Source: a virus
Length of the DNA: 36,494 bases
Strand: one strand, 5' to 3'
IMG/VR virus record: IMGVR_UViG_3300021432_000025
Coordinates: 1 to 36,494 of that record
Positions 1 through 36,494 of the stretch are shown piece after piece; the first letter of the stretch is position 1; each line of letters opens with the position of its first letter. The translations under genes and the position numbers were made by a program. Below the pieces are notes generated by a model, which worked only from the letters and a program-made list of their open reading frames with translations, did not search any database and was not told where the DNA came from.

Positions 1-160
1 GCCGCCGGCGCCGACGCCGCCCGCGCCGCCGACGCCGCCGACGCCGCCGACCACGCCGCCGACTCCGCCGACCCCGCCGTCTCCGCCGACTCCGCCGACT
101 CCGCCGACTCCGCCGACGCCGCCGACGCCGCCGCCGACCGCGCCGCCGACTCCGCCGCCT
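1..160. repeat. GC-rich tandem repeat encoding (A-x-S)n
   Basis: A degenerate 9/12-bp array: on the minus strand, units such as GGCGGAGTC and GGCGGCGTC recur in phase with the reading frame. It codes for A-E-S and A-A-x-S repeats of the flanking gene. The array reaches the window edge, so its full length is unknown. Such arrays change copy number easily by slippage without shifting the frame. Confidence 0.85.
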
Positions 161-593
161 TTTTGTCTACCGGCAGCCCTTTCGTTAACTGTACCAGTAC
201 GTCAGCACATTGCTTTACGGCGACGGCGACAAGCGGATGCTCGCGCGCGCTCAATTCTTCGGTCAACAGCCAATGCAAGAACTGCCAATGCACTCGCGAC
301 AAATCGGCGCCAGGTTTGATGGCAGACAGAAACCGGGCCGGAAATGTTTTGGCCTTGGCGTTGGGCAACCCTTCAAACAGCGTGTCTTCTAATCGCGCCA
401 ACGGCAGCGGAATTCCTAGTTCTATTTCGTACGCTATATGCGCACCTGAATGTATCGTGCAGCCGACAGCGCAGCCTTTGCCATTCTCCCAATATCTACC
501 CTTGACAATGGCGTCAGCTTTCGCGTGAGCGCGCACTCGACGAAGATATTTAGCCTTAATTTTCGGGTCAGCATGGAACGCGAGTATGCTCAT
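1..593 (-). CDS. Phage protein of unknown function with Ala/Ser-rich repeat tail (C-terminus beyond window)
   Basis: The frame opens with ATG at 593 and stays open to the left edge, so the C-terminus is missing. The first ~145 residues form a compact domain beginning MSILAFHADPKIKAKY and containing YWENGKGCAVGC, a His-rich stretch and LARLEDTLFEGLPN. I recall this pattern from hypothetical phage and bacterial proteins, without a known function. It is followed by at least 50 residues of low-complexity A-A-x-S / A-E-S repeats, with an occasional Trp, Arg or Thr, encoded by a 9- to 12-bp GC-rich repeat. The start overlaps the stop of the upstream membrane gene as ATGA, so translation is probably coupled. 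It is the last visible gene of the leftward operon. Confidence 0.8.
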   Translation of the reverse strand, partial: MSILAFHADPKIKAKYLRRVRAHAKADAIVKGRYWENGKGCAVGCTIHSGAHIAYEIELGIPLPLARLEDTLFEGLPNAKAKTFPARFLSAIKPGADLSRVHWQFLHWLLTEELSAREHPLVAVAVKQCADVLVQLTKGLPVDKKAAESAARSAAASAASAESAESAESAETAGSAESAAWSAASAASAARAASAPA

Positions 594-748
594 TTCAATA
601 ACTCCAATGTGATGATAAAAGCGAATCCGATGATTTCGAGCGCGAACAGACGGCCCAACATGCGGCCCTGACGCTCGGCTGCCTCTTGCAACGCGCGGTT
701 TTGCATGCGCTGCGTGTCGGTCATTTTGGGCAGAGCGCGGACGTTCAT
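590..748 (-). CDS. Small single-pass membrane protein
   Basis: 52 residues starting MNVRALPKMTD, with a polar, charged N-terminal half (QRMQNRALQEAAERQGRM) and one C-terminal hydrophobic helix (LFALEIIGFAFIITLELL). The ATG is chosen because it overlaps the stop of the preceding 30-codon gene as ATGA; a longer form from an upstream TTG is possible but would overlap that gene. Its stop overlaps the ATG of the repeat-tailed protein. The topology suggests a cytoplasmic N-terminus with a tail anchor. No family recognised. Confidence 0.65.
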   Translation of the reverse strand: MNVRALPKMTDTQRMQNRALQEAAERQGRMLGRLFALEIIGFAFIITLELLK

Positions 749-837
749 CGCACGATACCGAGACGCCCCATTCGATGCACGAGGCAACCGACACGCCCGT
801 CAGGCACGCGGACGATTTGCGGGTTGATGGGCCTCAT
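745..837 (-). CDS. 30-residue small basic protein
   Basis: A short frame, MRPINPQIVRVPDGRVGCL through to GRLGIVR, fits exactly between its neighbours: its ATG overlaps the ASCH gene stop as ATGA, and its TGA overlaps the ATG of the membrane gene in the same way. The alternating hydrophobic and charged residues around VPDG suggest a beta hairpin. The double ATGA coupling is the main evidence that it is translated. Function unknown. Confidence 0.6.
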   Translation of the reverse strand: MRPINPQIVRVPDGRVGCLVHRMGRLGIVR

Positions 838-1202
838 GTTTCCCAAAGCCCGAGTTGCCCGCGCGCAGGTATTGGCCGCTTGAGGGGGCGCACGTGGTCA
901 ATGTGCCAGTGCCACGCTTGAGGCTCGCCCCACGGCGCAACGAGTACGTCGGACCATACGCACGCAACAAGCTCAGCCGTGCCTATCAACGCGCCGTATA
1001 TGAACTCGTTGGCGTCGGGGCACCCTTGGGTTGCGCCGAGCCGCGTTTCGCAATTGAGTAAATCGCGGAAGTGCGGCACAGCTATACCTGCGTGAATATA
1101 GAACCGGCCCCGAAAGTGTGTGCGGCGCGAGCGGTTCTCGATACGCTTGCCGGCATTGATGATTGCCCATGCCCACGGATTGCGAACTGTCAGAGCTTTC
1201 AT
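834..1202 (-). CDS. ASCH-domain protein
   Basis: 122 residues. The N-terminus MKALTVRNPWAWAIINAGKR followed by IENRSRRTHFRGRFYIHAG matches the ASCH/PUA-like signature (a beta strand, then P-W-A near the N-terminus, then K-x-x-E-N-R-S and a glycine turn). The C-terminal strand WHIDHVRPLKRPIPARGQLGLW is also typical. ASCH domains bind RNA or modified nucleosides, and some relatives (YqfB) hydrolyse N4-acetylcytidine; the exact ligand here cannot be read from sequence. The ATG follows directly on the TAA of the upstream zinc-motif gene. Phages often carry ASCH proteins among accessory genes. Confidence 0.85.
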   Translation of the reverse strand: MKALTVRNPWAWAIINAGKRIENRSRRTHFRGRFYIHAGIAVPHFRDLLNCETRLGATQGCPDANEFIYGALIGTAELVACVWSDVLVAPWGEPQAWHWHIDHVRPLKRPIPARGQLGLWET

Positions 1203-1388
1203 TTACTCAACCCCTTTGACGATTATCTCGGCAACGTCGGTGCGCTCGTCACGTGGCACGCTTAACACTCGGTTCGTGTTGTTGCGGACAGCGAATACCA
1301 TACGGCAAGCCTTGCACGCAGCGGTCGGGCTGATTTTGCCCTGATAGTTCGGGTGTATCGGGCATTGAATGATTATGCTGAAACTCAT
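1203..1388 (-). CDS. Small protein with Cys/His metal-binding motif
   Basis: 61 residues beginning MSFSIIIQCPIHPNYQGK. The pattern C-P-x-H at residues 9-12 and C-x-x-C near residue 24 (CKACRM) could bind zinc. The remainder (VFAVRNNTNRVLSVPRDER) is basic. ATG overlaps the previous stop as ATGA, and its TAA abuts the ASCH ATG. No family recognised; DNA or RNA binding is a guess from the motif. Confidence 0.7.
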   Translation of the reverse strand: MSFSIIIQCPIHPNYQGKISPTAACKACRMVFAVRNNTNRVLSVPRDERTDVAEIIVKGVE

Positions 1389-1666
1389 GTGAGGTTGTCC
1401 GAGCCGATTGGGCCGTAAGCGTGCAGGGGTTGAGGGGGCGTACCGACGAGGCCCAACACGTCAATCGGCCAAGTGACAGCGGTCAGCGGGCCAATTGTTA
1501 TCGTGACGATATCCGACACACGTATCAGTTTCGGCCGGCCGCCAATGCGAGCGTATCGGCGCAAGTATCGCTCGCGATTGATGCGCTTACGTTCGAGCCT
1601 TAAAAATGTGCGCTCGGCCGTGAGGCGTTCGTATTCGAGTACAGACGTGTTGGCGTTGATGCTCAT
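1385..1666 (-). CDS. Hypothetical protein, 93 residues
   Basis: The N-terminal ~45 residues form a basic amphipathic helix (VLEYERLTAERTFLRLERKR and more Arg/Tyr). A more hydrophobic, Pro/Gly-containing beta-like half follows (VTITIGPLTAVTWPIDVLGL). ATGA overlaps are present at both ends, which fixes start and reading frame. No recognised domain. It lies in the middle of the leftward operon. Confidence 0.7.
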   Translation of the reverse strand: MSINANTSVLEYERLTAERTFLRLERKRINRERYLRRYARIGGRPKLIRVSDIVTITIGPLTAVTWPIDVLGLVGTPPQPLHAYGPIGSDNLT

Positions 1667-1908
1667 GGGTGCGTGGGTTCCGTGATGTTGAAAAACTCAA
1701 TTTGAAAATGGCAGGCTTTGCGGTTGGCCCGTTGGTGTTCGTCTAATTTGCTGAGGGGCATGTACAGCCCGAGCCGGAACATACAGATACGGCAATCAAC
1801 GGCGAATGGGTCGTTGGTCAGCGTGTGAAAGCTCAACCCGTCGCACAGGGCCACGTACCACGACAGGAAATCATGCGCCGCGGCTGCGTGTGTGCGTAGC
1901 TGCCTCAT
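1663..1908 (-). CDS. Hypothetical protein, 81 residues
   Basis: Starts MRQLRTHAAAAHDFLSWYVA and contains CRICMFRLGLY near the middle (C-x-x-C) and a basic stretch DEHQRANRKACH. The frame continues upstream without a stop, but this ATG overlaps the TGA of a 32-residue hydrophobic gene as ATGA, and the upstream extension is Arg/Gly-rich and reads like a shadow frame. Function unknown. Confidence 0.65.
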   Translation of the reverse strand: MRQLRTHAAAAHDFLSWYVALCDGLSFHTLTNDPFAVDCRICMFRLGLYMPLSKLDEHQRANRKACHFQIEFFNITEPTHP

Positions 1909-2003
1909 GCGAACAGCAACGCGAGGAGCACGATAGCCCCGACCCAACAATGCGATTCGATCGCGAGCACTGCGGCGCACGCAACGAGTATTCGCCAAAT
2001 CAT
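1905..2003 (-). CDS. 32-residue hydrophobic membrane peptide
   Basis: MIWRILVACAAVLAIES then HCWVGAIVLLALLFA: two hydrophobic stretches separated by a short polar turn, enough for one bent or two short membrane passes. Its stop overlaps the next ATG (ATGA) and its own ATG is overlapped by the stop of a four-codon frame just upstream. It is the first substantial gene after a strong promoter. Small toxins, holin-like peptides and membrane regulators can look like this; no assignment is made. Confidence 0.6.
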   Translation of the reverse strand: MIWRILVACAAVLAIESHCWVGAIVLLALLFA

Positions 2004-2014
2004 GTTGACACCAT
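2000..2014 (-). other. Possible four-codon leader cistron (MVST-stop)
   Basis: ATG GTG TCA ACA TGA begins 7 nt after the -10 hexamer TATATT, where a leaderless transcript would begin, and its TGA overlaps the ATG of the 32-residue membrane peptide. It may act as a ribosome landing site that couples into the next gene. It is short enough to be chance. Confidence 0.35.
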
Positions 2015-2021
2015 GAGGCAC

Positions 2022-2049
2022 AATATACACGCGCTGACAGACGTGTCAA
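2022..2049 (-). promoter_or_regulatory. Sigma70-like promoter of the small-gene operon
   Basis: On the minus strand: TTGACA, a 16-bp spacer, TATATT, then 7 nt to an ATG. The -35 is a perfect consensus. The -35 and spacer are overlapped by the palindrome TGACA-N4-TGTCA. It lies after the stop of the Cys-rich gene, so it can drive the operon from 2,014 leftward on its own. Confidence 0.6.
2035..2048. promoter_or_regulatory. Palindromic operator candidate TGACA-N4-TGTCA
   Basis: Plus strand TGACAGACGTGTCA. It is one of four exact copies of this palindrome in the window and sits on the -35/spacer of a promoter, where a bound protein would block RNA polymerase. Confidence 0.55.
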
Positions 2050-2066
2050 CCCGGACGGACGGGGAA

Positions 2067-2186
2067 CTAATCCGAGGCCGCCTCGGGGTCGCCCTCGTGC
2101 GTCCATTCGCCCTCGCTGTCCCAATCGTTGTAACAGTGCTCGGGGCAGTCGCGAGCGCAGGTAATCGGCTGGCAGTTGTTCGGCAT
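2067..2186 (-). CDS. 39-residue acidic Cys-rich protein
   Basis: MPNNCQPITCARDCPEHCYN followed by an Asp/Glu-rich tail. Four cysteines in an N-terminal cluster C-x4-C-x3-C-x3-C suggest a metal site. A GAGGG stretch lies 7 nt before the ATG as a ribosome-binding site. It is separated from the upstream zinc-motif gene by about 30 nt and from the next gene by the promoter described here. Function unknown. Confidence 0.6.
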   Translation of the reverse strand: MPNNCQPITCARDCPEHCYNDWDSEGEWTHEGDPEAASD

Positions 2187-2218
2187 GGCGCGGCCCTCGG
2201 GTTGAGGGGGCCATTATC

Positions 2219-2557
2219 TCATTTCGTGGTCGGTGGACCATACCTCAGCCCCAATTCTGCGAAATAGTGCGGCGCACAAACATGTTGCAGGTAACGCGTG
2301 AGCCCTACAATTTGGTCGGCGTTCGCCCCATACGGGATTTCGATTAGAAATTGATGCGCCCGCGGGCTTTCAGCGGGAATTGCCGAGCCGCGCAACAATT
2401 TAGGGACAACCCAAGTCTTTTTCTTGCCGTTGATGCACTCAACACAGCCGCCCATTGACGTGTAGCGCTCACGATCATGGCCGTTTTTGCACGGTTTGCC
2501 CGTATAAAAGCGGGTCTTACCTTCGGTAAATGCTTGATTTCTTGAGATAATTTCCAT
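2219..2557 (-). CDS. Zinc-motif protein (HNH-associated type Cys/His motif)
   Basis: 112 residues from ATG at 2557, chosen because GGAGGA lies 3-4 nt upstream; the frame extends further but without a better site. Residues ~18-45 read FYTGKPCKNGHDRERYTS then GGCVECINGKKK, the pattern G-K-P-C-x-x-G-H-x5-Y-x-S-x-x-x-C-x-x-C found in many phage proteins, often next to an HNH nuclease core. No HNH catalytic H-N-H is visible after it; the rest (RAHQFLIEIPYGANADQIVG) is unassigned. The motif probably binds zinc. First gene of the leftward operon, from the AT-rich divergent promoter region. Confidence 0.75.
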   Translation of the reverse strand: MEIISRNQAFTEGKTRFYTGKPCKNGHDRERYTSMGGCVECINGKKKTWVVPKLLRGSAIPAESPRAHQFLIEIPYGANADQIVGLTRYLQHVCAPHYFAELGLRYGPPTTK

Positions 2558-2787
2558 AAATCCTCCAAATGTTACTTGTGACCGCAAAATAGGTAGGGTC
2601 GCAACCTTTACCCAGGCATCATATACCATGCGGTATTCTTAGGTCTACCTATTCTTATTTAAGGTATAGTCAAGCACGTGAATAATATATAGACATATAA
2701 AAGCAATATGAGCGCCGAGCAACAGTTGCAAGGGGGCGTAACAGCGGACACAGCGGTAACATGGTTCTGCGTGGTCAACCCCGTGGC
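2558..2787. other. AT-rich divergent intergenic region
   Basis: This separates the leftward accessory operon from the terminase operon. Positions ~2,630-2,707 are far more AT-rich than the rest of the window (for example AATAATATATAGACATATAA). A 9-bp inverted repeat, AATAGGTAG (2588-2596) and CTACCTATT (2645-2653), brackets the minus-strand promoter. A short plus-strand frame beginning ATGAGCGCC at 2708 overlaps the small terminase out of frame and is not accepted as a gene. Confidence 0.6.
2618..2647 (-). promoter_or_regulatory. Promoter candidate for the leftward operon
   Basis: Minus strand TAGACC, 18-bp spacer, TATGAT, about 60 nt before the Shine-Dalgarno-led zinc-motif gene. The hexamers match consensus at four and five of six positions. 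It lies between the arms of the 9-bp inverted repeat. Confidence 0.45.
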
Positions 2788-2817
2788 TTGCGGCTTACCG
2801 TACGATTCGCGTAGGCT
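2788..2817 (+). promoter_or_regulatory. Promoter candidate of terS, leaderless type
   Basis: TTGCGG, 18-bp spacer, TAGGCT, then 8 nt (CGTGTCGT) to the terS ATG. No Shine-Dalgarno precedes the ATG, so a transcript starting at the expected distance would begin at or next to the start codon. The same layout recurs before four other plus-strand genes in this window. Confidence 0.5.
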
Positions 2818-2825
2818 CGTGTCGT

Positions 2826-3569
2826 ATGGACGCCCTACCCAACACCACGGCAGGCCCGCCCGGCCCGCCCCTCGCCCCCGCCCTGACCCGGCGGCAGGAA
2901 AACTACGCGCGGGCCGTGGCGGCCGGCATGAGCTATGCCGAGGCGTTCCGGCAAGCGGGCCTCGTGGCTAGCACGTCAGGCAGCATGTCGCGCCAGATAA
3001 GCGAGTTGAACCGCACGCCCAAGGTAAAGGCGCGCATCAACGAGTTGCGAGTCCGAGCCGACGACGAGACGGTCAGCACGATTGCCGAGCGCATGGCGTG
3101 GCTACGGCTCATAGTGCAGGCCGACCCCGAGGAGCTAAGCCGCACCATTCGCGACCCGTGCGAGTTGTGTTGGCCCGAGGTTGAGATTGCCCGGGCCTAC
3201 GCCGCGCACTTCACGCCCTCGCCGTTCGCCGAGGACAGGGCCGCGTTACCTGATACGACTAAGCCCCGCCACGATTGCACCCGCTGTCACGGCGACGGGT
3301 TCGGCCGGGTTGTCATAACCCCAAATGACGAGTTGAGCCCCGCGGCCCGCGCGCTGTTCAAGGGCGCATCGCAGAACGAAAAGGGCGTAATCAAAATCGA
3401 GATGCACGACCAAATGGCCGCGGCTGAAATGCTCAATAAGCTACAGAGCGCCTACGTTACGCGGTCGCTCAACATCAACGCCAACATGGCGATACAGGCC
3501 GCGCGCGACGCGAACCCCGCCGACGCGCTCAAACTGTTCGACGCGTTCGACGTAATACCGGGCTCGTAA
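2826..3569 (+). CDS. terS: Terminase small subunit
   Basis: 247 residues. A helix-turn-helix N-terminal region (TRRQENYARAVAAGMSYAEA ... residues 21-75, ending KVKARINELR) is the DNA-recognition part of phage TerS. The tail HDQMAAAEMLNKL (194-206) is the usual C-terminal helix that precedes the large-subunit contact. Between them C112-E-L-C115 and C151-T-R-C154-H-G-D-G-F make a probable zinc site, a feature of one TerS subfamily. TerS forms a ring that recognises the packaging start and stimulates TerL. The ATG has no ribosome-binding site but stands 8 nt after a promoter-like -10. terL follows after a 1-nt gap. Confidence 0.9.
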   Translation: MDALPNTTAGPPGPPLAPALTRRQENYARAVAAGMSYAEAFRQAGLVASTSGSMSRQISELNRTPKVKARINELRVRADDETVSTIAERMAWLRLIVQADPEELSRTIRDPCELCWPEVEIARAYAAHFTPSPFAEDRAALPDTTKPRHDCTRCHGDGFGRVVITPNDELSPAARALFKGASQNEKGVIKIEMHDQMAAAEMLNKLQSAYVTRSLNINANMAIQAARDANPADALKLFDAFDVIPGS

Positions 3570-3570
3570 T

Positions 3571-5451
3571 ATGACAGCCGTGTCAGTTTGTGAGGCAGCG
3601 CGGCGCGTGCCCACGAGCAACGAGATAGCCGACCGCGCGTACCGGGCCATGCTCAAGCCGCCCAAGGCTCGGGTTATGTTCGAGCGCGTCCTTGCGTTGT
3701 CGGGCACGGCTCGCCAAGTCGCATGGTTCGCCCTCGACGACGAGGAGCGCGCGCAGGTCAACGTGTACACGGCCCGCCGGCTCGAACTGCGCGACGTGTA
3801 CGGCGACCAAGCCGAGCAAATGCACGCGCGCGAGGACCGCCTCGCATGGCTGCGCACCGACGAGCCGAACGTCAAGTCGGCCGAAAAGATCGCATGGGTT
3901 AAGCGTTACTATGGGCGCGACGGGCACACGCTCGGCGATTTCATCAACGATTGGGGCTACACGATTGACCCGCGGCTTGTCGATGTAGGCCGCAACCCGG
4001 TCATGGCGTTCGCGCTTTTTCCCAAACAACGGGAAATGGTCGCTTGGATTATGGGCTGCCTCGCCGATCGCAAGCCCGGCGTCGTCGTCAAGTCGCGCGA
4101 CGTGGGCGCCTCGTGGGTCACAATGGCGTTGCTGTGCGCGCTGTGCATATTCCGCACGGGGTTCGCGGCCGGCGTAGGCAGCGCGGTCGAAATCAAGATT
4201 GACCGCAGCGGCGACCCCGATACGCTGTTCTACAAAATCCGCTCGTTCCTTGAGCACTTGCCGCCCGAGTTCAACGGCGGGTTCAACCTCGACCAATGCA
4301 GCGCCGACAAGCGTGTCAGTTTCCCATTGACGGGTAGCAGCATCACAGGCGAGGCCGGCGACCAAGCGGGCCGCGGCGGCCGTAAGACGATGTACATAGT
4401 TGACGAGTCGGCGCACTTTGAGCACCCGAAAATCATCGACAAGAACCTGTCGCGCAACACCAATTGCCGCATTGACTTGTCGAGCGTCAACGGCATGAAT
4501 AACTCGTTTTACATCCGCGCGCACAACCCGGCGATACGGCGCTTTGATTTCACGACGCTCGACGACCCACGCATCACGCCCGAATTGCTCGCCAAAATGG
4601 AAAGCGAAATGGACCCCGTGACGTTCGCCCAAGAGGTTATGTGCGACTGGCGCGCCTCGCTTGAGGGCGGCATTATCCCGCACGAATGGGCCGCGGCTTG
4701 CATTGATATCGACAAGTTCCTCGGTATCGAAATGACCGGCGGCTTGCGCGCGGCGCTCGACATAGCTGACCGCGGCAACGACTTGTGCGCAATGGCCGTC
4801 GGCAAGGGCCGGCGCGTGACGCATCTGTCGCAATGGTCGGGCAAGGGCAGCGACACGGGGTACAGCGTGCAACGGGCTATGCGAATCGCCGAGGAACACG
4901 GGCTCAGCGCGTTCGACTATGACGCCGACGGCATGGGCGGCGCGGCTGTGCATAGCGACGCGCGGCTCATCAACGAGGCCCGCGGCGAAGTACAGGCCAA
5001 GCTCGTGAAGCCCACGCCGGCCGAGTATTTCGAGCATGGGCGTATCGCGACGCACCCGTATCGCGGCTCTGAGGCCGTCGTGCGCCCCGAGGCCGTCGTG
5101 CCCGGCACCAAGCGCAAGGCCAAGGATATGTTCGCCAACCGCAAGGCGCAGACGTGGTACGAGGGCCGGCTCGCGTGTTACAACGCATGGCAGGCGCGCC
5201 GCGGCAAGCCGTATGACCCCGAGCGGCTGTTGTGCATCCCGGGCGACTTGCCGTTGCGTGATTTGCTCGTCAACCAACTCGCGCAGGCCACGTGCAAGGA
5301 AACGCTGACCGGCAAATTGCAGGTAGACAAGAACCCCGACGACGTGAGTAGCCCCGATTTGGCCGACGCCGTGCTCATGATGATTGCCTTGCGCAAGTCG
5401 AGCATGACCAACATGGCCGCGCTGTTGACGGCAGTGCAGGGCGGCCGGTAG
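3571..5451 (+). CDS. terL: Terminase large subunit (ATPase-nuclease)
   Basis: 626 residues. After a ~145-residue N-terminal extension, the ATPase shows an atypical Walker A KSRDVGAS (174-181) and Walker B MYIVDE (274-279). The nuclease carries the acidic set LDIAD (D397/D400), FDYDADG (449-453) and SPDLADA (596-599), as in RNase H-like terminase nucleases. The enzyme cuts concatemeric DNA and drives it into the prohead through the portal. The first codons contain a TGACA-N4-TGTCA palindrome, and the stop TAG lies inside the -10 of the next promoter. The length agrees with N-terminally extended TerLs of this type. Confidence 0.95.
   Translation: MTAVSVCEAARRVPTSNEIADRAYRAMLKPPKARVMFERVLALSGTARQVAWFALDDEERAQVNVYTARRLELRDVYGDQAEQMHAREDRLAWLRTDEPNVKSAEKIAWVKRYYGRDGHTLGDFINDWGYTIDPRLVDVGRNPVMAFALFPKQREMVAWIMGCLADRKPGVVVKSRDVGASWVTMALLCALCIFRTGFAAGVGSAVEIKIDRSGDPDTLFYKIRSFLEHLPPEFNGGFNLDQCSADKRVSFPLTGSSITGEAGDQAGRGGRKTMYIVDESAHFEHPKIIDKNLSRNTNCRIDLSSVNGMNNSFYIRAHNPAIRRFDFTTLDDPRITPELLAKMESEMDPVTFAQEVMCDWRASLEGGIIPHEWAAACIDIDKFLGIEMTGGLRAALDIADRGNDLCAMAVGKGRRVTHLSQWSGKGSDTGYSVQRAMRIAEEHGLSAFDYDADGMGGAAVHSDARLINEARGEVQAKLVKPTPAEYFEHGRIATHPYRGSEAVVRPEAVVPGTKRKAKDMFANRKAQTWYEGRLACYNAWQARRGKPYDPERLLCIPGDLPLRDLLVNQLAQATCKETLTGKLQVDKNPDDVSSPDLADAVLMMIALRKSSMTNMAALLTAVQGGR
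3572..3585. promoter_or_regulatory. TGACA-N4-TGTCA palindrome at the terL start codon
   Basis: TGACAGCCGTGTCA occupies codons 1-5 of terL (the T is the second base of ATG). It is identical in both arms and spacing to the copies at 2035, 9012 and 9435. It is the only exact copy inside a gene; a protein bound here could roadblock transcription between terS and terL. The coding constraint also allows chance. Confidence 0.4.
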
Positions 5452-5454
5452 ACT
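5425..5454 (+). promoter_or_regulatory. Promoter candidate, leaderless type, at the end of terL
   Basis: TTGACG, 18-bp spacer, TAGACT, then 7 nt to an ATG that lacks a Shine-Dalgarno. The TAG of the -10 is the terL stop codon. The -10 and the following GCGG are identical to those before the portal gene. Confidence 0.5.
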
Positions 5455-5461
5455 GCGGGGT

Positions 5462-5521
5462 ATGACTCAGATTGCATTCACTCAGCACCGCATGACTCAG
5501 ATTGCATTCACTCAGCACGGC
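5462..5521 (+). repeat. 30-bp tandem duplication of a gene start
   Basis: Two adjacent 30-bp units, each beginning ATGACTCAGATTGCATTCAC, match at 29 of 30 positions. The unit is exactly ten codons and includes the start codon, so the protein begins with a duplicated MTQIAFTQH. Confidence 0.95.
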
Positions 5522-5698
5522 GCCACACCCGGGTACGTCAATATCCGATACGAGGGTGACAATGTCGTCGTGACCGTGCGCGAGGCCGGCGACGGCAGCA
5601 ACACAGGCAAGTGTGTGTCGCTCACGCTCTGCCGCGCCGATTATCTGTTGTGGGCCGAGGAAATCGCCAAGGACTACGCGAGGCATGCGACGTGCTGA
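5462..5698 (+). CDS. Small hypothetical protein with duplicated N-terminus
   Basis: 78 residues: MTQIAFTQHR, then MTQIAFTQHG, then a domain with strands GYVNIRYEGDNVVVTVREAG and a C-terminal helix RADYLLWAEEIAKDYARH. The first ATG is chosen because it lies 7 nt after a -10 hexamer; the second copy's ATG at 5492 is a possible internal start. It is the first gene of a three-gene group behind the terminase, ending in an overlap with the next GTG. Function unknown. Confidence 0.75.
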   Translation: MTQIAFTQHRMTQIAFTQHGATPGYVNIRYEGDNVVVTVREAGDGSNTGKCVSLTLCRADYLLWAEEIAKDYARHATC

Positions 5699-5871
5699 AA
5701 AAACTTACCGCCGCGCTCAATCCGTTTTTCACCAAGCGTGCCGACCACGTGCCGCCGGCCGCGCTCGCGCCCAAGGCTGAGCACCCGCACTCGTTCTCGT
5801 GTGCCTGCGCGGCCTGCGAGGCCGAAACCGCCCGGCTGACTCGGGCGCGGCTCAAGGCGCAAGGCGCATGA
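5692..5871 (+). CDS. Small protein with C-x-C-x-x-C motif
   Basis: 59 residues from GTG at 5692 (VLKKLTAALNPFFTKRAD), which overlaps the previous stop by 7 nt and has GAGG 8 nt upstream. The middle SFSCACAACEAETARLTRAR carries a CxCxxC cluster that may bind metal, followed by a helix. The frame is open further upstream, but inside the preceding gene. Its TGA overlaps the next ATG (ATGA). Confidence 0.65.
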   Translation: MLKKLTAALNPFFTKRADHVPPAALAPKAEHPHSFSCACAACEAETARLTRARLKAQGA

Positions 5872-6131
5872 GCAACCTCACGCGCGATACGAGTCAATGG
5901 CAATTCCTCGGCAACCCCGACGGAACGTACCGCGTTGCCAGTGTCGGCACGCGCAAGGTACTTGCGCCGTCGCTGACGCTCGACGAGGCCGTGCAAATGG
6001 TTGACGAGCACCTATTCGCCCTGCGTCTGTTCCCGGCTCGTGAGGAGCTAGAACGCATCATGGTCGATTACCAAGCCGGCCACGCAATCACGGACCTTGA
6101 CGGGCGGGTTTACGAGCGGGCCGCGCTCTGA
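5868..6131 (+). CDS. Hypothetical protein, 87 residues
   Basis: MSNLTRDTSQWQFLGNPDGT, then VASVGTRKVLAPSLTLDEAV and an amphipathic helix, ending DLDGRVYERAAL. ATGA overlap with the previous gene fixes the start. Last gene of the rightward terminase block, facing a convergent operon across a strong hairpin. No family recognised. Confidence 0.75.
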   Translation: MSNLTRDTSQWQFLGNPDGTYRVASVGTRKVLAPSLTLDEAVQMVDEHLFALRLFPAREELERIMVDYQAGHAITDLDGRVYERAAL

Positions 6132-6179
6132 TAAGCTGGCGTCGGTTTCGTGGCATTCCCTTAAGCCCGCGCGCGCTCT

Positions 6180-6229
6180 GAGCGTGGCGGGTTGGCGAAC
6201 AACTCCCGCCGTGGTGGCTCGCCACGCTC
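6180..6229. terminator. Compound hairpin between convergent operons
   Basis: Perfect 10-bp arms GAGCGTGGCG (6180-6189) and CGCCACGCTC (6220-6229) enclose a second stem GGCGGG/CCCGCC that itself encloses TTG/CAA. There is no T-run, so it is not a textbook intrinsic terminator. Its position between a rightward gene end and a leftward gene end suggests a two-way transcription barrier or mRNA 3'-end protection. Confidence 0.5.
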
Positions 6230-6238
6230 GGCGCCGCG

Positions 6239-6553
6239 TCAACCGCTACGCGTCGTAACCATCGGTTTAGGAATCGGCGTACCGTCACTCAGGCACCCGA
6301 CTTTGTGCCAAGGCACGTCGAGCACGTAGCCCCGCGCGCGCTGCGCAATCCAATGCTCGACCGCGAGCCTATCCTCAATCGTGTAGCCCTGCCCGGCCAT
6401 GATAAAGCCGCCGTTCGCGCCCTCGGGCTGACCATCGGCAACGCCCCATAGCTGCACGGCCGGCGCCTCGGCGCGCTTGGCGAGGATATAACGCCAGTGC
6501 GGCGCCATTGGTACGGGTACCGTTTTCGGGTGCGGCGTCGAGGCGAACCTCAC
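6239..6553 (-). CDS. Hypothetical protein, 104 residues
   Basis: The GTG start at 6553 overlaps the upstream TGA as GTGA; an ATG 15 codons in (MAPHWRYILAKRAEAPAVQL) is the alternative. The sequence alternates beta-like and charged segments (GGFIMAGQGYTIEDRLAVEH, ARGYVLDVPWHKVGCLSDGT). Last gene of the second leftward operon. No family recognised. Confidence 0.65.
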   Translation of the reverse strand: MRFASTPHPKTVPVPMAPHWRYILAKRAEAPAVQLWGVADGQPEGANGGFIMAGQGYTIEDRLAVEHWIAQRARGYVLDVPWHKVGCLSDGTPIPKPMVTTRSG

Positions 6554-7083
6554 GAACCGACACTCGTGTCAGGAACGATGATTACCGGCACCACGCGGTA
6601 CGAGAAATCGCGGGGCCGCTTGTCGAACATGCGGACGTACTCGGCTTGCGCGCTCGCGCCCGAGTCGCTGCATTGCTGGTACGTCTCGCAAATCATCACG
6701 GCGCGCTCGGGCTGTCCGAGTATCGCGAGAATCAACATAAAGGCGTGCATGTGTTCTACCTCGTGTGTAAGTTGCCGTCGGTTCCCGAAATGTAATCTAT
6801 CACGCCGCCGTCGAACCCTCGGCAACGCACTGACTCTGTCGAGCCCTGCCAAATTACGTATAGGACCCGCCGCACACGACCAACGGCGCTTGGCGAGGTA
6901 ATCCTCGGCCTCGTCGCGGAACCCCGCACAGTCGGCGCTAGGCGCCCCGTGCTGTGACGTGAAGTAACACGACGACGTGATTAGCGCGTACTCGGGCAGC
7001 GGCTCGACCGCGCTGCAACGGTCGGCCAAGAACAGCGCCAAGAGAATCAGCGCCGGCACAATGTAGTATTTGAGCGTTTTCAC
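6550..7083 (-). CDS. Putative secreted/membrane protein, possibly two genes or frameshifted
   Basis: An open frame from GTG at 7083 (GTGA overlap with the upstream gene) starts VKTLKYYIVPALILLALFLA, a signal peptide or anchor, followed by a Cys-containing extracellular-type region. From about 6880 to 6760 this frame turns Arg-rich (PRVRRRRDRLHFG) while the +1 frame reads YVIWQGSTESVRCRGFDGGV to a TAG at 6756, so either the N-terminal gene is frameshifted or the ORF is composite. A second start, ATG at 6750 with GAGG 8 nt upstream, would give a separate 66-residue protein MHAFMLILAILGQPERAVMI with its own hydrophobic N-terminus. I report one frame and flag both readings. Confidence 0.5.
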   Translation of the reverse strand: MKTLKYYIVPALILLALFLADRCSAVEPLPEYALITSSCYFTSQHGAPSADCAGFRDEAEDYLAKRRWSCAAGPIRNLAGLDRVSALPRVRRRRDRLHFGNRRQLTHEVEHMHAFMLILAILGQPERAVMICETYQQCSDSGASAQAEYVRMFDKRPRDFSYRVVPVIIVPDTSVGS

Positions 7084-7244
7084 ATGGCACCGTAGGTTGA
7101 CGAACCGCGGGCAAACCGGTTCGCGACGCGGCACATATGCAGCGCGTCGAGTATGTCGGCATGCGTTGAGATTCCGACCGGGCTGTTGATTGCGGCCACA
7201 ACGTACCCGTCGGCGTGTATGCGAATTTCGTATTTGGCGTTCAT
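7080..7244 (-). CDS. Small hypothetical protein
   Basis: 54 residues, MNAKYEIRIHADGYVVAAIN then a helix DILDALHMCRVANRF. A longer form from ATG at 7271 would overlap the upstream gene by 20 bp; neither start has a ribosome-binding site, and I prefer the start 7 nt after the upstream stop. Its TGA overlaps the GTG of the next gene. Function unknown. Confidence 0.6.
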   Translation of the reverse strand: MNAKYEIRIHADGYVVAAINSPVGISTHADILDALHMCRVANRFARGSSTYGAM

Positions 7245-7251
7245 GTTGAGA

Positions 7252-7695
7252 TTATCGACGGTAAGGGGCATAACTTGACGTGTCGCGGTTCACAGTTTGG
7301 TCAAGATGCAACGCGGGCGGCATTCTGACAAGCTTGTCGAATCCGGTTCGTGCGCTGCGTCTCAGTTCGGCCCCGGCAAGGTATTCGAGTTCGCCCGGCC
7401 ACGGCCTCAAGTCAGGGCCCCATGCGAAATAGCGGTTGAGACTGGCAAGGCCGCTCATGGTCGCAAGTTCCATTCGGTCGAACCCTGACCGTTCGGCCCG
7501 TACAACGTGGGGCGGGTAGGCGACGCCGGCATATAGGTCGCCGAGCACCATGACGCGGGGCGGTTTATCTGACGTTCGACGGTCATGCTCGCGGCGTCGT
7601 TCCTCGATATAACCGTCGTGCATGCCGATGATTCCATGCGTCCTAATTTGCACGCAGGTATAGCACGGGCATGTGAACCATACTTGGGCGTTCAC
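7252..7695 (-). CDS. Hypothetical protein with N-terminal Cys cluster
   Basis: 147 residues from GTG at 7695, overlapping the preceding TGA as GTGA. The N-terminus NAQVWFTCPCYTCVQIRTHG has C-x-C-x-x-C and a His nearby, suggesting zinc. A charged helix (YIEERRREHDRRTSDK) and a longer unassigned region with many aromatic residues follow. No family recognised. Confidence 0.7.
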   Translation of the reverse strand: MNAQVWFTCPCYTCVQIRTHGIIGMHDGYIEERRREHDRRTSDKPPRVMVLGDLYAGVAYPPHVVRAERSGFDRMELATMSGLASLNRYFAWGPDLRPWPGELEYLAGAELRRSARTGFDKLVRMPPALHLDQTVNRDTSSYAPYRR

Positions 7696-7856
7696 AGTGG
7701 GCCCCCGCAGTCAACGTATTCCTTGAACGCTTTGAACCATGCAGCCATGATTAGGGCAACCTCGGTTTGCTGCACGGGGTCGTGGAATTGGCCGTCTTGT
7801 TCGGTGCGTATCTCGCAGTAGCGACCGGCCACGGTCAGGGCTTGCTCGTTATTCAT
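7692..7856 (-). CDS. Small hypothetical protein, 54 residues
   Basis: MNNEQALTVAGRYCEIRTEQ then a helix ALIMAAWFKAFKEYVD, ending CGGPL. Its ATG overlaps the end of the upstream gene by 8 nt and its TGA overlaps the downstream GTG, so both ends fit the operon. It is below common ORF-length cutoffs and easy to miss. Function unknown. Confidence 0.65.
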   Translation of the reverse strand: MNNEQALTVAGRYCEIRTEQDGQFHDPVQQTEVALIMAAWFKAFKEYVDCGGPL

Positions 7857-8295
7857 TGTCACGCCATCCCATTTTTACGCCGCAAACCGGGCAAGTGAAA
7901 TGACTCTCACCATGCACGCAACGGCCGTCGCGGAAGTCTGCGACACGTGCGTCAACCTGTCGGTCGGCGAATCGCTGCCGCACTTGCTCGTCGGTCATGC
8001 CGTAGGGCTGTTGCGGAATGCCTGCGAGCGCGTCGAGGGCGGCGCCGGTTGCCGTCTCGATATGCCATTCGGGCATGCGCAGGCCGGCGGCGATTTCCTC
8101 GTTGCGGTAAACCGGGTTGTTGAGCATTGCCCGAGCGTGTCCCATGCCGCGCGCCGCCTCGTGCATCGCTCGGCCTTCACGCGCGCGGGCCTGACGCTCT
8201 GAGAACGTCATTAGCTGCGCGTCCTCGACCGGCTCGGCAAGCATTCGCATACGAGCCGTTGCCGTCAGCGCGGCGTGTGCGTCGTGTTCGCTCAT
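7849..8295 (-). CDS. Hypothetical protein with C-terminal zinc-ribbon-like motif
   Basis: 148 residues from an ATG that overlaps the coiled-coil gene's stop as ATGA. The N-terminal half is helical and Ala/Arg-rich (LTATARMRMLAEPVEDAQLM). The end reads CVHGESHFTCPVCGVKMGW, with C-x-H and C-x-x-C spaced like a zinc ribbon or knuckle. No known family; nucleic-acid or protein binding is possible. Confidence 0.7.
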   Translation of the reverse strand: MSEHDAHAALTATARMRMLAEPVEDAQLMTFSERQARAREGRAMHEAARGMGHARAMLNNPVYRNEEIAAGLRMPEWHIETATGAALDALAGIPQQPYGMTDEQVRQRFADRQVDARVADFRDGRCVHGESHFTCPVCGVKMGWRDNE

Positions 8296-8996
8296 TGCGT
8301 GCGTACCCAACGGCCATCAATGTAGCTGCACACTTGCGTCAATTCCTTTTCGAGTGCGTCGCGCTCGGCAACCGCTGAGTCGCGTTGCTTGACGAGCTTG
8401 TCGTACCCGTCGAGCGACATGATGACGTGGTCGTGCGGCGTTGCCGGCGGCACATAGGCCGGGCGTTTGTTGAGTTCGTTCCGCAAATTGCGCTCAGTTG
8501 CAACCAAGTCGTCGCGTTGACGCTGCACCATTGCGAGACTTTCCCGGGCCCGCTCGGCCTCGGCACCATTCGCGCGTGCGCCGGCCTCGGCCTTTTTCAC
8601 GCGGTCGAGAATGCTGACGACCGTCTCGGGCTTGCAATGCTCGTTGAACACTGTAACCGAGCCAGTCCAAAACCCGCCGTTCGGCTTTTTCAGTTCGGCC
8701 CACGCATTGCGCGCGTCGGCTCGGGCCTCGTCGCGTTGCTCACGAGCCTCGAGCAGTTGATTGCGCAGGCGGTCGGCGTCGGCGCGCGCCGTGGCGGCGT
8801 TCTTGTTGGCTTGGTCGAGGCAGCCTTGCCAAGCGATGCTATCGAACTTGCTCTTGGCGTCTAGCTCGTTGGCCGCCTCCTCAAGCAAATAGACATGACG
8901 CGCGACTGACCGGCCCGGGAAAACCTCGCGGAACGGGGCCATGAACCGGCGGTAATGGGCGGCGCTGTCGCGCAACCGTTGGATTAAACTTGGCAT
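8292..8996 (-). CDS. Coiled-coil protein of unknown function
   Basis: 234 residues from ATG at 8996, chosen for AGGAG 8 nt upstream; the frame is open 19 codons further but crosses a promoter and palindrome. Three long heptad-like helices are visible: around 70-105 (ADADRLRNQLLEAREQRDEA), 130-170 (VKKAEAGARANGAEAERARE) and the C-terminal part (KLVKQRDSAVAERDALEKEL). A short globular stretch (PNGGFWTGSVTVFNEHCKPE) separates the first two. Phages often carry such proteins in early operons; the role is unknown. Confidence 0.75.
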   Translation of the reverse strand: MPSLIQRLRDSAAHYRRFMAPFREVFPGRSVARHVYLLEEAANELDAKSKFDSIAWQGCLDQANKNAATARADADRLRNQLLEAREQRDEARADARNAWAELKKPNGGFWTGSVTVFNEHCKPETVVSILDRVKKAEAGARANGAEAERARESLAMVQRQRDDLVATERNLRNELNKRPAYVPPATPHDHVIMSLDGYDKLVKQRDSAVAERDALEKELTQVCSYIDGRWVRTQ

Positions 8997-9011
8997 GGGT
9001 TGAACTCCTAT

Positions 9012-9025
9012 TGACACGTGTGTCA
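9012..9025. promoter_or_regulatory. Operator candidate TGACA-N4-TGTCA before the coiled-coil gene
   Basis: TGACACGTGTGTCA; the arms extend to six bases (TGACAC/GTGTCA). It lies directly after the -10 TAACCT of the minus-strand promoter and just before the AGGAG of the coiled-coil gene, so a bound repressor would cover the transcription start. Confidence 0.55.
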
Positions 9026-9053
9026 GGTTACGCGGCAACCGGCGCGGCGTCAA
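9025..9053 (-). promoter_or_regulatory. Promoter candidate internal to the second leftward operon
   Basis: Minus strand TTGACG, 17-bp spacer, TAACCT. It begins at the stop codon of the basic 45-residue gene and drives the coiled-coil gene and those after it. Confidence 0.45.
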
Positions 9054-9187
9054 GTAACGTCGGCTTTGTTGTTCTTTCGTTCCTTGCGTTTGAAAAAAGC
9101 GGCTTTCGCTGCGGCCTGTTTGGTCGGTCGAGGCTTGCGCCCCGGCCGCCCGTAGCGGTTGGCTGATTTTCGGATTGTGTCGCGCAT
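9050..9187 (-). CDS. Very basic 45-residue protein
   Basis: MRDTIRKSANRYGRPGRKPR then AAAKAAFFKRKERKNNKADV. About a third of the residues are Arg or Lys, which suggests binding to DNA or RNA. The ATG lies 1 nt after the stop of the upstream gene. The frame extends upstream in a less convincing form. No family recognised. Confidence 0.65.
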   Translation of the reverse strand: MRDTIRKSANRYGRPGRKPRPTKQAAAKAAFFKRKERKNNKADVT

Positions 9188-9188
9188 G

Positions 9189-9383
9189 TTAGCGCCCGTC
9201 CGTGTAACGGCCGTTATACGACAACGTGCCGATGTTTTCGCCGCCGTCAGTTTTGACCGTCCAGACTGAGCCAACGTCTGACGCGCCGTACCCGTTGGAA
9301 TCGACGGCGTCGCGCATTTTGGCGGCTAGACCTTCAAACGTGTTGGCCGTCAGGGTGCCTACTTTGGGAATCTTGACTTGCAT
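9189..9383 (-). CDS. Hypothetical protein, 64 residues
   Basis: MQVKIPKVGTLTANTFEGLA, then RDAVDSNGYGASDVGSVWTV and a C-terminal strand NIGTLSYNGRYTDGR. The ATG at 9383 has GGAG 9 nt upstream; earlier in-frame starts have none. First gene of the second leftward operon, divergent from the methyltransferase across a 120-bp region with two palindromes. Function unknown. Confidence 0.7.
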   Translation of the reverse strand: MQVKIPKVGTLTANTFEGLAAKMRDAVDSNGYGASDVGSVWTVKTDGGENIGTLSYNGRYTDGR

Positions 9384-9434
9384 CGTTGTTGCTCCGGTCG
9401 TTGAAAGTGAGGCCATTCTGACGCGTAACCGAGT

Positions 9435-9448
9435 TGACAAGCGTGTCA
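9435..9448. promoter_or_regulatory. Operator candidate TGACA-N4-TGTCA in the divergent region
   Basis: TGACAAGCGTGTCA, preceded by T so that the plus strand reads TTGACA. It stands between the leftward operon and the rightward methyltransferase and could control either or both. Confidence 0.55.
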
Positions 9449-9466
9449 TACGTCACAGTTTTGATA

Positions 9467-9480
9467 AGTTGCCTGCAACT
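9467..9480. promoter_or_regulatory. Second palindrome AGTTGC-CT-GCAACT upstream of the methyltransferase
   Basis: Perfect 6-bp arms with a 2-bp centre, 23 nt before the methyltransferase ATG. It overlaps a possible -35 (TTGCCT, 17-bp spacer, CACACT, 6 nt, ATG). C5-methyltransferases or a dedicated regulator may bind such sites for autoregulation. Confidence 0.4.
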
Positions 9481-9503
9481 GACGACTATGTCACACTCCC
9501 CGA

Positions 9504-10586
9504 ATGCCAACACCACGGGCGTATTACAATGAATTTGACGTTAAAGCTGCGGCTTGGCTTCGCGAACTCATCAAAGCGGGCCATATCGCCCCCGGCGACG
9601 TTGACGACCGAAGCATCAAAGACGTTGCAGCGGCGGACCTTAAGGGCTACACGCAATGCCATTTCTTCGCCGGTATCGGCGGTTGGTCCTACGCACTGCG
9701 CCTCGCAGGATGGCCCGACGACCGCCCCGTGTGGACCGGCTCATGCCCCTGTCAGCCTTTCAGCATGGCCGGGCAACGCGGCGGCACAGACGACCCCCGT
9801 CATTTATGGCCTGAATTCTATAGGCTCATCGGCTTCGGCCGACCTTCAACAATCTTTGGCGAACAGGTTGCAAGTAAAGACGGCCTCGCTTGGCTCGACA
9901 TTGTTTGCGCTGATATGGAAAGAGCGGACTACGCCATTGGGGCGGCGGATATGTGCGCTGCGGGCGTCGGCGCACCGCACATTAGACAGCGGCTCTATTT
10001 CGTGGGCGACACCGCAAGCGCGCGATCACTTCCCGGCGCACACGCCAGAATACATAGCAGCCAAGAAAGCGTTGGGTCATGGGATGGCGAATCTAAACGA
10101 CCATGTACAGTTAGCCAATTGGCCTTCTCCGAAGGCCAGCAACACGACGGGCGCGGGAACGCGCGGACAGGGCGGCGACAATCTACAAACGGTTGCGACT
10201 TGGGCGACGCCCTACGTGAGCGACAGCAAGAACGTGGGGTACAGCTATGGGGGGTTGAACACGGAAGGCAGGCCCTACAGCATCAATCTGAGATTGCCGG
10301 GACAAGCAGCCATAACGAGTTGGAATACGCCTCATGCGACGGACGGCAGCAACGGCGGCCCGAGTCAGGCGAACGGGGCATTGAGTGCGGACGCCGCCAA
10401 AGCGCGTGGGACAACGTCGAGTTCATCCCCTGTACAGACGGAAAAGCGCGGCCAATTGAATCCGGCACATTCCCGCTGGCTCATGGGGTACCCCATCGCG
10501 TGGGACTATTGCGGGGCTACGGCAATGCAATCGTGCCTCAAGTCGCGGCGGAATTCATAGGGGCTTACCTCGACATAGCGGGTTAG
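9504..10586 (+). CDS. DNA (cytosine-5-)-methyltransferase
   Basis: 360 residues. Conserved C5-MTase motifs appear in order: I FAGIGG (55-60, S-adenosylmethionine binding), IV PCQPFS with catalytic C83, a variant VI GEQV (119-122, usually ENV), VIII IRQRLYFVG (160-168), and near the C-terminus IX/X-like RGYGNAIVPQVAAEF (337-351). Residues ~170-305 are the variable target-recognition part. It would methylate cytosine in phage DNA, probably against host restriction. No Shine-Dalgarno precedes the ATG. The +1 frame is open along the whole gene and is itself protein-like (separate entry). A lone MTase: no restriction gene is adjacent. Confidence 0.9.
   Translation: MPTPRAYYNEFDVKAAAWLRELIKAGHIAPGDVDDRSIKDVAAADLKGYTQCHFFAGIGGWSYALRLAGWPDDRPVWTGSCPCQPFSMAGQRGGTDDPRHLWPEFYRLIGFGRPSTIFGEQVASKDGLAWLDIVCADMERADYAIGAADMCAAGVGAPHIRQRLYFVGDTASARSLPGAHARIHSSQESVGSWDGESKRPCTVSQLAFSEGQQHDGRGNARTGRRQSTNGCDLGDALRERQQERGVQLWGVEHGRQALQHQSEIAGTSSHNELEYASCDGRQQRRPESGERGIECGRRQSAWDNVEFIPCTDGKARPIESGTFPLAHGVPHRVGLLRGYGNAIVPQVAAEFIGAYLDIAG
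9529..10560 (+). CDS. Alternative-frame product within the methyltransferase gene
   Basis: The +1 frame is open through the methyltransferase and from ATG at 9529 (MNLTLKLRLGFANSSKRAIS) would give 343 residues. It holds GSTLFALIWKERTTPLGRRI, ICALRASAHRT and four W-x-[TS]-P-x-x-x repeats beginning at 10003, 10120, 10201 and 10321, ending RGQLNPAHSRWLMGYPIAWD. I recall the WxTP and LNPxxxRWLMG style from phage proteins annotated as methylase-related. Expression could come from the ATG 25 nt after the MTase start or from a frameshift. Translation is unproven; the open frame and family resemblance are the evidence. Confidence 0.4.
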   Translation: MNLTLKLRLGFANSSKRAISPPATLTTEASKTLQRRTLRATRNAISSPVSAVGPTHCASQDGPTTAPCGPAHAPVSLSAWPGNAAAQTTPVIYGLNSIGSSASADLQQSLANRLQVKTASLGSTLFALIWKERTTPLGRRICALRASAHRTLDSGSISWATPQARDHFPAHTPEYIAAKKALGHGMANLNDHVQLANWPSPKASNTTGAGTRGQGGDNLQTVATWATPYVSDSKNVGYSYGGLNTEGRPYSINLRLPGQAAITSWNTPHATDGSNGGPSQANGALSADAAKARGTTSSSSPVQTEKRGQLNPAHSRWLMGYPIAWDYCGATAMQSCLKSRRNS

Positions 10587-10594
10587 GATAGACT
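10565..10594 (+). promoter_or_regulatory. Promoter candidate of the portal gene, leaderless type
   Basis: -10 TAGACT followed by GCGGCT and directly by ATG. The -10 and GCGG match those at 5449. At 18 bp upstream the -35 (TTACCT) is weak, so this is the least certain member of the group. Confidence 0.35.
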
Positions 10595-10600
10595 GCGGCT

Positions 10601-12391
10601 ATGTTCGCCAATCTACGCCACGCGATAGCGCGCGCAATCGCGCCCAAAGCCCCGCCGCCCGCGGTCGTCCCTGCGACGCCCAAGCGCCGGTATCCTCACC
10701 TTGTCCGGGCTTTACTGGCGCAGGCAAAGGCCGGCCCGCAGGCCGACAACACGTACACACACCCGAAACGGCCCGAGGGCAATGAACTCGGCAAGTTTCC
10801 CGAACTCGCGCCCGGCGTCGTCCCGAAAGCGTTGCCGGCGTCTACTATGGCGCTCGACGCCGCCGACTACACGCTCGGCATGGATATTGTGTTACCCGGC
10901 GAAACCAAGCGTACCGCGGTCACAATGGACGGCAACCCGTTTGCGCCCTCGTGGGGGCTCACGGGGGGCTCGTCGTTCGGCAACGGCTTTTGGTTCCCGG
11001 GGTACCCGTACCTCGCCGAACTGACACAGATATCGGAATACCGCGCGCCGTGCGAAACGATATCAACGGAAATGACGCGCAAATGGTTCGAGATTCAGAG
11101 CCGCGAGGGCGCCACGAAAAAGCCCAAGGACGAGGGCGAGGCCGAGGGGCAGACGGACAAGGGCGACAAGTCGGACAAAATCGCGCAGATTATGGCGCGG
11201 TTCGAGGAGTTGAAAGTACGCGAGCTATTCAAGCGCGCCGCGCTCCTCGACGCCGAATTCGGCCGCGCGCAAATCTATTTGAACATCGACGACGCCGACG
11301 AGCGCGTGCGACAGTTGCCGCTCGAACTGACGCCCGAGTCAATCAAGAAAGGCTCGCTAAAGTCGATTGCCTGTATCGAGCCGTATTGGTCAACGCCGTA
11401 CTCGTGGAATTCCATGTATCCCGAGCGGTCGGATTTCTACAAGCCTACCTCGTGGTACGTCATGGGTCGCAAGACGCACAACACTCGGCTGTTGACGTTC
11501 ATTGGCCGCGAAGTGCCCGACCTACTCAAGCCCGCGTACAATTTCTCGGGCATTTCAATGATTCAGTTGGGCGAGTTGACGGTGAATATGTGGCTGCGCA
11601 CACGCAAGGCCGTCAACGATCTTATCAACAATTTCTCGATTCCCGTGTTGCATACCGACTTGGCGGCCACGCTTGAGGACGGCGCCGAGGAGGGCTCGGG
11701 CCTCATGCCGCGGTTGCAGGCGTTCACGCTCACGCGCAACAATCAGTCAATCGCCGCGATCAACAAGGATACCGAGCTATTGGAGTTCGCCGAGGCGACC
11801 CTCGCGTCGCTCGACAAACTGCAAGCGCAGAGCCAAGAGCACATGGCGGCCGTGTGGAAACTGCCTCTTATCAAGATATTCGGCTTGGCGCCGGCCGGCC
11901 TTGGGGCCACGGGCGAGGGCGAGATACAGGTACATTACGACAACATCAACTCACTACAAATCAATTTCTACGGGCCGAACCTCGACATATTGCTCAAGGT
12001 CGTACAACTCGATTTGTTCGGCGCAATCGACGACGACCTTGTCGTGCATTGGATTACGCTTGACGAGCCCACGCAGAAAGAGCTTAGCGAAATTCGCAAG
12101 TCTGACGCCGAAATGGATTCGTCGAACATCAACGCCGGCATTATCTCGCCCGAGGAGGCGCGCGACCGCCTCAAGAGCGACCCGGACAGCGGGTATACGA
12201 ACCTCACAGGCAACGCGCCCGAGCCCGAGGAACCGGAAATGCCGACGACTGACCCCGAGGGCGACGCCACGCGTGAGCATGAATCGGGCGAGGCCGACAA
12301 GCAACGCGAGCACGAATCGGGAATGGCGGCGCTTGCCGCGGCAGCCAAGGCCAAGCCGGCGATACCGATTACGGCGAAAACCAAAGGTTGA
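10601..12391 (+). CDS. Portal protein (DUF1073-like)
   Basis: 596 residues. The central portion, ISEYRAPCETISTEMTRKWF, LFKRAALLDAEFGRAQIYLN and the clip/crown-type helices around QAQSQEHMAAVWKLPLIKIFG, then NINSLQINFYG, matches the DUF1073 portal family. The linker at ~165-190 is Lys/Glu-rich and the C-terminal ~70 residues are acidic low complexity (PEPEEPEMPTTDPEGD). The portal is the dodecameric vertex ring through which TerL loads DNA and to which the neck binds. The gene follows the MTase with a 14-nt gap and no Shine-Dalgarno. Confidence 0.85.
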   Translation: MFANLRHAIARAIAPKAPPPAVVPATPKRRYPHLVRALLAQAKAGPQADNTYTHPKRPEGNELGKFPELAPGVVPKALPASTMALDAADYTLGMDIVLPGETKRTAVTMDGNPFAPSWGLTGGSSFGNGFWFPGYPYLAELTQISEYRAPCETISTEMTRKWFEIQSREGATKKPKDEGEAEGQTDKGDKSDKIAQIMARFEELKVRELFKRAALLDAEFGRAQIYLNIDDADERVRQLPLELTPESIKKGSLKSIACIEPYWSTPYSWNSMYPERSDFYKPTSWYVMGRKTHNTRLLTFIGREVPDLLKPAYNFSGISMIQLGELTVNMWLRTRKAVNDLINNFSIPVLHTDLAATLEDGAEEGSGLMPRLQAFTLTRNNQSIAAINKDTELLEFAEATLASLDKLQAQSQEHMAAVWKLPLIKIFGLAPAGLGATGEGEIQVHYDNINSLQINFYGPNLDILLKVVQLDLFGAIDDDLVVHWITLDEPTQKELSEIRKSDAEMDSSNINAGIISPEEARDRLKSDPDSGYTNLTGNAPEPEEPEMPTTDPEGDATREHESGEADKQREHESGMAALAAAAKAKPAIPITAKTKG

Positions 12392-12417
12392 CACGCGCGT
12401 CAGGCGTAAGGCATAGT
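12388..12417 (+). promoter_or_regulatory. Promoter of the endonuclease VII gene, leaderless type, with near-palindrome
   Basis: TTGACA (perfect -35), 18-bp spacer, CATAGT, then 8 nt to ATG. The -35 is embedded in TGACACGCGCGTCA (12389-12402), which differs from the TGACA-N4-TGTCA operator by one base. Confidence 0.55.
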
Positions 12418-12425
12418 CCGCACCC

Positions 12426-12734
12426 ATGCGATATAACACGTCGTTCAACGCGCCTAGTATTTACAGTCAATGGGAAAACAGCGCCGACGGAAAGCGATCT
12501 AAACGTGAGGCACGTTGGGTGAAAATTGGAATGCCAGTGCCTACACGCCCATGCCCCGAGCGTTGCGAATGCTGCGGTAAATTGCCGGGGCCAAAAGCTC
12601 TTGCGTTGGACCACGATAAGGCAACAGGTAAATTTCGCGGTTGGCTTTGCTTGAATTGTAATACCGGCCTCGGCAATTTGGGCGACGATACAGCGGGGCT
12701 TTTGCTCGCATTGGATTACCTGAAACGTGCGTAA
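12426..12734 (+). CDS. Recombination endonuclease VII-like nuclease
   Basis: 102 residues. A zinc-binding C47-E-C-C50 and C75-L-N-C78 flank the core LALDHDKATGKFRGWLC (59-75), the His-Me signature of T4 endonuclease VII; GLGNLGDD follows as in the family. The enzyme resolves branched DNA before packaging, which fits its place next to the portal. It starts without a Shine-Dalgarno, 8 nt after a promoter. The next gene begins with a GTG that overlaps its stop. Confidence 0.88.
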   Translation: MRYNTSFNAPSIYSQWENSADGKRSKREARWVKIGMPVPTRPCPERCECCGKLPGPKALALDHDKATGKFRGWLCLNCNTGLGNLGDDTAGLLLALDYLKRA

Positions 12735-13197
12735 GCCTGACTTGATTATCGGCCCGCGGCATGACCCGCAAACCGTCCGTTGGCATATTTTCGTTTGGCG
12801 CGGTTGGCAACTGTCGTTGCACAAATGGTTGCGCAGTGACAGCGACCGGGCGTTGCACGACCACAAGGCCGATAACCTGAGTATCATTTTGAACAGCGGG
12901 TATTTTGAAAAATTCTTTCATCCGAACAACGACCCGACGACAGGCGACGCCGTCCTACCGTACGTCTATACCGAACGGTTCCGTTGGCCGCTCGTGCCAT
13001 ACTTCCGCAAGGCTGAGACGCCGCACCGTGTTCGGCTGCCGAGTTCCGAGCCTGTGTGGACGATATGGCTACGTTGGCCGCCTCGACGACGTTGGGGCTA
13101 TTGGTGCGAGCGCGGTTGGGTAGATTCGGACGATTACAACAGCACGGCCGACTATTACGCGGCCGGCGTCAGTGAGGTTGGCAAAGGGTGCGGTTGA
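12727..13197 (+). CDS. Cupin-like phage protein
   Basis: 156 residues from GTG at 12727. The segment DRALHDHKADNLSIILNSGYFEKFF, later KAETPHRVRLPSSEPVWTIW, has the His-x-His plus distant His layout of a cupin barrel, and Trp-rich strands fit. I recall similar cupin-like proteins in phages, usually unassigned. A metal-dependent enzyme or sugar-binding role is possible. The GTG overlaps the endonuclease stop, so translation is likely coupled. Confidence 0.65.
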   Translation: MRKPDLIIGPRHDPQTVRWHIFVWRGWQLSLHKWLRSDSDRALHDHKADNLSIILNSGYFEKFFHPNNDPTTGDAVLPYVYTERFRWPLVPYFRKAETPHRVRLPSSEPVWTIWLRWPPRRRWGYWCERGWVDSDDYNSTADYYAAGVSEVGKGCG

Positions 13198-13352
13198 AAA
13201 AGCAAAGCATGCGGCAGTTGAAAGACGCCGCCGAACACGAGCGTACTGTACGGGCCGTCGAGGCAATCGGCAGTATCGCCCTTGAGGTTGCGGCCAAGCG
13301 CAACGTTGAAAAGCCCCGGTATTTCCGAGGGGCGTTGATAAAACCACGATAA
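13188..13352 (+). CDS. Small basic helical protein
   Basis: About 54 residues (VRLKKQSMRQLKDAAEHERT, then a helix AVEAIGSIALEVAAKRN, ending KPRYFRGALIKPR). Start is uncertain: GTG at 13188 (AGG 9 nt upstream), TTG at 13194 overlapping the previous stop, or ATG at 13209. It fills the gap between the cupin-like gene and the next Shine-Dalgarno. Function unknown. Confidence 0.5.
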   Translation: MRLKKQSMRQLKDAAEHERTVRAVEAIGSIALEVAAKRNVEKPRYFRGALIKPR

Positions 13353-13366
13353 GGAGTCTGACAGAC

Positions 13367-13672
13367 ATGGCGATTACGAAACCGAGAACGGCAGCCGATT
13401 TCCGCGCGACATACGACCGCAACGTTATCGTGCCCACGAAGATCAAGGCGGGGCTCGCGGCCCTCCTCAAGATCGGAAAAGAGCACTACGCGACCGACGA
13501 GGAGTTCCGCAGCATTTGCGGATTGCAGGGCGCACAGTTGGCCGATTTCCGTGAGCAATTCAAAAAGCATTGGTTCATCACACCAAGCATTAGTGGCAGC
13601 AAAACGCCCAAACGTGTATGGTTTGGCGACGCAAAGGTTGCGGCGAGATTGCGACCGGCTGACGAGGAATAG
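13367..13672 (+). CDS. Winged-helix-like protein paired with the phosphoesterase
   Basis: 101 residues, AAGGAG 10 nt upstream of the ATG. N-terminus ITKPRTAADFRATYDRNVIV resembles that of the next gene. The middle, GKEHYATDEEFRSICGLQGA then ADFREQFKKHWFITPS, looks like a winged helix-turn-helix (helix, turn, recognition helix, strands). Immediately upstream of the SbcD-like phosphoesterase, it may bind DNA and recruit it. Confidence 0.65.
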   Translation: MAITKPRTAADFRATYDRNVIVPTKIKAGLAALLKIGKEHYATDEEFRSICGLQGAQLADFREQFKKHWFITPSISGSKTPKRVWFGDAKVAARLRPADEE

Positions 13673-13675
13673 CAC

Positions 13676-14755
13676 ATGACTAAGGCACGTACGGCGGCGC
13701 AGTTCAAGGAACAGCACGACCCCGCAACTATCATTCTCAACCTACGCAACGAACTCAAAGACGCGCGGGCCGAGGCAATCAACGCAACCGTGATTCGCGA
13801 GATTATCGGTACCGCGAAACTCGAAACCGAAAAATTGCGCATACCGGAATGGGTCGTCAAGCCTACTGTGACCGCCGACGCGCCGGGCGTCCCGGGCCTC
13901 ATGCTGTCCGATTTGCATTGGGGCGAGAAAGTCAAACGCGAGCAAGTCAACGGCGTCAACGAGTTCGATTTGAACATCGCGCGGCGCCGGCTGCGCAACG
14001 TCGTCGAGAAAACCGTCAAGCTCTGCAAGATTCTCGACCCGGGCATGCGGTACCCGGGCATCGTGGTCAAGCTCGGCGGCGACATGGTTGGCGGCAACAT
14101 TCACGACGAACTCACGGCGACCAACGAGGCGAACATCATGCCCGTTGTGCTCGACCTATACCGTAACCTCGTGCCGGCAATCTCGCTGTTCGCCGACGTG
14201 TTCGGTAACGTGTTCCTGCCCTGCGTGAGCGGCAACCACGACCGCAGCACATACAAGACTTGGCACAAGGACCGCAACGACACGTCGTTCGGTTGGCTGT
14301 TGTATCAGTTCTTGGCCGAGCGATTCTCGAATGACAAGCGCGTCAGTTTCTACATTCCCGACAGCGCCGACGCCCTTTACCGCATTTACTCGACGCGGTA
14401 CTTGCTCACACACGGCGACCAATTCCGCTCGGGCGATTCAATCATCGGCCCAATCGGCCCGTTGATGCGCGGCAACCAAAAGAAACAACAGCGCAACGCC
14501 GCGGTCGATCAGTCATACGACATTATGGAATGCGGCCATTGGCACCAACGCATTGTGTTGTCGCACTTGATGGTCAACTCGTGCCTCAAGGGTTACGACG
14601 AATACGCGGCCGACAACAACTACCGGTTCGAGCCGCCCTCGCAGAACCTTTGCACGACGCACCCGGATATCGGCGTCAATTGGGCAATGCCCGTGTTCTG
14701 CGACCCGCCGGCCAAGCGTGACGCGACGCCGTGGGTATCGGTGCCGAAACTGTGA
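13676..14755 (+). CDS. Calcineurin-like metallophosphoesterase (Mre11/SbcD-like)
   Basis: 359 residues with all five metallophosphoesterase motifs: LSDLHWGE (D79, H81), GGDMVGG (D136), GNHDR (N187, H188), THGDQF (H246) and CGHWHQ (287-290). The 70-residue N-terminal helical segment (TKARTAAQFKEQHDPATIIL) is outside the catalytic domain and shares a motif with the preceding protein. Two-metal phosphodiesterase on DNA ends or nucleotides is expected. GAGGAA precedes the ATG, and its stop overlaps the next GTG. No SbcC-like ATPase partner is present. Confidence 0.88.
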   Translation: MTKARTAAQFKEQHDPATIILNLRNELKDARAEAINATVIREIIGTAKLETEKLRIPEWVVKPTVTADAPGVPGLMLSDLHWGEKVKREQVNGVNEFDLNIARRRLRNVVEKTVKLCKILDPGMRYPGIVVKLGGDMVGGNIHDELTATNEANIMPVVLDLYRNLVPAISLFADVFGNVFLPCVSGNHDRSTYKTWHKDRNDTSFGWLLYQFLAERFSNDKRVSFYIPDSADALYRIYSTRYLLTHGDQFRSGDSIIGPIGPLMRGNQKKQQRNAAVDQSYDIMECGHWHQRIVLSHLMVNSCLKGYDEYAADNNYRFEPPSQNLCTTHPDIGVNWAMPVFCDPPAKRDATPWVSVPKL

Positions 14756-15330
14756 GCGTCAAGCTAATCGCATTCACGGGGCTACCGCGGTCGGGTAAAG
14801 ACTCGGCCGCGGATTGGCTCTGCCTGCACGGCTACGTGCGGTTGCGGTTCGCTGACCCGCTGAAAGAGGCGGCGGCAATCCTCCTCGGGCGCACCCTCGC
14901 GGAGTGCAACGGCGACGGCGGCTTTGATCGCGAGGCCGTCATGCCCGAATGGGGTTTCAGCATGCGCGACTTTTTGCAGCGGTTCGGAACCGAGGCTATG
15001 CGCAACAATTTCGGCCAAGACTTTTGGCTAAAGCACATGCGCCGCCGGCTTGAGTCGCTGCCGGCGCTCAACACCACGCACCGCGCCGCAGTCATTACCG
15101 ATTGCCGATTCGACAACGAGGCGGCCCTCGTGCGCGAGCTTGGCGGGGTCGTGGTCGAGATTCGCCGGCCCGGGCTCGTGCCCTCAGCCCACGTGAGCGA
15201 CAAGGGCGTCGAGCCTGACGTTGTGCTCGACAACGATGGTACAATGCCGCAGTTCGCCGAGAAAATCGGCAAGTTCATGCTCGCATATCATGCCGCTACT
15301 CAGAGCCGACCCGCCGCCAAACCAACGTAA
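14752..15330 (+). CDS. Deoxynucleoside monophosphate kinase-like protein
   Basis: 192 residues from GTG (GTGA overlap). Walker A GLPRSGKDS at residues 10-18 is followed by DWLCLHGYVRLRFADPLKEA, the substrate-lid region typical of T4 gp1-like dNMP kinases, then RDFLQRFGTEAMRNNFGQDF with the conserved GTE and ITDCRFDNEAALVRELGG (Walker B-like strand). It would phosphorylate dNMPs to dNDPs for phage DNA synthesis. Confidence 0.85.
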   Translation: MSVKLIAFTGLPRSGKDSAADWLCLHGYVRLRFADPLKEAAAILLGRTLAECNGDGGFDREAVMPEWGFSMRDFLQRFGTEAMRNNFGQDFWLKHMRRRLESLPALNTTHRAAVITDCRFDNEAALVRELGGVVVEIRRPGLVPSAHVSDKGVEPDVVLDNDGTMPQFAEKIGKFMLAYHAATQSRPAAKPT

Positions 15331-16225
15331 GCCCGTCACGGTTCGCGCCATTCACGCGAGCGCAGCCGTGCAAGCGTGGTATTTCGCCGAACTCGACAAG
15401 CTTGTCGGGCAAATGGCGGCCGAGGTTTCGCAGGCAATCCTAATCACGTACGGCCGGTTCACGCCGCCCGAGCTTGCCAAGGACGCCAAGCCCGAGGAGT
15501 TTTTCGACGACCTAGCGACCGACGCGCCGCGCAACCCGTCGTTGTTGCTACGCGCCGCGCTGCGTAAATGGGGCGGCCTTTGGGTCAGTCGGTTCGACAC
15601 GCTTTCGCTCGAACTCGGCAAGAAATTTACGAGCAAGTCGTTTGGTATCACGCAAACGCAGATGCGCGCTGCGCTTAAAGACGCCGGGTTTACGATCAAG
15701 TTCAAGCCCTCGCCGGGCGCCGCCGCGGCGTATCACGCGGTCGCCGCCGAGCAAGTCAACCTCATAAAATCAATCCCGCAGCAATACCTAAAGGACGTTG
15801 AAACTAAGGTATGCGCCTCGGTCATGAAAGGCGCGGACATGCATGCGCTCAGCGTGGATTTACGCAAGACGTACGGCGTTACTCGTGACCGGGCGGCGTT
15901 GATAGCTAGGGACCAAAATTCAAAAGCAAAGGCCACTATCGAACGGGCACGGCGTCAAGAATTAGGAATCACACATGCAATCTGGCAGCACTCAGCGGGC
16001 GGCCGAGTTCCGCGCGCAACGCACGTCGCTATGTCAGGTAAAGCGTATCCGTTGGCTCAAGGCATGTGGGATTCAAACGAAGGTGCTTACGTGTTGCCCG
16101 GCGAACTCGTGAACTGTAGATGCACAAGTAAGGCTGTGATTCCTGCGTTTGATACTATCGAGTCGGCGCAACAACGTTCGCGCGAGACGGCTTACTTGCG
16201 GGCCGCGCGCGCACGCGCACGATAG
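15290..16225 (+). CDS. Head morphogenesis protein (Mu gpF/SPP1 gp7-like)
   Basis: 311 residues from ATG at 15290, overlapping the kinase gene by 41 nt; no good ribosome-binding site is seen. The C-terminal ALIARDQNSKAKATIERARR, then HVAMSGKAYPLAQGMWDSNE and ELVNCRCTSKAV, is the gpF-like minor capsid signature. It binds the portal and helps early head assembly. GC falls from ~62% in the 5' half to ~50% from about 15,880 to the end, where codon choice also changes, next to the HNH gene whose 3' end overlaps this gene's last 71 nt. Confidence 0.85.
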   Translation: MPLLRADPPPNQRKPVTVRAIHASAAVQAWYFAELDKLVGQMAAEVSQAILITYGRFTPPELAKDAKPEEFFDDLATDAPRNPSLLLRAALRKWGGLWVSRFDTLSLELGKKFTSKSFGITQTQMRAALKDAGFTIKFKPSPGAAAAYHAVAAEQVNLIKSIPQQYLKDVETKVCASVMKGADMHALSVDLRKTYGVTRDRAALIARDQNSKAKATIERARRQELGITHAIWQHSAGGRVPRATHVAMSGKAYPLAQGMWDSNEGAYVLPGELVNCRCTSKAVIPAFDTIESAQQRSRETAYLRAARARAR

Positions 16226-16655
16226 GCCACATACCCGGCCAATGTCGGTTACTCTTTTTGGAATTCTGCCGCCGCGTCAGTAATCGCATGTTGGCCTCGC
16301 AATGCAGCCCGCAAACCCATTTCGATTGCAGCGGTACCACGTGGTCAACCTCGCGTTTGCGCCGTTGCGCCTCGGCGTAGATTTCGGCGATTGCAACGGG
16401 ATCGGCCCAACGCGGCGTAGCGCGTACCTCAACTGCCCGACGCTTTGAGTGTCGTTCGGCGAGTCGCGCGCGATGTTTGTCTCGATAGCGGGCCGTGTAC
16501 TCGGCGCCCTTTTTTCGATTGAATTTTGCGACACGAGCACGAGCCGTTGCACGATTTGCCGCTCGCCATTTGGCTTGATGCGCGCGCAGCCGCTCACGAT
16601 TTCTTAGACGCCATACCGCGTAATACTCTGCCTGTCGTTCTTTGCTCCACGCCAT
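16155..16655 (-). CDS. HNH endonuclease (probable homing nuclease)
   Basis: 166 residues, opposite to all neighbours. A long basic helical N-terminus (AYVWRLRNRER-type, Arg/Ala-rich, residues 1-75) precedes the HNH core EVDHVVPLQSKWVCGLHCEA, then NMRLLTRRQNSKKSNRHW (H-N-N/H). The last ~24 residues (IVRVRARPASKPSRAN) are read antisense to the head morphogenesis gene's end. It has its own promoter directly before the ATG. Free-standing HNH genes of this type cleave a related genome at the insertion site and spread by repair. Confidence 0.85.
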   Translation of the reverse strand: MAWSKERQAEYYAVWRLRNRERLRAHQAKWRAANRATARARVAKFNRKKGAEYTARYRDKHRARLAERHSKRRAVEVRATPRWADPVAIAEIYAEAQRRKREVDHVVPLQSKWVCGLHCEANMRLLTRRQNSKKSNRHWPGMWPIVRVRARPASKPSRANVVAPTR

Positions 16656-16661
16656 TCCGTG

Positions 16662-16689
16662 AGAATAACAAGGTTGAACGGTTTGCGAA
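16662..16689 (-). promoter_or_regulatory. Promoter candidate of the HNH gene, leaderless type
   Basis: Minus strand TTCGCA, 16-bp spacer, TATTCT, then 6 nt (CACGGA) to the ATG. Its -35 overlaps the -35 of the divergent plus-strand promoter. Confidence 0.4.
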
Positions 16690-16712
16690 AGTGATGCACG
16701 TCACAGTATCCT
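16683..16712 (+). promoter_or_regulatory. Promoter candidate of the DUF2213 gene, leaderless type
   Basis: TTGCGA, 18-bp spacer, TATCCT, then 6 nt (AGCGAC) to ATG. No Shine-Dalgarno. Same spacing as at 2788, 5425 and 12388. Confidence 0.5.
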
Positions 16713-16718
16713 AGCGAC

Positions 16719-17594
16719 ATGCCCCTAGAATCTGGTAAATCAAAGGCCGCGTTTTCTCATAACGTCGCGGCTGAAAAGAACGCTGGCAAGCCGACCAAGC
16801 AAGCCGTCGCTATCGCCTATTCTAAACAGCGCGGCGACTGCGATATCGACACGGACAGCGACGACTGTTCTATCGAAATGGACACCAACGCCGCGGAGCT
16901 TGTCGAGGCCGCAATCGCTGCCGGCGAGAAAGAACTCAAGAACCAAAAGGCCGCGTTGCAATCGTTGCGCGGCAAGGCTAGCGACGCGCGCCTCGGGTTC
17001 GATCGCATGCCGTTCTCGCTCGTCCGTCCGCAACTCGCGACTGACCGGCGCATGGAAACTATCGACGGCATTTTGCACGTGTACGAGTGCAACATCACCA
17101 AAGCGAATGTATGCCCGTACCTCGGCGCCGAGATTCCCGGTAGTGAAGCCCTCGGCCTCGACCCGACGAAAATTTACATGCTTTACCGTGACGCGTCCGA
17201 GTTGCAGGCCGCGGTAAAATCGTACGACCGAATTCAATTGCTGTTGATGCACGTGGCCGTCAACCCGGACGCGCCTCAACAGTTCATCACGGTAGGCACC
17301 GCGAGTAACGCGCGATTCGCGCACCCGTACGTCAAGGCCGATCTAGCCGTGTGGACGCGCGAAGGTATCGACGCAATCGGCACGCCCGAGAATCCCGGCA
17401 AGCAACGCGAGTTGTCGTGCGGGTATCACTACAAGCCCGACATGACGCCCGGCACAAGCCCCGAGGGCGAAAAGTACGACGGCCGCATGACACAGATTAT
17501 TGCGAACCATATTGCGTTGGTCGAGGCGGGGCGCGCCGGCCCCGACGTGATGGTTGCCGACGGCATGTTGCATATCGCCCGGCGTTTGATATAA
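16719..17594 (+). CDS. DUF2213 protein, probable prohead protease
   Basis: 291 residues. N-terminal MPLESGKSKAAFSHNVAAEK then KPTKQAVAIAYSKQRG is a small module common as a separate phage protein. The DUF2213 body (~100-291) holds DGILHVYECNITKANVCPYL, RIQLLLMHVAVNPDAP, RELSCGYHYKPD and MTQIIANHIALVEAGRAGPD. The Ser-Cys-Gly-Tyr and Asn-His stretches stand where Ser and His act in prohead-protease-like folds. It would process scaffold and capsid proteins during maturation. The scaffold and capsid genes follow. It begins without Shine-Dalgarno after its own promoter. Confidence 0.8.
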   Translation: MPLESGKSKAAFSHNVAAEKNAGKPTKQAVAIAYSKQRGDCDIDTDSDDCSIEMDTNAAELVEAAIAAGEKELKNQKAALQSLRGKASDARLGFDRMPFSLVRPQLATDRRMETIDGILHVYECNITKANVCPYLGAEIPGSEALGLDPTKIYMLYRDASELQAAVKSYDRIQLLLMHVAVNPDAPQQFITVGTASNARFAHPYVKADLAVWTREGIDAIGTPENPGKQRELSCGYHYKPDMTPGTSPEGEKYDGRMTQIIANHIALVEAGRAGPDVMVADGMLHIARRLI

Positions 17595-17643
17595 CCTAGC
17601 CGCACTTGTGATTTAGTTCTCATTTCCAACACGAGCCCGAAAC

Positions 17644-18357
17644 ATGAAAGCATCAAAAGTCGCCGCGGTAGTTTCCGCCCTACTCGCCACGGATCAAAAG
17701 CCGACCGAGGCGTCAATTTTGGCCGCGATTCTCGCCGCCGACAAAAAGGGTAAGGACGAGGGCGGGCTCGGTCCTGTCGAGATTCAGAAAGCCAAGGACG
17801 AAAAGGAAAAGGCCGAGGACGCCGAAAAGTTCGGCGCGTCTGACGCCGCCGCGGAATACTTCGGTAAGACCAAGGACGAATGGGAAAAAATGCCGGCCAA
17901 GGATCGCGCCGCAGCCCGTGACGCCGCCGAGAACGACGACCCCGAGCACACCAACGACGGCGACCCGGACGTTGACGCCAATGACGACGTGCAGCCCAAG
18001 GAATCAGTGACGGGCGGCGGTTCGCCGGCCGGCAACAAGGGCAAGGAACCCGCCAAGGACAAGGCGCACGACGCCAAAATCAAGGTTGCCCTCGACGCTC
18101 GTGACGCTCTGCATGCAGCGCGCCGCGATGTTGAAACGGTGCTCGGCGTGGTCGCGTACGACAGCGCCGCGGAAGTTTACAAGGCGGCGCTCGACAAGCT
18201 CGGCGTCGCGACCGACGGCGTACACCCGTCAGCGTTCGCCACACTGTTCCGCATGAAGCGCGAGGCCGTGACGGCAACCGCGCCCACGCTCGGCAGCGAC
18301 GCGGCGACCGTGAGCACGATGGCCGGAAAGATCAAGGGTTACACGCGCCTCCCGTAA
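17644..18357 (+). CDS. Scaffold/prohead core protein
   Basis: 237 residues. A very charged, low-complexity region (AKDEKEKAEDAEKFGASDAA, then an acidic DPEHTNDGDPDVDANDD segment) is typical of scaffold proteins. The C-terminal helices ALDARDALHAARRDVETVLG and SAFATLFRMKREAVTA resemble the C-terminal part of DUF2213-associated proteins. Position between protease-like and capsid genes supports the role. A 49-nt gap precedes it; the ribosome-binding site is weak. Confidence 0.7.
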   Translation: MKASKVAAVVSALLATDQKPTEASILAAILAADKKGKDEGGLGPVEIQKAKDEKEKAEDAEKFGASDAAAEYFGKTKDEWEKMPAKDRAAARDAAENDDPEHTNDGDPDVDANDDVQPKESVTGGGSPAGNKGKEPAKDKAHDAKIKVALDARDALHAARRDVETVLGVVAYDSAAEVYKAALDKLGVATDGVHPSAFATLFRMKREAVTATAPTLGSDAATVSTMAGKIKGYTRLP

Positions 18358-18387
18358 TTTTCGATTTCAAGCACAGGACATACGAAC

Positions 18388-19296
18388 ATGAGTTTTCAAA
18401 AAGTCGTCAATCTGAATCAGGCCCCGGGCGTGCTCGGCGATTTCGCAAGCACCAACCCGTTTTCCTCGGTCACGGCCGCGCAAGGCGCGCTCGTCGCCCC
18501 GGTCGGCGGCCTCACGGTTGGCAATTTCTTTTGGGTCGGCCCCGCGGGTCAAACCTCGCAGTCGTTCGTCAGCGGTTGGCAAATCGCTTTCCTCGGCCGC
18601 AATGAGCAAGCCCTCATTACCCAATTTCTCGGCGAGGCAACGCTCGTCGTACCGGAAGGGTTCATGGTCACGGGTTTCAACGGCGGCGACTTTTGGGCGT
18701 ACTTCGCCGAGGGCGCAACGGCGCTCGCGCAGGTTTACGCCGACGAAGTTACCGGCGAACCGCAGATGCAGACGACCAACACCGTAACCGGCGAAGTCGG
18801 TTTCACGGGTACCGCGTCGTTCGCGACGAACGTCATGACGGTTGTCACGAACACGTCGGGAATCATCCTGCCGGGCGACGTGGTCACGTCTGCGACCGTC
18901 ACGGGCGGCACGACTATTCTGGCGCAGTTGACCGGGTTGCCCGGCGCTGTCGGCAGCACGTACAGCCTCAGCACTGCCCCGGGCACAATCGCCACGCAGG
19001 CCGCGACGACCGCGAGCGACGTGTTGAACGTGACCGCGCTTGTAACCGGCAGTCTGTCAGCCGGCGACACGATTACCGGAACCGGCGTAACTGCGGGCAC
19101 CACGATTGCCCAACAGTTGAGCGGCCCGGCCGGCGGCGTCGGAACGTACTTGCTCGATATCCCGGGCGGCGTACCGTTCCATACCGCCTCGGAAATCATC
19201 ACGGGCCCGGCGAACACGATTGCAACGGGTTGGACCGTCGGCCCGATCACTTTGACCGGCGCCGGCATCGCGAAGATTTCCGCGGCGGCCGTCTAA
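18388..19296 (+). CDS. Structural cement-like capsid protein with two inserted beta domains
   Basis: 302 residues. The N-terminal ~130 residues (VNLNQAPGVLGDFASTNPFS, GLTVGNFFWVG, EQALITQFLGEATLVVPEGF, GGDFWAYFAEGATALAQVYA) match the gp24-type cement family. Then come two copies of a beta-rich domain: GTASFATNVMTVVTNTSGII ... VGSTYSLS and VLNVTALVTGSLSAGDTITG ... GGVGTYLLDIPGG. The last 20 residues close the cement fold. It would decorate or stabilise the capsid, with the extra domains exposed. AGGACAYACGAAC precedes its ATG as before the capsid gene. Confidence 0.75.
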   Translation: MSFQKVVNLNQAPGVLGDFASTNPFSSVTAAQGALVAPVGGLTVGNFFWVGPAGQTSQSFVSGWQIAFLGRNEQALITQFLGEATLVVPEGFMVTGFNGGDFWAYFAEGATALAQVYADEVTGEPQMQTTNTVTGEVGFTGTASFATNVMTVVTNTSGIILPGDVVTSATVTGGTTILAQLTGLPGAVGSTYSLSTAPGTIATQAATTASDVLNVTALVTGSLSAGDTITGTGVTAGTTIAQQLSGPAGGVGTYLLDIPGGVPFHTASEIITGPANTIATGWTVGPITLTGAGIAKISAAAV

Positions 19297-19332
19297 TTTC
19301 TGATTTGAACTGAGAACATAGGACACACGAAC

Positions 19333-20367
19333 ATGAATCGCATTGCACTCGACCACGCAGACTTGGGCCGCCGGTACGGAATTCACTACATGGCCGGATT
19401 GGCGCAGGAAGCGCGCGGCATGCAGTTGATTGACCGGTCGGTTGCCCTCGACGCACAGCTGGCGCTCGTGACCGCGGCCAATGCGGGCATTCCGTCCTTG
19501 TTCACGACCTACGTTGACCCCAACAACATCGAAATCGTTGTTGCCCCGGTCAAGGCCGTCGAACTGTACGGCGAAACGAAAAAGGGTACGTGGGTCAGCG
19601 ATACGGCCATGTTCATCACCGTCGAGCGCACGGGCGAGGTTTCCTCGTACGGCGATTTCTCGCAAGACGGAATGAGCAACGCGAACGTCAATTTCCCGCA
19701 GCGTCAGAGCTACCACTACCAGACCAACACGCGTTGGGGCGAGCGCGAGCTTGCGCGCATGTCCGAGGCCAAAGTCGATTGGGCCTCAAAGGTGAATGAG
19801 GGCTCAATTCTGGCGCTGAAAAAGTATCAGAATTTCGTGTACCTGTACGGCGTGCAGGGCTTGCAGTTGTACGGCGGAACGAACGACCCGAGCTTGCCGG
19901 CCTCGCTGGCGCCCACGGGCACGTGGTTCGGTGCGTCGGGCGATTTCATCTACGCCGACATTCTGCGCCTCGTGCAGCAACTCGTCATTCAGGGCCAAGG
20001 CTTGATTGATGCTGAGTCGGCTTTCACAATGGGTATCAGCCCCGGCAACGCGATGAATCTGAACAACACGAACACGTACAACGTGAACGTGTACACGCAG
20101 ATCAAAACGAACTTCCCGAACCTGAAAATTGTCACCATTCCCGAGTTCGCAATCAGCGGCGGCGGGAACGGCGGCGGCACCGAGTTCGTGCAGTTGATCG
20201 CGGACAGCGTCGAGGGTCAGCGCACCGTCGAGTGTGCGTTCACCGAGAAAATGCGCGCGCACGCGATCGTGACGAAAACCTCGTCTTGGGAACAGAAAAA
20301 GTCTCAGGGCGCATGGGGCGCGATTTTCTACCGCCCGGCGTTCGTCGTCTCGTACTTGGGGGCATAA
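19333..20367 (+). CDS. Major capsid protein (DUF2184-like)
   Basis: 344 residues. N-terminal DLGRRYGIHYMAGLAQEARG, then VDPNNIEIVVAPVKAVELYG, YHYQTNTRWGERELARMSEA, and C-terminal FTEKMRAHAIVTKTSSWEQK with AIFYRPAFVVSYLGA match the DUF2184 capsid family (HK97 fold). Hundreds of copies form the icosahedral head. AGGACACACGAAC before the ATG gives a ribosome-binding site. The codons are strongly GC-ending, as expected for a highly expressed gene. Confidence 0.9.
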   Translation: MNRIALDHADLGRRYGIHYMAGLAQEARGMQLIDRSVALDAQLALVTAANAGIPSLFTTYVDPNNIEIVVAPVKAVELYGETKKGTWVSDTAMFITVERTGEVSSYGDFSQDGMSNANVNFPQRQSYHYQTNTRWGERELARMSEAKVDWASKVNEGSILALKKYQNFVYLYGVQGLQLYGGTNDPSLPASLAPTGTWFGASGDFIYADILRLVQQLVIQGQGLIDAESAFTMGISPGNAMNLNNTNTYNVNVYTQIKTNFPNLKIVTIPEFAISGGGNGGGTEFVQLIADSVEGQRTVECAFTEKMRAHAIVTKTSSWEQKKSQGAWGAIFYRPAFVVSYLGA

Positions 20368-20382
20368 GCCGCCCCGCCCGAC

Positions 20383-20976
20383 ATGGGTTGCTGTAACTCG
20401 CAAACCGGCGCCCTCGCTACAGCAATGTACGAGGGCGCTTTCGCATCTGCGCCCATAGCGCAGAACCTCGAACCGCGCGCGCCGTTCGCGTCGGTCACGG
20501 CCGGCCCGGGCGCGCCGCGCTCGAACTCGCCCGGCACCATTCAAGGCCGATTCGGTTGGCTCAGTTCCGCAACCGGCCTCGTGAACAACACCCGCCTCGA
20601 CGCCACGGACAAAATCGGCATTGTGATTCCGCTGCGCTCGTTGAACCCCGTCAACGGCGGCGTCGTGGGCGGCCCTCGTGGGCTTGCAGGGCCTCAAGCG
20701 GCTTGGACGTGGGAGTTTTTCGACCCAACGATTGCGCCGTGTGGCGGGCTGCGTATTCGGCCGGGCCTCGTGGTCACGCTGCACGCGAGCGGTAATTTTT
20801 GGCTACGCTTTGCCGGCGGCGCGCTCTATGGCAATCCGGTATATGCTAGTCTTGTTGATGGTTCGGCCGTATCGGGGCCGTCTGCGGATTGCGAGCTTAC
20901 ACCGTGGCTCGTGTGTTCTCAGAATGGCCCGGGCGAACTGGCGATTGTCTCGTCGAATGCGAAATTTACACCATAG
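20383..20976 (+). CDS. Probable second cement/decoration protein
   Basis: 197 residues. RFGWLSSATGLVNNT, then LRIRPGLVVTLHASGNFWLRFAGG and NPVYASLVDGSAVSG resemble, in order and spacing, the strands of the cement-like protein upstream (PEGFMVTGFNGGDFWAYFAEG and QVYADEVTG). I infer that both are cement-fold paralogues; this one lacks the inserted beta domains. N-terminus MGCCNSQTGALATAMYEGAF is unusual. No good ribosome-binding site. Confidence 0.55.
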   Translation: MGCCNSQTGALATAMYEGAFASAPIAQNLEPRAPFASVTAGPGAPRSNSPGTIQGRFGWLSSATGLVNNTRLDATDKIGIVIPLRSLNPVNGGVVGGPRGLAGPQAAWTWEFFDPTIAPCGGLRIRPGLVVTLHASGNFWLRFAGGALYGNPVYASLVDGSAVSGPSADCELTPWLVCSQNGPGELAIVSSNAKFTP

Positions 20977-20993
20977 CGATAGGAGTTAGGAAC

Positions 20994-21473
20994 ATGAGCG
21001 AAGATAGGAATAAGGCGACAGTGACCATAGGGTGCAAACTGCCGGCCGGCCTCAAAATTGAGGTTGGCTATCAGAAACTTGTGCCTGAGGGCAAAGACGG
21101 CAAAATGGTACCAATCAACGAGCGCGGCGACGACTACGCGTTCCATTTCATCCGGGGTTGGAACCATTACTCGTTCGAGATGCGCAAGCAATTGATCGCG
21201 TCCAAGAGTTCGAGCGGCGTGCCCCACGGTATGAACACTCAGCCGTACCTCAACCGCGGCGTGCCCAAGGCGTTGTGGGAACGTTGGAAAGCCGAGCACA
21301 AGAACTCGTGGTTGCTCAAGAATCAATTGTTGTTCGAGGTTGCCTCGGGCGACGAGGCGAGCGCAGCGTTGCGCATCGCTGAGAGCACCAAGACGCCAAC
21401 CGTGTTCGAGCCGATTGACTCGACCAAGACGATTGTACCCGGCGTCAAGCCGCTCGAACGCGAGGAAATGTAA
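20994..21473 (+). CDS. Hypothetical virion-associated protein
   Basis: 159 residues from an ATG with AGGAG upstream. N-terminal strands VTIGCKLPAGLKIEVGYQK, then DDYAFHFIRGWNHYSFEMRK, QPYLNRGVPKALWERWKAEH and a helical NSWLLKNQLLFEVASGDEAS. I recall the CKLPxGL motif from short proteins encoded after the capsid gene in related phages. Role unknown, perhaps capsid or neck. Confidence 0.65.
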   Translation: MSEDRNKATVTIGCKLPAGLKIEVGYQKLVPEGKDGKMVPINERGDDYAFHFIRGWNHYSFEMRKQLIASKSSSGVPHGMNTQPYLNRGVPKALWERWKAEHKNSWLLKNQLLFEVASGDEASAALRIAESTKTPTVFEPIDSTKTIVPGVKPLEREEM

Positions 21474-21476
21474 GCC

Positions 21477-22256
21477 ATGCCCGTAAATCCGTGTACGACT
21501 GTTCAACCTGTGTTCGGTATCGTCGCGTATGCGGCGGCCGAGTTCTTGGCGTCGTACCCGGAATTTACGGGCATCAACAACGCGACGCCGCAGGCGCTCG
21601 CAAACGATTTCGTTGGCGCAACGTTCTTGCTCAACAACACGTGTTGCTCGCGCGTCAAGGACGCCAATCAACGCATGTTCCTTTTGTATTTGCTGACCGC
21701 GCATATTGCGGCGATTCACCAAGGCGTGAACGACGGCGGAATCGGCAACCCGTTTTTCTCCGGTACCGTAGCGATTGCCGGCAACACGGCGACAGTGTCG
21801 GCAGTGACCGGCGGCGCGCTCACGGTCGGCTCTGTGCTGTACGACGGCCCGAGCGTCGGCGGCTCGTTGATTGTCCCGGGTACCGCAATCACGGGACTCG
21901 GCACAGGTACGGGCGGCCTCGGTACTTATACGGTCAACGGCCCGACGCAGGCGGTTACGGCCGAGTCGATGATTGTTGCCGGCGTGCCGAACATCATACA
22001 GCCCCTCGGCGTGGTCGGTCGGATCAGCGACGCGAGCGAGGGCGACGTGTCCGTGTCCGCGCAATGGGAAGCGCCGGCCAACGCGAACCAAGCCTATTTT
22101 GTGCAGACGAAATACGGCGCGGACTATTGGACAATGACGGCCAAGTATCGAACCGGTTTGTTCGTGGCCGCGCCGCCGGGCGCATACGACCCGCTGTTCG
22201 GTTTAGGCGGTTTCGGGTTCGGTCGTCGAGGCGGCGGCAATGGCCTCGGTCAATAA
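21477..22256 (+). CDS. Head-tail connector (DUF4054-like) with inserted beta domain
   Basis: 259 residues. The helical adaptor parts EFLASYPEFTGINNATPQAL, NDFVGATFLLNNTCCSRVKD, RMFLLYLLTAHIAAIHQGV and, after an insertion, VVGRISDASEGDVSVSAQWE, FVQTKYGADYWTMTAKYRTG are DUF4054. Residues ~95-165 (FFSGTVAIAGNTATVSAVTG, LTVGSVLYDGPS, GTGGLGTYTVNGP) are a copy of the beta domain also found in the cement protein. It would bind the portal as the first neck ring. Confidence 0.75.
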   Translation: MPVNPCTTVQPVFGIVAYAAAEFLASYPEFTGINNATPQALANDFVGATFLLNNTCCSRVKDANQRMFLLYLLTAHIAAIHQGVNDGGIGNPFFSGTVAIAGNTATVSAVTGGALTVGSVLYDGPSVGGSLIVPGTAITGLGTGTGGLGTYTVNGPTQAVTAESMIVAGVPNIIQPLGVVGRISDASEGDVSVSAQWEAPANANQAYFVQTKYGADYWTMTAKYRTGLFVAAPPGAYDPLFGLGGFGFGRRGGGNGLGQ

Positions 22257-22752
22257 AGTCGTCGGCGGCAAGAAACTCGATTTGGCGTTGCGATCTATCG
22301 AGCGGAAAATCACGAGCGGCGGCGTTCTGCGTATGGGGTTCCTTGCGGGTGCTCGATACCCCGAGCGCACCAACGCGCGGTTTCTAAAGGCCGTCGGCAG
22401 CAAGGCGACGCCGACAGTTGTGCCCTCGATACCGATTGCCCAAGCCGCATTTTGGGCTGAGTACGGCACGTCTCGCGCCCCCGCGCGCCCGGCGTTCCGC
22501 ACGACAATTGCCCGCAAGTCGAAAGATTGGGGCGCGAAACTTGGCAAGGCCGTCATTGCAACCGACTATGATGGCCGCAAGGCGCTCGCGTTGCTCGGGC
22601 AGGACATGCGCGACGACTTAGAGAACGCTATTGCGCAATGGACGAGCCCGGCGAACGCGCCGTTGACGGTGAAAATTAAGGGCTTTGACAAGCCGCTCGT
22701 TGACTCGGGCGACATGCAGCGAGCCCCCGATTACGAGGTTGTGGACAAGTGA
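22240..22752 (+). CDS. Neck/tail completion protein (HK97 gp10-like)
   Basis: 170 residues. VVGGKKLDLALRSIERKITS then VLRMGFLAGARYPE, AQAAFWAEYGTSRAPARPAF, RTTIARKSKDW and the C-terminal KIKGFDKPLVDSGDMQRAPD follow the pattern of HK97 gp10-like proteins (E-Y-G-T, P-x-R-P-F, L-V-D-S-G). The ATG overlaps the upstream gene by 17 nt with GAGG in front. GTGA overlap with the next. Confidence 0.75.
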   Translation: MASVNKVVGGKKLDLALRSIERKITSGGVLRMGFLAGARYPERTNARFLKAVGSKATPTVVPSIPIAQAAFWAEYGTSRAPARPAFRTTIARKSKDWGAKLGKAVIATDYDGRKALALLGQDMRDDLENAIAQWTSPANAPLTVKIKGFDKPLVDSGDMQRAPDYEVVDK

Positions 22753-23177
22753 ACTTACACGGCATAGTGCGGCCCGCAATCAACTCGGTAAACCCCGATC
22801 GCACGGCGTTGTACCTCAAGAGCACAGGGCCGACGAGCAACGCGGATTTCTCACAGACGCCGGGCTACGCGGCGGGCGTCGCCGTGCGAATTCAGATACA
22901 GCCGCTCGACCGCGAGGGCCTGCGCCACGTCGAGAAATTGAATTTGACGGGCGTGTTTCGCACCGTCTATATGTACGGCAACACGCAGGGCATTGTGCGC
23001 GTGCAGGCCAAGGGCGGCGACCTTTTGCAGTTCCGAACCTTTCAAGGCGAGCCCGTGCAAAATTGGAAAGTCATTGAACCCGACGGCCCTTGGAACGTCG
23101 AAAACGGCGGTTGGACAAAAGTCTACGTTTGCTTGCAGACTGACACGCCGACCGTTGTACCCGGCGGCCCGCCATGA
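22749..23177 (+). CDS. Neck/head-closure-like protein
   Basis: 142 residues from GTG (GTGA overlap). NLHGIVRPAINSVNPDRTAL, VAVRIQIQPLDREGLRHVEK, LNLTGVFRTVYMYGNTQGIV and KGGDLLQFRTFQGEPVQNWK are familiar from proteins encoded between the gp10-like and tail terminator genes of related phages. The C-terminal VYVCLQTDTP fits a beta barrel. A head-closure or adaptor role is inferred from position. Confidence 0.65.
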   Translation: MNLHGIVRPAINSVNPDRTALYLKSTGPTSNADFSQTPGYAAGVAVRIQIQPLDREGLRHVEKLNLTGVFRTVYMYGNTQGIVRVQAKGGDLLQFRTFQGEPVQNWKVIEPDGPWNVENGGWTKVYVCLQTDTPTVVPGGPP

Positions 23178-23770
23178 GCGCGCCCACGCCTCAAGCGACC
23201 GTCACGCCGACCGTGTCGCAGGTAATCACGGCCCTCGGCAATTTCATCGTCGCAATGCTCGGGCTCGCGGCCGTGCAGGTAATTCGCGGCTACCCGAACC
23301 GAACGCCCATGCCGCCGACTATCCCGCCAACCGGGTACCCCGTCGGTTTCGTGGTCATGACCGAAATTACCAAAAAGCGATTGCGAACCAACATCGACAA
23401 TTTCGCCGGCACGAGTAGCCCGGCGCCGGCACCCGGCCCCGTGACGAGCGAGCAAGGTCAACAACTCGACGTGCAGATTGACGTGTACGGGCCGAGCGCG
23501 TCCGAATGGTCGGATATCCTCACGACGCTTTTGCGCGACAATATCGGGTGCGTCGCGCTCGCGCCCGTGTGTCAGCCGCTTTACGCCGACGACCCCATGC
23601 GAGCGCCCTTGGACAACGCCGAGCAACAGTACGAGGACCGTTGGATTGTCACGGCCCGGTTGCAATACAACCCCGTGACCACGACGGCGCAGACTTACGC
23701 CACGGTCGTCGGGCCGGTCAACACTATCGACGTTAAGGACGACGGCGGGTTTGCGCCGCCATTGCCATAA
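23174..23770 (+). CDS. Tail terminator-like protein
   Basis: 198 residues. VSQVITALGNFIVAMLGLAA, then PVGFVVMTEITKKRLRTNID, LDVQIDVYGPSASEWSDILT, and YEDRWIVTARLQYNPVTTTA fit the tail-terminator/neck fold (helix pair plus beta sheet). Proteins of this type cap the tail tube at the head side. ATGA overlap with the upstream gene. Its end carries the -35 of the tail promoter. Confidence 0.65.
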   Translation: MSAPTPQATVTPTVSQVITALGNFIVAMLGLAAVQVIRGYPNRTPMPPTIPPTGYPVGFVVMTEITKKRLRTNIDNFAGTSSPAPAPGPVTSEQGQQLDVQIDVYGPSASEWSDILTTLLRDNIGCVALAPVCQPLYADDPMRAPLDNAEQQYEDRWIVTARLQYNPVTTTAQTYATVVGPVNTIDVKDDGGFAPPLP

Positions 23771-23790
23771 CCTACCCAAAATCGTATTAT
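23762..23790 (+). promoter_or_regulatory. Promoter of the tail module
   Basis: TTGCCA, 17-bp spacer, TATTAT: both hexamers match consensus at five of six positions. It lies 60 nt before the sheath gene, which has an AGGA ribosome-binding site, so this transcript is led and unlike the leaderless group. A small hairpin, CGGGG-TAG-CCCCG (23812-23824), lies in the leader. Confidence 0.55.
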
Positions 23791-23849
23791 GCGACTTGAA
23801 TCACTTATTCTCGGGGTAGCCCCGTGACGCACGTCTAGGACAAAACGAC

Positions 23850-25613
23850 ATGACAGCATCAATACCGGCCTCGGCCCTTGCAGACGTTATCCCGGGCGTG
23901 TTGGGCGCAGGCGGCAACCCGCTAAGCCTCAACTCGGTTTATTTGACGAACGACCCCTCGATACCGATTGGCACCGTACAGCCTTTCGCGAGCGCAACCG
24001 ACGTTTCGGATTGGTTCGGGCCCAACGCGGCCGAGACGGTGCTTGCCAACGTCTATTTCGCCGGATTCATCAATTGCACCGTGCTACCCGGTACGCTCTA
24101 TTTCGCGCAGTACAACACGGCCAATGTGCCGGCGTACTTGCGCGGCGGCAGTGTCGCATCGTTGACGCTCGCGCAGTTGAACGCGCTGTCGGGCACTCTC
24201 ACCGTGACCATTGACGGCACGCAAGCCGTGTCGGCGGCAATCAACCTGTCGGGCGCGACGAGCTTCACGAATGCCGCGACACTGATACAGGCCGGATTGC
24301 AGACGGTCGGCAACGTGTTCGTCGGTACCGCCTCGCAGTTGGCCGGCGTCGTGACAATCGCCTCGACCGTCTCGGGCGAACTGCATATCGGCGACGTGCT
24401 GACCGGCGCGGGCGTCGATGGCCCCGCAACCATTCTGTCATTCGGCACGTACACCGTTCTCGCGGGTACCGGCACCGTCAACGTGAGCACGAGCGCGACC
24501 GTTACGACCGGCGCCGCTGACGTGACCATTTTGCCGACCGTCACTTACGACACGCTGCGCGATGCGTTCGTGATTACGAGCCCCGTGACCGGCGTCAATT
24601 CGACTATTGGGTTTGCGACCGTGGGCGCCCTCGCCACGGGCCTCAACCTGACCGCCGTTGCCGGCGCAGTCACGTCGCAGGGTGCGGCAGCCGTGACGCC
24701 GGCCGCGCTCATGGCAATCGTCGTGAGCCAAACGCAAAATTGGTGTACGTTCTTGACCGTCAGCGAACAGACGCTTGCCAACAAAGAGGCGTTCGCCGCG
24801 TGGTGCCAAACCCCGGGCGCGCTCAATCGGTATTTGTACGTCGCGCAGGATTCGGACAACTCGCCGACCACGAACCCGAATGCAACCGGTTCGTTCGGCA
24901 ACATCGTCAACGCGGCCAACGATACGGGCGTAATGCCCGTGTACGATATCAGCGGGTCGGGCGTCATTGCGGCGTTCCAAACCGCGATTGCGGCGTCGAT
25001 CAATTTCAATCAACAGAACGGCCGCACCGTCGCGGCATTCCGCGGTCAGGCCGGCCTCGTGGCGCAAGTCACCGATCAGACGGTGTACAACAACCTCGTC
25101 GCCAACGGGTACAACTGCTATGCCTCGTTCGCGACTGCGAACCAGAAATTTACGCAGAATCAGCCCGGCCAAATCTCGGGCTTGTTCCGTTGGTTCGACA
25201 CTTTCATCAATCAGGTTTACCTCAACAGCCAATTCCAATTGGCAATCATGAATCTTATGGCGACCGTGCCGGCAGTGCCGTACGTTACCCGCGGGTTCAA
25301 CCTGATTCGCAACGCGCTCGTCGGCAACGCCGCGACGCAGAACAGCCCGCCGACCGGCCCGATTGAGCAAGGGCTCTATTTCGGTTCGATCGTTAAGGGC
25401 GTGTCGTTGAGCGGCACTCAGTCGGCGGCGCTCAACAGCGCGACCGGCGACAGCGGCGCGACGGCCACGATTCAGAACACGGGATGGTATCTGCAAATTC
25501 TCGACCCGGGCGCGATCGTGCGCGGGGGCCGCGGTTCGCCGACCATCAATTTTTGGTACACGGACGGCGGCAGCATTCAGAAAATCAGCATGTCGTCGGT
25601 TGACGTTCTCTAA
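23850..25613 (+). CDS. Tail sheath protein (DUF3383-like) with inserted beta domain
   Basis: 587 residues. N-terminal IPGVLGAGGNPLSLNSVYLT and DWFGPNAAETVLANVYFAGF, central WCTFLTVSEQTLANKEAFAA, QDSDNSPTTNPNATGS and GRTVAAFRGQAGLVAQVTDQ, and C-terminal RFLNWFDT-type and ILDPGAIVRGGRGSPTINFW are DUF3383 sheath features. Residues ~150-215 (NVFVGTASQLAGVVTIASTV, IGDVLTGAGVD, SFGTYTVLAGTGTVNVSTSA) are a copy of the beta domain shared with three other virion proteins. The sheath contracts to drive the tube. Confidence 0.85.
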   Translation: MTASIPASALADVIPGVLGAGGNPLSLNSVYLTNDPSIPIGTVQPFASATDVSDWFGPNAAETVLANVYFAGFINCTVLPGTLYFAQYNTANVPAYLRGGSVASLTLAQLNALSGTLTVTIDGTQAVSAAINLSGATSFTNAATLIQAGLQTVGNVFVGTASQLAGVVTIASTVSGELHIGDVLTGAGVDGPATILSFGTYTVLAGTGTVNVSTSATVTTGAADVTILPTVTYDTLRDAFVITSPVTGVNSTIGFATVGALATGLNLTAVAGAVTSQGAAAVTPAALMAIVVSQTQNWCTFLTVSEQTLANKEAFAAWCQTPGALNRYLYVAQDSDNSPTTNPNATGSFGNIVNAANDTGVMPVYDISGSGVIAAFQTAIAASINFNQQNGRTVAAFRGQAGLVAQVTDQTVYNNLVANGYNCYASFATANQKFTQNQPGQISGLFRWFDTFINQVYLNSQFQLAIMNLMATVPAVPYVTRGFNLIRNALVGNAATQNSPPTGPIEQGLYFGSIVKGVSLSGTQSAALNSATGDSGATATIQNTGWYLQILDPGAIVRGGRGSPTINFWYTDGGSIQKISMSSVDVL

Positions 25614-25630
25614 CGCGGAGCTTGTAGCAC

Positions 25631-26062
25631 ATGGCAACCCTTACCTCAGCCAACAGCGAATTCGTCCTCAACATACCGGACGTTTTCGCGGCGCCCGTGA
25701 TTATGCAAGGCTACGCGACCGACGACGCGTTCGGTTCCGAGGACGTGAACCCCGTCGAGGCCAAAATCGGCGTTGACGGCAAAAAGTCGAGCGGGTTCAC
25801 GCCCTACCTCGTCAAGATGCTGATTCACATTCAGAGCGACAGCCCGGCGTGCGACATTTTCGACCAATGGAACGGCGCTCTGATTGCGGCCCGCGACGAC
25901 TTGACGGCCTCGGGCTCGATTTGGTCGCCGTCGCTCGGCAAGGCGTGGACACTCAACAACGGGTCGTTGACGCGCTTCAAACCGATACCGGACGCCAAAA
26001 AGATTTTCGAGTCTCGGACGTTCGAGATTACTTGGGAATCGACCCCCGTCACCAACGTTTAA
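25631..26062 (+). CDS. Tail tube protein (DUF3277-like)
   Basis: 143 residues. MATLTSANSEFVLNIPDVFA, then GYATDDAFGSEDVNPVEAKI, GVDGKKSSGFTPYLVKMLIH, and WTLNNGSLTRFKPIPDAKKI, ending VTFEITW-like strands, fit the DUF3277 tube family that pairs with DUF3383 sheaths. Hexamers stack to form the inner tube. Follows the sheath by 17 nt with a weak GGAG. Confidence 0.85.
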   Translation: MATLTSANSEFVLNIPDVFAAPVIMQGYATDDAFGSEDVNPVEAKIGVDGKKSSGFTPYLVKMLIHIQSDSPACDIFDQWNGALIAARDDLTASGSIWSPSLGKAWTLNNGSLTRFKPIPDAKKIFESRTFEITWESTPVTNV

Positions 26063-26103
26063 CCGGGCAACCGGCGGCGCCACCACGCCGAGGAGTTTGA
26101 ACC

Positions 26104-26547
26104 ATGCGACGCACAGAGACGTTGACCATACCGGGCACTCGTTCCGAGGCCCCGGGCGAGCGCGACAACGGCAAGGTTTTCGTACTGACCGAAATGGACG
26201 CGTACAGCGGGCAGGATTGGGCGTTGCGCGCCCTCCTCGCGTTGGCCGCCTCGGGCGTGCAGTTGCCCGAGGGTGCCCTCGTGAGCGGTATGGCGGGTCT
26301 TGCAGGCTTTGGGGTAATGGCCCTGCTACAAGCCCCGTACGGCGCTCTAAAGCCGCTCCTCGACGAGATGCTTGCGCAGGCCCGGTATCAGCACCACGAC
26401 ACCAAGGGCAAAGCCTCGGGCGCGCCGCAGGCTATCCTGCCGGGCCCCAATTGCTGCGTCGAGGAAATCAAGACGTTCCTGACGCTGCACAAGGCGCTGT
26501 TGTTCCTGCACACGGGTTTTTCGCCGGCCGTCGCAACCCCGACTTAG
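26104..26547 (+). CDS. Tail assembly chaperone, short form
   Basis: 147 residues. It binds the tape measure during tail assembly, like lambda gpG. Helical body around WALRALLALAASGVQLPEGA and PLLDEMLAQARYQHHD, with EEIKTFLTLHKALLFLHTGF at the C-terminus. GAGGAG lies 10 nt before the ATG. A slippery heptamer nine codons before the stop lets a fraction of ribosomes make a longer form. It sits between the tube and the tape measure, the usual place. Confidence 0.8.
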   Translation: MRRTETLTIPGTRSEAPGERDNGKVFVLTEMDAYSGQDWALRALLALAASGVQLPEGALVSGMAGLAGFGVMALLQAPYGALKPLLDEMLAQARYQHHDTKGKASGAPQAILPGPNCCVEEIKTFLTLHKALLFLHTGFSPAVATPT

Positions 26548-26747
26548 GGGCGGCTCTGTTCGCAGCCCGCAACGGCCGTCTGATTGATTACGTGAACTTG
26601 CCGCCGCTTATTGGTATGATCGTGTCGGATGGTAAGGCGACGCTGCATGAATTGCAGTCGGTCTACGGCGTTCGCGATGCTTACAATCTAGCTGAGGTTA
26701 TCAGCGTCGATGCACACAACCGACGCGAGATTGATAAACAGGGCTAG
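26104..26747 (+). CDS. Tail assembly chaperone, -1 frameshift long form
   Basis: Slippage at 26514-26520 joins the first frame (26104-26520) to the -1 frame (26520-26747), giving about 214 residues. The added part reads FFAGRRNPDLGAALFAARNG, RLIDYVNLPPLIGMIVSDGK, ATLHELQSVYGVRDAYNLAE and DAHNRREIDKQG. That segment is well-formed protein, while the same frame upstream of the slip is Arg/Gly-rich and shadow-like, and it has no convincing start of its own. This corresponds to gpGT-type fusions. Confidence 0.75.
26514..26520 (+). promoter_or_regulatory. Slippery heptamer G GGT TTT for -1 frameshifting
   Basis: In the zero frame the codons are ACG GGT TTT; stepping back one base gives GGG TTT with full re-pairing at the wobble-permissive positions (X XXY YYZ). 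A small stem CCCC/GGGG (about 26537-26550), which encloses the zero-frame stop, lies about 16 nt downstream and may stimulate slippage. Confidence 0.75.
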
Positions 26748-26753
26748 CAGAGC

Positions 26754-28289
26754 ATGGCAACGGTAATCGACAGTCTAGTCGTCCTCCTCGGCCTCGACGG
26801 TTCCAACTACAAAAAGGGCCGCGAGACGGCCGAGAAAGAAACCGGCGAAACCGCACGCAAAGCAAAAAGCGCGGCGGACGATATTACTAAATCGTTGGTT
26901 GACGTTGGCCGTACCATCGCTAGCCTATTTCTCGGCTTTGAATCAGCTACCGGGTTCGGTAAATGGCTTGCCGGTTTAGCAGTCGGCGAGGCTCAGCTAG
27001 GACGTACCGCCAAGTCGATTGGTATGTCGGCCCATGAACTAAATAAATGGGGTAGCGCAGTTGATCTTGCGGGCGGCAACGCTACTGACGCGCAAGCAGC
27101 TTTTCGCCAAATAACCGAAGATTTCCAGAAAATGAACACGACCGGCGAGCAATCGCCGTTGTTGCAGTTCATCCGTAATCGTGGCGTTAACATTCGCAAT
27201 GAGAACGGCGACTTACGAAATCAGGGTGAGATATTCGAGGAATTGGCGGACAAGACAGCGCGTTACGGCGCAGTCTATCAAGCTACGATGTTTCGGCAGG
27301 CGGGGCTTAATGAGGGAGAAATACAATACCTAATTCAGTCTAAAGCTCTGCGAGAACAGCAACTAGCACAGGCCGAAAAGAACAACGGAGTTTCCGCCCA
27401 AAGCGTGGCTGAAGCTCAACGACTTGAGCAAGAATGGCGCAATGTAACGCAGGAAATTACCAAGGCTGGTCAAGCGGTTGTTAAAGATTTGGCGCCCGCA
27501 GTGCTTGGTGTTCTGCACACCGTTTCCACGATTGTCGAGTCGCTTAAATTCGTACATGACTCACTTGTTGGCCCTGATCGTAATAGCCCCGAGGAAGTCG
27601 AGGACCGAAAACGCGCGGCCAAAATAAAGTACGCGGATTATATAAAGGCGCACCCTGACGTTATCAAAAATCAGAAAACAACAGATCAAGTCGTACAAGA
27701 GGCGGCGGACAAAACTCGATTCGGCGGAGAGATTCCGGCTACCGGAAAGAACAATGATGTAACAGATTTCTACGCGCCGCCCGCCGGCAGCAAGGCCGCA
27801 CGGTTCAACAACCCGGGCAACATACTCGACGCCGCCGGCAACGAGCGCCAGTACGCGACGCCCGAGGAGGGGCAAGCCGCGCTCGAGCGCGACCTTGCAA
27901 TCAAGATGCGCCGCGGGCTGCGCACCGTGGACGCGCTCATTACCGCATACGAGGGCAACGGCAAATTCAAAAACGACGTGCCGGCGTACATCGCGGACGT
28001 GCGCAAGCAACTCGGTAAAAACAATTTGGACGAAAGCGACATTAAGGCGCTGTCGTACGCGATAGGGCGGCACGAGTCGGGCCCGGGGCTGCAAGCCGGC
28101 CCAACGCCCGGCCTCGCGAGTCGCGCCGCGGGCGGCAACGCTCAGAGCGCCGGCAATCAGACAACCGTGTCAGTCGGCACGATTCAGGTTAACGCGCCGA
28201 ACGCTGACCCCAAGGCCGTAGCCGACCAAGTGCCGGCAGCGATTCAACGTAAGTTCTCGGTTACGCAAGCCGATACGGGGCAGTCATGA
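26754..28289 (+). CDS. Tape measure protein with lysozyme-like domain
   Basis: 511 residues, short for a tape measure, implying a short tail. N-terminal VIDSLVVLLGLDGSNYKKGR with heptad-like helices, then a hydrophobic DVGRTIASLFLGFESATGFG. At ~345-440, FNNPGNILDAAGNERQYATP then EEGQAALERDLAIKMRRGLR, TVDALITAYEGNGKFKNDVP and AYIADVRKQLGKNN is a phage structural lysozyme/transglycosylase-like domain (NPGN start). C-terminal TVSVGTIQVNAPNADPKAVA. GC is ~45% in the first kilobase and ~72% after 27,775, so the gene is mosaic. Confidence 0.8.
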   Translation: MATVIDSLVVLLGLDGSNYKKGRETAEKETGETARKAKSAADDITKSLVDVGRTIASLFLGFESATGFGKWLAGLAVGEAQLGRTAKSIGMSAHELNKWGSAVDLAGGNATDAQAAFRQITEDFQKMNTTGEQSPLLQFIRNRGVNIRNENGDLRNQGEIFEELADKTARYGAVYQATMFRQAGLNEGEIQYLIQSKALREQQLAQAEKNNGVSAQSVAEAQRLEQEWRNVTQEITKAGQAVVKDLAPAVLGVLHTVSTIVESLKFVHDSLVGPDRNSPEEVEDRKRAAKIKYADYIKAHPDVIKNQKTTDQVVQEAADKTRFGGEIPATGKNNDVTDFYAPPAGSKAARFNNPGNILDAAGNERQYATPEEGQAALERDLAIKMRRGLRTVDALITAYEGNGKFKNDVPAYIADVRKQLGKNNLDESDIKALSYAIGRHESGPGLQAGPTPGLASRAAGGNAQSAGNQTTVSVGTIQVNAPNADPKAVADQVPAAIQRKFSVTQADTGQS

Positions 28290-29023
28290 GTGTTTCAATT
28301 ATCACGCAGGGTTGGGGCGCGGGGCTCGGCATTCCGATAACCGTGGTGTTGCCGGAATTCCCGAACGTGGCGTTGCTGCCGGGCGTCCCGCAATTGGCGC
28401 GCTCGTTGCTCGTCGAGGCCCTTACGCCGCCCGCGCTCGGCTTTGCCGCGAACCCCGACGTACTTTGGCACGCCACGCAATCGGCGCCCGTGTGGGGCGT
28501 GTTCGACGACAACAACAACCTCGTCGTGCAACCTGACTCGGTCATGGATTTCGGTTGGCGCAAGGAAAATCGCATAGGAAATTTCCCGATTCAACAAGGG
28601 CAATTCGGCACGTACAACCGCGTCGGGCTGCCGTTCGAGTCGTCGATTACGCTGACCAAAGGCGGCGACCTTGCAAGCCGGTCGATATTCCTGCAACAAA
28701 TTGACGTGCTCATTGCTCAGTCGAATATCAATTTGTACACGATTCGCACGCCCGAAAAATCGTATGTTGACGTGAGTGTCACACGCGCCGAGCTTTCCCG
28801 CCGCGGCAAAGACAACGCGTTTTATTTCGACGTTGAATTGTATTTCATCGAAATCAATCAAGTCGCCGCACAGTACAGCACCGTTGCGACGCCGACCGCG
28901 AACGCGCAGCCGCCGAGCGCGGCGCCGGTTATCAATCAGGGTTTGAACAACCCGCAAGAACCGAGCACGGCCGTACAGCAATCAGCATTGACGGCCATAA
29001 CGCCGCCCGTGCCTACAGGTTAG
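28286..29023 (+). CDS. Dit-like baseplate/tail protein
   Basis: 245 residues, ATGA overlap with the tape measure. VWGVFDDNNNLVVQPDSVMD, then FGWRKENRIGNFPIQQGQFG, TYNRVGLPFESSITLTKGGD and FYFDVELYFIEIN fit the Dit-like N-terminal domain of contractile-tail phages. A Pro/Gln-rich tail ends the protein. Dit-like proteins form the ring joining tube and hub. Confidence 0.8.
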   Translation: MSVSIITQGWGAGLGIPITVVLPEFPNVALLPGVPQLARSLLVEALTPPALGFAANPDVLWHATQSAPVWGVFDDNNNLVVQPDSVMDFGWRKENRIGNFPIQQGQFGTYNRVGLPFESSITLTKGGDLASRSIFLQQIDVLIAQSNINLYTIRTPEKSYVDVSVTRAELSRRGKDNAFYFDVELYFIEINQVAAQYSTVATPTANAQPPSAAPVINQGLNNPQEPSTAVQQSALTAITPPVPTG

Positions 29024-29027
29024 CCCC

Positions 29028-29414
29028 ATGTTGCAAATACCCTTGAGCGCAGTACCTTCGCAGACTCTAACAATCGTCCTCGACGGGCAGAGTTGTCAGA
29101 TTGCCGTATATCAAAAGCAACCGATTACCGACGAGTACGGGGTTGCCGCGGGGCTTTTCTTTGACTTGATCGTGGGCGGCGTGCCAGTCATCAACACGGC
29201 GCGCTGTCTCGATCGCACACCGATTTTGCAGGACAAGCGATACCTCGTTGACCCGCTCGGCTTGGGCGAATTCATGTTCCTCGACACGCTCGCGACGCAG
29301 GGCGGCCCGCCCACGTTCAACGGCGCGCCCCCGTATTACACGGGGCTCGGCACGCAATTCGTATTGCTATATCTCACGGCGGCCGATTTGGCCTCGGTAG
29401 GCGCGAGTGAGTAG
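29028..29414 (+). CDS. Baseplate plug-like protein
   Basis: 128 residues: MLQIPLSAVPSQTLTIVLDG, then FFDLIVGGVPVINTARCLDR, LVDPLGLGEFMFLDTLATQG, FVLLYLTAADL. The pattern agrees with the small plug protein of simple contractile baseplates (cyanophage Pam3 gp18-like). Position between Dit-like and hub genes supports this. The next gene starts at an overlapping GTG. Confidence 0.7.
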   Translation: MLQIPLSAVPSQTLTIVLDGQSCQIAVYQKQPITDEYGVAAGLFFDLIVGGVPVINTARCLDRTPILQDKRYLVDPLGLGEFMFLDTLATQGGPPTFNGAPPYYTGLGTQFVLLYLTAADLASVGASE

Positions 29415-30333
29415 TTACACGGTCAAAAATCTGCGCGTCACATTTACATTGACGAACAGCAACGCAGTGTTCCCGGGAACCAAGGCAAACCAATTGCAGG
29501 TTACAGGGCTGCGTATGTCCGTGACCGTCAAGGGCGCGGGGCTGCCGGCGTTTCCCGAGGCGTCAATTAGAATTTACGGCATGGCCCAACAAGACATGAA
29601 CGCGCTTGCAATCGTGTCCGTGCAGGGCGGCAAGCCCGAGTACACGTTCAACACCGTACAGATTGAGGCCGACAGCGGCAACGGTTTCTCGTTTATTTTC
29701 TCGGGCCAAATCTATCAGGCCGGCCCCGACTACAGCGGCGCGCCCGACGTGTGCTTGTTCGTTCACGCGCAGTCGGCGGGGTTCGACCAACTCACGCCGG
29801 CCAACCCGACGAGCTACCCGGGTACCGCAAACGTCGCGGATATCGTGAACAACATCGCGTCGAAAATGTCGATGGCATTCGAGAACGACGGCGTTACCGG
29901 TACGCTCACGAACGCGTATTACTCGGGCACGCTCACGAACCAATTGCGCAAAGTGTGCAAGGACGCCGGCATATACGCCTCAATCGAAAATCAAAATTTG
30001 CTCGTCATATCGCCGGCCGGCCTCGCGCGTACGAATGTGCCCTCGTGGGTTCTGTCGCCAACGTCGGGCCTCGTGGGATACCCGGAAGTGCTCGGCAACG
30101 GGTACCTCAACGTGCGGTCGATTTTTAACCCGGCGTTTCGGCAGAACGGGCCGATTGCGATTCAGGGTAGCGACGTTGTGATTGACCCGCAATTGCCCAA
30201 GACGCTCAACACGCTCGCCGACGGCAATTGGATTATTGGCCCGCTGACGCATTTGTTGGAATCGAACAAGCCGCAAGGGCTTTGGTTTACCGATATGAAA
30301 TTGTACCCGCCGAACGCAGTGCCCGCAGCATGA
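29407..30333 (+). CDS. Baseplate hub protein
   Basis: 308 residues from GTG overlapping the plug gene by 8 nt. YTVKNLRVTFTLTNSNAVFP, GTKANQLQVTGLRMSVTVKG, VQIEADSGNGFSFIFSGQIY, FVHAQSAGFDQLTPANPTSY and NGYLNVRSIFNPAFRQNGPI fit phage hub proteins (gpD/gp27-like fold). It would form the trimeric base on which the spike sits. Confidence 0.7.
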   Translation: MSSYTVKNLRVTFTLTNSNAVFPGTKANQLQVTGLRMSVTVKGAGLPAFPEASIRIYGMAQQDMNALAIVSVQGGKPEYTFNTVQIEADSGNGFSFIFSGQIYQAGPDYSGAPDVCLFVHAQSAGFDQLTPANPTSYPGTANVADIVNNIASKMSMAFENDGVTGTLTNAYYSGTLTNQLRKVCKDAGIYASIENQNLLVISPAGLARTNVPSWVLSPTSGLVGYPEVLGNGYLNVRSIFNPAFRQNGPIAIQGSDVVIDPQLPKTLNTLADGNWIIGPLTHLLESNKPQGLWFTDMKLYPPNAVPAA

Positions 30334-32000
30334 GTACCGCAGTAGGCCAAGCGAACCCGTTTAGCGATGCGAGCGAGTTCAACATGCTCGACTTTATCAT
30401 CGCGCGCGCAACCGATGAAATGCAGACGGTTTCTATAGGCCAAGTCAGCGCGGTCAACACGGGCGCGCAAACTGTCGATGTTCAAATTTTGGTCAACCTC
30501 GTGACGGGCGCTAACACGCCAGTCGAGCACGAGGTTATTGCCGGCCGGCCGTACTTCCGATTGCAGGGCGGCGGCAACGCGATCATATGCGACCCGGTCG
30601 TCGGCGACATTGGCGTCGTTGTGTTTGCCTCGCGCGATATCACGGGCGTCGTCGCGGCCAAGGGCGCGGCCAACCCGTCGAGCAATCGCCGGTTCTCGTG
30701 GTCAGACGGCATTTACCTCGGGGGCATTCTCAACGGCGCGCCGACGCAATACTTGCAGTTCTTGGCGGCCGGCGGGGGCGTCAACATCGTTTCGCCGGGC
30801 ACCGTGGCGATTCAAGCGCCGGCCACGACGAACAGCGGAACTCTAAACGTCGTCGGCAACACGACGCTACAAGCAACCCTCGCAGTGACCGGAACAAGCA
30901 CGCTTACAGGCGCGGTAACGGCGCCGGGCGGCATTACCACGACAACCATTGCCGGCGCCTCGGCTGTGTTCTCGGGCAGTGTCACGGCCTCCTCGTTCAT
31001 CGGCGGGGGCGGCGGGGGCAGCGTTACGAGCGTCGGCATTTCGACGCCGGGCGTTGGCGTGGTCGTGGGCGGCGGCCCCATCACAACCGCCGGTACTTTG
31101 ACCGTCGATTTGTCCTCGACAGCGTATGCCGCACTCGCGCTCGCGGTCACGGCCCTGCAATCAATCTCGATAGCAACCGGTACGGGATTGACCGGCGGCC
31201 CTCTACACGCCAGCGGCAGCACGGTTGCGCTAGCGAATACTGCGGTAACGGCCGGTAGCTACACAAGCGCCAACATAACTGTTGACGCGCAGGGGCGTCT
31301 GACAGCGGCGTCAAATGGTAGCGGCGGATCAACACCCGTGCCGGGAACTATTCCCAACCTTTTATATTGGTTTCAGGCCGATCTAATTACAGTGGATTTT
31401 CTCCCGGTATTGCCCAATTCTAGCAGTATTCCGCAATACGTTCCCACGGCGGCCGGTTCGGGGGCGACGGGACTTGCATCAACTCTCAATAGCAAAAATG
31501 TTGTTAGCTTTCCCGGCGGTTCGACAGGTGATTATGATTTTCCCTCAACAGGCCCCAATGGTTTTTTGCTACATAACAGCACCACATTTATGGTGTTTAA
31601 ACCGACAATCGTGTCAGGCGTTGGGCAAAATTTTCATACGGGCGGAAGCGGCTCATTAGAGGTTGATATTGATGCCTCGGGACAGCTTCAAATCGTCAAA
31701 AGTTTAATTGCCATCATCGGTTCTAGTACCGTCACATTAGCGACGGGGGTATGGTTCCAAGGCAATGTGACGTACAATGATACGACAGGCGCGTACGCTT
31801 TTCGGGTTGCTCAGACAGCCGCGGGCAGCGGTACGAATGTTCAAGGTATTACGGCAGCCAATTTGCATATAGGTTACGTGCCCGGTTTCGCATTTTATTT
31901 GAATGGGTCATTAGCAGAATTGATTGTTTATAATCGCGTGTTAACTCCGACCGAAGTTACTAACGTCGAGGCATATTTACACACGAAATGGGGCGTATGA
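30330..32000 (+). CDS. Baseplate spike protein (gp138 N-terminal type) fused to a lectin-like adhesin
   Basis: 556 residues, ATGA overlap. Residues ~30-145 (IGQVSAVNTGAQTVDVQILV, YFRLQGGGNAIICDPVVGDI, GVVVFASRDITGVVAAKG, RFSWSDGIYLGGIL) are the OB-fold of gp138-like spikes. Gly/Thr/Ala-rich shaft repeats follow, then a fibre-type TGLTGGPLHASG and SYTSANITVDAQGRLTAASN. From ~345, LLYWFQADLITVDFLPVLPN to GSLAELIVYNRVLTPTEVTN, EAYLHTKWGV is a concanavalin/LamG-like domain. GC falls from ~70% to 40-50% at about 31,330. Confidence 0.75.
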   Translation: MSTAVGQANPFSDASEFNMLDFIIARATDEMQTVSIGQVSAVNTGAQTVDVQILVNLVTGANTPVEHEVIAGRPYFRLQGGGNAIICDPVVGDIGVVVFASRDITGVVAAKGAANPSSNRRFSWSDGIYLGGILNGAPTQYLQFLAAGGGVNIVSPGTVAIQAPATTNSGTLNVVGNTTLQATLAVTGTSTLTGAVTAPGGITTTTIAGASAVFSGSVTASSFIGGGGGGSVTSVGISTPGVGVVVGGGPITTAGTLTVDLSSTAYAALALAVTALQSISIATGTGLTGGPLHASGSTVALANTAVTAGSYTSANITVDAQGRLTAASNGSGGSTPVPGTIPNLLYWFQADLITVDFLPVLPNSSSIPQYVPTAAGSGATGLASTLNSKNVVSFPGGSTGDYDFPSTGPNGFLLHNSTTFMVFKPTIVSGVGQNFHTGGSGSLEVDIDASGQLQIVKSLIAIIGSSTVTLATGVWFQGNVTYNDTTGAYAFRVAQTAAGSGTNVQGITAANLHIGYVPGFAFYLNGSLAELIVYNRVLTPTEVTNVEAYLHTKWGV

Positions 32001-32001
32001 C

Positions 32002-32370
32002 ATGGCCGCACCGTTCTCAACACTCTTGCTCGACGTTGGCTTGTGGGACTTGACACTTGACGCGTTTGGCAACATCGCGGTTGCCGCGCCGCCGTACGCC
32101 ATTGCGCAGGACGTAGCGAGCGCGTGCCGCACTGTGCTTGCCGAGGTATATTATGACGATACGCTAGGCGTCGATTACTTCGGCCAATTGTTCGGAAAGA
32201 CGCCGCCCGCGTCGGTGTTCCAAGAACAGTTTGTTACCCAAACGTTGACCGTGTCGGGGGTCGTCACAGCGACGTGCATTATTGAGTCGTACTCGGCGAC
32301 GACGCGCGAGACAGACGGGCAAGTTATTTTTACCGACGTGAACAATCAGACGCAGACAGTGAGCTTGTAA
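32002..32370 (+). CDS. Baseplate wedge protein, gp25-like
   Basis: 122 residues: STLLLDVGLWDLTLDAFGNI, AVAAPPYAIAQDVASACRTV, LAEVYYDDTLGVDYFGQLFG. This is the gp25/lysozyme-like wedge pattern (I-A-x-D-V-x-x-A-x-R-T-x-x-G/E near the middle). It would link tail tube, sheath and baseplate. Starts 1 nt after the spike stop. Confidence 0.8.
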   Translation: MAAPFSTLLLDVGLWDLTLDAFGNIAVAAPPYAIAQDVASACRTVLAEVYYDDTLGVDYFGQLFGKTPPASVFQEQFVTQTLTVSGVVTATCIIESYSATTRETDGQVIFTDVNNQTQTVSL

Positions 32371-32371
32371 C

Positions 32372-33847
32372 ATGGCAAACACAACCAACGTACCGACGCC
32401 GGTATTTACACCAACGGGGCTCGTGCTGCCGCAAGAGGCGGCGATTTTGGCCGGCGTGCAGCAAGATTACAACGCAGCGTTCGGCGGCAATCTCAACCCG
32501 CAGTTGACGAGCCCGCAGGGTCAACTGTGCTCCTCGACGACGGCAATGATTGCGAACGGCAACACGGTATTCGCCACTTTTGTCAATCAGATTGACCCGG
32601 ACACGGCGACGGGGTTCATGCAAGACGCGATAGGCCGTATCTATTTCATGAATCGCAACCCGGCTGTGCCCACGACGGTCAACGTGTTGTGTACTGGCGT
32701 TCTCGGTACCGAAATTCTCGTTGGGTCGCTCGTGCAGGATACGAGCGGCAACATTTACTCATGCACGCAGGCGGGCGAAATTCCGATTGGCGGCTCGATT
32801 ACGCTGCCGTTCGCCAACGTCGTTGCAGGGCCGACCGCGTGCCCGGCGAACACCGTAACCAAGATTTACCAATCTATCAACGGTTGGGAATCGGTCAACA
32901 ACGTCTCGCCCGGCACCGTCGGCAGTAACGTCGAATCGCCGGCAGCGTTCGAGTATCGCCGCAAGCAATCGGTCGGTATCAACGCGCAGGGTTCCATTCC
33001 CGCCGTGTACGCGGCCGTGTTCGCAGTGCCCAACGTTATCGACGTGTTCGTGACTCAGAACAACACGAGCGCCACGATTTCGGGCCCACTCAACGGCAAC
33101 CCCAATTCGACGAGCTACCCGGTAGCCCCGCATTCAATTTACGTCGCAGTGACCGGCGGCGCGGCCCTCGCGGTCGCTACGGCCATTTGGCAAAACACCA
33201 ACGTCGGCGCGGCGTACCCGCCGATATTCGCCGGCACGGGTTCGCAGGCGGCGACCGTCGTGACAATCGCCTCGACCACGTCGGGGTATATCGAGGTTGG
33301 CATGACCCTCAACGGGGCCGGCGTCTCAGCCAATAGCGTCGTTACTTCATTCGGAACGTACACGCAGGCGTTGGGCACGGGTACCGTGAACGTCAGCACG
33401 TCGGGCAGCCACGGTACGGCGGCTGTGACGGGGCAGCAAATCGGCAGCGCAGGCGCGACACTCGTGTCGGAAGTCGTGCAGGACACGAGCGGGTACAGCG
33501 TGCCAATCCCGCAATATACGGTCAACTACATCAACCCCGCGAGCACGCCGATATTTTTTGCGGTCACGCTCGCGGCCTCGGCGTTGTTGCCGGCGAACAT
33601 TCACTCGCTCGTGCAGCAAGCCGTTATTGCGCAATTCACGGGGCAGGCGCAGGGCTCGCTGCGTGAGCGTATCGGTGCGCAAATTCTCGCGTCTCGATAC
33701 TTCGGCCCGGTCCAAGCGATCGGCCCCGAGGTTTCGATTTTGACAATTACGATTGGGTTCAACTCGTCCGTCGGCAACGCGTCGTTGCAAATGGGCGTTG
33801 ACCAAGAGCCGACAATTTCAGCGGTTAACATCACGGTAATACCATGA
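32372..33847 (+). CDS. Baseplate J-like protein with inserted beta domain
   Basis: 491 residues. GLVLPQEAAILAGVQQDYNA, SPQGQLCSSTTAMIANGNTV and QDAIGRIYFMNRNPAVPTTV start the gpJ fold, and VGSNVESPAAFEYRRKQSVG, NAQGSIPAVYAAVFAVPNVI, then IHSLVQQAVIAQFTGQAQGS complete it. Residues ~287-355 (PIFAGTGSQAATVVTIASTT, VGMTLNGAGVS, SFGTYTQALGTGTVNVSTSG) are a copy of the mobile beta domain closely like that in the sheath. gpJ forms the baseplate wedge. Confidence 0.85.
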   Translation: MANTTNVPTPVFTPTGLVLPQEAAILAGVQQDYNAAFGGNLNPQLTSPQGQLCSSTTAMIANGNTVFATFVNQIDPDTATGFMQDAIGRIYFMNRNPAVPTTVNVLCTGVLGTEILVGSLVQDTSGNIYSCTQAGEIPIGGSITLPFANVVAGPTACPANTVTKIYQSINGWESVNNVSPGTVGSNVESPAAFEYRRKQSVGINAQGSIPAVYAAVFAVPNVIDVFVTQNNTSATISGPLNGNPNSTSYPVAPHSIYVAVTGGAALAVATAIWQNTNVGAAYPPIFAGTGSQAATVVTIASTTSGYIEVGMTLNGAGVSANSVVTSFGTYTQALGTGTVNVSTSGSHGTAAVTGQQIGSAGATLVSEVVQDTSGYSVPIPQYTVNYINPASTPIFFAVTLAASALLPANIHSLVQQAVIAQFTGQAQGSLRERIGAQILASRYFGPVQAIGPEVSILTITIGFNSSVGNASLQMGVDQEPTISAVNITVIP

Positions 33848-35697
33848 GCTTTCGGGGCCGCGCGCCACTACTCAGCCCGAGCGAACTGGCATATTTTGCC
33901 GGCGCAGCAAACACGGGGTTTGCGTATACCGTTGGGTCGGGCAATTTCACGAACACCAATTCGTCGGGTTCGTATCTATCAATATTCTCGGTCAATGCCT
34001 CGGGGCCTGAAACTGACAACGTGTATGTCGGTTTCGACGTGGGGCTTGTCTCGGGTAATGTAACGGCGATTTTTGTTGGCTTTGCCCTCGACGCGACGCA
34101 TTACTTGACCGCGTCGCCGGGCAGCATAAGCGACCCCGGGTTTTTGAACGAGGTTGTATTCGCTGTCAACAATGGCGCGGGCGAGACACGGTACACGTTG
34201 CCAATTTCGCCGCCGATTCCGTATAACACAAGTTCGGCATTTCTGACGCAATACCTGTCTATCTCGGGCACTGTCGCCTCGGTTTACGCGATCGACCTAA
34301 ACACGGGATTGCTTACTTTTTGCGCCTCGCAAGACGTATCAGCAATCGTCAGTGCGGCCACGTTACAAACATGGTCGGCCGGCGGTTACTTTGTGGGCAA
34401 CGGCGTCACGACCACGACAATCAAAAATTGGGTATGGGGCCCGAACTCAGATTTGTTGCCTGTCACCGTGCCCAACGTCGTCGGCGAAATGCAGGCGGCG
34501 GCCGAGGCGGATATCGTCGCGGCCAATCTAACTGTCGGCACGATTATAGGTGCGTTCAATCCCGCGCCCGCGGGACAAGTCATAAGTCAATCGCCGGCCC
34601 CGGGCACGCTTGTTAATCACGCTACGCCCGTCGATATTGTTGTGTCGGCAGGCTCAAGCGATACGACGGTACCCGATCTTACCAACGCCTCAATTTCTGT
34701 AGTTGTACCCGCGCTTTTGTCTGCCGCGGATTTGGTCATAGGTACAATCACGTATCAGGCTAGCGGCGTAATTATTGCCGGCAATGTCATAAGCCAATCG
34801 CCGCTGGCCGGCGACGTTGTGATTGTCGATACTCCCGTCAACGTGGTCGTGTCCTCGGGATTGCCGGCGCTCACGGTTCCCGATTTGTTCGGGCTCACGC
34901 AGACGGACGCAATCAACCTGTTGTTGTCGCTCGGCCTCGTGCCGGGTGCGATCGGTTCGGCGCCGTCGAAATTTGTGCCGCCGGGCGAAGTGCAAGCGCA
35001 GAACCCGAACGCAGGCGCGGCGGTTGCTGTCGGTACCATCGTCTCGTTCGTGTTGTCGCAGGGTATACCCGCGGTCGGCACTCTGTTCGATTTCGAGGCA
35101 ACGGTTATTTCGCAGTATGCGAACTCGCCGACGATTTTGCAGCTAGTCAACAACCTCAATCAGTACATTGACCAATCGGCGAACTTCGCTAACTTTTTCA
35201 ATTTCGTTTGGAATGTTGACACGGCTGTCGGTTTCGGCCTCGACATATGGGGCAAAATTGTTGGCGTGTCGCGGCTGTTGCAAATTCCGAATACGACCGA
35301 TTACGTTGGGTTCTATCAGTCGAGCGAATCGCAGCCCGCTCAGGATTGGACGCCGGCCGGTTCCGATCAGCCGCCGTACAACAACCCGCCCGTCGGCGGC
35401 GCGTTCTACACGGGGCACAATGCCACGACGGCGTATTTGCTGCCTGACGATTCTTACCGGCAATTGATTCTCGCAAAGGCGTTCGCGAATATCGCCACGA
35501 CGACCGCGCCGGCAATCAATCAGATTTTGCAGAATCTCTACGGGCAGGGCACGGCATTCGTGCTCAACACGGGCCCAATGGCGATTTCGTACAACCTGAC
35601 GTTTACGCCGACCGCAATTCAACTCGCGATTCTGGAACAATCCGGGGTCATTCCCACGCCGCCGGGCGTTTCTGTTACCATAAATACCAACGTCTAG
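33844..35697 (+). CDS. Baseplate protein: beta N-domain, three PASTA repeats, DUF2612
   Basis: 617 residues, ATGA overlap. An N-terminal ~200-residue beta domain (LSPSELAYFAGAANTGFAYT) is followed by three tandem PASTA-like repeats: TVPNVVGEMQAAAEADIVAA (207-269), TVPDLTNASISVVVPALLSA (274-338) and TVPDLFGLTQTDAINLLLSL (343-407), each ending in an S-Q-S-P or Q-N-P and a V-x-V-V/L-S strand. From 412, FDFEATVISQYANSPTILQL, FFNFVWNVDTAVGFGLDIWG, LLPDDSYRQLILAKAFANIA and PAINQILQNLYG are DUF2612. It would sit at the baseplate rim; the PASTA part may contact peptidoglycan. Confidence 0.75.
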   Translation: MSFRGRAPLLSPSELAYFAGAANTGFAYTVGSGNFTNTNSSGSYLSIFSVNASGPETDNVYVGFDVGLVSGNVTAIFVGFALDATHYLTASPGSISDPGFLNEVVFAVNNGAGETRYTLPISPPIPYNTSSAFLTQYLSISGTVASVYAIDLNTGLLTFCASQDVSAIVSAATLQTWSAGGYFVGNGVTTTTIKNWVWGPNSDLLPVTVPNVVGEMQAAAEADIVAANLTVGTIIGAFNPAPAGQVISQSPAPGTLVNHATPVDIVVSAGSSDTTVPDLTNASISVVVPALLSAADLVIGTITYQASGVIIAGNVISQSPLAGDVVIVDTPVNVVVSSGLPALTVPDLFGLTQTDAINLLLSLGLVPGAIGSAPSKFVPPGEVQAQNPNAGAAVAVGTIVSFVLSQGIPAVGTLFDFEATVISQYANSPTILQLVNNLNQYIDQSANFANFFNFVWNVDTAVGFGLDIWGKIVGVSRLLQIPNTTDYVGFYQSSESQPAQDWTPAGSDQPPYNNPPVGGAFYTGHNATTAYLLPDDSYRQLILAKAFANIATTTAPAINQILQNLYGQGTAFVLNTGPMAISYNLTFTPTAIQLAILEQSGVIPTPPGVSVTINTNV

Positions 35698-35709
35698 GGC
35701 TAGCTGACC

Positions 35710-36494
35710 ATGTCAAGCACACTCGTAACACCGCTATTGATCGCGCAACCGTTCGGTTTTGGCGCTGCCAACCCTACGTTCATCAATTTGCCGATTCCCG
35801 TGCCGTCGCAGATTTCGACCACGGTTAACGCGGCGTCGTTTACAGACGGGTTCCCGCCGAACACCATGACCCCCGAGGCGTCGGGCGGCCTGCCATTCTT
35901 TGGGCAGGACATGAACGGTATTTTGTGGATGGTTTCGGCGTATTGCGCGAACTTCGCGGCCGGCGCTCTGCCGAAATACAACGCGACAATGTCAAGCACG
36001 ATTACCGGCTATCCGCTCGGCGCAGTGTTGAACGCAACGGGCCCGGCCGCCGGCACCAATAGCCAATGGGTAAATCTCGTTGACGGCAACACCACGAACC
36101 CGGACACGGGCGGCGCAGGTTGGGCCCCACTCGGCGGCGTCGGCGGCATACAGGTTGCGCTGTCCTCGACCAACGTGACTCTGACGGCACTGCAATCTGC
36201 ATTGCCGTTTCTTGAATTTGTCGGCACCCTTTCTGCCAACGTCAACGTGATATTCCCGGCCAACGCGGGTCAATCGTGGATTACCTCGAATGGATGCTCG
36301 GGCGCATTTACCGTTACGCTCAAAACCGCGAGCGGTACAGGCGTCATCATTCCGGCCACGGGTACCGCTGCGCCCACGACGATTTACGGCGACGGCGTGA
36401 ACATTCAAACCACAGGCGTTAGCACGGCCGGCCTCGCGCCGATCAATTCGCCCGCGCTGACAGGAACGCCGACGGCGCCGACGGCCTCGCCCGC
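35710..36494 (+). CDS. Tail fibre, N-terminal part (C-terminus beyond window)
   Basis: Open from ATG at 35710 (MSSTLVTPLLIAQPFGFGAA) to the right edge, at least 261 residues. GFPPNTMTPEASGGLPFFGQ, DMNGILWMVSAYCANF and STITGYPLGAVLN are the usual N-terminal tail-fibre elements that attach to the baseplate; the edge reads INSPALTGTPTAPTASP, a known fibre repeat. Directly behind the DUF2612 protein, as expected. Weak ribosome-binding site. Confidence 0.8.
   Translation, partial: MSSTLVTPLLIAQPFGFGAANPTFINLPIPVPSQISTTVNAASFTDGFPPNTMTPEASGGLPFFGQDMNGILWMVSAYCANFAAGALPKYNATMSSTITGYPLGAVLNATGPAAGTNSQWVNLVDGNTTNPDTGGAGWAPLGGVGGIQVALSSTNVTLTALQSALPFLEFVGTLSANVNVIFPANAGQSWITSNGCSGAFTVTLKTASGTGVIIPATGTAAPTTIYGDGVNIQTTGVSTAGLAPINSPALTGTPTAPTASP

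Follow-up and report, generated by a model that had tools for sequence, protein, structure and literature searches.

EcoHK31I is an E. coli restriction-modification enzyme whose small methyltransferase gene is reportedly nested, out of frame, within the large one, an overlap that Lee, Kam and Shaw are said to have described in 1995 (NAR 23:103). According to a published summary, M.EcoHK31I is a two-polypeptide C5 cytosine methyltransferase (C5-MTase) with the target YGGCCR, in which motifs I-VIII and X belong to the large subunit, motif IX lies on a second, smaller polypeptide, and the predicted target-recognition domain (TRD) is assigned to α rather than to β (PMC3404938). The same summary presents M.AquI as a C5-MTase naturally split into a catalytic and a recognition part, in which the small subunit has both motif IX and motif X (PMC3404938). 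In the multispecific C5-MTases of the Bacillus phages SPR, phi3T and H2, tandem target-recognition modules are placed between motifs VIII and IX (PMC8936443). Finally, an out-of-frame HNH insertion in phage methylases has been reported for ShiLan (PMC11855218).

The window, meaning the whole analyzed stretch of 36,494 nucleotides (IMG/VR record IMGVR_UViG_3300021432_000025), is a tailed-phage record with terminase, portal, head protease, major head protein and tail sheath genes; a DNA repair exonuclease-like gene (phrog_284, 13676-14755) has an unusual location between the portal and head protease genes. Immediately 5' of the portal gene lies a C5-MTase open reading frame of 360 aa (frame A, 9504-10586; all features described here are on the plus strand) that matches PF00145 (E = 1.5e-14) and phrog_363 (E = 2e-74). 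The α polypeptide translated from it bears the motifs expected of a PF00145 member, namely motif I (FAGIGGW, 9666-9686), motif IV with its PCQ (CPCQPFS, 9744-9764), a VI-like motif with EQV in place of ENV (FGEQVA, 9855-9872), motif VIII (APHIRQRLYFV, 9972-10004) and motif X (RGYGNAIVPQV, 10512-10544). The original prediction credited this frame with all C5-MTase motifs, which proved wrong because motif IX sits in the +1 frame: no LxPxxxxxLMGxP is found in frame A, so that α has motifs I-VIII and X without IX. The +1 frame (frame B) opens at a GTG at 9226 and remains open to a TAG at 10558-10560, spanning the whole MTase gene except its final 26 nt, in agreement with what had been predicted. 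Its inferred product β, which would have 343 aa (9529-10560) given a start at the ATG at 9529, consists of a conserved N-terminal block, a series of units starting with W-x-[TS]-P, and a motif of the form LNPAHSRWLMGYPxxW. The N-terminal block (GSTLFALIWKERTTPLGRRICALRASAHRT, 9892-9981) overlaps motifs VI-VIII of α. All the peptides quoted in the original prediction were found again, and the units start exactly at 10003, 10120, 10201 and 10321 as it had claimed; the VGDTA and LGDAL that it took for matching elements of the MTase frame are merely the frame-A reading of the W-x-T-P units of frame B, and not independent motifs.

In layout, this locus resembles M.EcoHK31I, with motifs I-VIII and X on α and motif IX on a polypeptide from a second frame. 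It differs in that M.EcoHK31I has one reported target and a predicted TRD in α, while the β of the window bears a modular, shuffled array at the place of the TRD, and in that genes of the window's type are found in phages and prophages rather than in a restriction-modification system. Unlike in M.AquI, motif X stays on α and the two genes overlap almost fully. The likeness to the SPR, phi3T and H2 enzymes lies in the tandem interchangeable modules at the VIII-IX place of a phage C5-MTase, yet these enzymes are single chains read in one frame, whereas the array of the window is in the +1 frame and on a separate polypeptide. M.EcoHK31I already provides a precedent for a two-polypeptide enzyme whose small chain carries motif IX; new are the modular putative TRD array in the β frame, the shuffling of its cassettes and the prevalence of the arrangement among phages and prophages.

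We examined hundreds of relatives from phages and prophages, and nearly all of them showed the same two-frame layout. When frame B alone was used as a tblastn query, 211 phage records were matched (best E = 6e-43) and, the matches listed lay in genes annotated as methyltransferase or hypothetical protein. A protein search, as had been proposed for the +1 product, retrieved phrog_1008 (6e-30) and also phrog_31772, both labelled "DNA methyltransferase"; these two families and those named "Mte8-like protein" correspond to the +1 product, and both frames were annotated by the depositors of K1ind1 and PhiXhv-28. We found no record or paper that gives the function of the +1 product or its motif IX, nor did a search reveal the source of the name "Mte8". 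In the open-access literature, neither the phage family nor a second-frame recognition array was found to be described, subscription papers and REBASE notes being outside the scope of this search. The product of frame B had no match among Pfam, NCBIfam and PDB sequences, and its AlphaFold2 model was poor (mean pLDDT 56.6), leaving the AlphaFold2/Foldseek confidence too low for use. A weak match to the terminus of frame B lies antisense to an annotated gene in Mycobacterium phage Modragons.

Long spurious ORFs are common in high-GC genes and no expression data exist, hence the +1 ORF could in principle be an untranslated shadow, kept open only by the codon bias of the MTase gene or by constraint on its nucleotides. 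We compared stop codons with those in synonymous shuffles, which preserve the protein and the codon usage. For the window alone, no +1 stop was present against 5.5 expected (0/200 shuffles as low), and a non-redundant set of 50 homologues, for which selection relied mostly on the MTase frame and demanded an uninterrupted frame A, contained 8 against 177. The +2 frame served as control and was not depleted (599 stops versus 514 expected). By region, the +1 counts through codon 300 were 0 against 22, 33, 31 and 54 expected, with none at all in the core of codons 45-300, and the motif IX zone had 3 against 29.5; the +1 stops of relatives are confined to the first ~40 codons and to the vicinity of the end. 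In the reverse test, in which the same 50 genes were shuffled synonymously for frame B, frame-A stops in the module region numbered 0 versus 116 expected. As uninterrupted A frames had been a requirement for these 50 genes, this reverse result weighs most in a set picked by frame B, and relatives were indeed collected separately via each frame. An independent set of 73 loci from prokaryotic genomes, chosen by frame B alone, had 14 +1 stops against 220 expected, and an internal stop in frame A was seen in only one of the B-picked loci (L332), one tandem duplication aside. Frequent +1 stops in homologues, which would have refuted the original prediction, were thus looked for and not encountered. 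A sequencing frameshift in one gene is ruled out as well, since every relative with a frame-A match has its frame-B match in the same +1 frame, and since the MTase lies in the same relative frame to B in 80/80 loci of prokaryotic genome assemblies. In single-frame relatives, used as negative control, +1 stops between motifs VIII and IX are not avoided (43 versus 52 expected).

Some individual loci deserve mention. The lone frame-A stop of Consotaella salsifontis (L332) falls in the module region, at match codon ~196, with β intact, making this locus a candidate for a naturally truncated α. In Pseudomonas phage PMG1 (L131, gene near 1430-2400), α is broken near its start by an apparent 4-base duplication; the β frame is intact, and the depositors annotated β only. 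A Pseudodesulfovibrio MAG (L364) apparently carries two head-to-tail tandem copies of the overlapping gene, and second copies on one contig were seen in the pairs L340/L341 and L314/L362.

Conservation of the two frames is distributed unevenly along the gene. The similarity of frame B exceeds that of shuffles by 35-61 standard deviations at α residues 121-160, where the β N-terminal block (z 36-45) lies under constraint on both frames, and at residues 301-340, with z 61 at motif IX. Similarity in the +2 frame also rises at these two places, though less than in B, an expected effect because two frames fix the bases. At the gene ends, position 3 of frame A is the fastest, the pattern of frame-A coding. 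In the module region, by contrast, differences at positions 1/2/3 of frame-B codons amount to 0.15/0.10/0.41, A position 3 being the slowest (0.10) and B position 3 the fastest (0.41), and within matched module families the B rates are 0.17/0.13/0.39. It follows that the central part of the gene evolves under frame-B coding, with frame A merely held open. Selection on both frames is thus observed at the level of the sequences, and the old, selected dual-coding arrangement suspected in the original prediction is consistent with every test made, stop avoidance and the B-picked set included. A mere shadow, which would explain neither the 8 stops in place of 177 beside an undepleted +2 frame, nor a third-position signature that tracks frame B, nor the lack of the effect in the module region of single-frame relatives, was rejected on the basis of the synonymous shuffles and of the +2 and single-frame controls, and we regard it as hardly credible.

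What β contributes is suggested by its relatives. Its segment LNPAHSRWLMGYP aligns with motif IX of single-chain relatives (hhalign, probability 95.1, E = 3e-8), which identifies RGQLNPAHSRWLMGYPIAWD (10447-10506) as motif IX, while α reads the same DNA as ARPIESGTFPLAHGVPHRVG; the alignment of the β C-terminus with motif IX of M.HhaI is collinear, with a weak score. Single-chain relatives in actinophages (L229-L250) have in one frame motifs I-VIII, in most cases LPTP units, then (L)xPxFxEWMMGWPxGW and GNGVVPQQ, and the modules of overlapped genes match the in-frame units between VIII and IX of such single-chain MTases (66% identity, E = 6e-15 for L384_2 versus L244). In the split relatives L170, L254 and L264, motifs I-VIII are on one chain and the units with IX and X on the next, and the same holds for genes 49 and 50, which are neighbors in Streptomyces phage Samy; L170/L171, L254, L264 and Samy thereby share the plan of M.AquI. 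In Samy (L147), gene 50 probably starts earlier than annotated (1874), the conserved β N-terminal block being found upstream of that position and overlapping gene 49. In two single-chain actinophage MTases (L144/L145), the +1 frame at ~1507-1936 matches the β N-terminal block over VI-VIII (E = 2e-8 and 9e-8), as if these genes had come from an overlapped ancestor or still encoded this part. The partition of motifs itself was counted by regular expression in loci that were not de-replicated: 192 loci belong to the class of the window, with motif IX restricted to B and X restricted to A, whereas the pattern shows both motifs in A for 9 and both in B for 2, and ~86 more loci were missed by it because it is strict.

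The assignment of recognition and motif IX to β rests chiefly on this natural series of single-chain, split and overlapped forms. We infer, with a probability of about 0.8, that the locus encodes a two-subunit C5-MTase from one stretch of DNA, with β as putative TRD and motif IX subunit; the +1 frame very probably encodes the part that chooses the sequences to mark. Of the two roles considered in the original prediction for a second product, a change of target choice is hence the one that the sequences favor, and β would be more than a mere regulator of the enzyme. One may nevertheless ask whether β is a real protein with another job, such as anti-restriction, chaperoning or regulation, next to an α that methylates alone and uses its own frame-A linker as TRD, since no fold could be assigned to β and the predicted TRD of M.EcoHK31I is placed in α by the published summary (PMC3404938). 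This is improbable given that motif IX is absent from A and present in B, that single-chain MTases have these same modules between VIII and IX, and that, of the two frames in that region, the one encoding the A linker is the less conserved. A mobile HNH insertion of the ShiLan type, which would share with this locus the hidden second-frame protein within a phage methylase gene, was discarded too: ShiLan is a mobile nuclease insertion of different frame, protein and mechanism, no HNH is present here, and the interval between VIII and IX is where modules of this family naturally reside.

The modules are tandem W-x-[TS]-P units of about 30-40 aa. From 219 loci we obtained 591 units, which formed 42 families with at least 3 loci each, and 38 of these 42 occupy at least two array positions; shuffling of the units is thus seen in the sequences. 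Three of the four modules of the window belong to families found at multiple positions: module 1 (WATPQARDHFPAHTPEYIAAKKALGHGMANLNDHVQLAN, 10003-10119; 21 loci, positions 1, 2, 3 and 5), module 2 (WPSPKASNTTGAGTRGQGGDNLQTVAT, 10120-10200; 12 loci, positions 1, 2 and 3) and module 4 (WNTPHATDGSNGGPSQANGALSADAAKARG, 10321-10410 with an approximate 3' border; 13 loci, positions 1, 2 and 4). For module 3 (WATPYVSDSKNVGYSYGGLNTEGRPYSINLRLPGQAAITS, 10201-10320), no further family member was found. Their position and their shuffling are the grounds on which we infer a recognition role for the units, without fold or DNA-contact data. The AlphaFold2 model of one single-chain relative has M.HhaI as its best fold match, with the module region unmodelled (pLDDT 33-48); because the modules are unresolved in both AlphaFold2 models, fold evidence for a contact between modules and DNA is lacking. 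Tentatively, and at somewhat less than even odds, β might be an exchangeable, HsdS-like specificity subunit, with +1 cassettes shuffled between phages to alter or multiply the targets, the α frame being only kept open and catalysis left untouched.

Translation of β is likewise inferred, and its start was sought upstream of the conserved core. All 50 genes have a frame-B ATG there (29 expected), and in 32 of them an ATG preceded by a Shine-Dalgarno sequence is found before B (5.6 expected, maximum 12 in 200 shuffles), an observed enrichment. Typical sites of this kind are AGGAGCATTGAAGATG and GGAGANGTNGATG, at α codons 35-41. The ATG at 9529 put forward in the original prediction does belong to the +1 frame, at a distance of 25 nt from the start of the MTase, and is plausible for the window's clade, being kept in the three closest relatives (L001, L087 and L002); it is not the start used family-wide, which lies near MTase codons 35-41. 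As the ATGs of codons 35-41 are absent from this clade, and as ATG 9529 has no evident Shine-Dalgarno in the window and no clear one in the three relatives, the start of β in the window remains uncertain. Programmed ribosomal frameshifting near motif VIII could alternatively fuse the catalytic half of α to the modules and motif IX of β, giving a fusion and no heterodimer; one frame change near VIII would indeed restore the canonical I-VIII, TRD, IX and X order in L170 and L254, and natural in-frame fusions exist. Such a shift seems unlikely, as frame B is open from codon 45 and strongly conserved from residue 120, well 5' of any useful shift point, as a shift product would not require the Shine-Dalgarno and ATG sites ahead of B, and as the fusion in the window would lack motif X, which is in frame A.

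In the favored two-subunit reading, frame A would yield α, responsible for SAM binding and catalysis through motifs I-VIII and for motif X, while the place expected for the TRD would be taken by a linker under little constraint. The +1 frame, initiated within the α gene, would yield β with its N-terminal block, the W-x-[TS]-P array acting as TRD, and motif IX. The two would assemble in trans into an active enzyme and mark the DNA of the phage, presumably as protection from restriction by the host, and swaps of modules would change the methylated sequences; this assembly, the module-based choice of targets and the biological role are inferred. Most of the phage methylases that we looked up are annotated as one-protein enzymes. 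If the two-subunit reading is true, the annotation of this family covers only the catalytic half and misses the target-choosing part concealed in the +1 frame, so that attempts to clone or model α by itself would either fail or give misleading results. The overlap, each frame of which bears an independent signature of selection, would then belong to the more widely distributed of the long same-strand overlaps that are known from double-stranded DNA phages. Its single-frame, split and overlapped natural relatives offer material for studying the origin of overlapping genes, and the shuffling of modules would provide a directly testable code for target choice.
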